A stretch of DNA of 64,000 nt, from the NCBI GenBank assembly GCA_018434685.1, contig JAHDOV010000013.1:62001-126000 (forward strand), given 5' to 3'. Shown here one piece after another: positions 1 to 64,000 of this stretch (position 1 is the first letter of the stretch; each line of letters begins with the position of its first letter). A model generated the notes under the pieces. That model did not search any database and was not told the DNA's origin. It was given only the letters and a program-made list of their open reading frames with translations. Made by a program: the position numbers and the translations under genes. This DNA comes from Deltaproteobacteria bacterium (GTDB taxonomy: Bacteria > Desulfobacterota > Desulfomonilia > UBA1062).

Positions 1-3
1 GCC

Positions 4-30
4 TGTGGGGAACTTCAATCGCTCCCCACA
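4..30. terminator. Hairpin after formate dehydrogenase
   Basis: TGTGGGGA (4-11) and TCCCCACA (23-30) form an 8-bp perfect stem with an 11-base loop. It lies 9 bases beyond the stop codon of the minus-strand formate dehydrogenase. The window ends before any downstream U-tract could be seen, so the terminator role is inferred from position. Confidence 0.5.
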
Positions 31-38
31 GACAAGAA

Positions 39-2729
39 TCAGATCTTTTCTATCCGTACGGCACAGGCCTTGTATTCCGCTGTCTGGGTGGCCGGGTCGA
101 ACACCGGGTTCGTCAGCCAGTTGGCGCATGCATCCCTAAAATGGAATGCCATCCACACCATTCCCTGTGGAACCTGTGGCGTAACCTTTGCCTTCACTGT
201 TATCTCTCCCCTGCGGGATCGCACCTTGACCATCTCGCCGCTTAAGATACCCAGTGCTTCGGCATCGGCACTGGACATATCGGCGGTTTCCTCAGGGAGG
301 AGGTAGTCGAGCCCGCTCCGGCCGGTCTGCGTGCGGGTGTGGTAGTGATAGAGCCTGCGCCCCGTAGAGAGGACCAGGGGATACTCCTCATCGGGAACCT
401 CGGCTGGAGGTGTCCATTCAACGGCAGTGAACACCCCGAGACCACAGGTAAACTTCCCTTCCTTGTGAAGGAAGGCAGTTCCGGGATGCTCATCGTCCGG
501 CACCGGCCACTGAAGACCATCCTGCTCGATCCGGCCATATTTCACGCCAGCAAGTGCCGGGGCCAGGGCAGAAATCTCGTTATCCCAGAGTTCTTCACCG
601 CTGCTCGATGCCCAATCATGTCCGAAACGCCTGGCAATCTCTTTGAATATCCACCAGTTCGGCATGGCTAATGCCGGCGGCTGACTGACCTTGCGTACCC
701 TGCTGACTCTCCGCTCGCTGTTGGTGAATGTGCCGTCATCTTCGCTCCAGCCTGCAGAGGGGAAGATCACGTCGGCAAATCTCGTGGTCTCGGTCGGGAA
801 GATATCCTGACATACGAGAAATTCCGCAGAGGCAAGCTCGTGCTCCACCTTGGCGATGTCCGGCTCGGTGTTGGCGAGGTTCTCTCCGAACACCCAGAAG
901 GCCTTGACCTTTCCGTCTGCGAGCCCTTCCATCATCTGGGGAATCATGAGTCCGGGCTTTGCAGGCAGATCCTTCACGCCCCAGGCCTTTTCAAACTTGG
1001 CGCGCGCATCCGGGTTGGCCACCTGCTGATAGCCGGGGAACACGTTCGGCAGGGCTCCCATGTCGCAGGCACCCTGTACATTGTTCTGACCGCGAAGCGG
1101 GTTCACGCCGCCGCTCTCCACGCCCATATTGCCCAGGAGCATCTGGAGGTTCGCGGTGGACATGACGTTGTTCTTTCCGCACGTATGCTCCGTGATGCCG
1201 AGCGTATAGCAGAGCATGGCCGGTTTGACCGATGCGAGCATCCTGGCGATATCCCTGATCATGTCCGCGCTTACGCCCGAGATCTCTGCAGCCCGCTCGG
1301 GCGGGTATGCCATAACGGTTTTCTTCAGGTCTTCAAACCCGGCGGTGCACGATGCCACAAATTCCTTGTCGTAGAGATCCTCGGTTATAAGGACATGCAT
1401 GATGCCATTGAGGAATGCGATGTCGCTGCCCACCTTGATCTGTGCATGGATATCCGCGAAATTTGCCAGGGGCTGCTTTCTCGGATCGACAAGGATGAGC
1501 TTCGCCCCGTTCATTACGGCATTTTTCAGGAATGTTGCGGCCACCGGGTGCGCCTCGGTCATGTTGGAACCGATTACGAAAAACATCCTGGCCTTGCCGA
1601 ATTCACCGAATGAATTGGTCATTGCCCCTGAGCCGAAAGAGGTCGCCAGACCGGCGACAGTTGGGGCGTGTCACGTTCGCGCGCAGTGATCGATATTGTT
1701 TGTCTTGAACACCGCGCGGAACAGTTTCTGCATCTGGTAGGAGTCTTCATTCAGGCTCCTGGCACAGCTGACGCCTGCCACGGCATCGCTGCCGTGCTTT
1801 TCGATGATTTCCCTGAACTTGTTCGCCACAAGATCAAGCGCCTCTTCCCAGGACGCCTCCCGGAACTCGCCGTTTTCCTTGATGAGCGGTGTCTTGTTGC
1901 GCTCGTCGGAATAGATGAAATCATATCCGAAGCGGCCCTTGACGCACAACCTGCCCTTGTTGGGAGCACCGTCTTCAACGCCGGTCACCTTGACGATCCT
2001 GCCGTCCTTGACATGGAGCCACAACTGGCACCCCACGCCGCAGTACGGACACGTCGTGCGGACCTTGTCCACATCCTTGGCCCGACCCTGAAACCGTCCT
2101 TTCTTTTCAATGAGGGCACCCACCGGACAGGCCTGCACACATTGGCCGCAGAAAACGCAGTCACTCTGATCGTACCGCTGGTCACATCCTGCAATGATCT
2201 TTGCTGTCGGCCCCCGGTACCCGTTACTGATAGCCCGGTTTACCTGAACTTCCTGGCACGACTGCACACACCGGCTGCACAGGATACAGCGGCTGAAATC
2301 ACGGATGATGAAGGGATTCATGTCCTCTTTCGCATGGGGCTGCGGGGTATTCGGAAACCGGATCGTATCCACCCCGTAGGAGTATGCAAGGTCCTGGAGT
2401 GTACAATCCCCGGACATCTCGCAGGTGATACAGTTATGGTTTCCACTTGCCAGCAACAGTTCGATGGTGAGTCTCCTGGATTGCCTGACCCTTTCGCTGT
2501 CCGTGCAGATGTCCATGCCGCCTTCCGCAGGCGTCGAGCACGAGGCAACCAGAGAACGTGCCCCTTTTACTTCAACGACGCAGATGCGGCAGGCCCCGGT
2601 TGCAGTACACCCGTCGAGATAGCAGAGCGTGGGGATGTGTACCCCGTGGGCACGGGCCACTTCAAGGATGGTCTGCCCCGGCTCGAACTCGACTGTGCTG
2701 CCGTTCAAGGTAAGAGTTTTCATAGCCAT
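39..2729 (-). CDS. fdhA: Formate dehydrogenase alpha subunit, selenocysteine-containing (read through UGA)
   Basis: This molybdenum or tungsten bis-MGD enzyme oxidises formate to CO2 or runs in reverse. The 896-residue frame contains one in-frame UGA at 1671-1673 (residue 353). It sits in HCART-U-HAPTVAGLATS, exactly where selenocysteine stands in FdhF-type enzymes, so it is selenocysteine and not a stop. Domains in order are an NADH-dehydrogenase-G-like [2Fe-2S] domain (about 1-78, Cys-rich CYLDGCTATGACRIC), a His-Cys cluster region, two [4Fe-4S] motifs (CILCSRCVQSC and CVFCGQCVQAC), a [4Fe-4S]/molybdopterin domain opening with CPYCGVGC, and the C-terminal dinucleotide-binding domain. The N-terminal iron-sulfur extension is typical of soluble NAD- or ferredoxin-linked enzymes. 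The start is set by AAGGAG 8 bases upstream. No beta or gamma subunit is visible in the window. An automatic caller would split it into two genes. Confidence 0.95.
1642..1673 (-). promoter_or_regulatory. Bacterial SECIS element with selenocysteine UGA
   Basis: The UGA (1671-1673) is followed on the minus strand by the stem GUCGC (1658-1654) / GCGAC (1646-1642) closing the loop CGGUCUG. As recalled from E. coli fdhF, that SECIS has the same GGU CUG at the same codon positions after its UGA. The loop GGUCU motif is the SelB contact in E. coli. The hairpin is directly visible. SelB-dependent decoding is inferred from this match and the protein context. Confidence 0.9.
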
Positions 2730-2978
2730 GCCTATTTCTCCTTAATTGTTTGTTTTCACGTTAATCCAGCCTATTATGCTTTGCTTTATATATGCTTTGT
2801 TGTGCCTAACTAAGGGCTTTATTCCAGAATCACTGCTCGCCGTCAAGGTTTTTTAACACCGGAATTAATTTATGTGGTCAGACCTAGTCTGCCAAGAAAG
2901 GTACCAATAAAAGCGGATCCATGGTCCCGAGACTGGGATATCTCGAGACCAGGAATCCTATGAGCTAACCGGGATTCT

Positions 2979-3007
2979 TTTTATGCTTTTGTGTGCATAC
3001 TTGTCAA
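2979..3007 (-). promoter_or_regulatory. Candidate sigma-70 promoter for fdhA
   Basis: On the minus strand a perfect TTGACA (3007-3002) is followed after 16 bases by CATAAA (or after 17 by ATAAAA). It would give a leader of about 245 nt before the fdhA start. The leader contains three inverted repeats: GAATCC..GGATTC around 2953-2976, GGTCTCGAGA..TCTCGGGACC around 2921-2950, and CAGAC..GTCTG around 2880-2892. The rest of 2730-2975 shows no gene. The -10 match is only partial. Confidence 0.45.
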
Positions 3008-3026
3008 TAATTATTTTCCTTCTCCC

Positions 3027-3054
3027 CCGGGAACTCCTGGTTCAGGGTTCCCGG
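3027..3054 (-). terminator. Hairpin after aclA
   Basis: CCGGGAAC (3027-3034) pairs with GTTCCCGG (3047-3054), an 8-bp stem beginning 1 base after the aclA stop codon. No clear U-tract follows on the minus strand, so it may be an attenuating or stabilising hairpin instead of a full terminator. Confidence 0.5.
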
Positions 3055-3055
3055 T

Positions 3056-5128
3056 CTATGGGGTCTTCGGCCTGGTAAGGGCCCGGCACTCGCCTGTGGG
3101 CACCCGCATATCCATGTCCGTGCCGGAATCCTGATGGTCGAGGAACTCCCCGGCACCCCCTGCAGCCCTGCCCAGGGCAAACGCGACAAACGGGAGGTCC
3201 ACAGCCCGCTGGATCGTCATGCGCTTTTCCCGCAGTGCCTTCCAGCAAATCCCGAGCCAGATACAGGCCAGTGCGGCGTCCACGTTCACTGCAAGCACCT
3301 TGTTCATGGTTCCGTTGTCCTTCAGCGCGTGCACCAGGGCATGGTAGAATTCCAGGAAGATATTTGTTCTGCCCCTGGATCGTATGTAGGCGTGGATGAC
3401 CTGTTCGCGCGGGTCGAAGTTGACCGGGTCGTTCCTGAACACCGGGTGGCCGAGGCAGGGAATCCGCCGGTATTCGAGTGATGCCTCCTGTGCGGCAATC
3501 TTTCTCTTCTTGAAATCATCTGCAATCTTCCTGGCTGTTTCACTGATGTCCACCCGCGCATCATACGGGTCATCGATAGCCAGCGGACCGAAGATGTCCA
3601 GGAGAAACCGGACCGCATCAGAGCCGTTGCCGCCGTGGACAGTCCCCATGGCGGACAGCGTAGAGATCATGGCCGTGTTCGGGGCATTCCCGGCGGACGC
3701 CGAAAGCTTGGCACCCTGGGCCGAGATGGTTCCGGGGCCGTTGGTCAGCGCAGCAATGAGGCTCATCTCCGCCAGTTTCTCCTCGAACTCGTCCCGGGGG
3801 AGCTCTCCGGTCCAGTACAGGATCAGCGAGGCAGTAAAGGAATGCCCGGTCATGAGTTCCATCAGGGAGTGCCCGTAGACCCGCGGGGTGACCCCGTCAT
3901 TGGAGCTTGCATGCGATGCATTGCGCATGGACTGCCTGCTCATGGCGATCCCGAGCCTGGACTGCTCCTGCTCGCTGATCTGGCGGGCATAGGGCTCGGG
4001 GATCGTACCCGGAGCCAGATCGAGTTCCTGCGGGATCTGTTTGCCGAGTTCTCCGAGATTGACGAACCAGGGGTTGAGCCTGAGGAACTTGGCGCTGGCC
4101 ATGTCCCTCTTTATGGAAAGCGTATCGCACAGGAGCCGCATGGCCTTGGGAACGTGATGGAGCGTGACGACCCTGATACCTCTCTGCAGCGAGTCCCTGA
4201 GCTCCTGGGTCTTCTTGTACCGTTTGTCCGGATTGAAGGGCCTGCTGCCGAAATAGGCGTCGAACTCCGCCATCTTGGCAGTGGCCGAGGTGTGGGCACC
4301 CTCCACCACGGCACCGGCATGACCGAGAGAGACATGGTGTTTCTCCGCTATCTTCCCGGCGACATAGACAATGATAGGCTTTGAGAAATGCCTCTGCCTC
4401 AACAGCTCGATCGCCTCGTGTTCGTACACACCGCCCGGTTCGATGTACAGGACAACGATCCGGGTAAGGGGATCTTTTTGAGCAAGCATCAGGAGATCCT
4501 TCATCGGGGTGAGGATGAGGACATCCTTTCCCGTTGAAATCCCATAGGCCGTTCCCATGCCTGCGGCCTGGAGGTAGCTGGCGATGGTGTTGACCATGTT
4601 GCCCGAATTGGAGATGATGCTGACAGAGCCCGGCCTGAAGGTCTCGTGGGGGGCGTCACCGCCCACTGCACCGACACGGACCTGGTCATGGACATTGATC
4701 ATGCCGAGCGTGTTGCAGCCGATGATGTCGATACCCGCCTCCCGTGCGATGCTGTATGCCTTGGACGTCACCTCTATCGATACGTGTTCGGTGATGATGA
4801 AGATGGTCTCCACGCAGTCCCTGCCGTGGTCCACCACCTCTTTCACCTCGCCGTAGACCGCAGGGGGCGGTGAGTAGATGATGATCTTGTTGGGGTGTCG
4901 CTCCACGGGCGTCATGCGCATCAGTTCGTCAAAGGTGGCAAAGACGGGAATGGGTCCGCCTGAGGTCTCGATGGTATCCCCGCTCCTGCCCAGTGCCCAT
5001 CCGCCGATGATGTTCGCGCAGTACTTCTGCGACTCTTCAGATACCTTTGATGCCTCGCGTCCGGTAATGTTGGAGACCGCCACCCGATCGCCACGTTTCA
5101 GGAGGTCGGAAAGAGTCTGCGCCCTCAT
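3056..5128 (-). CDS. aclA: ATP-citrate lyase-like alpha subunit (CoA ligase-citrate synthase fusion)
   Basis: With its beta partner this should cleave citrate using ATP and CoA to acetyl-CoA and oxaloacetate. The 690-residue protein has a CoA-binding/succinyl-CoA-ligase-alpha half (about 1-330) carrying the phosphohistidine motif GHAGA (His270). A citrate-synthase-like lyase half follows (about 415-675), with HGG (His498), GHPV (His561), NVD (Asp617) and a GRAAGG segment like the GRSMGF of animal ATP-citrate lyase. This order is that of AclA or the C-terminal part of animal ACLY. The sequence is divergent from my recollection of canonical AclA, so another tricarboxylate or acyl-CoA substrate is possible. 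Its ATG overlaps the aclB stop (ATGA), indicating translational coupling. A ribosome site GAGGTG precedes it. Confidence 0.8.
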   Translation of the reverse strand: MRAQTLSDLLKRGDRVAVSNITGREASKVSEESQKYCANIIGGWALGRSGDTIETSGGPIPVFATFDELMRMTPVERHPNKIIIYSPPPAVYGEVKEVVDHGRDCVETIFIITEHVSIEVTSKAYSIAREAGIDIIGCNTLGMINVHDQVRVGAVGGDAPHETFRPGSVSIISNSGNMVNTIASYLQAAGMGTAYGISTGKDVLILTPMKDLLMLAQKDPLTRIVVLYIEPGGVYEHEAIELLRQRHFSKPIIVYVAGKIAEKHHVSLGHAGAVVEGAHTSATAKMAEFDAYFGSRPFNPDKRYKKTQELRDSLQRGIRVVTLHHVPKAMRLLCDTLSIKRDMASAKFLRLNPWFVNLGELGKQIPQELDLAPGTIPEPYARQISEQEQSRLGIAMSRQSMRNASHASSNDGVTPRVYGHSLMELMTGHSFTASLILYWTGELPRDEFEEKLAEMSLIAALTNGPGTISAQGAKLSASAGNAPNTAMISTLSAMGTVHGGNGSDAVRFLLDIFGPLAIDDPYDARVDISETARKIADDFKKRKIAAQEASLEYRRIPCLGHPVFRNDPVNFDPREQVIHAYIRSRGRTNIFLEFYHALVHALKDNGTMNKVLAVNVDAALACIWLGICWKALREKRMTIQRAVDLPFVAFALGRAAGGAGEFLDHQDSGTDMDMRVPTGECRALTRPKTP

Positions 5129-6366
5129 GATATCACCTCGTTCTTTCTGGCCAACATGTCTGCCAGCCTGGCCGCATATTCAGCCACCAGCGTTACCGGG
5201 GTGTCCGGCCCGAATATGACATAGGGGAGTTTGAGGTATTCCAGGGACTGCCGCAGGGAAAGGAGGCCCTTCACCAGTCTCGGCCCCCCCCTTCCCACGA
5301 CGACCGGCAGGTGTAGGGGGCCCTTTTCTTCCACATAGCTGATGAGGGCATCGCCGATGGCCTGGAAGGTCACATCGATGAACGTGTTGTTTGCCTTGCC
5401 TCCGAGGATGAGCAGCAGCTTTGCCTCGGCAAGCTTGTGATCGAAGCAGATCCGTGCGGTCCCCAGCATCCTCTCGTAGGGTGGGTTCCCGCCGAAATCG
5501 GAGAGGAACATGGGGTCGCCGCCGGCAACCTCGAGGGTTTCCGTGATGATCGTCGAGGCGCCTCCCCCGAAGAGAACGGGCAGGATCCTGCGACCGCCGA
5601 GGTCTGACACGTGGGCCTGTCCCTGGTGGCTCGACGCGCTCCACGCGGCCATCTCTTCCTCGAAGGCGGAGATGCTCTCCGGGTAGTCGGGAAACTCCAC
5701 ACCGGGAATCCTCGACTTGTAATTCGCCTCATCGATGGTGGCCTTGAAATCACAGGCATAGGGCTTGCCCTCAGGGGTGATCCGCCACGGATTGATCTCT
5801 GCTGTCTGCATGCCCGTGGATATGAAGAGATCCCAGAACGATACCAGGGTCCTCGAGAGGGAACTGATGTACTGCCGTTCACATCCGAGCTCAGAGAGCA
5901 GATCCCCTGCCTGGTAGGCATCGAGACCCTTGAAGATGTCCACGGCAATGGTGGTCTTGTCCCCCTCGGCCACCTCTTCGATATCCACGCCCCCCTTGAG
6001 CGAGACGGTCAGTGAGGGCCCGAGAATCGATGAATTATAGGTGATGGCGGAGAACATCTCGAATTTCGCAGGGATCACTTCCACCAGGTAGGCGGTCCGC
6101 GGCATGGTGCCGCTGATTTCCGTGCCGGCAATCCGTTTGGCCTGGACTATGGCATCCGCCACGTTGTCCACCAGCACGACCGAACCTGCCTTTGCCCTCT
6201 TCCCGGCCATCACATCCGGCTTCACCAGCGCCCTGCCGCCCCATTCACCCAACACCTTCTTCAGTTCCACACGGGTGGCAGTGCCCTCGATATGGCGCGG
6301 CACCGGTATGCCGTAACGGGGGGCAAACTGTTCCATAAAGGTCAATTCCGTTACCCTTATACTCAT
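5125..6366 (-). CDS. aclB: ATP-citrate lyase-like beta subunit
   Basis: This is the ATP-grasp and citrate-binding subunit that pairs with the downstream alpha subunit. Residues 1-235 resemble the succinyl-CoA synthetase beta ATP-grasp domain, with the AEINPW strand typical of that family. Residues about 260-410 match the ATP-citrate-binding domain, shown by FGGGAST, LILGGKANNTF, GRGGPR and IFGPDTP. These parallel the animal enzyme motifs GGGAS, IIGGSIANFT, RRGGPN and FGTETHMT; the GGP arginine is retained. The domain is what separates citrate lyases from plain succinyl-CoA ligases. The length of 413 residues is close to other AclB proteins. A GGGAGATG ribosome site precedes the ATG. The truncated peroxiredoxin gene lies 34 bases upstream on the same strand. 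Confidence 0.8.
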   Translation of the reverse strand: MSIRVTELTFMEQFAPRYGIPVPRHIEGTATRVELKKVLGEWGGRALVKPDVMAGKRAKAGSVVLVDNVADAIVQAKRIAGTEISGTMPRTAYLVEVIPAKFEMFSAITYNSSILGPSLTVSLKGGVDIEEVAEGDKTTIAVDIFKGLDAYQAGDLLSELGCERQYISSLSRTLVSFWDLFISTGMQTAEINPWRITPEGKPYACDFKATIDEANYKSRIPGVEFPDYPESISAFEEEMAAWSASSHQGQAHVSDLGGRRILPVLFGGGASTIITETLEVAGGDPMFLSDFGGNPPYERMLGTARICFDHKLAEAKLLLILGGKANNTFIDVTFQAIGDALISYVEEKGPLHLPVVVGRGGPRLVKGLLSLRQSLEYLKLPYVIFGPDTPVTLVAEYAARLADMLARKNEVIS

Positions 6367-6400
6367 GGTTCATCTCCCTGTGTTCTTCCGGGTTCCCCGT

Positions 6401-6637
6401 TTAAGGGATACTCTCTATTCCGGGTCTGATACCGAGGGCAGCAACACCGTGGGCCGCCAGCTCGTCCAGGGCATCCCTGACTGCCTGTGCCTGGGTGGTA
6501 CACCCGGATGTCAGCGCCTTGGGATAAAAATAGAGCAGCAGTCTGCGTCCGCTGTAATCCGACAGCCGTACCATGTGACCGTCCTGATCGGTCAGGGCAA
6601 AGTCCGGGGCAGCATCTCCCTCTTTCAGTTGTGCCAT
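6401..6637 (-). pseudogene. Truncated peroxiredoxin (BCP/AhpC-TSA type), N-terminal half only
   Basis: The 78-residue product begins like a bacterioferritin-comigratory-protein peroxiredoxin: GDAAPDFALTDQDG, then the active-site stretch YFYPKALTSGCTTQAQ, which keeps the peroxidatic Cys. It then runs into an unrelated tail (ALGIRPGIESIP) and stops. Family members are usually about 150 residues, so the C-terminal half of the thioredoxin fold is missing and no remnant is readable before aclB. A very strong ribosome site (AGGAGGTGA) precedes the ATG. It is either a decayed gene or a retained short protein. It is co-directional with aclB, so translation here could affect aclB expression. Confidence 0.65.
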
Positions 6638-6710
6638 GAACTCACCTCCTGGGGATCAATATATCCATATCGGCAATACAATTCAATGGTATGAACCCGT
6701 TGGGCAAGCC

Positions 6711-6834
6711 CTGGACCCGGTTCCGCCGCAGGCTGCAGGGAATGAACCCCAGGCTTCTCGTCCCATGACCTGTCCTGCGTCTCGTCCGGCAAAGCTAAGA
6801 GCACAGACGGAAGCGAACGCGAACACGGATTCAA
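6711..6834. repeat. Intergenic element family I, copy 1
   Basis: About 110-120 bases here align with 43648-43758. Shared blocks, in order, include GTTCCGC, CTGC-GGGAA-GAACCC, GACCT-TC, GGCAAAGCT and GCGA-CGCGAA-ACGGATTCAA. The blocks are separated by variable bases, as expected of a structured RNA or a diverged repeat. Both copies lie between divergently oriented genes. I cannot match it to a riboswitch family that I know. Confidence 0.55.
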
Positions 6835-6853
6835 TACACCAGGCATGATCCCC

Positions 6854-6882
6854 TTGACTTGCCCCCTGCAGAAAAATAGTTT
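6854..6882 (+). promoter_or_regulatory. Candidate promoter for the LolA/ABC operon
   Basis: TTGACT (6854-6859), a 17-base spacer and TAGTTT (6877-6882) lie 87 bases before the first operon gene and just after repeat element copy 1. The -10 is weak, so the call is tentative. Confidence 0.3.
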
Positions 6883-6968
6883 TATGGTGAGGGAGAGATC
6901 CATCCTGTGGTACTATACCCCAGTACGATTACCCTGGAGTGCTTGACTGATATGGAGGAAAACCCGGC

Positions 6969-7745
6969 ATGAGACGGGGATACATGATCGTCATCTCCAT
7001 GATGGTTTTTCTGTGCCTTTCACCCCTCGTGTCGCTCTCAGGCACTGAGGCACCCTCTTCCGGGGATATCCTCAACCATGTAGACGACCTGTTCCGGGGC
7101 AGTTCAAGCCGCGCCACCATGGTCATGAAGGTGGTCACCTCGCACTATACCCGGGAGATGACGCTAAAGGCCTGGAGCAAGGGCAAGGACTATTCCCTCG
7201 TCCGGATCCTGGAACCCCTCAAGGAGAAGGGCACCTCGACGCTCAAGGCCCGTACCAATATCTGGAACTATTTGCCCAAGGTGAAGCGGGTCATCAAGGT
7301 ACCCTCTTCCATGATGGGCGGCTCATGGATGGGGAGTCACTTCACCAATGACGACCTCATCAAGGAGAGCCGTATGGCCGACGACTACACCCACAGCATC
7401 ACCTTCCGGGGCATTCGTGACGGGCAAGCGGTGATCGACCTGACCCTGATTCCCAGGCCCGATGCCGCCGTGGTCTGGGGCAAGGTGGTGGCTACGGTCC
7501 GGGAGAATGACTGGACGCCTGTGAAGATCGACTATTATGGAGAGAAACTCGGGCTCGAGAGGTCCCTGGTGTTTTCGGACATCAGGGAATTGGACGGCAG
7601 GATGCTTCCCGCCTCCATGCGCATCACCCCCACGGACAAGCAGGGGGAATATACAGAGGTCACCTATAGCGAGATCGAGTTCGACCTGAATATCGAAGAT
7701 TCATTCTTCTCGCTTCGAACGCTTGAGAACCCGGGGGTGCTGTGA
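6969..7745 (+). CDS. Outer-membrane lipoprotein-sorting (LolA-like) protein
   Basis: This 258-residue protein has an N-terminal signal peptide (hydrophobic about 6-24, cleavage near SLSGTEA) and the all-beta LolA/LppX-like fold family known as outer-membrane lipoprotein-sorting proteins. Visible marks are the early segment MVMKVVTSHYTREMTLKAWSK, a conserved NIWNYLPKVKRVIKVP stretch and MMGGSWMGSHFTNDDL. It probably acts in the periplasm, carrying a lipid or lipoprotein between the ABC complex and the outer membrane. It is the first gene of a five-gene operon; its TGA overlaps the GTG start of the next gene. A GGAGGA ribosome site sets the start. The cargo is unknown. Confidence 0.8.
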   Translation: MRRGYMIVISMMVFLCLSPLVSLSGTEAPSSGDILNHVDDLFRGSSSRATMVMKVVTSHYTREMTLKAWSKGKDYSLVRILEPLKEKGTSTLKARTNIWNYLPKVKRVIKVPSSMMGGSWMGSHFTNDDLIKESRMADDYTHSITFRGIRDGQAVIDLTLIPRPDAAVVWGKVVATVRENDWTPVKIDYYGEKLGLERSLVFSDIRELDGRMLPASMRITPTDKQGEYTEVTYSEIEFDLNIEDSFFSLRTLENPGVL

Positions 7746-8959
7746 AGGCATTTTCTCTTGCATGGCGCAATCTCTGGCGAAACCCCCGCAGGACGCTCAT
7801 CACGCTGACAGCCATGATCCTGAGCACTGCGGTGCTCATCGTAACCCATGCCCTGATGCTCGGAATGATGCTCCAGATGGAGCACAGTGTCACGGACATC
7901 ACGGTGGGCCAGGTCCAGGTTCACCACGGGCTGTATCTCAAGGAACGCTCGCTGTACGACACCATCGAGAACTGGGAGAAAATCCTTTCAGCGGCACGGG
8001 ATTCGGGCATAACGGCAGCACCGCGCGCCTTCGGGTTCGGCCTCCTCTCGAGCGGAAACAAGTCTGCCGGGGTCCAGTTCCGGGGAATCAGCCCGGCTGC
8101 AGAGCGCAGAGTCAGCGACATGGCAGCCAATATGTTCAGGGGCGAGTTCCTCTCCGACCGACCTGCCATGGGGGTGGTTCTGGGGAGAAAACTCTTCCGT
8201 ACGCTCGATGCTGTGGTGGGTTCGACACTCGTGGCTGTCGTACAGGCTGCCGACGGTTCGCTCGGCAATGAGCTGCTGCACGTGGAAGGCATCCTCAAGG
8301 GGGTGGGAGAGGCGTTTGACCGGAGTATGGTACTCATGCACGCCGAGGATTTTGCCACGCTGTTCGTTTTTCCCGGCCGGTTCCATGAGATCGCACTGAA
8401 CTCCCGCGGGACAATGACCCCCGAGCAGGTGGCTGAGGCGATCGCTGCCGCTGCTGCCGGCAACGAGGTGAAGACCTGGCGGCAACTCCTGCCCGGGGTG
8501 TCGGACATGCTCAATTCCTTCGGCGGTTCCACGGCCATCTTCCTGTTCATCTTTTTCCTGGCGGCAGGTCTCGGGGTGCTCAATACGCTCCTCATGGCAA
8601 CCTTTGAACGGATACCGGAGTTCGGACTGCTCAAGGCCATCGGCACCTCGCCCTGGCGGATCCTCAGGGACATAGCGGCCGAGGCCCTGGTGCTGGGCAT
8701 GCTCAGCAGCAGCATCGGCGGGGTGATCGGCGCCGCGATCTCGCTGTACTTTCAGCTCTACCCCATCGTTCTTTCCGGCTTTGCCGAAGGGTTCAACACC
8801 TCGGGTATCGTCATCAGTGCACAATGGAGCGCCTCGCTCACACTCAGGGGGGTCATATGGCCCGTGATCATCATGTGGCTGGTCTCCGTGCTGGCCGCCC
8901 TGTATCCGGCAGCAAAAGCGGCCCGACTCGACCCGGTCAGGGCGCTGAATCATGTATGA
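7742..8959 (+). CDS. FtsX/LolC-like ABC transporter permease (first)
   Basis: This 405-residue inner-membrane protein has the MacB/LolC/E layout. A first membrane helix (about 18-38) follows the LAWRNLWRNPRRT start typical of the family. A large periplasmic domain spans about 45-260, and three C-terminal helices (about 270-400) follow, with the FtsX signature ERIPEFGLLKAIGTSPWRI. It should pair with the next permease and the ATPase to drive mechanotransmission or extraction of a substrate from the inner membrane. It starts with GTG overlapping the previous stop, so it is translationally coupled. Confidence 0.85.
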   Translation: MKAFSLAWRNLWRNPRRTLITLTAMILSTAVLIVTHALMLGMMLQMEHSVTDITVGQVQVHHGLYLKERSLYDTIENWEKILSAARDSGITAAPRAFGFGLLSSGNKSAGVQFRGISPAAERRVSDMAANMFRGEFLSDRPAMGVVLGRKLFRTLDAVVGSTLVAVVQAADGSLGNELLHVEGILKGVGEAFDRSMVLMHAEDFATLFVFPGRFHEIALNSRGTMTPEQVAEAIAAAAAGNEVKTWRQLLPGVSDMLNSFGGSTAIFLFIFFLAAGLGVLNTLLMATFERIPEFGLLKAIGTSPWRILRDIAAEALVLGMLSSSIGGVIGAAISLYFQLYPIVLSGFAEGFNTSGIVISAQWSASLTLRGVIWPVIIMWLVSVLAALYPAAKAARLDPVRALNHV

Positions 8960-8974
8960 GGAGGAAGCTGTTCC

Positions 8975-10210
8975 ATGCTGATCGTTAAGCTCTCCTGGCG
9001 TTCGCTTTGGAGAAACAGGCGCAGAACCATCATCACCATAAGCTCCATAGCCCTGGGAACCGCGCTGGCCCTCTTCCTCATCAGCATGGCAGAAGGCATG
9101 TACAACAAGCTCATCAACGAGGCAGTCCGCATGAATGCCGGGCACGTCACCGTCGAGCGCCGCGAGTATGCCAGGGCGCCCTCCATAGACCTCGTAGTAC
9201 CCTCGGTCTCCCGTATAGAGACCATAGCCGCGAACATCCCCGGCCTGGAAACCGTCAAGGCCTTGATCATAGGCCAGGCCATGGTCTCCAGTGCGAGCGG
9301 ATCGTCCGGTGTCGGGCTTGCAGGGGTCGATCCCGGCATCGAAAAAAGCGTCTCCCCCCTTGCCCGCACCGTTATCAGGGGCCGGTACATCAGCTTCGCT
9401 GACGAGCGCGGCGTCATGATCGGAACCAGCCTTGCCGAACGACTTAAACTCGAGCCGGGCATGAAGCTCGTGGTAACGGTCAATGACACCCATGGCGAGC
9501 TGGCCAATGAGATGCTCAGGGTCACCGGGATCTTTGCTACCGGCATGGAGGAGGCGGATGGATTCCTCGTCCAGGTTCCCCTCAAGGTGGCCCGGAGGAT
9601 CTTCCGCATCGGTCCTGACGAGGCCACCCAGGTCGGCCTGGTCCTGTCCTCTCCCGACAAACAGGAGCAGGTCCTGGAAGAACTCAACGCCCTCCTTAAA
9701 GGAACCGACCTGGCAGCACTGCCCTGGCAGGAGGTCATGCCCGATCTCGCCGGGTTCATGGCCGTCGACAAGGGGTCCAACTACGTGTTCCAGGGCATCA
9801 TCATCTTTCTCCTGAGCTTCACGATACTCAACACCATTCTCATGAGCGTGCTGGAACGCACCAGGGAGTTTGCAACCCTGCTGGCACTGGGAACATCCGC
9901 TTTCCTGCTGAGGCTCCAGGTCATCATCGAGACCGTGTTCCTGGGCCTTCTCGGATGCGCCCTCGGGCTCGGCCTCGGCGGCGCTGTCAGCTGGTATTAT
10001 CAGGTACACGGCTTGGATCTCAGGGCGCTGTTCGGAGACAACCTCACCATCACCGGCATTGCCGTCGATCCCGTGATCCACAACTATGTCGGAGTGAATC
10101 TCGTACTCTGGCTCGGCGGACTCGTTTTCGGTCTCACCCTGCTCATAGGTCTTTACCCTGCATTCAAATCAGCCCGGATCTCTCTGCCGGATGTCCTGCG
10201 ATCCCGATAG
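8975..10210 (+). CDS. FtsX/LolE-like ABC transporter permease (second)
   Basis: This 411-residue paralogue of the preceding gene shares the layout: LSWRSLWRNRRRT at the N-terminus, one helix, a periplasmic MacB-like core domain (about 45-265), then three helices with ERTREFATLLALGTS. Two different permeases with one ATPase match the heterodimeric LolCE-D arrangement. It starts 15 bases after the first permease with an excellent GAGGAGG ribosome site. No lipoprotein substrate is encoded nearby, so the system could export something other than lipoproteins. Confidence 0.85.
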   Translation: MLIVKLSWRSLWRNRRRTIITISSIALGTALALFLISMAEGMYNKLINEAVRMNAGHVTVERREYARAPSIDLVVPSVSRIETIAANIPGLETVKALIIGQAMVSSASGSSGVGLAGVDPGIEKSVSPLARTVIRGRYISFADERGVMIGTSLAERLKLEPGMKLVVTVNDTHGELANEMLRVTGIFATGMEEADGFLVQVPLKVARRIFRIGPDEATQVGLVLSSPDKQEQVLEELNALLKGTDLAALPWQEVMPDLAGFMAVDKGSNYVFQGIIIFLLSFTILNTILMSVLERTREFATLLALGTSAFLLRLQVIIETVFLGLLGCALGLGLGGAVSWYYQVHGLDLRALFGDNLTITGIAVDPVIHNYVGVNLVLWLGGLVFGLTLLIGLYPAFKSARISLPDVLRSR

Positions 10211-10223
10211 GAGGTAGGAGCGG

Positions 10224-10928
10224 ATGAAGGCTCTCATCACACTGGAACAGGTGGTCAAGGAATACCGGGACAACGGGGTGCCTGTACGGGCCCTGGACGG
10301 CATCGACCTCACCATAGAACCAGGCGAGTTTACGGTGGTTGCCGGACCCTCAGGCTCGGGAAAGAGCACCCTGCTCAACCTGATCGGCGGTCTCGACCAG
10401 CCCACCAGGGGCCGGGTGAGTGTTGCCGGCATGGACACGTCCGTCCTGTCGAACATCGAGCTCAGCAGGATGCGCCTGTACAAGATCGGCTTCGTCTTCC
10501 AGGCATACAACCTCATCCCGGTACTCACCGCATACGAGAATGCCGAATACATCCTCATGCTCCAGGGCACACCCGCACAGAAGAGGCGGGAACGCATCAT
10601 GAGCCTGCTGAGCACGGTCGGGCTGAAAGGCCTGGAAAACCGTTTTCCGAGGGAACTCTCGGGAGGACAGCAGCAGCGGGTGGCGATCGCCAGGGCCATC
10701 GCCTCCGAGCCGCAGCTCGTGCTCGCGGACGAGCCCACCGCGAACGTGGACTCGAAGACCTCCGCTTCCCTGCTGGATCTCATGATGGAGCTCAACCGGG
10801 ACAAGGGGGTGACCTTTCTCTTCTCCACCCATGATCCTGCCGTCATGGAACGGGCCAGGAGGATCATCCGCCTGAGGGACGGCCGGATTGTACCGGATGG
10901 TGATGGCCCCGGGGACAGCCCGGCATGA
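10224..10928 (+). CDS. LolD/MacB-type ABC ATP-binding protein
   Basis: This 234-residue ATPase powers the two upstream permeases. It has Walker A GPSGSGKST (about residue 40), the Q-loop in FVFQAYNL, the signature LSGGQQQRVAIARA, Walker B LVLADEPT and the switch His in STHD. The sequence is closest to the LolD/MacB/FtsE class, which energises mechanical work and not pore transport. A GGAGGTAGGAG ribosome site lies before the ATG. Its stop overlaps the next gene by 4 bases. Confidence 0.9.
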   Translation: MKALITLEQVVKEYRDNGVPVRALDGIDLTIEPGEFTVVAGPSGSGKSTLLNLIGGLDQPTRGRVSVAGMDTSVLSNIELSRMRLYKIGFVFQAYNLIPVLTAYENAEYILMLQGTPAQKRRERIMSLLSTVGLKGLENRFPRELSGGQQQRVAIARAIASEPQLVLADEPTANVDSKTSASLLDLMMELNRDKGVTFLFSTHDPAVMERARRIIRLRDGRIVPDGDGPGDSPA

Positions 10929-12307
10929 AGAATACCGCCCTGCGCCGGTGCCTCGGCTGTGCCGCCTGTATCGCCCTGATCTTCCAGTGCCTCCCTGCCT
11001 GGGCGTTCAAGGCCTCTGGCAGCGAGCACACCATCGAAACGGGCGGAAGCATCAGGAATATCTCCGCAGGGATAAAGAATTACGACAACCCCCTCCTGTT
11101 CGGAAAAGACAACGATTACGATGGCGCCTCCCAGACACTCCTGCGACTGACCTCAAAGGGAGAGCTCCTTGAGCAGGCCTCCTTCGAGATCCATCTCGTG
11201 CAGGACTTCACCTATTGGACAACACCCGGCACCTCGGCGCTGTTGGCTGCAGCGCCCGTCTCGTCCATGCCGGACCGATACCGCATCACCAGCTCGGCGT
11301 GGAACTGGGTTGACCAGGACGATCTCAGGGCAGGCCTCGATGTCGACCGACTCAGCATAAAGGTCTCCCGGGGAAATACAGACCTCACCATCGGACGGCA
11401 GGCCATCAACTTTTCCGAGGCCTACTTCTGGAACCCCCTCGATGTCTTCCTGCCCTTCGACCCCGAGGCCTTTGACCGCGACTATAAACCAGGCGTCGAC
11501 GCACTCAGGGCCGATATAACACTCGGCAGCTTCACGGCGCTCACCTTTGTGGCGGCATTCGGGAGAAAATTGCAGGTTGAATCGAGACCTTCGGGGCTGG
11601 ACGTCTCGGCGGAACCGTTCACGGACGAGCCATGGTACGGATCGGCGCTCGTTGGCAGGATCAGCACCAACCTGCACGACTGGGACCTGGCCTTCCAGGC
11701 GGGCAAGGTCTATGGCGGGATACAGCTCGGTGCAGGCTTCTCGGGCGAGCATGCCGGCATGGGAATCCGCGGGGAGGCCGCATATCTTTGTGCCCGGGGG
11801 GACAGCACCAGCCTTGTCATAGACCCACAGGCCCCGGGTTTCCGGCGCGAGACAACGCTGGTGGAAGACAACCTCAAGCTCGTCATGGGTGTGGACTACC
11901 GCTTTTCCAGCGGTGTGTATTTCAACCTGGAGTACTTCTATAACGGCGCCGGTGATGACGATGACCTGGAAACCGCTGTCATGCGCTCGGTCACAGGCGA
12001 AACCTCCAACCTGGGGGAGCACCTTGCAGGCATCGAACTCTCCTATGATTTCCACCCGCTCCTGACCGGCCACGCCGCGTGGATCCATTCCTTCTCGGAC
12101 TCTTCAAACCTCGTCTCTCCCACCATCAGGTATTCGGTTGCCGACGAGGCCGAATTCCTGTGCGGGGCCACAATCGGCCTGGGCAAACGGCCTTCGACCG
12201 AACAGATTACCCTTGGTGGGTTGCCTGTATACGAGTTCCCTGTGCCCGAGAGCGAGTTCGGCACCTACCCTGACACCTTTTTTCTGGAGTTCAAGTTCTA
12301 TTTCTGA
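10925..12307 (+). CDS. Predicted outer-membrane beta-barrel protein of the ABC operon
   Basis: This 460-residue protein has a signal peptide (hydrophobic about 10-26, cleavage after AWA). Alternating-residue, Tyr/Phe-rich beta strands fill the rest, ending in FFLEFKFYF, a C-terminal aromatic residue as used for BAM recognition. Repeated strands such as LTIGRQAINFSEAYFWNPLDVF resemble DUF1302-like or alginate-export-like barrels. Its start overlaps the ATPase gene (ATGA), so it belongs to the same operon and is likely the outer-membrane end of the pathway. The function is unknown. Confidence 0.65.
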   Translation: MKNTALRRCLGCAACIALIFQCLPAWAFKASGSEHTIETGGSIRNISAGIKNYDNPLLFGKDNDYDGASQTLLRLTSKGELLEQASFEIHLVQDFTYWTTPGTSALLAAAPVSSMPDRYRITSSAWNWVDQDDLRAGLDVDRLSIKVSRGNTDLTIGRQAINFSEAYFWNPLDVFLPFDPEAFDRDYKPGVDALRADITLGSFTALTFVAAFGRKLQVESRPSGLDVSAEPFTDEPWYGSALVGRISTNLHDWDLAFQAGKVYGGIQLGAGFSGEHAGMGIRGEAAYLCARGDSTSLVIDPQAPGFRRETTLVEDNLKLVMGVDYRFSSGVYFNLEYFYNGAGDDDDLETAVMRSVTGETSNLGEHLAGIELSYDFHPLLTGHAAWIHSFSDSSNLVSPTIRYSVADEAEFLCGATIGLGKRPSTEQITLGGLPVYEFPVPESEFGTYPDTFFLEFKFYF

Positions 12308-12586
12308 GGCCAAACCACGCCCCTATCCGGATACTGCGGTAGTGTGCCATGAACATTGATCCCGGCATGTAATACCCATCCGCACAGGGCCTATGGTGAC
12401 CGATGAGAGCCTGAAGCGAAAAATATCTCTCGTCGTATTGCTTCTTGGCCGGATCACTTTATTATAGTGTAGATATATTCTTTTCCCTGTGCTGTTTTCG
12501 CAGATGGACTGATTGATTCTTCATTTATATCTGTTTGTTATTAATCACTATATCCGGCTGCATAGATCGTCAGAAGGAGCCAGAAA

Positions 12587-13729
12587 ATGAAGACGTACGA
12601 ACGGGATGAAATCTTCTCGGGCATACGGCAGGTGGACTGGTATATCGGAAGTATGAAGATACAGTACCCGGTGTTCTTCCGGGAGGCATCCTCCTTCGGC
12701 GCCCTCTTCCCTGCACGGATTTCCGAGATCAGGCGCCTGCTTCCCGATATCCGGTTCTCCCCTGCCCGGATCCTGCCGGGCATCGGTCTGATCTCGCTCA
12801 ATGCCATTGAATTCTCTGACATGGGCTTCCACGATCTCTCCATGGCCGTTGTCCTCAACAGCCCGCTCCTGCCGAGAATCCCGCTGTTCAATGTCCTCAG
12901 TCAGGTCCTGAACAGGAACACCTATATCTATGTACTGAATCAGCTCGTGACCACGGAGAATGCCAGCATCCTCCTGTCCCAGTGGTCCAATATCCCCACC
13001 CCCGTCGTATCGGTAGCGTATTCCCGCGGGCAGGACCGGGTGGTCTGCGAGGCACGGGAGGACGACGAACTCATCTGCACCCTCAGGGGACGAAGAATTC
13101 CGGCAGACCGCAGCGACCTCATGAAATGGTTCTGCCATTACTATGAGAACGCACAGCCCCAGTCGTGGGAATTCAAGGTGGGTGCCCTGGAGCATGGGTT
13201 CTCCTTCGGGCCGAAGAATATCGAGCTGGAAGTGGGTCTCAGACACCCTATTGCCCGGGAATTGTCCAGGGTCCTCTTGTCCCGCAGGGCACTCATGTAT
13301 CTGTACATACCCAAGGCTCAGGCCATTCTCTATGGCCAGGAGCGTCTCCAGCCTTCGAATCTCAAATCCATGATGCAGGAGAGACTGGGATTCCAGGTGT
13401 CCGAGAAAGTGCTGACACCGGGAACTACCATGGAACGGAGATCGTACACCCGCAACTGCGTTGATCTTCCCGCTGAAATTGTCGGCATGAAAAAAGGACA
13501 CAAGATCCATGAAGGGGTTCATGTCATCAATCTCAGCGAGGGAGGCATGTACGTGAAGTCCGATATTCCCCTCGACCTGGGAACGGATGTGAGTGCGAAC
13601 ATCCAGGCTGTGCGGCCCGACAACACCTTCTGGGCCAGGGGAAAGGTCATCCGGAATGAAGAGCATGCCATGGCGATACAGTTCATCCAGAGTTACCACA
13701 ACGAAAATGACGAAACCCTGCCCCATTGA
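12587..13729 (+). CDS. Acetoacetate-decarboxylase-like domain fused to PilZ
   Basis: This 380-residue protein has two parts. The first 250 residues resemble the acetoacetate-decarboxylase superfamily, seen in PGIGLISLNAIEFSDMGF, which parallels the family strand with a Phe-Glu-Tyr-Arg-Asp-like segment. The rest (about 280-375) is a PilZ domain: ERRSYTR carries the RxxxR c-di-GMP motif, and NLSEGGMYV is the D/NxSxxG motif. c-di-GMP binding is therefore plausible. The catalytic Lys of decarboxylases cannot be assigned with confidence, so the first half may be a sensor. It has an AGAAGGAG ribosome site and precedes a GGDEF gene by 267 bases. Confidence 0.65.
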   Translation: MKTYERDEIFSGIRQVDWYIGSMKIQYPVFFREASSFGALFPARISEIRRLLPDIRFSPARILPGIGLISLNAIEFSDMGFHDLSMAVVLNSPLLPRIPLFNVLSQVLNRNTYIYVLNQLVTTENASILLSQWSNIPTPVVSVAYSRGQDRVVCEAREDDELICTLRGRRIPADRSDLMKWFCHYYENAQPQSWEFKVGALEHGFSFGPKNIELEVGLRHPIARELSRVLLSRRALMYLYIPKAQAILYGQERLQPSNLKSMMQERLGFQVSEKVLTPGTTMERRSYTRNCVDLPAEIVGMKKGHKIHEGVHVINLSEGGMYVKSDIPLDLGTDVSANIQAVRPDNTFWARGKVIRNEEHAMAIQFIQSYHNENDETLPH

Positions 13730-13996
13730 TGCACCGGACTTTCCATGAGGGATATCTGCGACTCGGCATGCTGAGCTGAAGCATCATCACGTCACCACCC
13801 TGCCCCAAGACCGATACAATGACTCGGAAAATTAATGTAATGCCATCAATTTGTTTAACCGATAGAAAATACAAAGACCTTTCATTAAAACATGTGGTCT
13901 TTCAGGAAGATAGATGCTGAAGATAGTCTACAACGACGACCATCAGAACATACCGAGAAATCCCGCCTATGCTGCCGCAGAGGAACTGCTCGCCAC

Positions 13997-15667
13997 ATGA
14001 AACTGAAGACCAAGATTATCCTGATACTATCCGGCGTATTCTTTCTGTTTGGTTCAGCCTATTATTCAATAGAGCACTTCATCATCTTTCCGAGTTTTCT
14101 CAGGCTCGAGAGATACGAGGCCCTGGAGAATCTCCAGCGGTCCATCCATGCGATCGACCGGGAGATCGCCCATATCGATTCCCTGTGCCATGACTGGGCC
14201 GCATGGGATGACACGTATGATTTTGTGGAATCGCTGTCCGGGTATTATATCGAGAGCAACCTCGCATTCACCACCTTCGATGACAACGAAATCAACATGC
14301 TCTACATCCTCGACAACAACGGAACAGTGGTCTGGGGCAGAATATACGACCTTGAAACTGGCGGACAGATTCAGCTCAAAGACTTTCCGGGCGATGCCCT
14401 CCCCAGGTCGCACCCGGTTATCTGCCGTGATATCGCCAGCAGCGACCTCTCCGATGTGACGCTCAAGGGCATTATCAAGACAGAGAAAGGACCCTTGCTT
14501 GTGGCCTCCAGGCCGATTCTCAGAAGCGGTAACGCAGGCCCCATACACGGCAACCTCATCATGGCCAGGTTTCTTGACGAAGAGATGGTCGCCGGCCTGG
14601 CAAACCAGACGCGCGTCGATTTCAAGATCCTGCCACAGGGCAGTGAGCCGGCAGGATTGCACGACATGACCCCTGCCCAGGACATGGCCTGTTCCATTGA
14701 GACGGTCGATGATTATCTGCTCCACATCTATGCAGCCTACCCGGGCATCTCAGGCGATCCGGCCTTCCTCATCAGGACGACTATCCCGAGGACCATTGTT
14801 CAACAGGGCTTTGCAACGATGCGCTTTGCGTTCCTCTCCATGCTCGCGGCAATGGTGCTGGTTCTTGTCGTGGTGATATTCCTTCTTCAGCGTACAATCC
14901 TCAAACCCATTACCCGGCTGACCGATTATACCCAGTCCATCGGCAGGACAGGAAATTTCTCACAGCGCCTCGGGATCCACCCCAGCGACGAGATCGGCAT
15001 CCTCGCAACAGAGTTTGACAGACTGGTGGAAACAATAGATCACCAGACCTCCGAGGTGCTCCTCATCAATGAGAGGCTCAAGGAGGACATCTCCCGCAGG
15101 ATTGAAATAGAGACTGCCCTGCAGAAGGCAAACCAGGAATTACATGACCTGGCCACCATAGACGGTCTCACCCAGATACCCAATCGAAGACGATTTGATG
15201 AATATCTTGCGCTCGAGTGGAAACGCATGACGAGGGAGAAGAAGCCCTTGTCCCTGATCATATGCGATGTGGATTTCTTCAAGCACTACAACGATCGGTA
15301 CGGTCATCTCAATGGTGACGATTGTCTGCGCATGATTGCCCAGGTGATCGGCAGACATGCCAAGCGGTCTTATGACTTTGCCGCGCGCTACGGCGGAGAA
15401 GAGTTTGCCATTGTCCTGCCGTGCACCGATGAGAAAGGTGCCATGAGCCTCGCCGAATCGATACGTAAGGATGTTCAGCATCTCAGGATACCCCATGACA
15501 CCTCCTCAGTGGCAGAGCATGTCACCCTGAGCCTGGGCCTTTCCACCTTGATTCCCGGACAACAGCTGAATCCTGACACACTCATCGCACTGGCAGACAA
15601 AGCGCTCTACGAGGCCAAGGAGACCGGCCGCAACCGCACCGTCGTGAAAAGGCAGACCCCCTCCTGA
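13997..15667 (+). CDS. CHASE4-HAMP-GGDEF diguanylate cyclase
   Basis: This membrane-bound enzyme would make cyclic di-GMP from GTP in response to an extracytoplasmic signal. From the chosen start it has a first helix (about 6-26), a CHASE4-type periplasmic domain (WAAWDDTYDFV is typical), a second helix (about 270-297), a HAMP domain, a short coiled coil, and GGDEF from about residue 390. The active-site motif is YGGEEFAIV. No RxxD inhibitory site is seen just before it. I chose the ATG at 13997 because it opens the helix; an ATG at 13892 adds 35 polar residues without a ribosome site. It lies downstream of the PilZ fusion gene on the same strand. Confidence 0.85.
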   Translation: MKLKTKIILILSGVFFLFGSAYYSIEHFIIFPSFLRLERYEALENLQRSIHAIDREIAHIDSLCHDWAAWDDTYDFVESLSGYYIESNLAFTTFDDNEINMLYILDNNGTVVWGRIYDLETGGQIQLKDFPGDALPRSHPVICRDIASSDLSDVTLKGIIKTEKGPLLVASRPILRSGNAGPIHGNLIMARFLDEEMVAGLANQTRVDFKILPQGSEPAGLHDMTPAQDMACSIETVDDYLLHIYAAYPGISGDPAFLIRTTIPRTIVQQGFATMRFAFLSMLAAMVLVLVVVIFLLQRTILKPITRLTDYTQSIGRTGNFSQRLGIHPSDEIGILATEFDRLVETIDHQTSEVLLINERLKEDISRRIEIETALQKANQELHDLATIDGLTQIPNRRRFDEYLALEWKRMTREKKPLSLIICDVDFFKHYNDRYGHLNGDDCLRMIAQVIGRHAKRSYDFAARYGGEEFAIVLPCTDEKGAMSLAESIRKDVQHLRIPHDTSSVAEHVTLSLGLSTLIPGQQLNPDTLIALADKALYEAKETGRNRTVVKRQTPS

Positions 15668-15829
15668 CGACTGAAGGACTCCCCCTGCTCTGCGCCGCAT
15701 GCGGTTGCCTTCTCCATAAGAAAAGCGGGTCTCCCTCAGCATGTGTCAATCGCCTCGGAAAACCCGCCGAAAGTCTTCTCACCCCCCGGGTTCCAGGAAC
15801 CCGGGGGGCAGATATGCCTGATTCAGTTT

Positions 15830-18223
15830 CTATCGATAGAAGAACACCGCCCAGAAGATGAGGACTGTCAGCACGATGCCGAGCACCATGCTGAACAGGC
15901 CGAAGAAGCTCGAGAAGAGCTGTGTGAAGATGCCCGGGCCGTCGCACTTGAATTCATCCAGCCGGCCTTCGGCCATAATACGCTCATATTCCATGGGACG
16001 TTCCTTCTTCAAGGCCTCCAGGGTATAGCGTCCGGTAAAGATATTCATCTCCAGGGGGAACTTGTTGGGGACAAAGTGGTTGTGGAAGAAGTGCGCCGTG
16101 AAGATGAACACAGCGGCAAGGAATGCCTCCTCCGAGTGTGCAATGGTCGCCACGTTGATTATCCAGCCCGGGAAGATATAGGACGATTTCTCAGGGAACC
16201 ACAGTATGAGCCCTGACAGCCCGATTACGAACATCCCCCAGAACACCGCCATGAAATCGAACTTCTCCCAATAGGTCCACCGCTCGAACTTCGGCATTTC
16301 CCCCTTATTGAAGAACCACTTGAACATCCCCCAGATATCCTGGAAATCCTTCAGGTTGGGGAAGAGAGAATCCGGGCCGAACAGCCGCTTGACCCATCCC
16401 TTTACCCCTTGCTTCCTCGGGAACAGGAACACCAGGGACCGCCACGAGGTGTACAGGAACAGAATCCACATGGCGGTTGCAGAAACACGGTGCACGAGAC
16501 CCGCATTTTCAGCGCCACCGAGCATGTTCATGATCACCCCTGCCCAGGCGGTCTCGTGGTATTTCAGCGGGAAGCCCGAGATGACCACACCGAAGAACGA
16601 CAGGATCAGGACAATGTGCATGATCCGGTCAAGCACCGTGAATCGTCTGACATACTGGCTGGCATCACATTCCGGAAGATCCGTACTCTCCTTGATACCC
16701 AGTTTTCTCAGCTTACTCTTCTCCCAGTAGGCCTTCCTCCACCACAGGATGGCGTGAACCCAGAAGAAGAGAAATACGCCGAAGAGGAGCCATATCATGA
16801 AGATCCTGGTGACATACAGGGCCGTGTAGTGCTCGGGGTCATTCTCGTTCGGATGCGCAATAAAGGAAACGAAGCGGGGATGGAAGTTCTCGTGACACTT
16901 CCCGCAGGTCTCGATGAGGTTGGCCTGATTGACCGGGGAGCCGGGGTCTTCACTGGGGAGTATGTTATGCGCCGTATGACAGTCCGAACACCCTGCTACT
17001 CGCTCCGAATACCCGAGGAAGAGCACCTTCCCGTGATAGGTATCCTTGAACTCCTCCACGGTCTCAATCGAAAGGTTGTTGCGCTCGGCAACACCTGCAT
17101 CTCCGTGGCAGGAGATGCACTTGTCAGTATAGAATTCCCTGGCCAGGGCAACGTCCTGAGGCGTATCTTCAAACACCGGGGTATTGTGCACCCCATGACA
17201 GTCCGCGCAGGTCGCAGAGTCTTCATTCCCCTTCAGGACACTTGCAGCATGGCCGTTGGATACGAAATCCGGGTCCTTGCCATGGCAGGTGGTGCATTTG
17301 TTGATCAGGGCAGTCTTCCCTTCGTCCTTACCAGGTTCGGCAGGATGAATATCCGTGTGGCAGCTCTCGCAGCTCATCTTTGCCTTTGCATCGTGATAGC
17401 TGCCTGCGTACTCGGTTGCAACATCCTTATGACAGGTGGCGCACGAGACCTTCCCCGGTTTCTGCTCGCCCTTCATGTGCGCGGCAAAATCCGTGATATT
17501 CTGATGACAGACACCGCAGCCCAGCGCCCCATGGGCTGTTTTGCTGAAATTCTCCTTGAACTTGGGTGCCGCGTGACAGGTGGAGCAGTCCTGTTTGGTT
17601 ACAGCAGGTGCTGCAGCCGCTTCCGCAGGCGCTCCCGCAGGGGCTGCCGCGGCGGCAGCCTTGGGGCCTTTATAGACGAACGGGATAACCGGCGAGGGCA
17701 CCACAAAATCGAAGGTGTGGCACTGGGCACAGAAATCCTCGGATTTTGCATGCTGGTGGTGACACAGCTCGCAATCCAGGCCGGTAGTGCCGTAGTGCGG
17801 TGAGTTGTGGGGATTGGGATCATGTTCGCCGCCCGTTGTGCGCTTTGCAATCTCTTCAATGTCATGGCACTTCAGGCACACAGCGGTTTCCACCGGTTTG
17901 GGCGGATCTGCCTCGCCATGACAGTCGGCGCAGCTCACGTTGCTGAGCTGATGAGCGTGATCCGACGGCATCGAGTTCTTGAGTTCGGTGAGGGCATCGC
18001 CGTGGCAGCTGCCGCATTCCTTGATGGTGAGCCCCTTGGTACTCATGTGCGCATCCGAGAGCACCTTCTTCCCGTGACACGCCTCGCAGTCACCCACGGC
18101 GGCATCTTTGGATCTCACGGGCGAACCGGCATCTCCCTCGGCCGCGACGCCTGCTGAGGCAAGGGAAACAACCATGATGAATGCCAGGATAATACAATGT
18201 GAAGAAAAGACGTTTCGTAACAC
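15830..18223 (-). CDS. 15-haem cytochrome c fused to a membrane cytochrome b
   Basis: This 797-residue electron-transfer protein has a signal peptide (about 1-28). Fifteen CxxCH motifs follow up to about residue 470, beginning with CEACH and ending with CGKCH. An Ala/Pro-rich linker near residue 195 divides the haem region into six and nine haems. The C-terminal 320 residues carry about six membrane helices related to the formate-dehydrogenase gamma/cytochrome b561 family, with membrane histidines. It would connect the quinone pool with periplasmic or outer-surface acceptors or donors. It starts with GTG after GGGGGT and has a strong promoter. A soluble gamma subunit partner is not encoded nearby. 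Confidence 0.85.
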   Translation of the reverse strand: MLRNVFSSHCIILAFIMVVSLASAGVAAEGDAGSPVRSKDAAVGDCEACHGKKVLSDAHMSTKGLTIKECGSCHGDALTELKNSMPSDHAHQLSNVSCADCHGEADPPKPVETAVCLKCHDIEEIAKRTTGGEHDPNPHNSPHYGTTGLDCELCHHQHAKSEDFCAQCHTFDFVVPSPVIPFVYKGPKAAAAAAPAGAPAEAAAAPAVTKQDCSTCHAAPKFKENFSKTAHGALGCGVCHQNITDFAAHMKGEQKPGKVSCATCHKDVATEYAGSYHDAKAKMSCESCHTDIHPAEPGKDEGKTALINKCTTCHGKDPDFVSNGHAASVLKGNEDSATCADCHGVHNTPVFEDTPQDVALAREFYTDKCISCHGDAGVAERNNLSIETVEEFKDTYHGKVLFLGYSERVAGCSDCHTAHNILPSEDPGSPVNQANLIETCGKCHENFHPRFVSFIAHPNENDPEHYTALYVTRIFMIWLLFGVFLFFWVHAILWWRKAYWEKSKLRKLGIKESTDLPECDASQYVRRFTVLDRIMHIVLILSFFGVVISGFPLKYHETAWAGVIMNMLGGAENAGLVHRVSATAMWILFLYTSWRSLVFLFPRKQGVKGWVKRLFGPDSLFPNLKDFQDIWGMFKWFFNKGEMPKFERWTYWEKFDFMAVFWGMFVIGLSGLILWFPEKSSYIFPGWIINVATIAHSEEAFLAAVFIFTAHFFHNHFVPNKFPLEMNIFTGRYTLEALKKERPMEYERIMAEGRLDEFKCDGPGIFTQLFSSFFGLFSMVLGIVLTVLIFWAVFFYR

Positions 18224-18291
18224 TTTACTACCCCCTCTGTCCTGAGTGCGTTAAAGATACAGCGGTGCCCTGATTTTTAAGATCAACTATA

Positions 18292-18319
18292 AGTATAATT
18301 CGACGAGGACCATTGTCAA
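18292..18319 (-). promoter_or_regulatory. Sigma-70 promoter of the multihaem cytochrome gene
   Basis: On the minus strand TTGACA (18319-18314), a 16-base spacer and TATACT (18297-18292) give an almost perfect promoter. Transcription would start near 18285, leaving a leader of about 60 nt before the GTG at 18223. Confidence 0.65.
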
Positions 18320-18385
18320 CACGACATGTCCTCTTATAACAAGCCGTTTGGCGATGAAGCTTCAAGCTTCTTCCCTTCGGATACC

Positions 18386-18421
18386 TGCATGGGCAGGAAG
18401 CACATTCTTCCTGCCCATGCA
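18386..18421. terminator. Hairpin after the Tat flavoprotein
   Basis: TGCATGGGCAGGAAG (18386-18400) and CTTCCTGCCCATGCA (18407-18421) form a perfect 15-bp stem with a 6-base loop, 28 bases past the stop codon of the minus-strand flavoprotein. It lacks a U-tract on that strand. It separates the flavoprotein from the cytochrome promoter. Confidence 0.6.
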
Positions 18422-18448
18422 TTCAATTACCCATACGGTGGTGTTCTC

Positions 18449-19966
18449 TTATCCCCAGACCTTTTCAGCAGCGGCGGTTTTCCCGGCCGTTCTCCCGAAT
18501 ACAATGCAGTCACCGGTTGCATTTCCGCCGAGCCTGTTCGTGCCGTGAATGCCCCCCGTAACCTCTCCTGCAGCATAGAGCCGTGGGATGATCTCTCCCC
18601 ACCGGTCGATCACCTGGCATGACGGGCCCTTGATGCAAACCCCGCCCATGGTATGATGAACCCCGACCTGTGTCGGGCTGGCCCAGAACGGCCCCTTCTC
18701 GATGGGTTTGAGATTCTCTTTTCTCTTGTCAAAGTCAGTGTCCTTGCCGGCGGCGACGTATTCATTGTACTTCCTGATGGTCGCCAGGAATGTCTCGGCG
18801 GGAACATCGAACTTTTCCTTGAGAATCTTGGCAAGTCCCTCGATGGTATCCGACCTGAATATCAGTCCCTTCTCCAGGAACTGTTCGGTCTTCTCGGCAT
18901 TGAACCGCTTCTTGCACTGGTCGTCTGCAATCCAGAGCAGCACCTTCTTGGGCTGCACCAGGGTACCTTCGGCCATGACATCGCGGCGCTGGTCTTCTGC
19001 AACGAAGCGCTCGCCGTTGAGGTTGACGAACGCGGCGTGATCGATGCCCAGGTTGGCCAGCGATCCGTACTTCTTCGTGAAGTAGTTGCACGCAATCAGG
19101 CCCTGGATATAGTCCATGCCCACGACGTCCGCACCGATATCCTCTGCATAGAGGATGGCCTCGCCGGTGGCATCCGGGACATTGGTGGTGGGGACATCCG
19201 CAGTCAGCCGCGGATCGAATCTCGAACGCATCTCAGGGCTCGCAGCAAAACCGCCCGTGGCGAGTATTACCGCCTTCTTGGCCTTGACATTCAGGGTCTT
19301 CCCCTTGTAGTCCACCTCAACACCGCAGACAGACCCGCTCAAAGGCTTTTCCCGCAAGAGCCCGGTGATCTTGTGCTCTTTCAGGATGGCGATCTTCCGC
19401 TCATCCACGTGCTTCTTCATAATATTGATGATCGCGGCACCACGGCCACTATTGGCAACCCCATGGCTCCTCGGCCAGAGTGCCCCGACGATGGTGTACA
19501 CGGTCGGTTCGAACTCCACTCCCAGTTTTTCCAGCCAGTGAACCCCATCCAGGGCATTTTCCACATAGTATCTCACATTTTCAGGATTTCCCCTGAAATC
19601 TCCGCCCTCAAGGGTCTGCTTATAGTGCAGGTCCAGCGAATCCTCGATGCCCTGCTTTTTCTGGCGCTCAGGGTCCACGGCATTGTATCCGCCGCTCGAT
19701 ATCGCGGAATTGCCCCCCACCATCTTGCTCTTCTCCAGAATGACGACGCTGGAACCGGCATCATAGGCCTCAATGGCAGCGGCCAGACCGGCATATCCGG
19801 AGCCCACGATCACCACGTCTGCTTCCTGGTCCCATTTTGTCGGGATCTCCTTTGCCTGCAGCGCCCCGGGGAACATCTGGCTCCCTACGAGAGCACCAGC
19901 CCCTACGGTTATACCGGTTTTCTTGATGAAATCCCGCCTCGTTACACCGTTTGTCTCATCTTTCAT
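18449..19966 (-). CDS. Tat-exported fumarate-reductase-like flavoprotein
   Basis: This 505-residue FAD protein belongs to the soluble flavocytochrome c/fumarate reductase/urocanate reductase family but carries no haem domain. The ATG at 19966 is preferred because AAGGAG lies 7 bases upstream and it opens a twin-arginine signal (TRRDFIKKTG). Visible features are the FAD site VVIVGSGYAGLAAAIEA, a GERFVAEDQRRD segment with the candidate proton-donor Arg, the HHTMGG substrate His, and GGIHGTNRLGGNA with the substrate Arg. It probably reduces an unsaturated acid in the periplasm, taking electrons from a separate cytochrome. The 15-haem protein next door on the same strand is a candidate. The substrate is not predictable. 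Confidence 0.8.
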   Translation of the reverse strand: MKDETNGVTRRDFIKKTGITVGAGALVGSQMFPGALQAKEIPTKWDQEADVVIVGSGYAGLAAAIEAYDAGSSVVILEKSKMVGGNSAISSGGYNAVDPERQKKQGIEDSLDLHYKQTLEGGDFRGNPENVRYYVENALDGVHWLEKLGVEFEPTVYTIVGALWPRSHGVANSGRGAAIINIMKKHVDERKIAILKEHKITGLLREKPLSGSVCGVEVDYKGKTLNVKAKKAVILATGGFAASPEMRSRFDPRLTADVPTTNVPDATGEAILYAEDIGADVVGMDYIQGLIACNYFTKKYGSLANLGIDHAAFVNLNGERFVAEDQRRDVMAEGTLVQPKKVLLWIADDQCKKRFNAEKTEQFLEKGLIFRSDTIEGLAKILKEKFDVPAETFLATIRKYNEYVAAGKDTDFDKRKENLKPIEKGPFWASPTQVGVHHTMGGVCIKGPSCQVIDRWGEIIPRLYAAGEVTGGIHGTNRLGGNATGDCIVFGRTAGKTAAAEKVWG

Positions 19967-20365
19967 TTCTATTCTCCTTGTTGATCTCCTGGTATTCAGG
20001 AGCTGTATCGTATCTCCGGCCCCGGACACAATGTCATCAATGGCCGGCATCAATATGAACAAACCAAAAAGCAGCAGCCACCGCTTTCTTCTTACGATGG
20101 GTCTGTATACCGGGCAATCGGTTGTAGTATTCTTCCCGGACCAGACAGCACCGTCGCCGTCGGCCTCTTTCTGTGCCGGTTTCCTCTGCCCCAGGGGCAC
20201 CCGGCAGATCATACATTGTCATATGAACTATAGTTATTAAGACGAAATCATAGACGGTCTCCAGGTGAAATCAGACGCCAACCGATTATCGCGTAGGACT
20301 ATCCTTTTTTTATGTAAGATAGTGCCGCGCGTCTTATCGAAAAACCTCGCGTTAGCATATCGCAC

Positions 20366-20383
20366 GGCAGATATATATCTGCC
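20366..20383. promoter_or_regulatory. Palindromic operator candidate upstream of the efflux operon
   Basis: GGCAGATATATATCTGCC is a perfect 18-base palindrome ending 6 bases before the -35 box of the downstream promoter. The size and place fit a dimeric repressor or activator site. No adjacent regulator gene was found to match it. Confidence 0.45.
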
Positions 20384-20389
20384 ATGATA

Positions 20390-20417
20390 TTGACAGGAAA
20401 AATCAAGGCAATATTTT
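20390..20417 (+). promoter_or_regulatory. Sigma-70 promoter of the RND efflux operon
   Basis: TTGACA (20390-20395), a 16-base spacer and TATTTT (20412-20417) precede the TolC-like gene. The implied transcription start (about 20424) coincides with the first possible ATG, which favours the ATG at 20448 as the translation start. The rest of 19967-20389 shows no gene. Confidence 0.55.
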
Positions 20418-20447
20418 AAAAGTATGTATGATTGTTTTGTTCGCCTG

Positions 20448-21821
20448 ATGAAAAGGTGTCGTCTTCTCTGGAGGCCCTTGTCCTTTATCCCTGTACTGCT
20501 GGCCGCAGCCGTCACCGCGACTGTGTTCATCTCTGTCCAGGCGTTCTCACTCACTATAGAGGAATGCATCCGTCAGTCCCTGATCGAGAGCCCGGATATC
20601 GAGGCTGCTGCCGCGAGAATCGAGGCTGCGCGGGCCATGACCGGCAAGGCACAGGCAGCGTACTACCCCTTTGTCTCTTTTTCCACCGGATACATGCGAA
20701 CCGACAATCCTCCGCAGGCCTTCATGATGTCGCTGAACCAGCGTTCGCTCGACATGCGTGCAGAAGATTTTGACCCCAACAACCCCGATGATTCGGACAA
20801 TATCCGCACGAGTGTGGGCTTCAGGTACGAACTCTACAATTTCGGAAGACGCAGACTCGACTACGACATGGCCGGCTCCGGCTCAAAGGCCGCATGTCAT
20901 CAGCTCTCCTCGGTGCAGAACGAGCTCATCTACCAGATAATCGCCTCGTTTTACGGTGTCCTCCAGGCACAGGCGTTCGTACAGGTCCAGGAGGAGTCTG
21001 TCGGGAGCCTCGAGGAGAGCCTCCGGGTAGCCCGCGAGCGCTATCAGGCTGGCAGTGCCGTGAAAACCGATGTCCTCAATCTCGAGGTAAAGCTCGCCCA
21101 GGCCCTAGAAGATCTCATCCTGGCCCAAAACAACGTGCTCCTGGCCGTTGCCTCCCTGAACACCGCCATCGGCAAAGACCTGGTCTCGGGCCCTTCAGAC
21201 CTCGTTCATCCCATGAGTCGTGATCTCCCAGCCCTTCCTCCCGAGGAGGTGACCATGGTGGAAAACCGTCCCGAACTCCAGGCATCCAGGACCATGACTG
21301 AAATAAAGAGCATGGCACTGAAGAAGGCGCGGCGCGAGTATGCACCGACTATCAATGCCTTTGGTTCCTATGACTTCGACGGTGAGACCCTGACCGATAC
21401 CGAGGACAGTTACCTGGTAGGGGCGAATCTTCAGTGGGATCTGTTCACCGGATTCTATCGCCGCAGCTCCGTGGCAGAGGCGCGCTCAAACCTCGCTGCA
21501 GCCGAGGCAGAGAAGAGGATGATCCGCAACCGGCTCCGCCTTGACCTGAAACAGGCCTATCTCAAGGCCGTGGACGCACAGCAGCGCATGGAGGTCACCC
21601 GGAAGAGTCTCGAGAGTGCAGAGGAATCGCTCCGCATAACCATGGAACGCTACAAGGGAATGGCAGCCGACATCACGGAACTGCTCACCGCACAGGTTGG
21701 ACTGACCGTAACACGCACCCGGGGTGTCTCGGCATACTTCGAATATCTCACGGCGCTGTCGAACCTGGAGCGGGCAAAAGGCCTGCTGGCCCAAAGGTAT
21801 GCCCCGTGTGAAGGTCAATAA
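20448..21821 (+). CDS. TolC-family outer-membrane efflux protein
   Basis: This 457-residue protein is the outer-membrane duct of a tripartite RND pump. It has a signal peptide (about 1-34, ending SVQAFS) and the two-fold repeat of long amphipathic helices typical of TolC/OMF proteins, with heptad-rich stretches near 190-260 and 350-440. An in-frame ATG at 20424 would add eight residues but overlaps the predicted transcription start, so I use 20448. The adaptor gene follows after 15 bases. Confidence 0.9.
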   Translation: MKRCRLLWRPLSFIPVLLAAAVTATVFISVQAFSLTIEECIRQSLIESPDIEAAAARIEAARAMTGKAQAAYYPFVSFSTGYMRTDNPPQAFMMSLNQRSLDMRAEDFDPNNPDDSDNIRTSVGFRYELYNFGRRRLDYDMAGSGSKAACHQLSSVQNELIYQIIASFYGVLQAQAFVQVQEESVGSLEESLRVARERYQAGSAVKTDVLNLEVKLAQALEDLILAQNNVLLAVASLNTAIGKDLVSGPSDLVHPMSRDLPALPPEEVTMVENRPELQASRTMTEIKSMALKKARREYAPTINAFGSYDFDGETLTDTEDSYLVGANLQWDLFTGFYRRSSVAEARSNLAAAEAEKRMIRNRLRLDLKQAYLKAVDAQQRMEVTRKSLESAEESLRITMERYKGMAADITELLTAQVGLTVTRTRGVSAYFEYLTALSNLERAKGLLAQRYAPCEGQ

Positions 21822-21836
21822 GGGAGGCCGGTTACG

Positions 21837-22892
21837 ATGGATCATTCAACCACACCCCGAAGGCTGTTCCTCAAGTTCTGGCGACCCCTGGTGGGATTGA
21901 CCGGACTGGTCGTGATTATAATCTGGGCAGGCGGCTCCTGCAATTCAAAGGTGCCGCCCTCAAAGATCTCCTATGAGCCCGGGGCTGCCCTTCCTGAAAA
22001 CGCACAGGTGTACGCAGTATCGAAGGAGGCCGTCACGCCGCGGACCGATGTGGTGGGCACGGTGGCTTCAGAGGAAAAAATCCACCTGAGTGCCCGGATC
22101 CCCGGCTATGTCAACGAGGTCCTCGTATCCGCAGGCACCAGGGTGACCAGTGGCCAGAACCTGATATCCCTGGACGACCGGGAGATCAGGGAGCTGCTGC
22201 GTGCCGCCCAGTCGCAGTTCAAACTTGCCGACATCGAATACAGGAGGACCCGGGGTCTGTTCGAGAAACAGGCCACCACCGAACAGGTGCTTGTCGCTGC
22301 GGAATCCATGTATTCGTCTGCACGGGCCGAGTTCCAGCGGGTACAGGTGATGATGACGTATGCCCGGATCACCTCGCCCATGGATGGCATTGTCATCGAC
22401 AGAAGGATCGAAGCGGGAGACCTTGCAAACCCCGGACAGGTGCTCCTGACACTCTACGACCCCACGCGCATGCGCCTCGAGGCGCCCGTGCCGGTGCGGC
22501 TGGTGGGCAGACTGTCCCTGAATCAGCAGGTGTCGGTGACCCTGGACCGGCCCGAGAAAACGTACACCGGTACGGTCACCGAGATCGTCAACGAGGTGGA
22601 CCCCATGACCCGGACGCAACTCGTCAAGGTACACCTTATAGACGCGGGCGAAGATGTGCTGCCAGGAACCTTCGGCCGCCTATGGGTCGAGGAGGATGCG
22701 CGCGACGGAATCTATGTGCCCCGCTCATCGGTTTACCCCATCGGCCAGCTGGAGATGGTCCAGGTGGCGGAGAAAGACCGGGTGTACCGCCGCCTGGTCA
22801 GGACCGGCCCGGTCCGCAACGACCGGGTCGAGATCATCTCGGGATTGTCCGAGGGTGAAAAGGTCCTGCTGAACCCGGCAAAGGAAGAATAG
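21837..22892 (+). CDS. RND periplasmic adaptor (membrane fusion protein)
   Basis: This 351-residue adaptor links the inner-membrane pump to the TolC-like duct. It has an N-terminal hydrophobic segment (about 15-33) followed by GGSC, a weak lipobox-like site. Next come a lipoyl half (LSARIPGYVNEVLVSAGTRVTSGQNL), a short helical hairpin (about 105-155), the second lipoyl half with ITSPMDGIVIDRRIEAGD, a beta-barrel and a membrane-proximal domain. A GGGAGG ribosome site precedes the ATG. The pump gene begins 3 bases after the stop. Confidence 0.9.
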   Translation: MDHSTTPRRLFLKFWRPLVGLTGLVVIIIWAGGSCNSKVPPSKISYEPGAALPENAQVYAVSKEAVTPRTDVVGTVASEEKIHLSARIPGYVNEVLVSAGTRVTSGQNLISLDDREIRELLRAAQSQFKLADIEYRRTRGLFEKQATTEQVLVAAESMYSSARAEFQRVQVMMTYARITSPMDGIVIDRRIEAGDLANPGQVLLTLYDPTRMRLEAPVPVRLVGRLSLNQQVSVTLDRPEKTYTGTVTEIVNEVDPMTRTQLVKVHLIDAGEDVLPGTFGRLWVEEDARDGIYVPRSSVYPIGQLEMVQVAEKDRVYRRLVRTGPVRNDRVEIISGLSEGEKVLLNPAKEE

Positions 22893-22895
22893 ACC

Positions 22896-25800
22896 ATGGC
22901 AGGCGAGCGCAGGTTTCTCTCCGGTCTCATAGACAGTTTCCTGGGCAGCAACATACCGGTCCTCCTGATCATCCTGAGCCTCGTGGCGGGAGGCTTTGCG
23001 CTGAGCATCACCCCCCGGGAGGAGGAACCGCAGATCGTGGTCCCCTTGGCCGATGTGATGGTCATGTATCCCGGCGGGTCTGCCCAGGAGGTGGAGCGGC
23101 TCGTGGCCTCCCGGCTCGAGAGACTCCTTTACCAGATCGACGGCGTGGAATACGTGTACTCCATGTCAAGGCCCGGCATGGCAGTGGTCACCGTGCGTTT
23201 CTACGTGGGACAGGACCGGGAAGAGAGTCTCATCAAGCTCTACAACAAGATCTATCAGAATATCGACAGGACCACCCCGGGGATCACCGGATGGGTGATC
23301 AAGCCCATCGAGATCGATGACGTGCCCATCGTCAATGCGACCCTGTATTCAGACACATACGACACCTTTGAGCTCTATCGTGTTGCAGAAGAGGTGGCCG
23401 CAGCCCTGGAGCATGTCAAGAACACCTCCGGCATCACCCTCCATGGTGGGGAGAAGCGGGTGTTGTACGTCTACCTCGACACCGAGCGCCTGTCGGCCTA
23501 CAGGCTCTCCACCATGGAAATCATGGGCGCCCTTACCCTGTCCAACGCCCAGCTCGAGGCAGGCACGTTCGAGCAGGCCAACGAGGTTATCCGGGTAGAG
23601 GCGGGGCCGTTCCTCGGTGATGCGGACGAGGTGAAAAACCTCATGATCAGCATGTTTGAAGGCCGCCCGGTATACCTGCGCGACGTGGCCGATATCGTGG
23701 ACGGTCCGTCGGAAAAAAACAGCTATACCCGGCTGGGATTCGGGCCTGCATCATCGTCCGAGGGTTCGGCATCATCTTTAAAGAGCTATCCCGCGGTGAC
23801 CATTGCGGTTGCCAAGCAGAAAGGCACGAACTCCGTGAGGGTGGCCCACGAGGTGGAACAGACGCTGAAGAATCTCTCGGCAACGATCATCCCCGATGAC
23901 ATGCACGTCCTCGTCACGAGGAACTACGGCAAGACTGCCGACGACAAGGTGAACGATCTCGTGGGCAATCTCTGGATGGCCCTCATCACGGTTGTCGGGC
24001 TCATCGCCCTGGTCATGAGCTGGCGCGAGGGGTTCATCGTGGGCATGGCCATCCCCATCACCTATTCCCTCACCCTGCTCTTCAACTACCTGTTCGGCTA
24101 CACCATCAACCGGGTCACGCTCTTCGCACTGATCCTGGCCATGGGCATGCTCGTGGACAATCCCATCGTGAGCGTTGAGAATATCTACCGGTTCCTCGGC
24201 ATGCGAAAATACAGCCGTATGGAGGCCGTTTCCCTGGCTATGAACGAGGTCATGCCCCCCATGGTGCTCTCGACCCTGGCCATCATAGCCTCGTTCATCC
24301 CCATGTTCTTTATCACCGGTATGATGGGTCCCTACATGGCACCCATGGCGCTCAATGTCCCGCTCACCATGATCAGTTCCATGCTCGTCGCGCTGACCAT
24401 CATTCCCTGGCTTTCGGTAAAACTGCTCCGGGAGAACCCTGTTATTGAAGATGGCAAAGAGCAGCGGGAGACCTTCATATACCGCACCTACCGCAGGCTG
24501 ATCACCCCCATGATCGATTCCCGCGCAAGGACATGGTTCATGCTCCTTCTCATCGCACTGCTCTTTTTCGGTTCATTGTCCCTGGCAGGCTTCGGGCTCG
24601 TCCCGCTCAAGATGCTGCCCTTCGACAACAAGAACGAGTTCCAGTTCGTCATCGACCTGCCTGACAACGCCACCCTCGAAGACACGAATGCCGTGGCCGG
24701 CAGGGTGGAGGATTACTTAAGGACGGTCCCCGAGGTAATCGATTTCACCACTACCGTGGGCGCCAGTTCACCCATGGACTTCAACGCCCTGGTGCGGCAC
24801 TACTATCTCCGGCAGGAACCCAACACGGCCGATATCCGGGTAAACCTCCTCCACCGGGACGAGAGGGAGATGAACAGCCATGCAATCGTGCTGCGCATCC
24901 GCAGAGACATCGAGGCCCTGGCTCGCACGGACAATGCGCTCATCAAGCTCGTGGAAGTCCCCCCGGGACCGCCCGTGCTCTCCACGGTGGTGGCAGAGGT
25001 GTACGGGAAACCCCACCACAGCTATGATGATCTCGTTGCCGCGGCAAGACTCATCGAGAACCGCATGGCACTCGAAGAGGGCATGGTGGATATCGACGAC
25101 ACGGTTCAGACTGATCAGACAAGGATGTTCTTTCGTGTCGACCGGGAGAAGGCGGGCCTCAACGGCATCTCCACCCGGGATATCGCCCAGACCCTGAATG
25201 TCGCCCTGAGCGGTATGAGCGCCGGCACCGTGCACATCACCACCGAGCAGAACGAGCTGCCCATCATCATCCGGGTGCCCCGCTCCAGGCGTTCCGATAT
25301 CCAGATGCTCAAGACGATCACCGTGAAGGGCCGGGGCGGCAATTCGGTCCAGCTCGGAGAACTCGGGAGTTTCTCCGGTGATGTCTACGACAAGACCATC
25401 ATGCACAAGAACCTCGAGCGGGTCGTCTATGTCACCTCCGAAATGGCCGGCAGAGGACCTGCCTATGCGGTGCTCGCCCTCCAGTCGCACTTCGGGAAGA
25501 ACCCTCTGCCGCCGGGCATCGAGGTGAACTGGCGCGGAGAGGGTGAATGGAAGATCACCCTCGACGTGTTCCGCGACCTCGGCATCGCCTTTGCCGCAGC
25601 CCTGCTCGTGATCTATGTCCTGCTGGTATACGAAACCGCTTCATACCTGCTGCCGCTGGTCATCATGCTCTCCATACCGCTGACCATGATCGGCATCCTG
25701 CCGGGATTCTGGCTTCTGAACATCGTCGTGAACCATCCAGTGGGCGGCTTTGCCAACCCGGTATTCTTCACCGCCACCGCCATGATCGGCATGATCGCGC

Positions 25801-26093
25801 TCGGCGGTATTGTGCAGCGCAACGCCATCATCCTCATCGACTTCATCCGGACGAACGTGGCCCGCGGTGTGAGTCTCAGGGAGGCGATCATCGAATCGGG
25901 CGCCGTGAGGTTCCGTCCCATAATCCTCACCGCGGGCACCACCATGCTCGGGGCCTGGCCCATCACCTTCGACCCGATCTTCAGCGGGCTGGCGTGGTCG
26001 ATCATCTTCGGGCTGTTCGTGTCCACGGCCTTCACCCTCGTTGTCGTGCCTGCAGTGTACAACCTGATCTACAGTCCCAGGGACCCGGGTTGA
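22896..26093 (+). CDS. RND-family efflux pump inner-membrane subunit
   Basis: This 1065-residue proton-driven exporter has the duplicated 12-helix RND layout with two large periplasmic loops. Helix 4 reads LAMGMLVDNPIVSVENI. The first proton-relay Asp of AcrB-type pumps (LVDD) is present, but the second position is Asn. The N-terminus lacks the AcrB-like FIxRP motif. The family is nearer the broad HAE1/hydrophobe or uncharacterised RND group than the CzcA metal exporters. The substrate is unknown. It is the last gene of the operon and ends 13 bases before the convergent iron-sulfur gene. Confidence 0.9.
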   Translation: MAGERRFLSGLIDSFLGSNIPVLLIILSLVAGGFALSITPREEEPQIVVPLADVMVMYPGGSAQEVERLVASRLERLLYQIDGVEYVYSMSRPGMAVVTVRFYVGQDREESLIKLYNKIYQNIDRTTPGITGWVIKPIEIDDVPIVNATLYSDTYDTFELYRVAEEVAAALEHVKNTSGITLHGGEKRVLYVYLDTERLSAYRLSTMEIMGALTLSNAQLEAGTFEQANEVIRVEAGPFLGDADEVKNLMISMFEGRPVYLRDVADIVDGPSEKNSYTRLGFGPASSSEGSASSLKSYPAVTIAVAKQKGTNSVRVAHEVEQTLKNLSATIIPDDMHVLVTRNYGKTADDKVNDLVGNLWMALITVVGLIALVMSWREGFIVGMAIPITYSLTLLFNYLFGYTINRVTLFALILAMGMLVDNPIVSVENIYRFLGMRKYSRMEAVSLAMNEVMPPMVLSTLAIIASFIPMFFITGMMGPYMAPMALNVPLTMISSMLVALTIIPWLSVKLLRENPVIEDGKEQRETFIYRTYRRLITPMIDSRARTWFMLLLIALLFFGSLSLAGFGLVPLKMLPFDNKNEFQFVIDLPDNATLEDTNAVAGRVEDYLRTVPEVIDFTTTVGASSPMDFNALVRHYYLRQEPNTADIRVNLLHRDEREMNSHAIVLRIRRDIEALARTDNALIKLVEVPPGPPVLSTVVAEVYGKPHHSYDDLVAAARLIENRMALEEGMVDIDDTVQTDQTRMFFRVDREKAGLNGISTRDIAQTLNVALSGMSAGTVHITTEQNELPIIIRVPRSRRSDIQMLKTITVKGRGGNSVQLGELGSFSGDVYDKTIMHKNLERVVYVTSEMAGRGPAYAVLALQSHFGKNPLPPGIEVNWRGEGEWKITLDVFRDLGIAFAAALLVIYVLLVYETASYLLPLVIMLSIPLTMIGILPGFWLLNIVVNHPVGGFANPVFFTATAMIGMIALGGIVQRNAIILIDFIRTNVARGVSLREAIIESGAVRFRPIILTAGTTMLGAWPITFDPIFSGLAWSIIFGLFVSTAFTLVVVPAVYNLIYSPRDPG

Positions 26094-26106
26094 CAGGCCC
26101 CTCAGG

Positions 26107-27168
26107 TCATTGCTTCCCTCGTTCCTCATTCATGATATCGAAGGTGTGGAAAAAGGTCTCGGGCGGGTCATAGAGCTGTTCCACCGGTTTTCTCAGCAGG
26201 GAGCGGGCCTGTGACGGACATGCAGTCACACAGAGCCCGCAGCCGATGCACCGGTCCTCGCTCATGAGTGCCTTCTCATCCGCCAGGGTTATGGCATCGA
26301 CGCAGCACCGCTTCACACAGGTGCCGCACCCGGTGCACAAGCTCGGGTCCGAGGTGCAGACGTAGTTGCTCTTCACCTGCCTGGCCGGTGAGGGAAAGAG
26401 CTTGAGCGAGATGAGCATGCCGCAGCAGCAGGAGCAGCACGCGCACATGGCCTCCACCTCCTTAGAATTGGCTGTCTGGATGACGAGTCCCTCCTCCTCG
26501 TTGCGCCTGAGGATATCGAACGCCTCTTCTTTCGTGATGTAGCGGGCCATGCCGTTATCCACATAGTAATCGGCAAACGAATTGAACTGGAGGCAGGTCT
26601 CCAGCGGGTGGTCACAGCCCTTTCCATACATGCGCACCGCCTTGCGGCACAGACACGGCGCCACTGCGATGCGATCCTTCTGTTCGATAATCGAGGCGGC
26701 ATCGTCATAGGTGGCCACGGGCCACGAGGATACCAGGTCTGTGTTGATGGGAATGGTGCGCAGGTGGGGTGTCTTCAGCGAGTGGAAGGTGCCCCCCAGT
26801 CCGGTCAGATAATACTCGGAGACGTCTTTGAGGAGCCCCTTGCTCAGGTTATTGATCTGGAACTCGTAAATCCCGACAATAAAGGGGATGGCATGGTACC
26901 TCAGCAGCCCGCCATCGTGCAGCCGGAAGAGAAGCCCCCTGAGCGCCATATCCTCGAGCCTGGCCGAGAGCATGCCGGCTTCACACCCTGTGCGCCGGGC
27001 TACCTCTTCGGGAGTCTCCGCTGCAGTGTCCATGGAGAGGAAGATCTCTGCATCCTCGGGACTGAACAGCTGTTTCAGCAGCCTGATCTCCACCCCGGCA
27101 GCTGTCGCCGGATACCCCGTAGCCATCTCGTCCAGGCGTTGCTGCAGCCTCTCATACACATCCTGCAT
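26107..27168 (-). CDS. Iron-sulfur protein with winged-helix-like N-terminus and two [4Fe-4S] motifs
   Basis: In this 353-residue cytosolic protein, residues 1-100 look like a winged-helix segment (EEVARRTGCEAGMLSARLEDMALRGLLF). A middle region has Cys clusters CLCRKAVRMYGKGC and CACCSCCCGM. The C-terminus is a bacterial-type ferredoxin with CTGCGTCVKRCC and CIGCGLCVTACP. Such proteins are common in anaerobic Desulfobacterota beside redox enzymes, but no function is established that I can name. Transcription is convergent with the RND operon and likely independent of it. Confidence 0.75.
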   Translation of the reverse strand: MQDVYERLQQRLDEMATGYPATAAGVEIRLLKQLFSPEDAEIFLSMDTAAETPEEVARRTGCEAGMLSARLEDMALRGLLFRLHDGGLLRYHAIPFIVGIYEFQINNLSKGLLKDVSEYYLTGLGGTFHSLKTPHLRTIPINTDLVSSWPVATYDDAASIIEQKDRIAVAPCLCRKAVRMYGKGCDHPLETCLQFNSFADYYVDNGMARYITKEEAFDILRRNEEEGLVIQTANSKEVEAMCACCSCCCGMLISLKLFPSPARQVKSNYVCTSDPSLCTGCGTCVKRCCVDAITLADEKALMSEDRCIGCGLCVTACPSQARSLLRKPVEQLYDPPETFFHTFDIMNEERGKQ

Positions 27169-27346
27169 ACCTCATCCCCCCTTGCGTGCATTGTAATGTC
27201 TGCCACATAGTAATCTGATAAAGGGATATTATAGGGCTATTTGCCGCTCAAAAGAAATCGAATTTTCAATGGACAGCCATCTTGAATCGACCTGTGGGGC
27301 AACAGGATCGATGTAAGACAAAAGACCACACGGTGTGGAAGTTTTG

Positions 27347-27509
27347 TATTACACGATATTCATCAAACCGCTGATTTACCTCTGAGAGGGAATCTGGCTT
27401 ATAGAGAGTAAGCTCTCTTCTGAAGAGAGACCTCCTTTTCGCCAGAAGAAGGGGCATAGCCATCCTAATTCTATGCCTTACACCTAATCGTTCTTCTGGC
27501 TATTTTTTT
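27347..27509 (+). ncRNA. Candidate structured RNA family II, copy A
   Basis: About 163 bases align with 40875-41038. The plus-strand RNA would contain the hairpin CTCTCTT/AAGAGAG (27413-27419, 27423-27429), then an outer stem GCCAGAAGAA (27441-27450) / TTCTTCTGGC (27491-27500) enclosing an inner stem GGCATAG (27453-27459) / CTATGCC (27471-27477), ending in TATTTTTTT. The inner stem differs compensatorily in copy B. The terminal stem plus U-run is a rho-independent terminator. It stands alone, about 255 bases before the amidohydrolase gene. The rest of 27169-27765 shows no gene. Confidence 0.6.
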
Positions 27510-27765
27510 GCCCGTTTGCCCACATTCCCGGCACATACCTTCTGAAAAGAGCGAACAACATCTCACATCTCAGGCATCATCATTCCCTCCAACTGATTAT
27601 TCTCATCTGTTATTTCAAGAATTGATAGTGCCGGCACTGTCAATTATCTATCAATTTTCTATCATATGTTTTTATGTTCATGTGGCTATTACAAAAAACA
27701 TATTCATCTATCGGTTCATGGACCTGCGGTTTACAACAATAAAACCTACAAAGGGGGCTTAAGAG

Positions 27766-29481
27766 ATGTCGAGGGTTGTCGATACCGGAAAAATCAAGTC
27801 ATGCGCCCGGGGAGCCCGATGCAGCAACATAACACGGAGGGACTTCCTGGAAAAAGGAACAAGGTCAGCGGCAGCCCTTGCAATCGCAGCATCGCTGCCG
27901 GCATTCCCGTTCGGGTCCCTGGCTGCTGAAGACAGGTCATACGACCTCATCATCAGGAACGGCACGGTGTACGATGGCCTCTCCCCGGTTCCCAGGACTC
28001 TGGATATCGGCATCAAGGGTGACAGAATCATTGCCGTGGGCCACCTCCCGTCAACGGCCGTCAGGGTCATCGATGCAACGAACCTGATCGTCACCCCGGG
28101 CTTTATCGATGTGCACACTCACTGTGACCTGACGTTTTTGCTTGCAGGCTGGAAACGCCATCTCGCAGCGTTCATGCCCAGCTGGAAGGGGAATTACAAC
28201 TATCTCTACCAGGGAGTGACCACGGTGGTTTCCGGCAACTGCGGGATGGGCTTTGCAGACACGGACGAGTGGCTCAACAGGGTGGACGCGCTGGATTTCG
28301 GGACAAACGTGTACCACCTTGCCCCTCACGGGGTGATCAGGTGGGAGCTCTTCGGCGAAAACCAGCCCGGAACCTTGACCCCGCAGCAGCTCAGCATGCT
28401 TCAGCAGCGCGTCTCGGATGAGATGGAACAGGGCGCCCTCGGACTTTCTCTGGGCCTGGAATATTCCCCTGGAATCCTTTCGGAGACGTCCGAACTCATC
28501 GAACTGGCAAAGGTGGTCAGGAAGTATGACGGGCTGGTGACTATTCACCGGCGCGACGAAACCGGCAGGATTCACGAAGACGGGCAGCCGGGAACCGTAC
28601 GATCCACGCGGGAGACCATCGATATCGCCCAGGCTTCCGGTGTGCCGGTCCAGATCTCTCATATCAAGATCGGCAGGCCCTATAACGATGTGAGGCCGGA
28701 ACAGATTCTCGAGCTCATGGTACAGGCGAGGCAGCACGGACTCGATGTGACGGCCGACGCCTATCCCTATCCCTCGGCAAGCACCTACCTGACCTATCTT
28801 ATTCCAGACAGGTTCAAGGGGTATCAGGGCAGAGTGAAAAAGGAATTCAAGGCTGCGCCGGGCAGGCAGGAACTCGAAGGGGCGATCAGCCAGGTGTTCA
28901 CCTACCTCGGACCTGATGAGATCCTGGTGTCCCTGTACGATGGGGATTCCTCCTTCGAGGGCAGGAGCATCCAGGAGATCAGCGAAGAGACCGGAAAATC
29001 TCCCACCGTGTGCTTTGCCGACATGATCTGCGACGATCCACCGCCCATGGGCATATTCTTCATGATGAACATCGATGAGGTGAAGGAATTCATGAAGCCG
29101 GAGTTCGTCTTCACCGCTTCCGACGGCGCCACCGTACCCAAGGACATGACCATGCCTCACCCGCGCTTTTACGGGACGTTTCCGAGAAAGATCAGAGAGT
29201 TCGTGATCAGGGAGCACGTGATAGACCTTGGCCAGGCCATACGGTCCATGACCTCGCTGCCGGCAGAGAAATTCAGGATCAGGAACCGCGGTAAAATCCG
29301 GGAGGGGTACTTTGCCGATCTTGCGGTGATCGATCTGCATACCTTTTCCGATCATGCCACCTACCCTGATCCTCACCAGTATGCAACGGGCATCCGGCAC
29401 CTCCTGGTCAACGGCATCGTGAGCATTGATAACGGGGTGGCAACCGGGGACCGGGGCGGCAGGGCACTCAGGAGAAGTTGA
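27766..29481 (+). CDS. Tat-exported amidohydrolase, N-acyl-D-amino-acid deacylase type
   Basis: This 571-residue zinc hydrolase likely removes an acyl group from D-amino acids or a related cyclic amide. The N-terminus has a twin-arginine signal (TRRDFLEKGTRSAAA). The amidohydrolase barrel shows VHTHCDLTF (HxH metal site), GNCGMGF (the metal-binding Cys of D-aminoacylases), VTIHRRDE (His), QISHIKIG (His) and ASDGA (Asp). These are the family's metal ligands and catalytic Asp in order. AAGGGGG before the ATG sets the start. A large regulator gene follows 126 bases downstream on the same strand. Confidence 0.85.
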   Translation: MSRVVDTGKIKSCARGARCSNITRRDFLEKGTRSAAALAIAASLPAFPFGSLAAEDRSYDLIIRNGTVYDGLSPVPRTLDIGIKGDRIIAVGHLPSTAVRVIDATNLIVTPGFIDVHTHCDLTFLLAGWKRHLAAFMPSWKGNYNYLYQGVTTVVSGNCGMGFADTDEWLNRVDALDFGTNVYHLAPHGVIRWELFGENQPGTLTPQQLSMLQQRVSDEMEQGALGLSLGLEYSPGILSETSELIELAKVVRKYDGLVTIHRRDETGRIHEDGQPGTVRSTRETIDIAQASGVPVQISHIKIGRPYNDVRPEQILELMVQARQHGLDVTADAYPYPSASTYLTYLIPDRFKGYQGRVKKEFKAAPGRQELEGAISQVFTYLGPDEILVSLYDGDSSFEGRSIQEISEETGKSPTVCFADMICDDPPPMGIFFMMNIDEVKEFMKPEFVFTASDGATVPKDMTMPHPRFYGTFPRKIREFVIREHVIDLGQAIRSMTSLPAEKFRIRNRGKIREGYFADLAVIDLHTFSDHATYPDPHQYATGIRHLLVNGIVSIDNGVATGDRGGRALRRS

Positions 29482-29607
29482 TGCTCGATGAAAAACCGGA
29501 TCGCTCTGGATTTCAGGAGATATTCGATTAATAGTATAGGTTAGCATTCAAAATAACACTATGTACTGAGTAACCCCGGTTGCGTGCCATGTACTGAGAA
29601 GACAGGT

Positions 29608-32600
29608 ATGGTCAGGAACACTGCTCGTGGCGGAACACACCACGCCCTGGCAAAGGTTTCGCCCCCGGTCAGCATTCAGGCGTTGCCACGCTTAAAGCTC
29701 TTCGAGAAGCTCGAAAGCCTGCAGGCGCTGCAGACCATCTGGATCTCCTCTCCTGCCGGATCGGGCAAGACCACTCTCGTTTCCACCTATCTCGAAGAAA
29801 GAGAAATTCCCTGCCTGTGGTACCAGGTGGATGTGGGAGATGACGACCCGGCAACGCTTTTCTATTACCTCGGCCAGGCAGCCCACACCGCAGTGCCCCA
29901 TATACGCAAGGCCTTCCCTGCCCTCACCCCGGAATACCTCCTCGGCCTGCCCACCTTTACCCTGCGGTTCTTCGAAGACCTCTGCTGCCAACTCCTCTCC
30001 CCCCTTTCCCGATCCAGCATCGATCAACGGGGCAGAAATCCCGACCTGGTACTCGTCTTCGACAACTGCCACGAGGTGCCCGATGCATCACCGTTCCACA
30101 CCATAATCATGGCCGGGCTTGCCCGGATCCCCCCTCAGATCGGCGTCATCCTCATGAGCAGAACCTCTCCACCTCCTGCCTATGCAAGGCTCCTGGCCAA
30201 CGGCCAGATGGGCCTGCTCGGGTGGGACGATCTGAGGCTGACCAGAGAGGAGACAGAGAGGATCATCTGCATGAAATCCTTAGAGGCCCCTGCCCAGGAG
30301 ACCATAGATCACATTCACCGGGTCACCGATGGGTGGGCTGCAGGGATCACGCTCATGCTGGCCGAGATAAGACGCGAGGGCTTTCACGACATGATTTTTA
30401 CCGGCTCAACACCCGAAGAGATCATGTTCTATTTCGGTTCGGAACTCTTCGAGCGGCTGGATGCAGCCACGAAAGACTTCCTCCTGAAGGCAGCTTTCCT
30501 GCCCAAGATGACGCCTGCCATGGCACAGGACCTCACCGGGAATCCCGAGAGCGGCCGCATCCTCTCCGCCCTTCACCGGAACAATTTCTTCATCCACCGG
30601 CACTTTCAAGACGAGCCCGCATACGAATTCCATCCCCTGTTCCGGGAGTTTCTCATGCACAGGGCCCGCGAGACCTTCACCAGGGCTGAGCTTGAAACAG
30701 TGATGAGGTTTGCTTCGGGTGTTCTGGACAACGACGCTCAGATCGAGGCAGCCATGGACCTTCTCAAGGAGATATCCGGCTTCGAGGTCATGATCCCGAC
30801 CATCATCGAGCATGCCCCCGCACTCATCGAGCAAGGCCGGTACCGGATCCTGCAAAAATGGCTCGCATCAATACCGGATGACACCCTGGAAAAAAACCCC
30901 TGGCTCATGTACTGGAAAGGGGTTTCACTCCTGCCCTTCGACCCGGCCGAGGCAAAAACGGCCTTTGAACGTGCCTTCAGCCTGTTTTCTTCAACCGGTG
31001 ACACCACCGCCATGCTGATGTCAGTATCCGGCATCACCGAAGCCATACAGCTCTCATTTTCTGAATTCGCCCAGTACGATCCGTGGATCTCCGTGATTGA
31101 GAAACTTTTCAGTGTCATGGAATCAATCCCGTCAAAGGAACTCGAGGCACGGGTGCTCGATGGTATGGTAACGGCCCTGGTATTGAGACAACCGGATCAC
31201 CCGGATATCGAGGTGTGGGTCAGGAAGGCGGCCTCCCTGCTCCACCAGTCAATCCCCTTGACCATAAAGGCCCGTTTGATCCACGCCGTTCTCTTCTATT
31301 ACATTCTTCAATTCAATGTCGCCCAGATGGATTGTGTCTACGATCAATTGAAGGCAACCGTTGAATCCGAAGGTATTCCACCGGTGGCAGTGCTGCTGAT
31401 GTATCTCATGGAAGCCAATTATCACGTCATGAAGGCAAACCACGACGAGTGTCTGCGGGCAACGAGTGATGGTTTAAGAATAGCCGGCGAGAGCGGGATC
31501 CATATTCTGGACCATTTCTTTGTCTGTCATGCAGCAATGAGCTGCCTCAACGAGAATGATCTGTTAAAGGCTCAGGAAATAATCGCTCCACTCGCTGCAG
31601 ACTATACTCTCTTCAGCCCCTGGAAAAAGAAGGTGTACCACCAGGTGAAGGCACGGGAGGCTCTTCTGAAAGCAGATGGCAGTGAGGCCTGCTTCCATGC
31701 AGGCAAGACTTTGGAATTCATAAAAGAGCTCGGGTTCAAGGTTCATCTTCCAATCGGCTGCTACATGCTCGCCCAGGCGCTCCACATGACAGGTGCGCAC
31801 GATGAAGAGCGCCGCCGCATCGAAGAGAGTTACGAGGCTGTTCGGATCGTCGACAACAGTACCCATGCCTTCTATACCACCCTGCTGCAGGCAACCTGCT
31901 CCTTTGACCGGGGAGACGAGGCTTCAGGGTATGCACTCCTGAAGGAGGCATTCATCCTCGGCAGGGAACATGGACACCTCGGAACATATATGGACATCCC
32001 CGCCGAGACCGCGAGGCTGTGCATCCGGGCCATCGAGGCCGGAATCGAACCTGAGTATGCCCGCTGGCTCATAAGAAAGCGCAGGTTCACCCCCGACCCC
32101 CCACCCTGCCACCTCGAGGGCTGGCCATGGCCTGTGAAGATCTATACCCTGGGCAGGTTCTCGATCCTCATCGAGGATACGGAGCTCACGTTCTCGAAAA
32201 AGGCCCAGAAAAAACCCCTGGACGTGCTCAAGACCATGGTCTCCGGCGGCGGATCGAACATCTCGGACGCCTACGTGGCCGACCTGTTCTGGCCGGAGGC
32301 AGACGGCGATCAGGCTATGCAGGCCTTTGCCACCACCCTCCACCGCCTCCGCAGGCTTCTTGGCAGGCGCGATGCCGTCTCCCTCCAGAACGGGGTTCTC
32401 TCCCTCGACACCCATCTCTGCTGGATCGATGCCCGTGCCTTTGAATACCAGTTGAGCCGGGCCGAGGCCCTGTGGAAACAGGCATGCACCGAAGATGAGC
32501 TCGACAGGGCATGCGAGCCGGTATTTATTGCCCTCGAGCTCTACAAGGGGGAGTTTCTTCCGGATGACGACACGATCCCGGACGTGATCGCCATGCGGGA

Positions 32601-32892
32601 ATACCTGCACGCAAGATTCCTCAAGGCAGTGTACCGGCTCGGGGAGTGCCTGATAAAGACCCGGCAGTATGAGAAGGCCCGCCAGGCCATCGAACGCGGT
32701 CTCGATATCGATACCTGCGCAGAGGAACTCTATCGCCTCCTCATGACCTGCCTCCATGGCCAGGGTAAAAACACCGAGGCGCTGGGCGTGTTCGAACGCT
32801 GCAGGAGAACGCTCCGCGCCGAGCTCGATGCGACCCCTTCAGCAGATACCGAGACTCTGGCCAGGACACTGAGGACCGAGAAGACACACTAA
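29608..32892 (+). CDS. MalT-like STAND ATPase/TPR regulator with C-terminal BTAD domain
   Basis: This regulator of about 1094 residues has a P-loop STAND NTPase near the N-terminus, with Walker A SSPAGSGKTT and Walker B LVLVFDNCHE. A long helical TPR-like sensor arm (about 330-830) follows. The C-terminus combines a winged-helix segment (VKIYTLGRFSILIEDTEL) with a bacterial transcriptional activation domain (about 915-1090), as in SARP-type and some LuxR-like activators. ATP and an inducer would drive oligomerisation and DNA binding. I place the start at ATG 29608; a GTG at 29584 is possible. It may control its neighbours, since it sits between the amidohydrolase and a lipoprotein gene. Confidence 0.8.
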   Translation: MVRNTARGGTHHALAKVSPPVSIQALPRLKLFEKLESLQALQTIWISSPAGSGKTTLVSTYLEEREIPCLWYQVDVGDDDPATLFYYLGQAAHTAVPHIRKAFPALTPEYLLGLPTFTLRFFEDLCCQLLSPLSRSSIDQRGRNPDLVLVFDNCHEVPDASPFHTIIMAGLARIPPQIGVILMSRTSPPPAYARLLANGQMGLLGWDDLRLTREETERIICMKSLEAPAQETIDHIHRVTDGWAAGITLMLAEIRREGFHDMIFTGSTPEEIMFYFGSELFERLDAATKDFLLKAAFLPKMTPAMAQDLTGNPESGRILSALHRNNFFIHRHFQDEPAYEFHPLFREFLMHRARETFTRAELETVMRFASGVLDNDAQIEAAMDLLKEISGFEVMIPTIIEHAPALIEQGRYRILQKWLASIPDDTLEKNPWLMYWKGVSLLPFDPAEAKTAFERAFSLFSSTGDTTAMLMSVSGITEAIQLSFSEFAQYDPWISVIEKLFSVMESIPSKELEARVLDGMVTALVLRQPDHPDIEVWVRKAASLLHQSIPLTIKARLIHAVLFYYILQFNVAQMDCVYDQLKATVESEGIPPVAVLLMYLMEANYHVMKANHDECLRATSDGLRIAGESGIHILDHFFVCHAAMSCLNENDLLKAQEIIAPLAADYTLFSPWKKKVYHQVKAREALLKADGSEACFHAGKTLEFIKELGFKVHLPIGCYMLAQALHMTGAHDEERRRIEESYEAVRIVDNSTHAFYTTLLQATCSFDRGDEASGYALLKEAFILGREHGHLGTYMDIPAETARLCIRAIEAGIEPEYARWLIRKRRFTPDPPPCHLEGWPWPVKIYTLGRFSILIEDTELTFSKKAQKKPLDVLKTMVSGGGSNISDAYVADLFWPEADGDQAMQAFATTLHRLRRLLGRRDAVSLQNGVLSLDTHLCWIDARAFEYQLSRAEALWKQACTEDELDRACEPVFIALELYKGEFLPDDDTIPDVIAMREYLHARFLKAVYRLGECLIKTRQYEKARQAIERGLDIDTCAEELYRLLMTCLHGQGKNTEALGVFERCRRTLRAELDATPSADTETLARTLRTEKTH

Positions 32893-32934
32893 TCCATCAA
32901 TATCAGAACAATTATTCATCGAAAGCAGCGATCA

Positions 32935-32969
32935 TGTAACCCCTCGTGTAAGGACCGTGTAACCCCTCG
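32935..32969. repeat. Direct repeat TGTAACCCCTCG, two copies
   Basis: TGTAACCCCTCG occurs at 32935-32946 and 32958-32969, 23 bases apart, just after the regulator gene and about 225 bases before the lipoprotein start. Two half-sites about two helical turns apart resemble a regulator binding site. The rest of 32893-33194 shows no gene. Confidence 0.4.
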
Positions 32970-33194
32970 GTGCCCCTGCCAGGGGTCAGAGTACGCATAA
33001 GACCGTATCTCAGGGATTTTATCCCGAAAGCCCCATCTGTCCTCATTCTACGGACGTCCCTGCCTTATCCGGGAGATGTGCACCCGATCTGTACCCCCTC
33101 CTCCCCTAAAATCGAGGCCATGATGAACAAAGGCGGTTTCCCTCAGGGTCATAAAAGATGTTCCCCCTGGCAGAGGCTGGGAAAGGAGGACGTT

Positions 33195-33548
33195 ATGAAG
33201 GCAATAAGAATTCACAAGGCGCTGCTCGTGGCCTGTATCGCATTCATCGCTCTGTATGGCTGCGCAACCACCGGTATGTATGCCCCTTCCAGCCAGGTCG
33301 GGTCCGGATCGAATTACCTGGGTGATATCTCCTCTGTCACAGCCCAGCGCTTTGATGACAGCACTACCGGGGCAGACGAGGGTGTCGGGGAAGAGATGCT
33401 GATCCCCGCTGCGCTGGCCTATGTCTTCTCGCCCTACCTGACGGCGGCGGCAGCGGTCATGGTGAATTCCACCATCGGCATGATCGGCGATGCACTCATC
33501 CCCGATGATGAAGGCTCTGCCGTCATCGATCTGGCAGGGACAGAATAA
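33195..33548 (+). CDS. Small predicted lipoprotein
   Basis: This 117-residue protein starts at the ATG after GAAAGGAGG. It has an N-terminal signal with a lipobox (ALYGC, Cys23) followed by ATTGM, so it is likely lipid-anchored. The remainder is low-complexity, with a hydrophobic Ala/Val segment (about 71-96). No family is recognised. It lies downstream of the BTAD regulator and its direct repeats. Confidence 0.65.
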   Translation: MKAIRIHKALLVACIAFIALYGCATTGMYAPSSQVGSGSNYLGDISSVTAQRFDDSTTGADEGVGEEMLIPAALAYVFSPYLTAAAAVMVNSTIGMIGDALIPDDEGSAVIDLAGTE

Positions 33549-33663
33549 AGATCGATGGAGTATTCACGCAGCACGGTCCTGACAGAAGGCCGGAAAGAAT
33601 CCCCGCACAGCGGATCTCTCCCCGGCCTCTTTCTGACATAAGGTACACATCGTTCAATTACGC

Positions 33664-34040
33664 TCAGGATCTCTTTTCATTCCCCTCCTGAAAAGACAGA
33701 TCATCCCCCATCTGGAGCTTCAGCTTCTCGAACTCACCCAGGTCCCACTGCAGGTCCATTTCTTCAAACATAACACGGGCCTTTTCAAGGTATTCCTCGG
33801 CCTTGAGGCCGTCCAGTTCTTTGTGCTTGCTCCTGGGCTCCAGCAGTCGCCCATGAACGTGTCGATGGTGCCTCCGTGCTGCTCGATGCACTCACCCATG
33901 AAGCGAAAGCACTCGTTCATGATCTCGCTCACCTCTTCCGGGTCCAGCCTCTCGCTCATGGCCGTGAACCCACAGATGTCGGCGAACATCACGGTGACGA
34001 GCCTGCGTTCGGACTCAATGGTCGGCGTGATCTCGCTCAT
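33664..34040 (-). pseudogene. Remnant of a class III nucleotidyl cyclase/TPR protein with internal deletion
   Basis: The first part (34040 to about 33840) encodes ESERRLVTVMFADICGFTAM through FMGDC, nearly identical to the start of the intact neighbour at 34142-37297. The frame then breaks. In another frame the text resumes as a typical C-terminal TPR end (EEYLEKARVMFEEMDLQW, ending at 33664). About a thousand codons, including the rest of the cyclase, the ATPase and most of the TPR arm, are missing. The C-terminal remnant differs from the neighbour's end, so the ancestor was a paralogue. A good AAGGAGAAG ribosome site remains before its ATG. Confidence 0.75.
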
Positions 34041-34141
34041 GACTTCTCCTTCATCCGCTATCGCGAGTCCCCCTGCCCGAGGTCATGAATGCACGATACA
34101 AGGTGTTCGCCAAAGCAGGGTATCGCGGCTGGCAGCCGCCC

Positions 34142-37100
34142 CTACAGGGTCTCCATCCTCTTTCGTGCCTCCTGGGCACGGGCAAGCCAGCAGCTCTTCG
34201 GGGTTACGTTCATCTCGTGAAAGATGGCCTCCGATTTCTTCAGGTGCGCCAGCGCCTCCTCCTTCATGCCGGCATCGGTATAGAGTTCTCCAAGACAGAG
34301 ATGCGCCAGAGCTTCTGAGGAAACCAGGCCCAGTTCCTGTGCGATCGTCAAGCCCTGCAGGATATACTCATGAGCCTCATCAAAATGTTGCATCCCCTCT
34401 TCCCGCAGTATCCAACCGAATGAAACAAGGAATTTTCCCTCGTAACCTTTTTGATGATATGTCCGGGATAGTTCCACGGCCTGGGTAATATATTTCCTGG
34501 CCTTTTCGAAATCACGTTGTGCTGCATAAATTAATGCCAAATCTCTATAGAGAATAGTGAGCGTCACTGGTAAGCTAAGACTCTCGGCGAGTTCGACCGA
34601 TTTTTCCGCATGGCGTTGTGCCTGACTATAATCGCCGGTAATATAATATCCTTCACTCAGGATTAAATATCCAAACCCCACCATCAATGGCGATCCGGTC
34701 TTTTCAAAACAGTCCAAGGATTTCGCTGCATGGTGGAGACAACTGTCTGCATCACCTTCCTGATACGACAGGACAGCGTGCCCCATTTCCACGAAACCGA
34801 TCCCGAACTTATCATCGATGGCAGAGGCATTCTGAATGCCCTTTTCGTATAAGGTCTTCCCCTTCTCAAGTCTGCCGAGCCAGGCATGTGCCATGAGACA
34901 GTATCCGCTGAGCTGTGAATACACATTTATACCGCCAATAAAAAGATCCTTTGCACGATTCTTGTCCTCTAGGAGTTGAATAGCTTTTCCAGTGATCTCC
35001 GCCAATTTCCTGTAGTCGCCCGAGAACCAGCAGGTAACTGAGACATCCATGGCGCATTGGGCCAGGACATCGATGGCCTCTATCTTTTCCGCTGTTATGA
35101 AGCACTTTTCCATGTACTCCATGGCGAGAACAGAATCTCCCTTGAGCGTATGGTAGTGCCCCAGCATGTTGTATGCCGTGGCGAGGCTCTTGTCGTCTCC
35201 AGCCTCCCGGGCGAGTTTCTCCTGGTCTTCAAGCATCTCCCTGCTTCCCTCAGGGTACCCGAGCACCATGAGGGTCGCTGCGAGGTTTTCAAGAAGCTCT
35301 CCCTTTTCCTGTCTGTTTTCCATGGTATCGGGCCGTGCATCGACGATCCGCACGGCCTCTCTGTAGAGCCTGACCGCCTCCCAGTTGGAGAATTTTTTTG
35401 CAGCCTTGTCTGCCGAGCGTTTCAGGTATTTGAGCGCCTTGTCCTGGTTGCTGCTGAGGGAATAATGGTAGGCGAGCATCTCGTAGAATTCCTCCAGCCG
35501 GTCTGCATAGAGCTGCTCGATGGCCCGGCCCACCTGCCCGTGGAGCTCCCTCCTCTTCTTGAACAGGAGACCGGCATAGGCAACCTCCTGGGTGAGGGCA
35601 TGCTTGAAGATGTACTCCAGCTCGGGGAAGATGCACTTCTCATAGATGAGCTCGAGCTCCTGCAGGTTCATCAGCAGGGTTTTCAGCCCTGCACGCAGAC
35701 TGGTGACGTTCTCCAGGACACGGTACGCAAACTCCCTGCCGATGACCGAGGCCACCTGCACGACCTGCCTGAGGTTTTCCTCCAGGCGGTCAAGCCGGGC
35801 TGCGATGATGCCCTGGATCGTTTCGGGCACCTGAATCGCCTGCGAGATGCCGGAGAGTGAATACCTGTTCCCCTCCTTGACGATAAGACTGTTTTCCACA
35901 AGATTGCAGGTGAGCTCCTCCATGAACAGGGGATTGCCTGCAGCCCTTTCAACGATGAGGTCGATCAGTTCTGGTGCCACCTCTCCGCCGGCAAGGATCG
36001 CCCGGACCAGTTCCTCGCTCGACTTTTTCTGGAGCTGACCCACTCTGACCTGGGTGTAGTAGGTCTTGCTCACCCAGGCGGGTGTGTATTCCGGCCGGTA
36101 CAGGAGGATGAGAAGAATCCGTGCACCCGGCAGGAAATTGATCAGGTAGGAAAGGAATTCTTCCGAGGTCCTGTCTATCCAGTGAAGGTCTTCCACGACT
36201 ATGATTAGCGGCCCTGCCTGGCTCTGGGCAAATAACAAGAGCCTGATGGCCTCGAATATTCTCTCTCTCCGTACCCGCGGCTCCAGGTCGCGATATGTCT
36301 CATCCTCCACGGGCAGGGAAAATACCTCATGAATCGGGGGTTCGATATCTTCTGGGATTGTATTGAGTGCCTCTATTCGAGCATTGATTTTTGCCTTGAT
36401 TCGAGCCTCTGTATCGTCTTCTCGAATCTCGAAGTAATCTTTCAAGATATCCAGAACAGGGAGGTAGGCGATCGCTTCACCATAGTGCAGGCATCCTCCT
36501 TCGAGACAGAGGTATTCATTGGGAGGGAGAGCTCCTCTGAACTCGCAAACCAGCCTGCTTTTCCCAACTCCAGGCTCACCCACCACCCCCACCACCTGGC
36601 CGTGGCACTGCTCCACTTCGTCGAGGCATTCCGCGAGTTGGCCGATTTCCGGGCTTCTCCCCACAAACGGGGTCAACCCCTTGTACAGGCAGGCATCGAC
36701 CCTGGTTTTCACCTGCCTGGTACCGAGCACCCTGCAGGCCAGGACCGGGTGCTCCCTGCCCTTGACCTGAATTTCCCCCAGAGGCTCGAAGGCGAAGTAT
36801 CCCGCTGTCAGCCGGCAGGTGTTCTCGGCCGCCACAACAGTGCCTGGACCTGCAGCATCCGCGAGCCTCGAGGCCAGGTTCACGGTATCTCCCATGACCG
36901 TGAAATCCTGTCTGGTATCGCTCCCCATCATCCCGGCGATGACCGGACCGGTGTTGATCCCGATGTGGATATCCAGCGGATGAGGCAGGTTCCTCTCACG
37001 ATTGAACACCTGGATGCTGTTTCTCAGTTCCAGGGCGGTATCGATGGCCCTGTGGGGGGCATCTTCGAGCGCCCTGCGAGCGCCGAACAGGGCCATCACG

Positions 37101-37297
37101 CAATCGCCCATGAACTTGTCGATGCTGCCGCCGTGCCGCTCGATGCACTCCCCCATCAGGCGGAAGCACTCATTCATGATCTCGCTCAGCTCTTCCGGGT
37201 CCAGCTTCTCGCTCATGGCCGTGAACCCACAGATGTCGGCAAACATCACCGTGACGAGCCTGCGCTCGGACTCCATGGAGATCGTGTCTTCGCTCAT
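34142..37297 (-). CDS. Class III adenylate/guanylate cyclase fused to AAA-type ATPase and TPR arm
   Basis: This 1051-residue soluble signalling protein has a class III cyclase at about 12-190, with FADICGFT and FMGDCVMALFG (the two metal Asp) and VMGDTVNLASR (Asn/Arg transition-state residues), so it looks catalytically competent. A P-loop NTPase follows with GRSPEIGQL, GEPGVGKSRLV and LIIVVEDLHWID. About 400 residues of TPR-like helices end the protein. Such proteins are thought to couple ligand sensing by the arm to cyclase output. It is followed by a gutted paralogue 101 bases downstream. A GAGGGA ribosome site precedes the ATG. Confidence 0.85.
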   Translation of the reverse strand: MSEDTISMESERRLVTVMFADICGFTAMSEKLDPEELSEIMNECFRLMGECIERHGGSIDKFMGDCVMALFGARRALEDAPHRAIDTALELRNSIQVFNRERNLPHPLDIHIGINTGPVIAGMMGSDTRQDFTVMGDTVNLASRLADAAGPGTVVAAENTCRLTAGYFAFEPLGEIQVKGREHPVLACRVLGTRQVKTRVDACLYKGLTPFVGRSPEIGQLAECLDEVEQCHGQVVGVVGEPGVGKSRLVCEFRGALPPNEYLCLEGGCLHYGEAIAYLPVLDILKDYFEIREDDTEARIKAKINARIEALNTIPEDIEPPIHEVFSLPVEDETYRDLEPRVRRERIFEAIRLLLFAQSQAGPLIIVVEDLHWIDRTSEEFLSYLINFLPGARILLILLYRPEYTPAWVSKTYYTQVRVGQLQKKSSEELVRAILAGGEVAPELIDLIVERAAGNPLFMEELTCNLVENSLIVKEGNRYSLSGISQAIQVPETIQGIIAARLDRLEENLRQVVQVASVIGREFAYRVLENVTSLRAGLKTLLMNLQELELIYEKCIFPELEYIFKHALTQEVAYAGLLFKKRRELHGQVGRAIEQLYADRLEEFYEMLAYHYSLSSNQDKALKYLKRSADKAAKKFSNWEAVRLYREAVRIVDARPDTMENRQEKGELLENLAATLMVLGYPEGSREMLEDQEKLAREAGDDKSLATAYNMLGHYHTLKGDSVLAMEYMEKCFITAEKIEAIDVLAQCAMDVSVTCWFSGDYRKLAEITGKAIQLLEDKNRAKDLFIGGINVYSQLSGYCLMAHAWLGRLEKGKTLYEKGIQNASAIDDKFGIGFVEMGHAVLSYQEGDADSCLHHAAKSLDCFEKTGSPLMVGFGYLILSEGYYITGDYSQAQRHAEKSVELAESLSLPVTLTILYRDLALIYAAQRDFEKARKYITQAVELSRTYHQKGYEGKFLVSFGWILREEGMQHFDEAHEYILQGLTIAQELGLVSSEALAHLCLGELYTDAGMKEEALAHLKKSEAIFHEMNVTPKSCWLARAQEARKRMETL

Positions 37298-37883
37298 GAA
37301 GAGTCCCTCATGGGTATCGTTCTATCGTAACGCTCTCTTCTCCCTGGTGCTCTCCACGTGAAGCGCTGAAAATACTGTCCGTCTCTGAAGCACCGACAGG
37401 TGCGGTGCTTTCGTGCAACCGCTGTCGATTCCGCGCCGGCAGAAAGAAGAGAACATGAAATAACCAAGTGATACCAGTGCAGGAATATCTTTGATGTGCC
37501 AATAACTGATGAGGTATTCTAAAAATTATCAAGCTATATAGTATCAGGGAAAACCAGGAAATCAAGTGCCACGCACAGATACGATGAGAATCATGAGCGT
37601 ATTGATCATTGTCGTGGTGAAATCGTCATTCTTCGCGGTTCACTCACACTAATCCCCCTCAGAGGCCACGGTGCCCTCATGGACAGGTTGATTTCTCTCA
37701 GGACGAAGTTATTATGTATCGCAGTTCCCTAGGGGCACGTTGACTCACCCCTGTGTTCATAAGGGCATAAGCATCGGTTTTTACATCTTTTCACCAGGTA
37801 GTTCTTCAACCGGGAAACGTCTTCGCGATCTGATCAGACCATGGGACACCCGTATAGAGAGACAAAGGGAGGGACCAGAAACC
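37298..37883. other. Intergenic region between divergent cyclase and flavoprotein genes
   Basis: This 586-base stretch has no convincing gene. It holds the hairpin AAGCACCG/CGGTGCTT (37388-37395, 37403-37410) with a 7-base loop, and an AT-rich stretch around 37520-37550. A promoter for the flavoprotein operon is listed separately. Confidence 0.5.
37688..37715 (+). promoter_or_regulatory. Candidate promoter of the flavoprotein/ferredoxin/ATC-hydrolase operon
   Basis: TTGATT (37688-37693), a 16-base spacer and TATTAT (37710-37715) give a good sigma-70 match. The leader to the ATG at 37884 would be about 160 nt. It contains AGGGG/CCCCT (about 37731-37752), a possible small hairpin. Confidence 0.45.
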
Positions 37884-39656
37884 ATGACCGAGCATGTTCG
37901 CACCGAGGTGCTGGTGATCGGCGGAGGCGGAGCAGGCTTCAGGGCGGCCATTGCCGCACGGCACAGCGGTGCTAGGGTTCTCCTGCTGAGCAAGGGGCCC
38001 CTGGGGAGGTGCGGAGCCACCCCCATGGCCGGTGCGGACTTCACCCTGGACGGCAGGAGCATGCACGAACTCGGCCGCGACGGCGACCTGAACGACAGCA
38101 GGGAAAAGGTGTTCAACGATATCGTGACCCAGGGCTACTACCTCAACAACCAGAAACTGGCAGAACACTATGTACATACCGCCCCGCTGCTTTTGAGAGA
38201 TCTCCTGGACTGGGGGCTGAAGATCATGCTCTCGGATCAGCGTGCCGTCATCACCAGCGGGCTCCACATCATGGATGTGCTCCTGAGGAAGGCACGCTCT
38301 GTGGGCGTGGAGATGCGCGAAGATATCATGGCACTCGACCTCATCACAAATGGCGGCGCCATTGCCGGGGTGCTCGCGCTCGATGTGAGGAGCGGCGAGT
38401 TCATCCGCATCGCGGCCTCTGCCGTGGTAATCACCACCGGTGGCTGGCACAAGGCCTACTGGCCGAATACCGGCATGCGGGATCTCTCGGGTGACGGGAT
38501 CGCCATGGCGCACCGAGCCGGGGCGCTCATCGGGAACATGGAGTTTGTCACGTTCGCCTGCAACATCATGCTCGATCCCCCCATGTGGCGGGGAAGCCTC
38601 GCGCCCTATGTGCTGAGCCTGGTCTGCGGCGGCAGCCTCACCAACAACTGCGGCGAGGAGATCCTCGCGCCGTATGACCCGGTTGTCGTGAAGACGGGGA
38701 CCACCACCGAATGGAACAAGAGCTTCGTCTCCCATGCGACCGCCAGGGAGGTGCGCCTGGGCAAGGGATTCAGAAATGGCGGGGTACACTACAGCCGCGG
38801 TGACGTCTCCTGGGAGGTCATCAAGCTGGTTGCCTCCATCACGTTTCCCGGATGGAAATACAAGGCCATGGACCTCACTGAATGGGGCAGGATGCTCGAG
38901 GCGAACGAACCCGTCGAGGTCGGCCCTGCCGTGGAATACTTCGACGGGGGGATCGTCGTGAATGAGCGGTTCGAGACCGCCATACCCGGGCTCTTTGCCG
39001 CGGGTGAGTGCTGTCTCGGCCCATTCGGCGCCAACAGGATCTTCTCAGCCATCACCGAGATCCTCGTACAGGGCAGGGATGCAGGGGAACACGCAGCGCA
39101 CTATGCGTTGACCGAAGGTGGTGCCCAGCCTCCGATTGCAGGATTCGAGGCACTCGAGAAGAAGGCTCTGCTGCCCCTTGCCCGTAACAACGAGGTGCGC
39201 CCCGCCTTCCTGAGACGGGAACTCCAGCTCAGGGCACAGCGCCACCTGGGACCCATACGGAACAAGAACGAGCTGGAGGAGTTCATCATATACCTGAGGG
39301 GCATGAAACAGAACCACCTGCCGCACCTGGGCACAGCCTCGTCAGGCAGGGTGTACAACAAGGAGTGGATCGACTGCCTCGAGCTGGGCGACCTGGTGCA
39401 CCTCCTGGAGGCCTCGGCCAGGTGCGCCCTGGCCCGCACCGAGAGCAGGGGGGTCCACTTCAGGGAGGACTTTCCCGTGTGTGACAATGACCGATGGCTC
39501 GTCGAGAGCATCGTTGAGTACGCAGAAGGTGACCCCAAGGTGTGCACACGGCCGGTCACAGCGACAACGATGTCGCCGCCCGGGGGAAAGATGCCGTATC
39601 TCGACATGATGAAGAAGATGATGCAGTCACATTCCGACACCGGGGGCATGCACTGA
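37884..39656 (+). CDS. Cytosolic succinate-dehydrogenase-like flavoprotein subunit, divergent
   Basis: This 590-residue FAD oxidoreductase starts at the ATG after GGGAGGG. The FAD site is EVLVIGGGGAGFRAAIAA, the second FAD segment is GLFAAGECC, and ALARTESRGVHFREDFP is the C-terminal signature of SdhA/FrdA/aspartate oxidase proteins. The usual substrate-site HPT segment of succinate dehydrogenase is not apparent (the region reads EFVTFACNIMLDPP), so succinate or fumarate is unlikely. No Tat signal is present. It heads a three-gene operon with a short [2Fe-2S] protein and an ATC-hydrolase-like protein, so it is probably a cytosolic redox enzyme with its own electron carrier. Confidence 0.8.
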   Translation: MTEHVRTEVLVIGGGGAGFRAAIAARHSGARVLLLSKGPLGRCGATPMAGADFTLDGRSMHELGRDGDLNDSREKVFNDIVTQGYYLNNQKLAEHYVHTAPLLLRDLLDWGLKIMLSDQRAVITSGLHIMDVLLRKARSVGVEMREDIMALDLITNGGAIAGVLALDVRSGEFIRIAASAVVITTGGWHKAYWPNTGMRDLSGDGIAMAHRAGALIGNMEFVTFACNIMLDPPMWRGSLAPYVLSLVCGGSLTNNCGEEILAPYDPVVVKTGTTTEWNKSFVSHATAREVRLGKGFRNGGVHYSRGDVSWEVIKLVASITFPGWKYKAMDLTEWGRMLEANEPVEVGPAVEYFDGGIVVNERFETAIPGLFAAGECCLGPFGANRIFSAITEILVQGRDAGEHAAHYALTEGGAQPPIAGFEALEKKALLPLARNNEVRPAFLRRELQLRAQRHLGPIRNKNELEEFIIYLRGMKQNHLPHLGTASSGRVYNKEWIDCLELGDLVHLLEASARCALARTESRGVHFREDFPVCDNDRWLVESIVEYAEGDPKVCTRPVTATTMSPPGGKMPYLDMMKKMMQSHSDTGGMH

Positions 39657-39697
39657 GGCATGAACCGGGCGCTGTGAGCGAAAACAAGGGGTGAACA

Positions 39698-40054
39698 ATG
39701 AGCAAACATTCCGTACAGGTAAAGGTCTTCCGGTACGATCCGGCCAGGGATGCAGATCCGTATTACCTGGAGTACGCAATCCCATTCGAACCTCGCATGA
39801 GCGCCATGAATGCGCTCGACTTCATTTATCACAATATCGACAGTACGCTGTCCTACTATGACCATGCAGGGTGTTCGCTTGGTATCTGCGGACGCTGCGT
39901 GGGGAGGGTGAACGGAAAGACGGTCCTCCTGTGCCAGACAGCGATAACCGGCGATACCGTGATCGAACCGGTCAGCACCGGGAGGACCCTGAAGGATCTC
40001 GTCATGAGAAAAGGTAGGCGAGATGACGCTGAACCCACAAAGGATACGGATTGA
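39698..40054 (+). CDS. [2Fe-2S] protein equal to the N-terminal half of SdhB/FrdB
   Basis: This 118-residue protein resembles the N-terminal plant-type ferredoxin domain of succinate dehydrogenase iron-sulfur subunits. VKVFRYDPARDADPYYLEY opens the fold, and CSLGICGRCVGRVNGK with the later Cys in LLCQT gives the four cluster ligands. The C-terminal domain with the [4Fe-4S] and [3Fe-4S] clusters is absent. It is therefore a one-cluster electron carrier, most likely for the flavoprotein 41 bases upstream. An AAGGGGTG ribosome site precedes the ATG. Confidence 0.85.
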   Translation: MSKHSVQVKVFRYDPARDADPYYLEYAIPFEPRMSAMNALDFIYHNIDSTLSYYDHAGCSLGICGRCVGRVNGKTVLLCQTAITGDTVIEPVSTGRTLKDLVMRKGRRDDAEPTKDTD

Positions 40055-40084
40055 GCATTGGTCTTATTCTTGGAGGTGAAAACC

Positions 40085-40810
40085 ATGGTCACAAGGATTC
40101 AAAACGGTTTCAGGCCGGAACACCATGCCCTGCTCTTTGCGTGGATGGTCAGAGAGACACTCGCGCAGGTTGGCGAGGAGGATGCATCGCCGGTACTGCA
40201 CGCAGCAGTGCGACGGTATGGGGAGCAGCGCGGGCACCGCATGGCACTGCGGGCACAGGCCAACGGCCACGACCTTTCCATGCTGAGCTGGCTCGCGTAT
40301 CCGGAATGGCAGGCCGGTAAAGGAGAGATGGTGACGGACATCGTCCGGAAGCGGCCGAACGTGCGGATCAGCATTCCCCTGTGCCCCTGGTACACTGTCT
40401 GGAGGGAACAGGGACTCCTGTCCTGTGGAACCTACTACTGTGAAGAGATAGACAAATCAGTGGTCCGTGGCTTCAACCCGGAACTGAGCATCGAGGTGAA
40501 CGAGATCAAGCCCCATGGGGCCCATGCATGCGACATGGTCTTCCGCGGGGTGGATCTTACCCCCTTCGTCATGCTCAAGTACGTGCTGCGTAAGTTCATC
40601 GCTGCAAGAAAGGATTCCGTCATGCCCTGGGAGTATCATACCGGTCATGTCTACAAGACCATTGCCGAAGAGATCACCCATGCCTTTGGCGCAAGGGGGG
40701 AAGCAGCCTGTAACGCTGCGCTCGAGATCTTTTCACAGAGGTATGGTCAGGATAGCGCCCGCACAGTCCGGAGTTACCTGAAAACGGACTTTGACCGGCT
40801 GCCGGCATGA
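40085..40810 (+). CDS. ATC-hydrolase-family protein (L-2-amino-thiazoline-4-carboxylate hydrolase-like)
   Basis: This 241-residue protein starts at the ATG after GGAGGTG. The core CPWYTVWREQGLLSCGTYYC followed by EEIDKSVVRGFNPEL fits the ATC hydrolase-like family, named after the enzyme that opens L-2-amino-thiazoline-4-carboxylate on the way to cysteine in Pseudomonas. Most relatives in anaerobes have no known substrate. Placement behind a flavoprotein and a [2Fe-2S] carrier suggests a reductase/hydrolase pair acting on a small ring compound. That is inference. Confidence 0.7.
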   Translation: MVTRIQNGFRPEHHALLFAWMVRETLAQVGEEDASPVLHAAVRRYGEQRGHRMALRAQANGHDLSMLSWLAYPEWQAGKGEMVTDIVRKRPNVRISIPLCPWYTVWREQGLLSCGTYYCEEIDKSVVRGFNPELSIEVNEIKPHGAHACDMVFRGVDLTPFVMLKYVLRKFIAARKDSVMPWEYHTGHVYKTIAEEITHAFGARGEAACNAALEIFSQRYGQDSARTVRSYLKTDFDRLPA

Positions 40811-40874
40811 TCCATTCCGAATCATGAAGGGAGAAGGGCCAGGTAGGACATCCAGCTACCCTACTCATCCTCTG

Positions 40875-41038
40875 TATTACACATAATTCAGCAATAGGCT
40901 GATTCACACGAATACCCGGATCTGGTTTATAGAGATCAAGTTCTCTTCTTAAGAGAGCCCTCCTTTTTGCCGGAAGAAGGGGCATAACCCTCCAAAACTT
41001 ATGCCTAACCTCAAATCTTTCTTCTGGCAATTTTTTTT
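40875..41038 (+). ncRNA. Candidate structured RNA family II, copy B
   Basis: About 164 bases align with copy A at 27347. The elements are the short TCTCTT/AAGAGA hairpin, the outer stem GCCGGAAGAA (40969-40978) / TTCTTCTGGC (41019-41028), the inner stem GGCATAA (40981-40987) / TTATGCC (40999-41005), then TTTTTTTT (41031-41038). Copy A has GGCATAG/CTATGCC, so a G-C pair has become A-T with pairing kept. It lies after the ATC-hydrolase-like gene and could also end that transcript. The remainder of 40811-41182 shows only the flavoprotein hairpin. Confidence 0.6.
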
Positions 41039-41140
41039 GTCTTTTTTTTGGGTTTTGCGTATGGAAGCTCAACAGATTCCGGTTTTCGAGCGCAGAGGCA
41101 TCAACACTGTGCAGATCAAACCACCCTCACAGGAAACGTT

Positions 41141-41167
41141 GGGGCAGCGCCGTCACAGCGCTGCCCC
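41141..41167. terminator. Hairpin after the second Tat flavoprotein
   Basis: GGGGCAGCGC (41141-41150) and GCGCTGCCCC (41158-41167) form a 10-bp GC-rich stem with a 7-base loop, 15 bases beyond the minus-strand flavoprotein stop. There is no U-tract. Confidence 0.6.
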
Positions 41168-41182
41168 GGCAGAATCTCCCTG

Positions 41183-42730
41183 TTAGACTTTTTCCTTGGC
41201 CGCGTTTGTCCCGGCGATCCGGCCGAAGACCACGCAGTCTGGGATTGCATTGCCGCCAAGGCGGTTCGACCCGTGAATACCTCCTGTCACCTCGCCTGCC
41301 GCATAGAACTTGGGAATCGGGGCACCCCAGATATCGATCACCTGGGCCATCTTGTTGATCCTCACCCCGCCCATGCAGTGGTGGACAGCTGGCCACTGCG
41401 CGATGGCATAGTAAGGACCTTCCTCGATGGTGAGCATTTTCTCGGTAACAGGCTTGTTGAAATCCGGATCCTTCTTGTCCTTGAGGTACTGATTGTGCTT
41501 CTTGATCGTGTCCTCGAGGTTTGCGGGAGGGACACCGATCTTCTGGGCCAGTTCGGCCAGGGTATCTGCCTTCACGAAACGTCCGCGGGCCATGCCCTTT
41601 TCGACCTCTTCCTTGGTCCCCATCTTGGGAATCATCGCCTCGTTGAAGATGGAATAGGTGGGCTTTTTGCCGGTCTTGATCTCTGCATACGAGACGACAT
41701 CGCGGCGTTCGAGCTCGCTCACGAAGCGCTTGCCGTTCACATCCACGTAGACAATGCCGTAGCCAGGCCCCCGGAAGGGATAGACCGCCGGTGAATCCAG
41801 AACCCCCTTTTCCGGCTCTGCAAACGGGTAGAGCTGGATGAATGCCAGGTGCAGGGTATCGGCCCCGATTGCCTGGGCATAGCGGATCATCTCGCCGGTT
41901 GCACCCCGGTGATTGGTGCAGTTGAATTCGGGAACGATGCTCGGATTGAATGCCTGCCGCATCTTGATATCCCAGCTGAATCCGCCGGAGCACAGGATCA
42001 GCGCCCGCTGGATCTTGATGTTCTTGGTTGCCCCGCCCTCTTTCACCTCGATGCCGAGGACAGGTCCATCCGTACTCTCACGCCAGATCCACGAGACCTC
42101 GGCCTTGCGGCGCATGGTTGCCCCGCCTTTTTCGGCGATCTTTTTAAGCGCCTCAGTGTAGCAACGGCCGACCCCCTCGACACAGGTATGGGTCCGGTAG
42201 GCCGAGTGACCGCCGGTACGGTTCAGGATATCACGCAGCTTCAAATCGCCATCGTCAATCATCCAGTTCAGCGCCGGGGTTGCCCCATCGGCCAGTATCC
42301 TGGCAAGTTCGGGGTCGCCGTAGAAATCGCCTCCCTTAACCGTGTCCTGGGTGTGGAGATCTATGCTGTCGTCACCCAGTTTGAGCTTCTCGCGGAGGTG
42401 AAGCTCGTCGTCCCATGAATTGTACTCGCCTCCGTTGATGACCGAGTTTCCGCCGTAGACCGGCATCTTCTCAAAAATGACTGCCTTCGCACCACCTTTC
42501 GAAGCCTCTGCTGCTGCTGCCAGTCCGGCAAACCCGGAACCGATCACTACCGTGTCCAGGGTCTCATCCCACTTCTGGGGGAGCACTTTCTTTTCGGCAG
42601 CATTGGCCTCGCCTTTGGAGAGATTCAGGGCCAGCGTACCGGTGGATGCTACAATACCGGCTGTCACAGCGCCCTTGAGTAATTCTCTCCGGGTTATTCC
42701 CCTTTTCTTCCCTTTGTCATCCTGCTTCAT
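41183..42730 (-). CDS. Tat-exported fumarate-reductase-like flavoprotein (second)
   Basis: This 515-residue FAD protein is of the same family as the one at 18449-19966. A twin-arginine signal (TRRELLKGAVTAG, cleavage near ANAAEK) opens it. The FAD site VVIGSGFAGLAAAAEA, the GKRFVSELERRD segment, VHHCMGG and GGIHGSNRLGGNA preserve the family's substrate and proton-transfer residues. No haem domain is fused. It likely reduces an unsaturated substrate in the periplasm with an external cytochrome donor. GGAGG precedes the ATG. It is transcribed alone. Confidence 0.8.
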   Translation of the reverse strand: MKQDDKGKKRGITRRELLKGAVTAGIVASTGTLALNLSKGEANAAEKKVLPQKWDETLDTVVIGSGFAGLAAAAEASKGGAKAVIFEKMPVYGGNSVINGGEYNSWDDELHLREKLKLGDDSIDLHTQDTVKGGDFYGDPELARILADGATPALNWMIDDGDLKLRDILNRTGGHSAYRTHTCVEGVGRCYTEALKKIAEKGGATMRRKAEVSWIWRESTDGPVLGIEVKEGGATKNIKIQRALILCSGGFSWDIKMRQAFNPSIVPEFNCTNHRGATGEMIRYAQAIGADTLHLAFIQLYPFAEPEKGVLDSPAVYPFRGPGYGIVYVDVNGKRFVSELERRDVVSYAEIKTGKKPTYSIFNEAMIPKMGTKEEVEKGMARGRFVKADTLAELAQKIGVPPANLEDTIKKHNQYLKDKKDPDFNKPVTEKMLTIEEGPYYAIAQWPAVHHCMGGVRINKMAQVIDIWGAPIPKFYAAGEVTGGIHGSNRLGGNAIPDCVVFGRIAGTNAAKEKV

Positions 42731-43174
42731 CTCTATACCTCCGTTATTGATCTTTGGTTTTTACCCTTCCGCCACGAACATCTTCATCAATTTAAAGGGC
42801 GCCTTAGCGCAGGGTACAGGCATTCAAGGAATACAAGATGACAATTCAATTTTTCTTTAACTTCACCACCACTGTTCGCCGCAGGAAAGGGCAGTTGCCT
42901 ATAATATAATTGGATGGAGTGAACAATGCAATAAACCGGAAGAAAGTAATGGGGTGAGTAATGCGTACTATGTCCGGTTCAGAAATTATCAGGGGGATCA
43001 CGGCGGAGGCATCCCGGTCTTTATCGGGATACGCGACCCTATATCCTGACCAGGCCCCGAATGTGCAGGCCGGAGAGTTTCGCAATATCGCAGCCTTTGT
43101 TCAATCGCAGGGGCTTATGTACATCCCTTTATCATATACACGCAAGGCCGTTCACCCGGCGAAGGGCCTCTCCA
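42731..43174. other. Intergenic region, no gene seen
   Basis: In this 444-base stretch I see an AT-rich patch with a TATAAT-like sequence near 42901 and the hairpin ATCCCG/CGGGAT (43011-43016, 43025-43030). No gene is supportable. Confidence 0.4.
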
Positions 43175-43522
43175 CTAGGAGCACAGCTTCTTCCATTTCG
43201 CACTGTCGGATGTCTCTTCGATGACAATTCCCAGCTCCCTGCTCATCACATCGACTCTGATGATTCTCCCATGAACACTCAGCGACTCATCAGGCAGGTC
43301 TATGGATACAACAGCACCTTCAAACATGCTGGCCTGTTCGGGCCGGATAAGGGCAAACAATTCAGGGGAAGCCAGGCAGACCCCTCTCAGGCTGATATCT
43401 TTAAATGAACCGACCCCCTGTACATAGAGTCCGACCTTCAAGAATACGGTGATCGATAACGACTTGCGCGGGTATCTTCTTCTCTCTCTCGGTTCAGGAA
43501 ACAAGTCGACTGCGTGTTTCAT
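43175..43522 (-). CDS. Single-domain PilZ protein
   Basis: This 115-residue protein starts at the ATG after GAGGAGATG. RERRRYPRKSLSI carries the RxxxR motif, and DISLRGVCLAS gives the D/NxSxxG motif of PilZ, so cyclic di-GMP binding is expected. The remainder forms the six-strand barrel. No second domain is present. It probably acts as a c-di-GMP adaptor. It stands divergent from the DUF2156 gene with element family I between them. Confidence 0.75.
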   Translation of the reverse strand: MKHAVDLFPEPRERRRYPRKSLSITVFLKVGLYVQGVGSFKDISLRGVCLASPELFALIRPEQASMFEGAVVSIDLPDESLSVHGRIIRVDVMSRELGIVIEETSDSAKWKKLCS

Positions 43523-43647
43523 GGTGACATCTCCTCGCTGCAACAGTTCGTCTCCGAATGTTCTTCGTTTGTTCTGGTACACCACGTCGTGGGTGTCGAG
43601 CCGGGTTCATATCATGATTCAGGTGCAGTATCAATCCTTCATGCGCA

Positions 43648-43758
43648 GGACCCTGTTCCGCAGCAAACTGCGGGGAAGGAACCCTGAGCCTCTCATCCGG
43701 AGACCTCTCAGGCAAAGCTGACCGCAAAGACAGAAAGCGAGCGCGAAGACGGATTCAA
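43648..43758. repeat. Intergenic element family I, copy 2
   Basis: This matches 6711-6834 as described there. On the plus strand it contains the perfect hairpin CCGCAG-CAAA-CTGCGG and a larger CCTGAG...CTCAGG stem. It lies between the divergent PilZ and DUF2156 genes. The rest of 43523-44033 shows no gene. Confidence 0.55.
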
Positions 43759-44033
43759 ACCACGGTGTACGACATGCATTGGAAATTCTTTTCTGCTCCG
43801 GGGCAAATATATTTCCTACAGGTGCATCATATTTTCTGCTGCACATTACGATCCTTCCTGGTTATCGATCCCTCTAATATTATTAACATATTGTTTACTC
43901 TCATCATTTACACCAGGTCAGCTCATCGGCTCTCATCTTCTTTCCTTGGCATGATTTGTGAAGGTTAGTTGAGTTAAGCATTTTTCCTGTCTGATCGGCA
44001 GTACACCTTCGGACAGGGTTACAATTGAGTTCA

Positions 44034-45110
44034 ATGTCACAAGTGAGAGCGAGGGCACAGGTGAAACAGCTTACTGAACATCACGGGGAATGCAACAAGG
44101 CAAGAATTTTTCCCATTGACGCCCACCGGACAAGATTCCATGCACAGGTCGATCTCTTCACCTTTGAAGAGCGGCTCGCCTACCTCAGGAAGTTTGGGCG
44201 CCATTGCCTGTCTTTTTCCGCTCTCCAGCCCGGGATGCACTATTTCGATGTTCCCGGCAAGGGATTCATCGCCTTCACCGAGAAGTGGGGCACCCGTTTC
44301 GTGCTCGCTGATCCGGTATGCGATGAAAAAGACTCCGAAGAGCTGCTCAGGGAATTTCTCAAACAGGGCAAGTCACCCACCTTTGTACAGATTTCCCAGG
44401 ATATCGCAGAACTGATCCATGAGAAATTCGGCTACTATACCACCCAGTTTGGGGTCGAAACCACCGTAAATCTCGATATGTGGGACCTGAAAGGCAAGAA
44501 GAAGCAGATCCTGAGGACATCGGTCAACCATGCCAGGAAAGAGGGTGTGGTCATCGAAGAGAACTGCACCGGTAACGGGTGTCGTCAGCTCACGGATGCA
44601 TGGCTTAAGACCCGCAAGGTGAAGAACCGTGAAATCCGGTTCCTGATACGTCCCATGGACATGGAGTACCAGGAGGGAACGAGAAAGTTCTATGCCTGGC
44701 TTGATGGAGAGCTCATCGGGTTCATCTATTTCGATCCGGTCTATCGTGATAACCGCATAACCGGGTACGTACCCAACATTTCCCGGTTCAGCAACAGATT
44801 CAAACCCGGAATCTTCTACCCGCTCATGATCCATGCCATGGAGACCTTCAAGAATGAAGGGATACACTACCTGAACCTCGGTCTCTGCCCCCTGGTGAGC
44901 GATGATGAGGACCTGCCCGGTGAATCCCTCCTCCTGAAAAGGATCAACCGACTCCTGTACAGCCATGGCAACTGGATCTTCAGCTTCAAGGGGCTGTATT
45001 TCACCAAGTCGCGATTCGGTGGAACCGACAGCAGGATCTTCGGCGGCACCAGGGAGAGACTCCCCGCCAGGGCCTTCATAACCCTGCTGAAGGTGTGCAA
45101 TATCTTTTAA
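44034..45110 (+). CDS. DUF2156 / MprF-synthase-domain-like GNAT protein
   Basis: This protein of about 358 residues resembles the cytosolic C-terminal synthase domain of lysylphosphatidylglycerol synthases (DUF2156), a double GNAT fold that transfers aminoacyl groups from tRNA to a lipid or other acceptor. Marks are LSFSALQPGMHYFDVPGKGFI, FVLADPVCD and KFYAWLDGELIGFIYFDPVY. No membrane helices are present, unlike full MprF. I use the ATG at 44034; the upstream TTG is less likely and no strong ribosome site is seen. The acceptor is unknown. Confidence 0.65.
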   Translation: MSQVRARAQVKQLTEHHGECNKARIFPIDAHRTRFHAQVDLFTFEERLAYLRKFGRHCLSFSALQPGMHYFDVPGKGFIAFTEKWGTRFVLADPVCDEKDSEELLREFLKQGKSPTFVQISQDIAELIHEKFGYYTTQFGVETTVNLDMWDLKGKKKQILRTSVNHARKEGVVIEENCTGNGCRQLTDAWLKTRKVKNREIRFLIRPMDMEYQEGTRKFYAWLDGELIGFIYFDPVYRDNRITGYVPNISRFSNRFKPGIFYPLMIHAMETFKNEGIHYLNLGLCPLVSDDEDLPGESLLLKRINRLLYSHGNWIFSFKGLYFTKSRFGGTDSRIFGGTRERLPARAFITLLKVCNIF

Positions 45111-45199
45111 GATGCCCGGCCAGGATGAACCCATGTCTCAGACTGTATGCAGCCTGAAATGCGGCAGGCCTTCAGGACAGGGGGGCCGGAAACTAGTCA

Positions 45200-45226
45200 T
45201 TGACACCTTGTTTTGTGTTCTATAAT
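45200..45226 (+). promoter_or_regulatory. Strong sigma-70 promoter with 15-base spacer
   Basis: Both boxes are perfect: TTGACA (45200-45205) and TATAAT (45221-45226), separated by 15 bases, two fewer than usual. The predicted transcription start (about 45233) lies almost at the ATG of the HD-domain gene (45237). Confidence 0.6.
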
Positions 45227-45236
45227 GCATACTATC

Positions 45237-46151
45237 ATGAATTGTTCGAGCATTCACGACATCATATCCCCGCGCTACCCGCGACTCATCGAGACGGTCA
45301 AAAATATCATCGAGGAGGCGGAAAAGGCCTTCAACCAAAACAACTATCCGGGCATCACGAGCTCTTCCCTCTGGGACCACACGCTTCAGGTTGCCTCCAT
45401 GGCTGCCAGTCTTGCCCTCATGGAAGAGACCGATACCTTCATACCGGTTGTTGTGGCGCTGTTTCACGACACCGGCAAGTTTTATCATGGCCAGTACCAC
45501 ATCACCGATATCCCCGAGGAAGAACATTCCCGGATTATCGCCGCTGAAGTCCTTGGTCAGCACTCTATGCCGGAAGGTGAAATCCAGGCTGTTGCCGATG
45601 CCCTGGGAGCTCTATACAACGATACAGGTGCCAGTCCGCAGGCCTGCAGGATCGTCCACGACGCCGAATTTCTCACCAAGCTCGGGCACACGGGAATCGC
45701 ACGGTTTTTCATCAAACAGGCCCTGCGCAGCAGGAACCTCGATGAGATCCTCAGGCTGGCGCTCAGCAAGGAATTGACCTATGCCCACAATGCGCCTCTT
45801 ACCATGCAGACCGCTTCCGGCAGGAAGCTGGCAAGAACAAAGGCAGACCACACCATAAGTTATTTCGAAAACCTTTTGAGCGAACTGCGCGAGTTACAGA
45901 CCGCACGCTTCAGGATCGAGCGGGTGAAGGCCCCCTACGACTGCAGAAAAAGTGACAATGCACCTGTGCTTATGGTTGATATCGTACTCGTCATCCCCGA
46001 GGTCTGCAATGCATGCGGGGGAGAGATCACCCATGTCTTCTCACGACAACCGGATATCAAATGCGAATGCCTCATAGCCGATCTGCACTGTACCCGGTGC
46101 GACAATCACTACAGCCTGTCTTTCTGCCTGCCCGAGATCTCAAGAACCTGA
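45237..46151 (+). CDS. HD-domain hydrolase with C-terminal zinc-ribbon-like segment
   Basis: This 304-residue protein has an HD-type metal-dependent phosphohydrolase domain at about 35-200, seen in SSLWDHTLQVASMA, ALFHDTGKFYH (HD pair) and CRIVHDAEFL. The C-terminal part has two CxxC pairs (CNACGG, then CTRCDN), likely a zinc ribbon. The substrate is unknown; nucleotide monophosphate or tRNA-end hydrolysis is common in the fold. The ATG at 45237 follows the promoter so closely that the mRNA may be leaderless. Upstream ATG 45225 overlaps the -10 box and is excluded on that ground. It lies 126 bases after the DUF2156 gene. Confidence 0.7.
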   Translation: MNCSSIHDIISPRYPRLIETVKNIIEEAEKAFNQNNYPGITSSSLWDHTLQVASMAASLALMEETDTFIPVVVALFHDTGKFYHGQYHITDIPEEEHSRIIAAEVLGQHSMPEGEIQAVADALGALYNDTGASPQACRIVHDAEFLTKLGHTGIARFFIKQALRSRNLDEILRLALSKELTYAHNAPLTMQTASGRKLARTKADHTISYFENLLSELRELQTARFRIERVKAPYDCRKSDNAPVLMVDIVLVIPEVCNACGGEITHVFSRQPDIKCECLIADLHCTRCDNHYSLSFCLPEISRT

Positions 46152-46202
46152 AGGTGCCCTCTTCAGGTCAGTCTTCATCTTGAGTGGCACAGGAAATCGA
46201 AC

Positions 46203-46237
46203 AGGGGCCCGGCACCGGGTGCGGGGCCCCTTATTTT
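46203..46237 (+). terminator. Rho-independent terminator after the HD-domain gene
   Basis: AGGGGCCC (46203-46210) and GGGCCCCT (46224-46231) form a stem with a GC-rich loop, followed by TTATTTT. It also separates the convergent aldehyde oxidoreductase gene. A smaller ACCTGAAG/CTTCAGGT hairpin overlaps the stop codon. Confidence 0.7.
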
Positions 46238-46257
46238 CCGCTGGGCTGCCCACGCCT

Positions 46258-48090
46258 CTATGAACCGTACAGATCCGCTGCAACAGCGCCCAATCCGAGC
46301 TCTTCGAGCTTCTCCTGAGCAGGCCTGCCGGTATCCCAGTCCCATCTGCGGTAGGCATAGTAGTCCCTGAGCAGAAGATCCATGTCCGGCGACACGCCGG
46401 CAGTGCTCCCCTCGCTCAGCGGCTCCAGGCAGATCCTTGGCACCTTGTCGTGCTCGCGGGTCAGCCCGAGTCTGTTGTTGATGGCGCGTTTGATGTTGAT
46501 GGACCGGTCCCCGGTGGTGAGGATCTCCTGTGGGGTTACCTCCCAGCCGGTGATCGCCTTCATGATCTGGCTGATCTGCGTGACGGTGACCGGCGAGAAC
46601 TTGCACAGGGCGAACGAGTCATAGAGGTCCTTGAAGCTCTGATACCTGGCTGCGCTCTCGCCCTTCCCCACTGAACTGAGCCTGTCGCCGGGCAGGATCA
46701 TGTACTCCGGCACCGCAGTACCCAGATCCACCGTGTAGTAGTCACCCTTGAGGTGACAGGCTCCCCGCGGACCAGTGGCGTACGAAAGCGCCATGCCGTG
46801 AAAGGCCCTGGGGTCGTGCATGGGGATCTCCATGCCCTTGACCTGTGCAGCCTCGCCCTCATCCCTGCCGAACTCGCGGGCCATGACGAGCGTTCCCCTG
46901 GCGAGCAGGGCGCCGATACCCTCGCCCGTGATGATCATCTCCACCAGTTTCACGATGGTCTCACCGTCACCCCACTTGATCTCCATGCCGGCATTTTCCC
47001 TGGTCAGCACGCCCTTTTCATAGAGATACATGGCATAGGCAATACACACCCCTGCCGCGATGGTGTCGATGCCATGGGTGTTGCAGAGATGATTGGCCCT
47101 GATGATGGAGTCGAAATCATAATTCATGCACAAAGGCCCGAAGGCCATGGTGGTCTCGTATTCTGGCCCGTCCACGTCTATGCCCGGGCGAAAATCCTTC
47201 ACCTGTCTGCCGCACCCGATGGGGCAACCAGCGCAGGCATAGTTCTCGATCACGTACTTCTGCCGCAGGGTCTGTCCCGTGATCTTCTCCACCGGGAACA
47301 CGCTTTTCGTGAAGTATCTGGCAGGAACATCGCCCAGGGTCATGGCCATGTCCGAATACAGCAGCGTCCCGTACTCTCTGTAGGCAATGGCGATGAAGCT
47401 CGCCTTGATGGCGGCATGCGCCTCTTTGGCGAGCCGGTTCACCCCCTCGGGATCGGCGAGCTGGGGCCTCGAGTTGCCGGAGGCCACCACGGCCTTGAGA
47501 TTCTTGGAGCCCATGAGCGCGCCCAGGCCGCAGCGGCCGGCTGACCTTCCTGCATCGTTCTGGATGCCGGCGGTCCTCACCAGTTTTTCACCGGCCACCC
47601 CGATGATCGCCATGCCGAGACCGGTCTGGCCGGTCTCTTCCCTGATGAGGTTCTGAACCTCGTAGGTGTCTTTCCCCCACAGGGATGCGGCGTCCCGGAT
47701 TTCCGCCCTGCCTTTGTCCAGGAAGAGGTAGACCGGCTTATTCGCCCTGCCGGTAATGAAGATGCCGTCATAGCCAGAGCCTTTGAGCCTGAACGGGAAG
47801 GCGCCTCCGCTCGTTGCCTCGCCCCACCAGCCGGTCAGCGGCGATATGCCTGCCACGGCATACCTGCTCACCATGGGGATGGAGGTGAGCGTTAAGGGCC
47901 CGGTGGCAAAGACCAGGGGGCTCTCAGGCGCCAGGGGATCCATTCCTTTTCTCACAAACGGATAAATAAGGTGGGCAGCCAGGGTGGCACCCCCGATGTA
48001 CTTCCGGCAGGTTTCCTCGGAGATGGGCATGTCCTCGGTTGTCAGCGTATTCAAATCCACTTTCAGAAAACATCCGTGGTATCCATACAT
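46258..48090 (-). CDS. Aldehyde:ferredoxin oxidoreductase
   Basis: This 610-residue tungstopterin enzyme interconverts aldehydes and carboxylic acids with ferredoxin. The start ATG follows GGGAGGG. The N-terminal domain (MYGYHGCFLKVDLN to about 205) includes GRCGLGALMGSKNLKAVVASG, the pterin contact region. The [4Fe-4S] ligands are in CAGCPIGC, with a fourth in GACHLKGDYY. Length and motifs match the archaeal/bacterial AOR family. It lies 14 bases behind the iron alcohol dehydrogenase, so the pair could convert an acid to the alcohol via the aldehyde or detoxify aldehydes. Confidence 0.9.
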   Translation of the reverse strand: MYGYHGCFLKVDLNTLTTEDMPISEETCRKYIGGATLAAHLIYPFVRKGMDPLAPESPLVFATGPLTLTSIPMVSRYAVAGISPLTGWWGEATSGGAFPFRLKGSGYDGIFITGRANKPVYLFLDKGRAEIRDAASLWGKDTYEVQNLIREETGQTGLGMAIIGVAGEKLVRTAGIQNDAGRSAGRCGLGALMGSKNLKAVVASGNSRPQLADPEGVNRLAKEAHAAIKASFIAIAYREYGTLLYSDMAMTLGDVPARYFTKSVFPVEKITGQTLRQKYVIENYACAGCPIGCGRQVKDFRPGIDVDGPEYETTMAFGPLCMNYDFDSIIRANHLCNTHGIDTIAAGVCIAYAMYLYEKGVLTRENAGMEIKWGDGETIVKLVEMIITGEGIGALLARGTLVMAREFGRDEGEAAQVKGMEIPMHDPRAFHGMALSYATGPRGACHLKGDYYTVDLGTAVPEYMILPGDRLSSVGKGESAARYQSFKDLYDSFALCKFSPVTVTQISQIMKAITGWEVTPQEILTTGDRSINIKRAINNRLGLTREHDKVPRICLEPLSEGSTAGVSPDMDLLLRDYYAYRRWDWDTGRPAQEKLEELGLGAVAADLYGS

Positions 48091-48104
48091 AGCTCTTCCC
48101 TCCC

Positions 48105-49373
48105 TTAAAAATCGATGTCGTGCCCATAGTAGGCGCACTCCAGAATCTTCTCGCTCTGCTTCCTGGTGAGAGGCCGCGGGCTGAAGAAGGTGTCGATATC
48201 CTCGATGGCGAATGTCACCATCTCCTCCATCTGTGCAAAGAATCCCTTCTCGTCGATACCAAGGCCCTGAAACGACAACGGCACATTCAGGTCATTGAGG
48301 ATAGCCCGCATCGCGCTTAAGAGGGCCTCGAACCGGTTATCAGGCGAACCGGTATCGATCCTCATGACCTCGCAGATATCCAGGAACTTTTCGGTGACCG
48401 GCCGGTAGCACTGAAGGGCATAGGGGATGAACATGCCGACGGCCATCCCGTGGTGGATGCCGAAGAGGCCTCCCACGGCGTGCCCGAAGCCGTGCGTGAC
48501 GGCACAGCTGTTCTGGCCGAAGCAGGCACCTGCCATGGTTGCGGCGATGTGCATGCGGAAACGCGCCTCGCGGTCCCTGCCGTTGCGGTATGCCCGTGGC
48601 AGGTATTTGAAGATCAGCTTGATGGCCCTCAGCCCCATGGCGTCGGTGAGGTCGTTGGAGGCCGGGGTCATGATTCCGTCCACGGCATGGGCCAGCGCAT
48701 CGAGCCCGGTGCCTGCCGTGAGCCTGGGCGGCATGGTCATGGTGAACTCCGGGTCGAGCAGGGCGAGATCCGGGAACAGGTCCCCGTTTGCGATGGGAAC
48801 CTTGCGGTGGGTTTCCGGATCGTGGAGCACGGCTGCCATGGTGCACTCGGACCCGGTTCCGCTGGTGGTGGGAACCGCAACGAGGCCCGCTTTCTTGCGC
48901 AGGCCCAGCAGTCCCAGGGGGTTGATCTGGCCCAGGTCGGTGATATCCGGCCGCTCATAGAGCACCCAGGCGGCCTTGGCAGTGTCGATGACCGAGCCCC
49001 CGCCCACGGCGAAGATCATATCGGGCTCGAACTTCTTCATCTCCTCGGCGCACTCCTTGACATTGTCTATGGGTGCCTCGGGCAGTGCCTTGTTCCAGAT
49101 GAACGTGGTAAATCCCGCTGCATCGAGCACATGGAAGAGCTTCTTGGCGAACTTCTCGCTGAAGGCATCGGTGACAAAGAAGCTCCTCCTGGTGGTGCAG
49201 CGCGTATTGAAGATATCGATGATCGAGGGCTGGGGCATGAATGCCTCAGCAAGACAGTTTGACCCGATCACCAGTGCCGGCATGTTGAAGAATGTCGTGA
49301 GTCCCTTGATGGACGTGGACGTGGCCAGCGGGAGCAGTCCCTTGATCGCCGGATCCTGAAACCAGTAGGTCAT
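48105..49373 (-). CDS. Iron-containing (group III) alcohol dehydrogenase
   Basis: This 422-residue NAD(P)-dependent enzyme interconverts an alcohol and an aldehyde. The nucleotide site GGGSVIDTAK is near residue 125. The metal ligands are in TGLDALAHAVD (Asp, His) and HGFGHAVGGLFGIHHG (two His). It is complete and close to the usual length. An AAAGGGAGG ribosome site precedes the ATG. The aldehyde oxidoreductase gene follows after 14 bases and is surely co-transcribed. Confidence 0.9.
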   Translation of the reverse strand: MTYWFQDPAIKGLLPLATSTSIKGLTTFFNMPALVIGSNCLAEAFMPQPSIIDIFNTRCTTRRSFFVTDAFSEKFAKKLFHVLDAAGFTTFIWNKALPEAPIDNVKECAEEMKKFEPDMIFAVGGGSVIDTAKAAWVLYERPDITDLGQINPLGLLGLRKKAGLVAVPTTSGTGSECTMAAVLHDPETHRKVPIANGDLFPDLALLDPEFTMTMPPRLTAGTGLDALAHAVDGIMTPASNDLTDAMGLRAIKLIFKYLPRAYRNGRDREARFRMHIAATMAGACFGQNSCAVTHGFGHAVGGLFGIHHGMAVGMFIPYALQCYRPVTEKFLDICEVMRIDTGSPDNRFEALLSAMRAILNDLNVPLSFQGLGIDEKGFFAQMEEMVTFAIEDIDTFFSPRPLTRKQSEKILECAYYGHDIDF

Positions 49374-49452
49374 CTTTTTTCCCTCCCTTTTCGCTTAGCT
49401 CCTGGTGGAGCACTTCACCTCATTCATCTCCTCAGAGATATTAAATGGGTCC

Positions 49453-49532
49453 AAGGTGTAAGGTTTGAGGTACAGGGTTAAAACAACCATTCATCCTACA
49501 CCTTGCACCTTATACCCTGTACCTTATACCCC
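49453..49532. repeat. Short repetitive element, inverted and tandem ACCTT motif
   Basis: AAGGTGTAAGG and GAGGTACAGGGT (49453-49480) are mirrored by ACACCTTGCACC, TTATACCCTG and TACCTTATACC (49498-49532), giving an inverted repeat built of short ACCTT units. It lies between the alcohol dehydrogenase and a hypothetical gene. It looks like a small dispersed intergenic repeat. Confidence 0.55.
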
Positions 49533-49537
49533 GAATT

Positions 49538-50050
49538 TCAAGCATCCAGATTCCTCTTGAGAAACCCAGCCTGTCTTTCCACCACCTGGCTGAACAGCTC
49601 GCCGGTGTACACATCGAAATTCTTCCTGATCCCGGCAATGGCCCCGTGCACCACTTTGTCCGGATCACCGGCAAAGAACGACAGGAGCTTCTTGATCCTG
49701 GTCTTGCCGTGTTCCGGCAAATCGAGCACGGAATGGAAACACAAGAGGTTCAGGGGGCACACCGAACATATGGCGGCAAGAAACAGGACAGGGCTCAACG
49801 GGCAATGTGCCTGCACCATGTGAGCCGCCAGCCCCACACCCAGGAGACTCAGGGCATTGCAGAGCAGGAGGAAAAAAGAGTGATTGTTTAGCCTGTCGCG
49901 CGTCTTTCCGCTTTCCTGCTCCAGGGCCATCATGAGACCCGGGCCGCTGCCCAGAAAGATGATCACGGAACCTTTATCTCCATATAATTGCATAGAAAAG
50001 GGAACTCTGTCCTTTGTGTTTGCCAGTATACTAATACCGTTAGCACTCAT
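49538..50050 (-). CDS. Hypothetical protein with a hydrophobic central segment
   Basis: This protein of about 170 residues has no recognised domain. The middle (about 58-110) is hydrophobic and Cys/Leu-rich (HSFFLLLCNALSLLGVGLAAHM, FLAAICSVCPLNLLCF), suggesting one or two membrane helices. Both ends are polar. An ATG at 50050 or 50056 is possible; the ribosome site is weak, which lowers confidence that it is a gene. Confidence 0.4.
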   Translation of the reverse strand: MSANGISILANTKDRVPFSMQLYGDKGSVIIFLGSGPGLMMALEQESGKTRDRLNNHSFFLLLCNALSLLGVGLAAHMVQAHCPLSPVLFLAAICSVCPLNLLCFHSVLDLPEHGKTRIKKLLSFFAGDPDKVVHGAIAGIRKNFDVYTGELFSQVVERQAGFLKRNLDA

Positions 50051-50279
50051 AATCAAAGAAAATCTCTCATGATGACTGATGGGGCACGGTCCATACCCCT
50101 ATGAAAAACCGTTCGGGCGTTTTATTCAGGCATGGTGTCTTTTTTGACTGAATGCCGAATTCCCTTGTTGCATCTGCATGGTGCTGTTGTTATATGCCCC
50201 TGGCATGCGTGCATGAGACGACACGAGCTGCCTGTTTCACCACGAGGGATACATCCAACAACCAAGAACGGAGAGGGCA

Positions 50280-51650
50280 ATGTCGAAGGTAGTCATGAAT
50301 CAGTCCCCAACTATGCACAGTGAGATCGGGCATTCCGGTCTTTCGCCCTGGAGAGAAGACTACAGGGCAAAGCTCTGCTCGGCCGAGCAGGCTGCCGCAC
50401 TCGTCAGATCGGACGAGCTCGTATTCGTCGGAGGAGGAACAGGCATACCCGCCGCATTCGTCAATGCCCTCGGCAGGCGTGCCGGCGAGTTGAAAAACGT
50501 TACCATCTTCCAGGGTTATGCCATGGGCCTCTATGAATACATGAAGCCCGAGCACAAAGAAAGCTTCCGCATCGAGACCATGTTCGTCGGTCCAATGGAA
50601 AGGATCTGCATGGAATGGGGCATTGCCCACTATGTCCCGCTGCACCTCTCCGAGATCCCGCACATTGCCCGCGCAAAGACCTTCAACAAGGTGAGCTTCG
50701 TGGCAACCCCTCCCGACGAGAACGGGTACATGAACAGGTCGTGCTTCGGTTCGTTCTGCCCGAATGAAGAGTGTATCCGCAGGGGTGATGTCATCATCGC
50801 AGAGGTAAACAGGAATGCCCCCCGGCTCACCGGCGACGATCTCAAGATCCACGTATCGGAGGTTGACCATATCATCGAGAACGATGCCCCGTTCTTTGTC
50901 CTGCCGGAAATACCGATCTCTGAGGTGGAAAAGAACATGGCAGGCTTCATTGCCGGGCAGATTCCCGACGGCGCTACTATCCAGCTCGGATTCGGCGGTC
51001 TGGCCAATGCGATCGGCCACTTTCTCTTCGAGAAGAAAGACCTCGGTGTTCATTCCGAGATCGTCACCCCTTCCATCATGGAACTCATGAAGGCCGGGGT
51101 AATCAACGGATCGAAGAAGACCTTTCTGCCGGGCAAGGTCGTTGCGTCTTTTGCCATCGGGACCCGGGAATTCTATGACTTCATCGACAGGAATGAGGAT
51201 TTCACCTTCAAGGAGATCGGGTGGATCAATAACCCGGACAACATTGCGAAAAACGACAACCTCATCTCGGTGAACACCGCACTCATGATCGATCTGACCG
51301 GCCAGGTGGCGGCGGAATCCATCGGCACGAAGCAGTACAGCGGTTCCGGGGGCCAAGTGAACTTTGTCCAGGGCGCGAAGCGTTCCAGGGGCGGCAAGAG
51401 CATCATGGCGCTGAAATCCAGCTTCACCGATAAGGCAGGAACCCTTCGCAGCAAGATCGTGCCGGGATTTCCCCTGGGCACCACCGTAACCACATCGCGC
51501 AATGACGTGGAATATATTGTAACGGAATACGGCATTGCAAACCTCCGCTACAAGAACCTTAAGGAGCGCGCAAGAATGCTCATCTCCATCGCGCACCCCG
51601 ATTTCAGGGACGAACTCGAGAGCGAAGCGAGAAAGATCGGCTGGCTCTGA
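50280..51650 (+). CDS. Acetyl-CoA hydrolase/transferase family CoA-transferase
   Basis: This 456-residue family I CoA-transferase of the 4-hydroxybutyrate/acetyl-CoA transferase type moves CoA between acyl-CoA and free acids. GGGTGIPAAFVNAL opens the N-terminal domain. The C-terminal domain has AAESIGTKQYSGSGGQVNF, which contains the family's catalytic Glu and the G-S-G-G-Q loop. GGAGAGG before the ATG supports the start. It is not obviously in an operon with neighbours, but it fits with the acyl-CoA genes 1-4 kb downstream. Confidence 0.85.
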   Translation: MSKVVMNQSPTMHSEIGHSGLSPWREDYRAKLCSAEQAAALVRSDELVFVGGGTGIPAAFVNALGRRAGELKNVTIFQGYAMGLYEYMKPEHKESFRIETMFVGPMERICMEWGIAHYVPLHLSEIPHIARAKTFNKVSFVATPPDENGYMNRSCFGSFCPNEECIRRGDVIIAEVNRNAPRLTGDDLKIHVSEVDHIIENDAPFFVLPEIPISEVEKNMAGFIAGQIPDGATIQLGFGGLANAIGHFLFEKKDLGVHSEIVTPSIMELMKAGVINGSKKTFLPGKVVASFAIGTREFYDFIDRNEDFTFKEIGWINNPDNIAKNDNLISVNTALMIDLTGQVAAESIGTKQYSGSGGQVNFVQGAKRSRGGKSIMALKSSFTDKAGTLRSKIVPGFPLGTTVTTSRNDVEYIVTEYGIANLRYKNLKERARMLISIAHPDFRDELESEARKIGWL

Positions 51651-51795
51651 AAACCCTCGAGGTGGCATGAGACCCTGGGCAAGCCCAGAACCCTGCTCAT
51701 CACAACCGCTGAGGGGAATCGAAGACGTGCTTCCCGGGGGCGGCCTGTCCGGAGCAGCCCGAGAAAAAAGCGTATGAAATTCTATAAGAATCTGT

Positions 51796-52386
51796 TCAGG
51801 GTTTTTTATTCTGCTTCGTGAACTTTGCCCCCTCGAGGGTGAAATTTCCCATGAGACCCTTCTGGTTGAAGACAAAAGCAACAATGGGTTCGGTGATGGT
51901 CGTGGAGTCCATGGTATCCCCGATGCCGACATTTATCAGGGCCACCGAGCCGTCGATTCCAACCTCCCAGCCCTGGCTCTGCCGGAATTTGTTCAGTGCA
52001 TCGGCCTGCATGAATACGAGGATGAGGGTCTTCTTCTGTGCACCCAGCTGCGGCCCGAAGGCCCCTGCCGCTGTATTGTAATAATCCACGGTCGTTCCGC
52101 CGATCCGCAGTGCCCCCTCGCCGTATTCGCCGCCGACCAACAAGAAACCTGCCTTGTACACATCCGGGAAAACGAGCACCCCTTTGGCACTCTGCAGGAA
52201 TTCCGTGCCGCCTTTGACCTGCCGTACAAAGTTTTCCAGCGCCACGTCGACCGAGACATCGATCTCGCGTGCCGTAGCTGCGTGGGAAACGGAAACGAAA
52301 CACGACTCAGAGACAAGGGCCAGGCATATAGCCAGGGCTATACCCATCCATTTCTGTCGAGCCGTTTTCAGTGATGTTACCCTCAT
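51796..52386 (-). CDS. SYLF/YSC84-domain exported protein
   Basis: This 196-residue protein has a signal peptide (about 12-36, cleavage after SHA). A SYLF domain follows, seen in LQSAKGVLVFPDVYKAGFLLVGGEYGEG and the GAQKKTLILVFM strand. SYLF domains bind lipids; the bacterial exported forms have no settled function. GGAGGATAG lies before the ATG. It is convergent with the CoA-transferase and divergent from the enoyl-CoA hydratase. Confidence 0.8.
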   Translation of the reverse strand: MRVTSLKTARQKWMGIALAICLALVSESCFVSVSHAATAREIDVSVDVALENFVRQVKGGTEFLQSAKGVLVFPDVYKAGFLLVGGEYGEGALRIGGTTVDYYNTAAGAFGPQLGAQKKTLILVFMQADALNKFRQSQGWEVGIDGSVALINVGIGDTMDSTTITEPIVAFVFNQKGLMGNFTLEGAKFTKQNKKP

Positions 52387-52546
52387 ATCCTATCCTCCAT
52401 TCTTTTGAGATTTGTTCATGAGACTCTCTCATCACCCATAACCATACGACACGGCTCGGGATTCTGTCGAGAATATTTTTCGCCCCGTCTCTTGGTGGAC
52501 GACTCCATCGGTGCGCACATCTTTGAAGCCGGGACAGGGACCAGGA

Positions 52547-52581
52547 TCTGCATGCGAGGTGATGACCTCAGGTCTGCATGC
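52547..52581. repeat. Direct repeat TCTGCATGC, two copies
   Basis: TCTGCATGC occurs at 52547-52555 and 52573-52581 with GAGGT...ACCTC between. It lies 50-85 bases upstream of the -35 box of the enoyl-CoA hydratase promoter, so it may be a regulator site. Confidence 0.35.
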
Positions 52582-52630
52582 CGGTTGCATGATCGCGGAA
52601 CCTCTTTTTGAGCCCTCGCCCTGTTTTCAT

Positions 52631-52659
52631 TTGAAAAAAGGACCTCCAGCGTGTACAAT
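52631..52659 (+). promoter_or_regulatory. Sigma-70 promoter of the beta-oxidation pair
   Basis: TTGAAA (52631-52636), 17 bases, and TACAAT (52654-52659) precede the ATG at 52720 by 60 bases. Apart from this and the repeat, 52387-52719 holds no gene. Confidence 0.6.
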
Positions 52660-52719
52660 CTCCAAAAATAACACCTGTAATTATTGCAACTGTAGTTTCT
52701 ATCAAAAAGGAGGGTTTTT

Positions 52720-53490
52720 ATGTCGTATGAAACTTTTACCCTGGAAAAGAACGATTCGATTGCGGTTCTTACCCTGAACCGTCCGCCGAACAACCCCGTG
52801 AGCTATGCCATGCTGCAGGAGATTGACCGCGCGCTGGACGAACTGGCATCCGACAACGAGGTGCGCGTGCTGGTCATCACCGGCGCCGGGGACAGGTCTT
52901 TCTCTGCGGGCATGGATGTTGCCGATGCCATCAATCATCCTGACATAGGTCCCCTCGGCAGGGCCTTGTGGACAAAGGTGGACCGCTTCGAGAAACCCTC
53001 CATTGCGGCCATCAACGGCCATGCCCTGGGAGGAGGATGCGAGCTGGCCCTTGCCTGTCACTTCCGGTTCATGGCCCTGAGCGAAAGGGCAAAGATCGGC
53101 TGCCCCGAGCTCAACCTCGGCATCATCCCCGGCTGGGGAGGAACCCAGAGGCTGACGCGGCTGCTTGGCAGATCCAGGGCCCTGGATCTCATGCTCCTGA
53201 GCAAACGCCTCAGTCCCTCGGAAGCCCTGGCCGCCGGCCTTGTGGACAACGTCTGTCCGCCCGAAGAGCTCATGTCCCAGGTCATGCAGCTGGCAGGATC
53301 ACTCGCGGAAAAGGCACCCCTTGCGGTGAGGGCTGTCCTGCGGTCGGTCCAGGCTCACCTTGATCATGGCATGGACACAGGGCTGGAGGTGGAGTCGGAG
53401 CAGAGCAACGTGTGCGCCTCGTCCAAGGACGCCATCGAGGGATTCACCGCCTTTATGGAGAAGAGAAAGCCCGTATTCAAGGGCGAATAA
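52720..53490 (+). CDS. Enoyl-CoA hydratase
   Basis: This 256-residue crotonase-fold enzyme hydrates a trans-2-enoyl-CoA. Oxyanion-hole segments are DRSFSAGMDVADA (about 65) and NGHALGGGCELAL (about 105). The catalytic acid region is CPELNLGIIPGWGGTQRL with the conserved Glu. It is complete, with AAGGAGG before the ATG and its own promoter. It is followed 21 bases later by a 3-hydroxyacyl-CoA dehydrogenase, so the pair makes two consecutive beta-oxidation steps. Confidence 0.9.
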   Translation: MSYETFTLEKNDSIAVLTLNRPPNNPVSYAMLQEIDRALDELASDNEVRVLVITGAGDRSFSAGMDVADAINHPDIGPLGRALWTKVDRFEKPSIAAINGHALGGGCELALACHFRFMALSERAKIGCPELNLGIIPGWGGTQRLTRLLGRSRALDLMLLSKRLSPSEALAAGLVDNVCPPEELMSQVMQLAGSLAEKAPLAVRAVLRSVQAHLDHGMDTGLEVESEQSNVCASSKDAIEGFTAFMEKRKPVFKGE

Positions 53491-53511
53491 AATGCTGTTA
53501 CGGGAGGAATC

Positions 53512-54660
53512 ATGAAAGGGAGTGATGTGAAGAAGATCGCAGTGATGGGGGCGGGTGCCATGGGTAACGGCATAGCCCAGAATGGGATTCTCGCCGGCTA
53601 CACCGTTGCCATGCGGGATATCGAGCAGCGTTTCGTGGATAAAGGCGTCGAGACCATCAAGGCCAGCCTGGCCAAGTTTGTCGGCAAAGGCAAGATCTCG
53701 CAGGATCTGAGCGACCAGGCCTTCTCACGGCTCATTCCCATCGTCGACCTTGCCGCGGCCGTCAAGGATGCGGACCTCATCATAGAGGCCGCACCGGAGG
53801 ACCTGTTTCTCAAGAAGAAGATCTTTGCGGAGATCGATTCCCTCGCACCTGCTCATGCCATCCTGGCGAGCAATACCTCCACCATGAGCATCACCGAGAT
53901 AGCTTCGGCAACCAAAAGGCCCGAGCAGGTGGTGGGCATGCACTTTTTCAACCCCGCGGTACTCCTGAAACTGGTGGAGGTCATCTACGGAAACAAGTCT
54001 TCGGATACAGCCATTCAGGCCACCTTCGAAGTGGCGAAGAAGATGGGCAAGATCCCGGTTATCGTCAGGAAGGACTCACCGGGATTCATCTACAACCGCG
54101 TCAATGCACCCACCGGGTTGCTGCTCCAGAGGATACTGGAGCTGGGCAGCCCCACCCCGGAACAGTTCGACGCCGTATTCAAGCCCCTCATGCCCATGAC
54201 TCCCTTCGAGCTCGTGGACTACGTGGGCCTCGACATCTTTCTCCACACACAGGAGTACTACGCCGAGACACTGTCGAAAGACTACACCCCCACCAGGGCC
54301 CTGGCGGATATCGTGAATTCGGGCAGGCTCGGCATGAAGACCGGCAGGGGGCTGTATGACTGGTCAGGGGGCAGGCCCCAGATCGATACCTCGAACCCGA
54401 CCACGGAATACGACCCCACGCATATGATCGCACTGCAGGTGAACGAGGCCACGAAGCTGCTGGAAGAAGGGGTGGTGGACGACCCTAAGGATATCGATCT
54501 CGCCATGGCAAACGGTGGCGGCGGCATCGGCCCCTTTGCCCTTGCCCAGGGAATCGGCTACGACAAGCTCGTGGAAAAATGCAACGAGCTCGCGGACAAG
54601 TTCGGCATCGAGGTCTTCAGGCCCACCACGACCATGAAGAAAGGCAAGATCCAGATTTAG
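53512..54660 (+). CDS. 3-hydroxyacyl-CoA dehydrogenase
   Basis: This 382-residue NAD-dependent enzyme oxidises 3-hydroxyacyl-CoA to 3-ketoacyl-CoA. The Rossmann motif GAGAMGNGIAQ is near residue 10. The catalytic His/Asn area is GMHFFNPAVLLKLVEV, and DSPGFIYNRV begins the C-terminal dimerisation domain. The C-terminal domain is partly duplicated (TGRGLYDW, then a second helical segment), which explains a length greater than the usual 280-300. GGGAGGAAT before the ATG sets the start. Confidence 0.9.
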   Translation: MKGSDVKKIAVMGAGAMGNGIAQNGILAGYTVAMRDIEQRFVDKGVETIKASLAKFVGKGKISQDLSDQAFSRLIPIVDLAAAVKDADLIIEAAPEDLFLKKKIFAEIDSLAPAHAILASNTSTMSITEIASATKRPEQVVGMHFFNPAVLLKLVEVIYGNKSSDTAIQATFEVAKKMGKIPVIVRKDSPGFIYNRVNAPTGLLLQRILELGSPTPEQFDAVFKPLMPMTPFELVDYVGLDIFLHTQEYYAETLSKDYTPTRALADIVNSGRLGMKTGRGLYDWSGGRPQIDTSNPTTEYDPTHMIALQVNEATKLLEEGVVDDPKDIDLAMANGGGGIGPFALAQGIGYDKLVEKCNELADKFGIEVFRPTTTMKKGKIQI

Positions 54661-54667
54661 CTCTGTG

Positions 54668-54696
54668 CAGGTCCGGCATCGTGCATGCCGGACCTG
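54668..54696. terminator. Hairpin after 3-hydroxyacyl-CoA dehydrogenase
   Basis: CAGGTCCGGCAT (54668-54679) and ATGCCGGACCTG (54685-54696) form a perfect 12-bp stem with a 5-base loop, 8 bases after the stop. There is no U-tract. Confidence 0.6.
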
Positions 54697-54871
54697 TCCC
54701 TCCAGGCTGTTGAAGCCTTATGGCGACCTGCCAAAGGAGGGCAGTATTCATTTTCTCTCGACGGTATTGATCTCACGGAGAAAAACGCAGAACCCAGAAT
54801 CAAGATGATATTAGATAGCACCTTGGCCCTGGGGTAAGTAACTTATACCCAGCCTGGTACATCTCTGTCCC

Positions 54872-55552
54872 CTACCCCTCGAGCAGGATCTCCTCGACGT
54901 ATGCCGGATCTACCCTGAGCTGGGCGCCCTCCCAGTGGATGATGCCGCTGTTTTTCAGGCGGAGGATCAGCCGGGAGAGGGTTTCAGGGATGGTGCCGAT
55001 GGCTGCGGCAATCTCCTTCTTGGACATGTCCACCCGATAGCTCTCCTGTCTGCCATACCGATCCACAAGGAATCTGAAGAACCGCATCTCCACATCATAG
55101 GTGGTGAGATACATGATGCGTTCGGTGAGGTAGCGCTGTTTTCTCATGATGTTTGCGATGAATTCGTTGCGGAAGGTCTTCTCGTCAAGAAGCTCGAGAA
55201 AAAAGGACCGTTCAATAATAAACACCTCCGTGTTCAGCACAGCCACGGCACTGACCGGATAGGTCTCAATCTCGAACAGGATCACCTCTGCGAAGATCTC
55301 TCCTGGATTCACCAGCCTCACGGGGATCTCGTTGCCGTCGGCAGAGGTCTTGAAGAGCCTGATGCCGCCGGAGATCAGCATGAAAAAAGAAGCACCCCTG
55401 GTGCCTTCAGCAAAGAGCAGCTCCCCCTTGTTCAGGCCCCGCAGGTGACCCCCGGAGGAGAATTTCCGTATGAATTCGTCGTTCATCCCCTTGAAGAGAT
55501 CGGCATTTCTGAGCAGTCCGGCTATATCCATGGGTATCTTTATACCATTCAT
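54872..55552 (-). CDS. hcpR: HcpR-type Crp/Fnr-family regulator
   Basis: This 226-residue regulator has an N-terminal cyclic-nucleotide-binding-like beta barrel (about 15-125), a long dimerisation helix, and a C-terminal winged helix with MSKKEIAAAIGTIPETLSRLILRLKNSG as recognition region. It is divergent from the ferredoxin/hcp genes, and a perfect TTGACC-CA-GGTCAA palindrome lies between. HcpR proteins in Desulfobacterota are Crp/Fnr regulators that control hcp with such a site and respond to nitrosative stress. The name is inferred from this context. Confidence 0.8.
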   Translation of the reverse strand: MNGIKIPMDIAGLLRNADLFKGMNDEFIRKFSSGGHLRGLNKGELLFAEGTRGASFFMLISGGIRLFKTSADGNEIPVRLVNPGEIFAEVILFEIETYPVSAVAVLNTEVFIIERSFFLELLDEKTFRNEFIANIMRKQRYLTERIMYLTTYDVEMRFFRFLVDRYGRQESYRVDMSKKEIAAAIGTIPETLSRLILRLKNSGIIHWEGAQLRVDPAYVEEILLEG

Positions 55553-55582
55553 GGTTCAATCTGCATACATTTTCTCCCTCAC

Positions 55583-55596
55583 TTGACCCAGGTCAA
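55583..55596. promoter_or_regulatory. HcpR operator (TTGACC-N2-GGTCAA)
   Basis: TTGACCCAGGTCAA is an uninterrupted inverted repeat with 6-base arms, placed 31 bases before the hcpR start (minus strand) and 52 bases before the ferredoxin ATG. It matches the consensus known for HcpR in Desulfovibrio and relatives. Its position allows both autoregulation and activation of the ferredoxin-hcp genes. Confidence 0.85.
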
Positions 55597-55647
55597 TTCA
55601 TTACACTCGCCACCATGCAAGGATGACGGCATGCAAAGGAGAAGACC

Positions 55648-56463
55648 ATGAAAACAAGAAGACCCATTATTCATATCGATGAGGAAAAGTGTACAGGCTG
55701 CGGTCAGTGCATCCTTGCCTGTGCCGAAGGGGCACTGAAGCTCATAGACGGCAAGGCACGGCTCGTGGGGGAGATCTACTGCGACGGCATCGGGGCATGC
55801 CTTGGCACCTGTCCGGAGGGCGCCCTCACGATCACCGAGCGCGAGGCCGAGGAATTCGACGAACAGGCCGCAATGGACCATCTGCACAAACCCGAGGCCA
55901 GTGCCCCTGCCGGAAACCTCGAGACACTCCCCTGCGGATGCCCGTCTTCCGCCATGATGTCCCTCAAACCGGCCTGTAAGCCTGGCCCGAAGACCGATGG
56001 CCATCGAGAAGTCGCATCATCGCTCGGACATTGGCCGGTCAAGCTCCAGCTTCTCTCTCCCAGCGCCCCGTTCCTCAAGGGATCCGACCTCCTCCTGCTG
56101 GCAGACTGCGCAGCAGCGGCATACCCGGCACTCCATCAGGACCTGCTCAGCGGAAGAACCGTTGCCATGGGCTGTCCAAAGCTGGACAACCTGGAGGCCC
56201 ATATAGAGAGGCTGGCCGAGATCCTCAAGGGAGCCCGCCCGAGATCGCTCACCGTTGTTCACATGGAGGTTCCCTGCTGCAGTGCATGGGGCTCTGCTGC
56301 AAGAAAGGCAATCGTTCGTGCAGGGGTGGATATACCCCTGGAGGTTATTATTATTGGTCGTACGGGAGAAATTCTCAGCAGGCATTCGCAGGAAGGTCTT
56401 CATGGAGACTGCGGGTGCACACGGGGCCTCAGGAGCTCACCATGCGAGGGCAGCAAGCCATGA
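55648..56463 (+). CDS. Ferredoxin-like protein of the hcp operon
   Basis: This 271-residue protein's N-terminal 65 residues hold two Cys motifs, [14 protein letters not shown] and [14 protein letters not shown]; the second has an Asp-Gly-Ile spacing variant. The rest contains further Cys pairs ([14 protein letters not shown]) and no named domain. It is the ferredoxin partner linked to hcp in HcpR-controlled operons and probably donates electrons to Hcp. GGAGAAG before the ATG sets the start. Hcp follows 58 bases later. Confidence 0.8.
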
Positions 56464-56521
56464 GTCGACGGTTGAGTTCGAGGTAGATACCATCAAATAC
56501 ACAAGAAAAGGAGAAGCACGT

Positions 56522-58156
56522 ATGTTCTGTTACCAGTGTCAGGAAACAGCGAAAAATTCAGGATGCACCATAAAGGGGGTCTGCGGAAAGACCGACCGGA
56601 CAGCCGGACTCCAGGATCTGCTCATACATGTGCTGCGCGGCATATCTCTGTGGGCTCTCGAGGCAAACAAGCAGGGTCCCATAGACGGGAAGTATGGAGA
56701 ATTCATCACCAGGGCCCTGTTCGCCACTATCACCAACGCAAATTTCGACGACGAGAGGCTCGTCGCACTCATCCGAGAGGGTCTCGTGCTCAGGGATGAA
56801 CTGCGCACGGCAACCGGCACTCTGCCCCCGGGAAACCTCCCCGATGCAGCCACCTGGTACTCGGATGACGTGGCCGAGTTTCACAGCAAGGCGGCATCCG
56901 CCGGGGTACAGGCCACCGCGAACGAAGACGTTCGGTCGCTGCGCGAACTGCTGATCTACGGCATCAAGGGCATTGCCGCCTATGCGGACCATGCCGCCCT
57001 GCTCGGACACGTCGATCCGGAGATCCATGCCTTTATGATGGAAGGCCTTGCCTCGACCACACAAGACCTCGGCGTAGACGACATGGTGAACCTGGTAATG
57101 AAGGCAGGGGAGATGGCGGTCAAGACCATGGCCCTGCTCGACAAGGCCAATACCGGGGCCTATGGCAACCCTGAGATCACCAGCGTAAACATCGGGGTGA
57201 GGAACAGGCCCGGCATTCTCATCTCGGGACACGACCTCAAGGACATGGAGGAACTACTCGAACAGACAGCAGGAACCGGGATCGACGTCTATACCCACGG
57301 AGAGATGCTGCCTGCCCACTACTACCCCTTCTTCAAGAAGTACGACCACCTCGTCGGCAATTACGGGGGCTCCTGGTGGAAACAGGCAGAGGAGTTCGAG
57401 TCGTTCGCCGGCCCGATCCTCATGACCACGAACTGCATCATCCCGGTAAAGGATTCCTACAAGGACCGGTTTTTCACCACGGGAATGGCCGGATATCCAG
57501 GGGCGCGGCATATCCCCGACAGACCCGACGGCCACAGCAAGGACTTCTCTGAGATTATCGCCCTGGCTAGAAAATGTTCTCCGCCACGAGAGATCGAGCA
57601 CGGACAGATTACCGGCGGTTTTGCCCACAACCAGGTTCTGGCCCTGGCCGACAAGGTGGTGGCCGCGGTCAAATCCGGTGCCATCAAGCGCTTTGTCGTC
57701 ATGGCCGGCTGTGACGGCCGTCAGAAATCCCGAGGCTATTTTACCGACATCGCTCAAGAACTTCCCGACGACACGGTGATCCTCACTGCCGGCTGTGCAA
57801 AGTACCGGTACAACAAGCTGGATCTCGGCGATATCGGCGGAATCCCCCGGGTACTCGACGCAGGCCAGTGCAACGACTCGTATTCCCTTGCCGTCATTGC
57901 CCTCAAGCTCAAAGAGGTCTTCGGGCTCGATGACATCAACGAACTGCCTATCTCATACGATATTGCCTGGTACGAGCAGAAGGCGGTAGCGGTACTCCTG
58001 GCACTCCTGTATCTCGGGGTCAAGGGCATCCGCCTTGGTCCCACACTTCCGGGATTCCTCTCGCCGAACGTGGCCAAGGTGCTTGTGGAGAAATTCGACT
58101 TGAAACCCACCGGCGAGGTTGCAGCGGATATCCATGCAATGATGGCGGGCGTCTAG
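56522..58156 (+). CDS. hcp: Hybrid cluster protein (hydroxylamine reductase)
   Basis: This 544-residue enzyme reduces NO or hydroxylamine and acts as a protein S-nitrosylation partner in some bacteria. Class I-like spacing is seen at the N-terminus in [22 protein letters not shown] (C-x2-C-x8-C-x5-C). Hybrid-cluster ligands appear in order: HGEM (His), GAYGNPEI (Glu), MTTNCII (Cys), MAGCDGR (Cys), [10 protein letters not shown] (Cys), DAGQCND (Cys) and YEQKAVAVL (Glu and Lys). The ATG at 56522 opens the Cys motif directly; the preceding in-frame sequence belongs to the ferredoxin gene in another frame. Regulation by HcpR is likely. Confidence 0.95.
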
Positions 58157-58170
58157 CACGACTTGAGACT

Positions 58171-58194
58171 GACCGGTTCCTACGGGAACCGGTC
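58171..58194. terminator. Hairpin after hcp
   Basis: GACCGGTTCC (58171-58180), TACG loop, GGAACCGGTC (58185-58194), a perfect 10-bp stem 14 bases after the hcp stop. It lies between convergent hcp and the small basic protein, so it may serve both. Confidence 0.65.
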
Positions 58195-58226
58195 GGATGA
58201 GGCCGGAGATCAGAGATCTGCGCGGA

Positions 58227-58427
58227 TCAGTTTTTGAACTCCTCGGGCAGAGGCTGGGGCCCGGGTACGATACCCGCAAGATCAGGGTCTTCGACGCCCG
58301 CTGTCGGCTCCATATCAGACTTGCTGTCCTTGCGTTCGAGTTTGCGGGTTTCCTTGGCCTTTTTCTTCCGTCTCTTGGACTCTTCCCGTTCCTTCTTCTT
58401 GAATGTGTTCTGTGATTTATTTGCCAT
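58227..58427 (-). CDS. Small lysine-rich conserved protein
   Basis: This 66-residue protein starts at the ATG after GGGAGAA. MANKSQNTFKKKEREE is followed by a Lys/Arg-rich helix and an acidic-proline C-terminus (EDPDLAGIVPGPQPLPEEF). I recall short proteins starting MANKSQNTF-like in many proteobacteria, without known function. An RNA-binding or chaperone-like role would be a guess. Confidence 0.6.
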   Translation of the reverse strand: MANKSQNTFKKKEREESKRRKKKAKETRKLERKDSKSDMEPTAGVEDPDLAGIVPGPQPLPEEFKN

Positions 58428-58794
58428 CGTATTCTCCCGGCACGTCAAACAATACAGGTCTAAAAAAACAAGATGATCCTGACTGTCTATTTCTGTTCTG
58501 AAAAGTGAAGATACCGTCTATGGAATGTTGACCTGGCGAAGTGGTGTCGAAGCAGATCTTCTCAATCAAGATTCAAGTCAGCTATTTTTCATATTCCAGA
58601 TACCAGCTACACCTAATGCACGCCATGAACCATGTCAAGGGCAAAATACCCCGTACCGGGACGGTCGACCGCCTTCTCAGCACCGTCCGGGCAAGCAGGA
58701 CGCTGCTGGAGCACCTCCCGGCAGGAGGGTGTGACGACCCTCGCAAAGCGACCGAATCGCGGGCTGCCGGGCGAGAGCCTCAACCCGGCAGGAA
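58428..58794. other. Intergenic region, no gene seen
   Basis: In this 367-base stretch, the part at 58680-58800 has unusually GC-rich text with several short inverted repeats (for example CCCGGCAG and CTGCCGGG-like arms). No gene, terminator or promoter is convincing. Confidence 0.35.
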
Positions 58795-60453
58795 TCACGA
58801 CCCTGAATCAGATTCGAGGGTCTTCTTTATCTTGCGGATATCGATCTTCTTCACACCGGTCTTAGGGATCTCGGGGACTATGACATACCGGTCGGGAAGC
58901 GAGAACTTGGGAATCTCGCCCGAATCTGCGAACTTCCTCATGAAGTCCCTGAGTTTGTCTTCGTTCACCGTCTCGGCGTATTCAGGTTTCAAAACCGCGA
59001 GCACAACCGGCCGCTCGCCCCATTTCTCACTGGGCACGCCCACCACGGCAGCATCATGGATACCCTTGTGTCTTCTCACGAGGTTCTCGATCCTCAGTGC
59101 CGATATCCATTCTCCGCCGCTCTTGATGACATCCTTTGTCCGTTCGGTAATGTGAAGATAGCCTTCAGAGTCGATATAGCCAAGGTCACCGCTGTACATC
59201 CACCTGTCCTGCCAGAGGTCGTAGGATTTCTCCGGATCGTTATAATACCCCCTTGTCAGCCACGGGGAGCGGATCACGATCTGGCCGATGGAATGTCCGT
59301 CGTACGGATGCGGATGTCCGAGAGGATCGACCACCTCGAGCTCCACCAGGGGGGAGGGCTTTCCGGCAGAGGTTACCATATCCAGTTTTCTCTCAGGGGC
59401 AAGCTCTTCAAAGCCCGGCCTTGGATGTGCCACCGAGATAAGGGGACAGGACTCAGACATTCCGAAGGCAGAGACAACCTCGATGCCGCGTTCCATGGCC
59501 GCTTTGGCCAGGCCTCTCTCGAGGCGTGCACCGACGATCATGAGCTTCAACCCGGAAAGATCCAGATCCTTTGACAGCGGGTGAGACAGGATCATATGGA
59601 GTATGGTGGGGATACAGCAGGAAAACGTGATCCGGTGCTTCTTGAAAAGATCGAAGATGCACTCCACATCATACTTTCCCGAATAAACCTGTTTTACCCC
59701 GAGCAATGTTGCAAGATAGGGCATGCCCCAGCCATGTTCGTTCCACATGGAGGTGAGCGGGAGAAACACATCGTCAGAACGGAACTGTACGTTGGAGGCA
59801 AAGGAGCCCAGGGTGATTGCCAGGGACAGGGTATGGAGCACGATCTGCCGGTGGCTGAAATATACCCCCTTGGGCAGCCCGGTGGTGCCGGCGGTATAAT
59901 AGAGGGTTGCCGTTGTATTCTCGTCGATATCCTTGAAGTCGTACGAACGGAAGGACCTCTCGATCATGTCTTCATATTCCGTCTCGACGCTCATCGAGGT
60001 ATCGACCGCTGCACCGTCGTCGACGATCACGATGATCTTTTCCACGGCCCCCAGGGAGTCGCTGATCTTTTCGAGCAGAGGCAGGAAGTCTGCATTGACG
60101 ATCAATACCTTGGGCTTGGCATGCGATATGGTATACTCGAACTCTTCCAGCGCAAACCGCCAGTTGAACATGACGAGCGTGGCCCCCATCATGGGAACGG
60201 CAAAATAACATTCGAGAAAACGGTGGGAGTTGTAGTCAATGAGCCCCACGACATCTCCGTGCTTTACCCCGAGGGCATCGAGTCCGCAGGCGATACGGTT
60301 GATACGCTCGTGGAGCTTGCCGTAATTATACCGCCGGGCGTCCCTGAAGACAATCTCCTGTTCCCTGGCATAACGCAGCGGCGTACGGAGGAGTTTCTTG
60401 ATAATCAGTGGATATTCATAGTGAATACCCGCTGTGTACGGAGGCCTGTTCAT
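58795..60453 (-). CDS. AMP-dependent acyl-CoA synthetase/ligase
   Basis: This 552-residue enzyme activates a carboxylic acid to its acyl-CoA via an acyl-AMP. The phosphate-binding loop is YYTAGTTGLPKGVYFSH. The A5 region reads SAFGMSESCP, the hinge segment is WMYSGDLGYIDSEGYLHITERTKDVIKSGGEW, and the C-terminal catalytic Lys lies in PKTGVKKIDIRKIK. The length and motifs fit medium/long-chain fatty acid or aromatic acid ligases. The exact substrate cannot be given. GGAG before the ATG sets the start. Confidence 0.9.
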   Translation of the reverse strand: MNRPPYTAGIHYEYPLIIKKLLRTPLRYAREQEIVFRDARRYNYGKLHERINRIACGLDALGVKHGDVVGLIDYNSHRFLECYFAVPMMGATLVMFNWRFALEEFEYTISHAKPKVLIVNADFLPLLEKISDSLGAVEKIIVIVDDGAAVDTSMSVETEYEDMIERSFRSYDFKDIDENTTATLYYTAGTTGLPKGVYFSHRQIVLHTLSLAITLGSFASNVQFRSDDVFLPLTSMWNEHGWGMPYLATLLGVKQVYSGKYDVECIFDLFKKHRITFSCCIPTILHMILSHPLSKDLDLSGLKLMIVGARLERGLAKAAMERGIEVVSAFGMSESCPLISVAHPRPGFEELAPERKLDMVTSAGKPSPLVELEVVDPLGHPHPYDGHSIGQIVIRSPWLTRGYYNDPEKSYDLWQDRWMYSGDLGYIDSEGYLHITERTKDVIKSGGEWISALRIENLVRRHKGIHDAAVVGVPSEKWGERPVVLAVLKPEYAETVNEDKLRDFMRKFADSGEIPKFSLPDRYVIVPEIPKTGVKKIDIRKIKKTLESDSGS

Positions 60454-60540
60454 GACAAACTCCTTTTGTGCAAAGGTGATAGAATAACCTTAATAACATA
60501 CGAAACTTTTTTATCAATAGGAGGATTCCTACAAGGCTTC

Positions 60541-60660
60541 AGACAACAGGAAACAATACTTCCTCAAAGCTTGTCCCTCGGGCATGATCTCCCTTGCGTG
60601 GTCATTGGCCCGGTCACAACCAAGCCGGCCATGGAGCGTCTCGGGCACCGGCTGTTACCC
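60541..60660 (+). pseudogene. Possible remnant of uroporphyrinogen-III synthase C-terminus
   Basis: Plus-strand translation gives LSLGHDLPCVVIGPVTTK and PAMERLGHRLLPFTD. This resembles the HemD C-terminal strand-helix that in typical enzymes reads as cysteine-isoleucine-glycine-proline-valine-threonine and then Ala/Glu-rich helix. There is no start codon or upstream domain in frame. It sits between minus-strand genes. The similarity is short. Confidence 0.25.
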
Positions 60661-60724
60661 TTCACGGACAACAGCCTTCTTTCAGCGCATATCGCCTGGC
60701 ACGGGGGCACTCCGGCATCAGGAC

Positions 60725-61234
60725 TTACCAGGTATCGTAATGTATGCGTTCCGGCTTGAACCTGTCTTCAAGGGTGCTCTCCTGCCCCGGATATCCCATG
60801 GGAACAAGCGCCAGGGGGATAACGTTGCCGGGCAGTCCCAGCAGCTTTCTCAGGCCGTCAATGCGCGGCTTGCGGGGGTAGATCGCCGTCCATACCGCCC
60901 CGAGGCCCAGGGCATGCGCAGCAAGGAGCAGGTTCTGCGTCGCAGCGGCACAGTCCGAGATCCAGTTTCCGCGATGCTTCTCAAGCTTCAGGTCCGCACA
61001 GACAGCTATGGCTAGCGGCGCCTCCCTGGTCATGCCCGCGTAGGGGTGAAACCCCGGTATCTTCTCAAGAATGTCCCTATCTGTGATTACCACAAAATGC
61101 CAGGGTTGCTCGTTTCCGGCACTGGGTGCACTCATGGCTGCTTTCAGGATCTGCGCTATCATGTCTTCGGGGATCGTCCTGTTTTCATATTTCCTGATGC
61201 TCCGCCTGGTATGAATCGCCTCCAATGCTTCCAT
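60725..61234 (-). CDS. Nitroreductase-family protein
   Basis: This 169-residue FMN oxidoreductase has TRRSIRKYENRTIPEDMIA, the N-terminal nitroreductase signature with flavin phosphate-binding Arg residues. SAPSAGNEQPWHFVVITD and LGLGAVWTAIYP follow. Two ATGs are possible (61240 and 61234). The ribosome site AAAAGGAG abuts the first but has ideal spacing for the second, which I use. The substrate is unknown; such proteins reduce nitro compounds, quinones or related electron acceptors. Confidence 0.85.
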   Translation of the reverse strand: MEALEAIHTRRSIRKYENRTIPEDMIAQILKAAMSAPSAGNEQPWHFVVITDRDILEKIPGFHPYAGMTREAPLAIAVCADLKLEKHRGNWISDCAAATQNLLLAAHALGLGAVWTAIYPRKPRIDGLRKLLGLPGNVIPLALVPMGYPGQESTLEDRFKPERIHYDTW

Positions 61235-61372
61235 GATCATCTCCTTTTCCTCATCCAGTATGTATTAATAATAAGCCCCACCAACCCATTTGTTAATGCA
61301 CAGTAATGTTGCCTTCGAACTTTCCTCCTGGCACGTTTCCATTATTATCTTGAATGAGGGCACGAAAAAACC

Positions 61373-63103
61373 ATGAGCCTCAAGTTGACAGAAAATGCAT
61401 TGAAGGTCCTGAACGCCCGGTATGTGAAAAAGGACGAGCGGGGCAACCCGGTTGAAACCCCTGAAGACATGTTCCGACGGGTAGCGCGCCATGTCGGTTC
61501 CGCAGAGAAGATCTTCGAGGGAAACCACAACGTGGAACGATATGGAGAACAATTCTATCACCTCATGGCCGGCCTGGATTTCCTTCCCAATTCTCCCACA
61601 CTCATGAATGCAGGCAGAGATCTCGGCCAGCTCTCTGCCTGTTTCGTGCTGCCGGTGGAAGACTCGCTCGAATCCATTCTCGAAGCGGTTAAGGAAACAG
61701 CACTCATCCACAAGAGCGGCGGCGGAACAGGATTCTCTTTCAGCCACCTGCGCCCGAAGAACGATATTGTCTCGTCCACCGGCGGCATTGCCAGCGGACC
61801 GGTTTCCTTCATGGAGATCTTCAACACGGCAACGGATATCATCAAGCAGGGGGGTACCCGCCGCGGTGCAAACATGGGGGTCCTGCGGGTAGACCACCCG
61901 GACATCGAGGAATTCATCACCGCAAAGAAAGACCCTGCGAGGTTCTGCAGCTTCAACCTCTCGGCAGGCATTACAGAAGACTTCATGGATGCTGTCATCC
62001 ACAATCGGAGCTTTGAGCTCATCAACCCGCGAACCAAGCGCTGTGTCAGGTCAGTACAGGCACGGCACCTCTTTGATCTCATCGTGGAGTGCGCCTGGGA
62101 AAACGGAGAACCGGGCGTCCTCTTTCTCGACCGCATCAACCGGGACAACCCCACACCTCTCCTGGGTGCGATCGAGAGCACCAACCCCTGCGGCGAACAG
62201 CCCCTCCTGCCGTACGAGGCCTGCAATCTCGGATCGATCAACCTGGCAAACATGGTGAAACAGACGTCTGAAGGCAGGGCGATAGACTGGGACAAGCTTT
62301 CCTTAACGGTGTGCCTTGCCGTACGGTTTCTCGACGATGTCATCGAGATGAACCACTATCCCCTGCCTAAGATCGAACACATCACGCGCAGCAACAGGAA
62401 GATCGGGCTCGGGGTCATGGGCTTTGCACATCTCCTCGTCCATCTCGGCATCCCCTACGGCTCCCCGGAGAGTATCGACGTGGCCGGCAGCATCATGAGC
62501 TTTATCCGGCGCAACGCATGCGAAGCCTCCCGGGAGCTGGCAGTTACCCGGGGACCCTTTCCGAATTTCACCTCGAGCATCTTCAACCTTCGAGGACACC
62601 CCCCCTTGAGAAACGCCACCACCACGACTATAGCCCCCACCGGCACCCTCAGCCTCATCGCTGGCTGTTCTTCAGGCATAGAGCCGCTCTATGCGCTGTC
62701 GTACACCCGCGAGATAACCGGGAACCTGGAGATCTCGGAGATGGATCCCGTCTTCTGCAGCATCGCACGGGAAAACCATTTCCTGAGCCCTGCACTGGAA
62801 GAATCTGTCCGTAGAAACGGGTTTCTCACCGATGACCTCCCGGTCCCTCAGAGTTTCCGGAGACTCTTCGTCACGGCCTTTGACATACCGCCGGTAGAGC
62901 ACGTGAAGATACAGGCAGCGTTCCAGCGTTACACGGACAATGCCGTTTCCAAGACCATCAACTTTCCCTCCCGGGTGACTCAGGCTGAGATCGGAGACAC
63001 CCTGCTTGTTGCCCACGAGCTGGGCTGTAAGGGGGTTACCGTCTACCGCGACCGGAGCAGGGCAAGCCAGGTAATGCGCTGCGGACTGGGCAGGGTGTGC
63101 TGA
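61373..63103 (+). CDS. nrdJ: Adenosylcobalamin-dependent (class II) ribonucleotide reductase
   Basis: This enzyme reduces ribonucleotides without oxygen. Its 576 residues contain SACFVLPVEDS (one redox Cys), the finger-loop NPCGEQPLLPYEACNLGSINL (thiyl Cys, Glu and second redox Cys), APTGTLSLIAGCSSGIEPLY, and GCKGVTVYRDRSR near the end. The protein ends in CGLGRVC, a C-x5-C pair that may be the mobile redox thiols. No ATP-cone is present. Several class II enzymes are longer, so the C-terminus is short. No cobalamin riboswitch is evident upstream. GAGGGC lies before the ATG. Confidence 0.85.
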   Translation: MSLKLTENALKVLNARYVKKDERGNPVETPEDMFRRVARHVGSAEKIFEGNHNVERYGEQFYHLMAGLDFLPNSPTLMNAGRDLGQLSACFVLPVEDSLESILEAVKETALIHKSGGGTGFSFSHLRPKNDIVSSTGGIASGPVSFMEIFNTATDIIKQGGTRRGANMGVLRVDHPDIEEFITAKKDPARFCSFNLSAGITEDFMDAVIHNRSFELINPRTKRCVRSVQARHLFDLIVECAWENGEPGVLFLDRINRDNPTPLLGAIESTNPCGEQPLLPYEACNLGSINLANMVKQTSEGRAIDWDKLSLTVCLAVRFLDDVIEMNHYPLPKIEHITRSNRKIGLGVMGFAHLLVHLGIPYGSPESIDVAGSIMSFIRRNACEASRELAVTRGPFPNFTSSIFNLRGHPPLRNATTTTIAPTGTLSLIAGCSSGIEPLYALSYTREITGNLEISEMDPVFCSIARENHFLSPALEESVRRNGFLTDDLPVPQSFRRLFVTAFDIPPVEHVKIQAAFQRYTDNAVSKTINFPSRVTQAEIGDTLLVAHELGCKGVTVYRDRSRASQVMRCGLGRVC

Positions 63104-63177
63104 GACCCATTTTTTACAAACAGCAAGAACCCTCGGTCTCTAAACTTTATGGTACCGGGAGGGAAACGAGATAAAGA

Positions 63178-63208
63178 AACAGCGTTTTCACCGGGTGAAA
63201 ACGCTGTT
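63178..63208. terminator. Long hairpin after nrdJ
   Basis: AACAGCGTTTTCAC (63178-63191) and GTGAAAACGCTGTT (63195-63208) form a perfect 14-bp stem with a CGG loop, between convergent nrdJ and the ComEA-like gene. No U-tract follows on the plus strand. On the minus strand it reads TCTTTATC afterwards. Confidence 0.65.
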
Positions 63209-63325
63209 GAGTTACAGTATATGACTGGCTTAAGCCTTAGGTCAGTTCATCTGCATCTTTTTGCACCTTTTCCAGTTGTGGCGCAACCATTTTCATCTGA
63301 TGCCGCCTTGCTGCCATGTCCCGCC

Positions 63326-63622
63326 TTACGGGGCGCCGACAGTCAGATGCATCCTGCAAAGCTCCATTTTCGTCTCATCCATGCCCTTGACTTTCATGAG
63401 GTCATCAATGGATGCAAACGGTCCATTGATGTTCCTGTAGGCAACGATGTTCTGGGCAAGCTCCATATCCATATCCGGTATAGCCTGCAGTTCCTCTACC
63501 GTCGCCGTATTGACGTCCAGCTTTGCCATGCCCGCCTCTTCTGCAAATACGACCGAAGAAACACCCAGCATGGCTATCGCGAACAATCCGATACTCAACA
63601 ATCCTAAAGCGATCCTTTTCAT
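63326..63622 (-). CDS. ComEA-like helix-hairpin-helix exported protein
   Basis: This 98-residue protein has a signal peptide (about 1-26, cleavage after FAE or nearby). A single HhH domain resembles the C-terminus of ComEA: KLDVNTATVEELQAIPDMDMELAQNIVAYR, then GPFASIDDLMKVKGM. ComEA binds DNA during uptake, but short exported forms exist in non-competent bacteria too. AGGAGGA before the ATG sets the start. Confidence 0.85.
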   Translation of the reverse strand: MKRIALGLLSIGLFAIAMLGVSSVVFAEEAGMAKLDVNTATVEELQAIPDMDMELAQNIVAYRNINGPFASIDDLMKVKGMDETKMELCRMHLTVGAP

Positions 63623-64000
63623 GAACTCCTCCTTTTCTACTTTGTATTCTGCCTAATAAAAAACCTTACCTCCATTTTCCCGGCACTCAGATTCGAGATT
63701 ACAGCATACCTGTGTCCGGGTTCACCTCGTCTGCATTTCTGATGTGCGCACCACCTCCTTTCGCTACATGTCTTATGAGAATCCCTTGGTGAGCAGTATC
63801 CCGATCCAGGTAATCCATGAGAAAAGAAAGAATCAGAGCAAAACAAATAGACGCCAAACTGGAAAAAAAGATTGTATCGAATAATACTGTCGCTTCAGCT
63901 AAAGTCAATAGCCCGCCTGGCCATTCTCACTGTTGGGCCCCGTCACGGTGTTCGTCTCCTTGAACAGGGAGTGCGTTATTATGTATTGATTCCCGGCCGA
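63623..64000. other. Right-end region, no supported gene
   Basis: In this 378-base stretch a minus-strand frame at 63699-63908 (TTG start) encodes a short hydrophobic helix segment, but it has no ribosome site and no family. I do not call it. The right end is cut by the window. Confidence 0.35.

Follow-up and report, generated by a model that had tools for sequence, protein, structure and literature searches.

A question of function

Three co-directional genes at positions 37884 to 40810 of the window (the whole 64,000-nucleotide stretch of contig JAHDOV010000013.1 that was analyzed) encode a flavoprotein, a small iron-sulfur protein, and a protein of the ATC hydrolase family. Their arrangement raises the question of whether the three products belong to a single system and, if they do, which compound that system would act upon.

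Architecture of the gene unit

The three genes of the unit are real. They are separated by gaps of 41 and 30 bp, and a Shine-Dalgarno-like site precedes each of them (Table 1). An earlier note on this DNA had described an unusual system of three components, an anatomy that is borne out by the Pfam families of the products and by the conservation of the gene unit. The same note had placed the third protein in the thiazoline-carboxylate hydrolase family, which agrees with its match to PF14196 (66.8 bits against a curated Pfam cutoff of 28.1). The start of its gene is most likely ATG 40085, upstream of which the motif GGAGGTG stands, and not TTG 40058.

Table 1. Genes and putative ribosome-binding sites of the three-gene unit (window positions)
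Feature	Coordinates	Strand	Basis
Gene 1 Shine-Dalgarno-like site, GGGAGGG	37867..37873	+	Sequence reading
Gene 1, flavoprotein of the complex II/L-aspartate oxidase superfamily, 590 aa	37884..39656	+	Pfam; alignment with E. coli FrdA, SdhA, and NadB
Gene 2 Shine-Dalgarno-like site, AAGGGGTG	39686..39693	+	Sequence reading
Gene 2, lone [2Fe-2S] protein, 118 aa	39698..40054	+	Fer2_3, 6.6e-21; alignment
Gene 3 Shine-Dalgarno site, GGAGGTG	40072..40078	+	Sequence reading; favors ATG 40085
Gene 3, PF14196 (ATC hydrolase family) protein, 241 aa	40085..40810	+	PF14196, 4.8e-18; predicted model

A gene for a Tat-signal, flavocytochrome c-like FAD protein (41183 to 42730, minus strand; TIGR01813, 404 bits) is convergent with the module. 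It was excluded from the unit because of this orientation and because it does not recur beside other modules; its product is probably another flavin reductase. Elsewhere in the window, a short open reading frame at 33720 to 34040 (minus strand) duplicates the first ~65 residues of the neighboring adenylate cyclase/AAA/TPR protein (34142 to 37297, minus strand) before the two diverge, as if the frame were a truncated or frameshifted second copy of that gene. The PADLOC defense library gave no match, and the sole match in the PHROGs phage library was a weakly informative one to the flavoprotein.

Conservation and distribution of the module

When 395 genomes from the phylum were searched with the flavoprotein, 14 of them, counting that of the window, contained close relatives, and a scan of GTDB contigs gave further loci, including some in MAGs of Bipolaricaulota, Abyssobacteria, and, as the one archaeon, Freyarchaeota. 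The comparison set, from which the window was excluded, consisted of 19 distinct loci with the same flavoprotein, hosted by Desulfomonile tiedjei, other deltaproteobacteria-type MAGs, and MAGs of the three lineages just named. In 19/19 of these loci, no more than about 7 kb separates a PF14196 gene from the flavoprotein gene, and a Fer2_3 gene is present in 17/19; of the two loci without one, L046 ends at a contig end and L134 has none detectable. Gene order is variable, with the PF14196 gene first, last, or placed upstream together with the ferredoxin gene, and D. tiedjei carries the two smaller components, ferredoxin and PF14196, fused as a single protein (PF13085, 3.2e-25; PF14196, 1.6e-37). 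Since the background density of PF14196 in module-bearing genomes is about one copy per 1.5 Mb, its arrangement with the flavoprotein is far beyond chance. Chance adjacency was also rejected by 14 control PF14196 loci from five module-bearing genomes, which are without such a flavoprotein, Fer2_3, or CyuA. The search for co-occurrence suggested by the earlier note, which would have abandoned the system had there been no conserved neighborhood, found the triad kept and its neighborhood strongly conserved.

Five related loci outside the group (L037 to L041) pair SdhA-like flavoproteins with a lone Fer2_3 protein of ~105 to 165 aa, without PF14196 or CyuA, and apparently represent a wider class of two-gene flavoenzymes for which we know of no description. 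In the other genomes sampled from the genus and family to which the window belongs, the module was absent except for a divergent copy in one genome (G006). This patchy distribution suggests that the module is probably mobile. The window's genome (4.29 Mb) is assigned to the same class as genome G028, whose second contig matched the plasmid of D. tiedjei DSM 6799 at 100% identity over the 19 kb compared, which places the host in or close to Desulfomonilia.

Pairwise distances between flavoproteins and between ferredoxins were correlated with an r of 0.89, compared with 0.22 for flavoproteins and PF14196 proteins. The flavoprotein and ferredoxin therefore look like one enzyme, and the PF14196 protein like a faster-evolving or exchanged partner; tight coevolution of all three parts was rejected, as it holds only for the flavoprotein-ferredoxin pair. 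An AlphaFold model of the D. tiedjei fusion contained two good domains joined by a disordered linker (residues 98 to 130) with a pTM of 0.55, and so it lends no support to a fixed three-subunit packing.

The flavoprotein and its [2Fe-2S] partner

Gene 1 encodes FAD_binding_2 (PF00890, 5.8e-40) and Succ_DH_flav_C (PF02910, 1.4e-25) domains, and the closest solved structures are those of SdhA/FrdA, with L-aspartate oxidase next. When the module flavoproteins were aligned with E. coli FrdA, SdhA, and NadB, the FAD-linking His (FrdA His45, gene numbering) was Ala in all of them, and the FAD of the gene 1 product is predicted to be noncovalently bound. The succinate HPT segment, which the earlier note had found missing from the flavoprotein, is indeed replaced by FACN in the window; no module flavoprotein has a His at this position, and most of the main clade has FACN or FCCN. 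The Thr-Glu pair of FrdA is replaced in every module flavoprotein (by Ser and Leu in the window), the catalytic Arg288 is Lys in all of them (Lys279 in the window), and His356 is Glu throughout the main clade (Glu351 in the window), this second His being retained only in L036, L051, and L052. Arg385, the final substrate Arg of FrdA, is kept in all module flavoproteins. Together, these losses argue against a normal dicarboxylate site, whether for succinate, fumarate, or aspartate, and would leave one carboxylate anchor.

The gene 2 product consists of Fer2_3 alone and equals the front half of SdhB/FrdB, as had been read from the sequence earlier; a Pfam scan of its 118 aa did not find the 4Fe-4S/3Fe-4S half. 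Its cluster cysteines (Cys59, -64, -67, and -79) are invariant in an alignment of 18 homologs. A canonical succinate dehydrogenase/fumarate reductase or NadB was rejected because of the active-site residues together with this partial iron-sulfur subunit.

The PF14196 protein

To our knowledge, only one member of PF14196 has been characterized, and it opens a thiazoline ring. The gene 3 product, modeled by AlphaFold with 17 homologs (pLDDT 79.5), is predicted to carry a V4R/TRAPP-like fold. Foldseek matched the model to TRAPPC3/Bet3 and to the phenol-sensor domains of PoxR, DmpR, and MopR, with a probability of 1.00 to TRAPPC3, DmpR, and PoxR but a best E value of only 1e-3 and a TM score (target) of about 0.5. 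The predicted fold agrees with a previous study in which the PF14196, V4R, and HNOB domains were linked by sequence and a three-Cys cluster was common to them (PMC5847659). A sequence search of the PDB with the gene 3 product gave no match. Its conserved residues are Cys100, Cys119, Asp123, and Cys149, and the pattern Cys-x18/19-Cys-x2/3-Asp...Cys is kept in 17/17 module PF14196 proteins despite a mean pairwise identity of about 26%, which indicates that the site is under constraint. The same low identity, taken with the weak codivergence described above, means that the module PF14196 proteins may serve different substrates or may not be hydrolases.

The window protein and its relative at L044 carry a C-terminal extension of ~60 aa. 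In the window protein, this C-terminal part matches the N-terminal helical half of the L007 homolog and represents a partial internal duplication, of a kind that the other module homologs do not have. Some genomes carry many PF14196 paralogs in unrelated contexts (11 copies in G116 and 6 in G054), and the name ATC hydrolase is unlikely to fit most of them.

Genes neighboring the module

A homolog of the L-cysteine desulfidase CyuA is encoded at the module in 8/19 of the other loci (L033, L034, L036, L044, L047, L132, L134, and L136). In six of the nine searched genomes with any PF03313 gene (G006, G028, G091, G116, G122, and G385), the sole such gene found adjoins the module. The residues Cys23, Glu25, and Arg223 and the cluster ligands Cys287/329/336 of Methanococcus maripaludis CyuA (PMC12647591) have equivalents in 8/8 of the module homologs. 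No CyuA was detectable in the window's genome with the L044 homolog as the query; a single PF03313 gene, on contig C52, was unmatched by this search.

An M20 amidohydrolase gene lies before or after the module in 6/19 loci (L033, L034, L044, L047, L134, and, by a local profile, L136), and none was seen beside the window's operon. M24 genes occur at L047 and L136, a RidA gene at L033, and, from sequence reading, TRAP, Liv, or peptide-type transporters in some loci. The earlier proposal that the substrate is a small ring compound or an amino acid derivative gains support from the CyuA and M20 genes of these other loci. URO-D family genes are found near the module at L044 (12693 to 15592), where a gene for a B12-binding protein accompanies them, and at L045 (9206 to 10132), L046 (7959 to 8951), and L050 (8785 to 9720), suggesting that certain variants of the pathway include methyl transfer. 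With these URO-D-type and corrinoid protein genes at some loci and aminotransferase genes at L045, the full pathways appear to vary by locus.

A possible route to cysteine

The reading that we favor, to which we give a probability of about one in three, is that of a mobile catabolic module of anaerobes in which a thiazoline-type ring is made by a redox reaction and opened by the PF14196 protein to yield cysteine. In its fuller form, which we offer more tentatively, this would be an undescribed anaerobic pathway in which a complex II-type flavoenzyme with a lone [2Fe-2S] protein acts on a thiazole or thiazolidine carboxylate, changing its degree of saturation, so that the PF14196 protein can open the ring and feed a cysteine desulfidase. 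The retained Arg would anchor one carboxylate of a substrate whose five-membered ring, derived from cysteine, the flavoprotein would oxidize or reduce. In the simplest version, the flavoprotein would oxidize a thiazolidine-4-carboxylate, as NadB oxidizes an amine; in an alternative version, it would reduce a thiazole-4-carboxylate. NadB is a precedent within the superfamily for C-N oxidation, and because of this precedent and the catabolic context we lean slightly, at little better than even odds, toward oxidation. The [2Fe-2S] protein would relay electrons between the flavoprotein and a soluble partner, the PF14196 protein would open the resulting delta2-thiazoline-4-carboxylate, the M20 enzyme would cleave the resulting N-acyl or carbamoyl cysteine, and CyuA would split cysteine into pyruvate, ammonia, and sulfide. 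Loci or genomes without CyuA would use the product otherwise; this includes the window's genome, where cysteine, if it is the product, would have a different use.

We infer this pathway from the neighboring genes and from two published reactions. The ATC hydrolase of Pseudomonas converts 2-amino-delta2-thiazoline-4-carboxylate to S-carbamyl-L-cysteine, from which an amidohydrolase then releases cysteine (PMC10821248), the same order of steps as that proposed here, and the conversion of thiazolidine-4-carboxylate to N-formylcysteine has been reported for bacteria and mitochondria (PMC9814826). The RidA gene of the D. tiedjei cluster fits the enamine products of CyuA. Counted against the pathway are the predicted fold of the PF14196 protein, which is that of ligand-binding V4R/TRAPP domains, the low identity and weak codivergence of the module PF14196 proteins, the presence of CyuA at 8 rather than all 19 of the loci, and the failure to detect CyuA in the window's genome or an M20 gene beside its operon. 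The link to cysteine also depends in part on a family name taken from one enzyme.

The fold is the starting point of the nearest competing explanation, a possible but doubtful one, in which the PF14196 protein would be no hydrolase but would belong to a three-subunit oxidoreductase for a small hydrophobic or aromatic monocarboxylate, as a V4R-type accessory subunit that binds the substrate or carries a metal. The Foldseek matches to TRAPPC3/Bet3 and the phenol sensors would suit such a role, as would the natural Fer2_3-PF14196 fusion of D. tiedjei and the three conserved Cys and Asp, which resemble those of related binding domains (PMC5847659). However, the PF14196 protein codiverges only weakly with the flavoprotein, the genes are up to several kilobases apart in L047 and L132, the floppy linker of the fusion model leaves its domains without fixed packing, and the adjoining CyuA and M20 genes suggest separate pathway enzymes. 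Those genes (the M20 genes being of the aminoacylase type), with the recurring M24 and RidA genes and the TRAP, Liv, or peptide-type transporters of some loci, would also accommodate a redox step on an open-chain compound, such as a dehydroamino acid or a mercapturate-like cysteine with an N-acyl group or an S substituent, with no thiazoline-type ring and with cysteine or another beta-eliminable amino acid as the end product. We consider this unlikely, as it leaves the universal PF14196 gene unexplained.

Less probable again is a reductase that dumps electrons onto an alpha,beta-unsaturated monocarboxylate, with no link to cysteine. Fumarate and urocanate reductases provide a precedent for it in the superfamily, and Lys279 could stand in for the proton-donating Arg, but the CyuA neighbors would then be coincidental, whereas their adjacency at 8 of 19 loci, in most searched genomes as the sole PF03313 gene found, is far above chance. 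That the flavoprotein is an ordinary variant of succinate dehydrogenase, fumarate reductase, or L-aspartate oxidase is very improbable. It shares their Pfam domains and fold family but falls far below the cutoffs of all equivalog models (152 bits against 452.75 for NadB); the His, Thr, Glu, and Arg of the dicarboxylate site, and in the main clade its second His, are replaced, and neither the 4Fe-4S/3Fe-4S half nor membrane anchors were seen.

Comparison with known systems

Three orphan annotations, namely, a fumarate reductase-like flavoprotein, half of an SdhB, and an ATC hydrolase, are thus brought together in a single conserved unit, which at many loci is tied to a likely cysteine-yielding pathway. 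A route from a cysteine-derived ring to cysteine would provide a short, testable list of substrates for a fumarate reductase-like subfamily whose active site precludes that role, and it points to the release of sulfide from organic sulfur in anoxic sediments; D. tiedjei is a cultured host that carries the module. The earlier note knew of no described equivalent, and our literature search, which lay outside most subscription journals, likewise found no description of the triad or of a comparable thiazole or thiazoline flavoenzyme.

The resemblance to complex II (SdhA-SdhB) lies in the FAD_binding_2 and Succ_DH_flav_C domains, in a [2Fe-2S] domain like the front half of SdhB, and in the substrate Arg. 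Unlike complex II, the module is without the His for covalent FAD, the HPT segment, and the Thr-Glu pair, has Lys where complex II has its catalytic Arg, lacks the 4Fe-4S/3Fe-4S half and the anchors, and includes an additional PF14196 protein. With NadB, the flavoprotein shares the superfamily, a predicted noncovalent FAD, and a precedent for amine-to-imine oxidation, but the residues of the dicarboxylate site are missing and a [2Fe-2S] partner is present. The Pseudomonas ATC pathway offers a PF14196 member, an amidohydrolase step, and cysteine as the product proposed here; no redox step has been described for it, whereas a flavoenzyme and a cysteine desulfidase extend the pathway proposed here, which would operate in anaerobes. 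E. coli cyuAP couples CyuA to a cysteine importer, whereas 8 of the 19 other module loci, whose CyuA homologs keep the reported catalytic residues, couple it to genes for putative redox and ring-opening functions. Finally, the V4R, HNOB, TRAPP/Bet3, and PoxR/DmpR domains share with the gene 3 product a predicted fold and a conserved Cys cluster, but, unlike the sensor and trafficking proteins that contain V4R/TRAPP domains, this protein would be a stand-alone metabolic partner.
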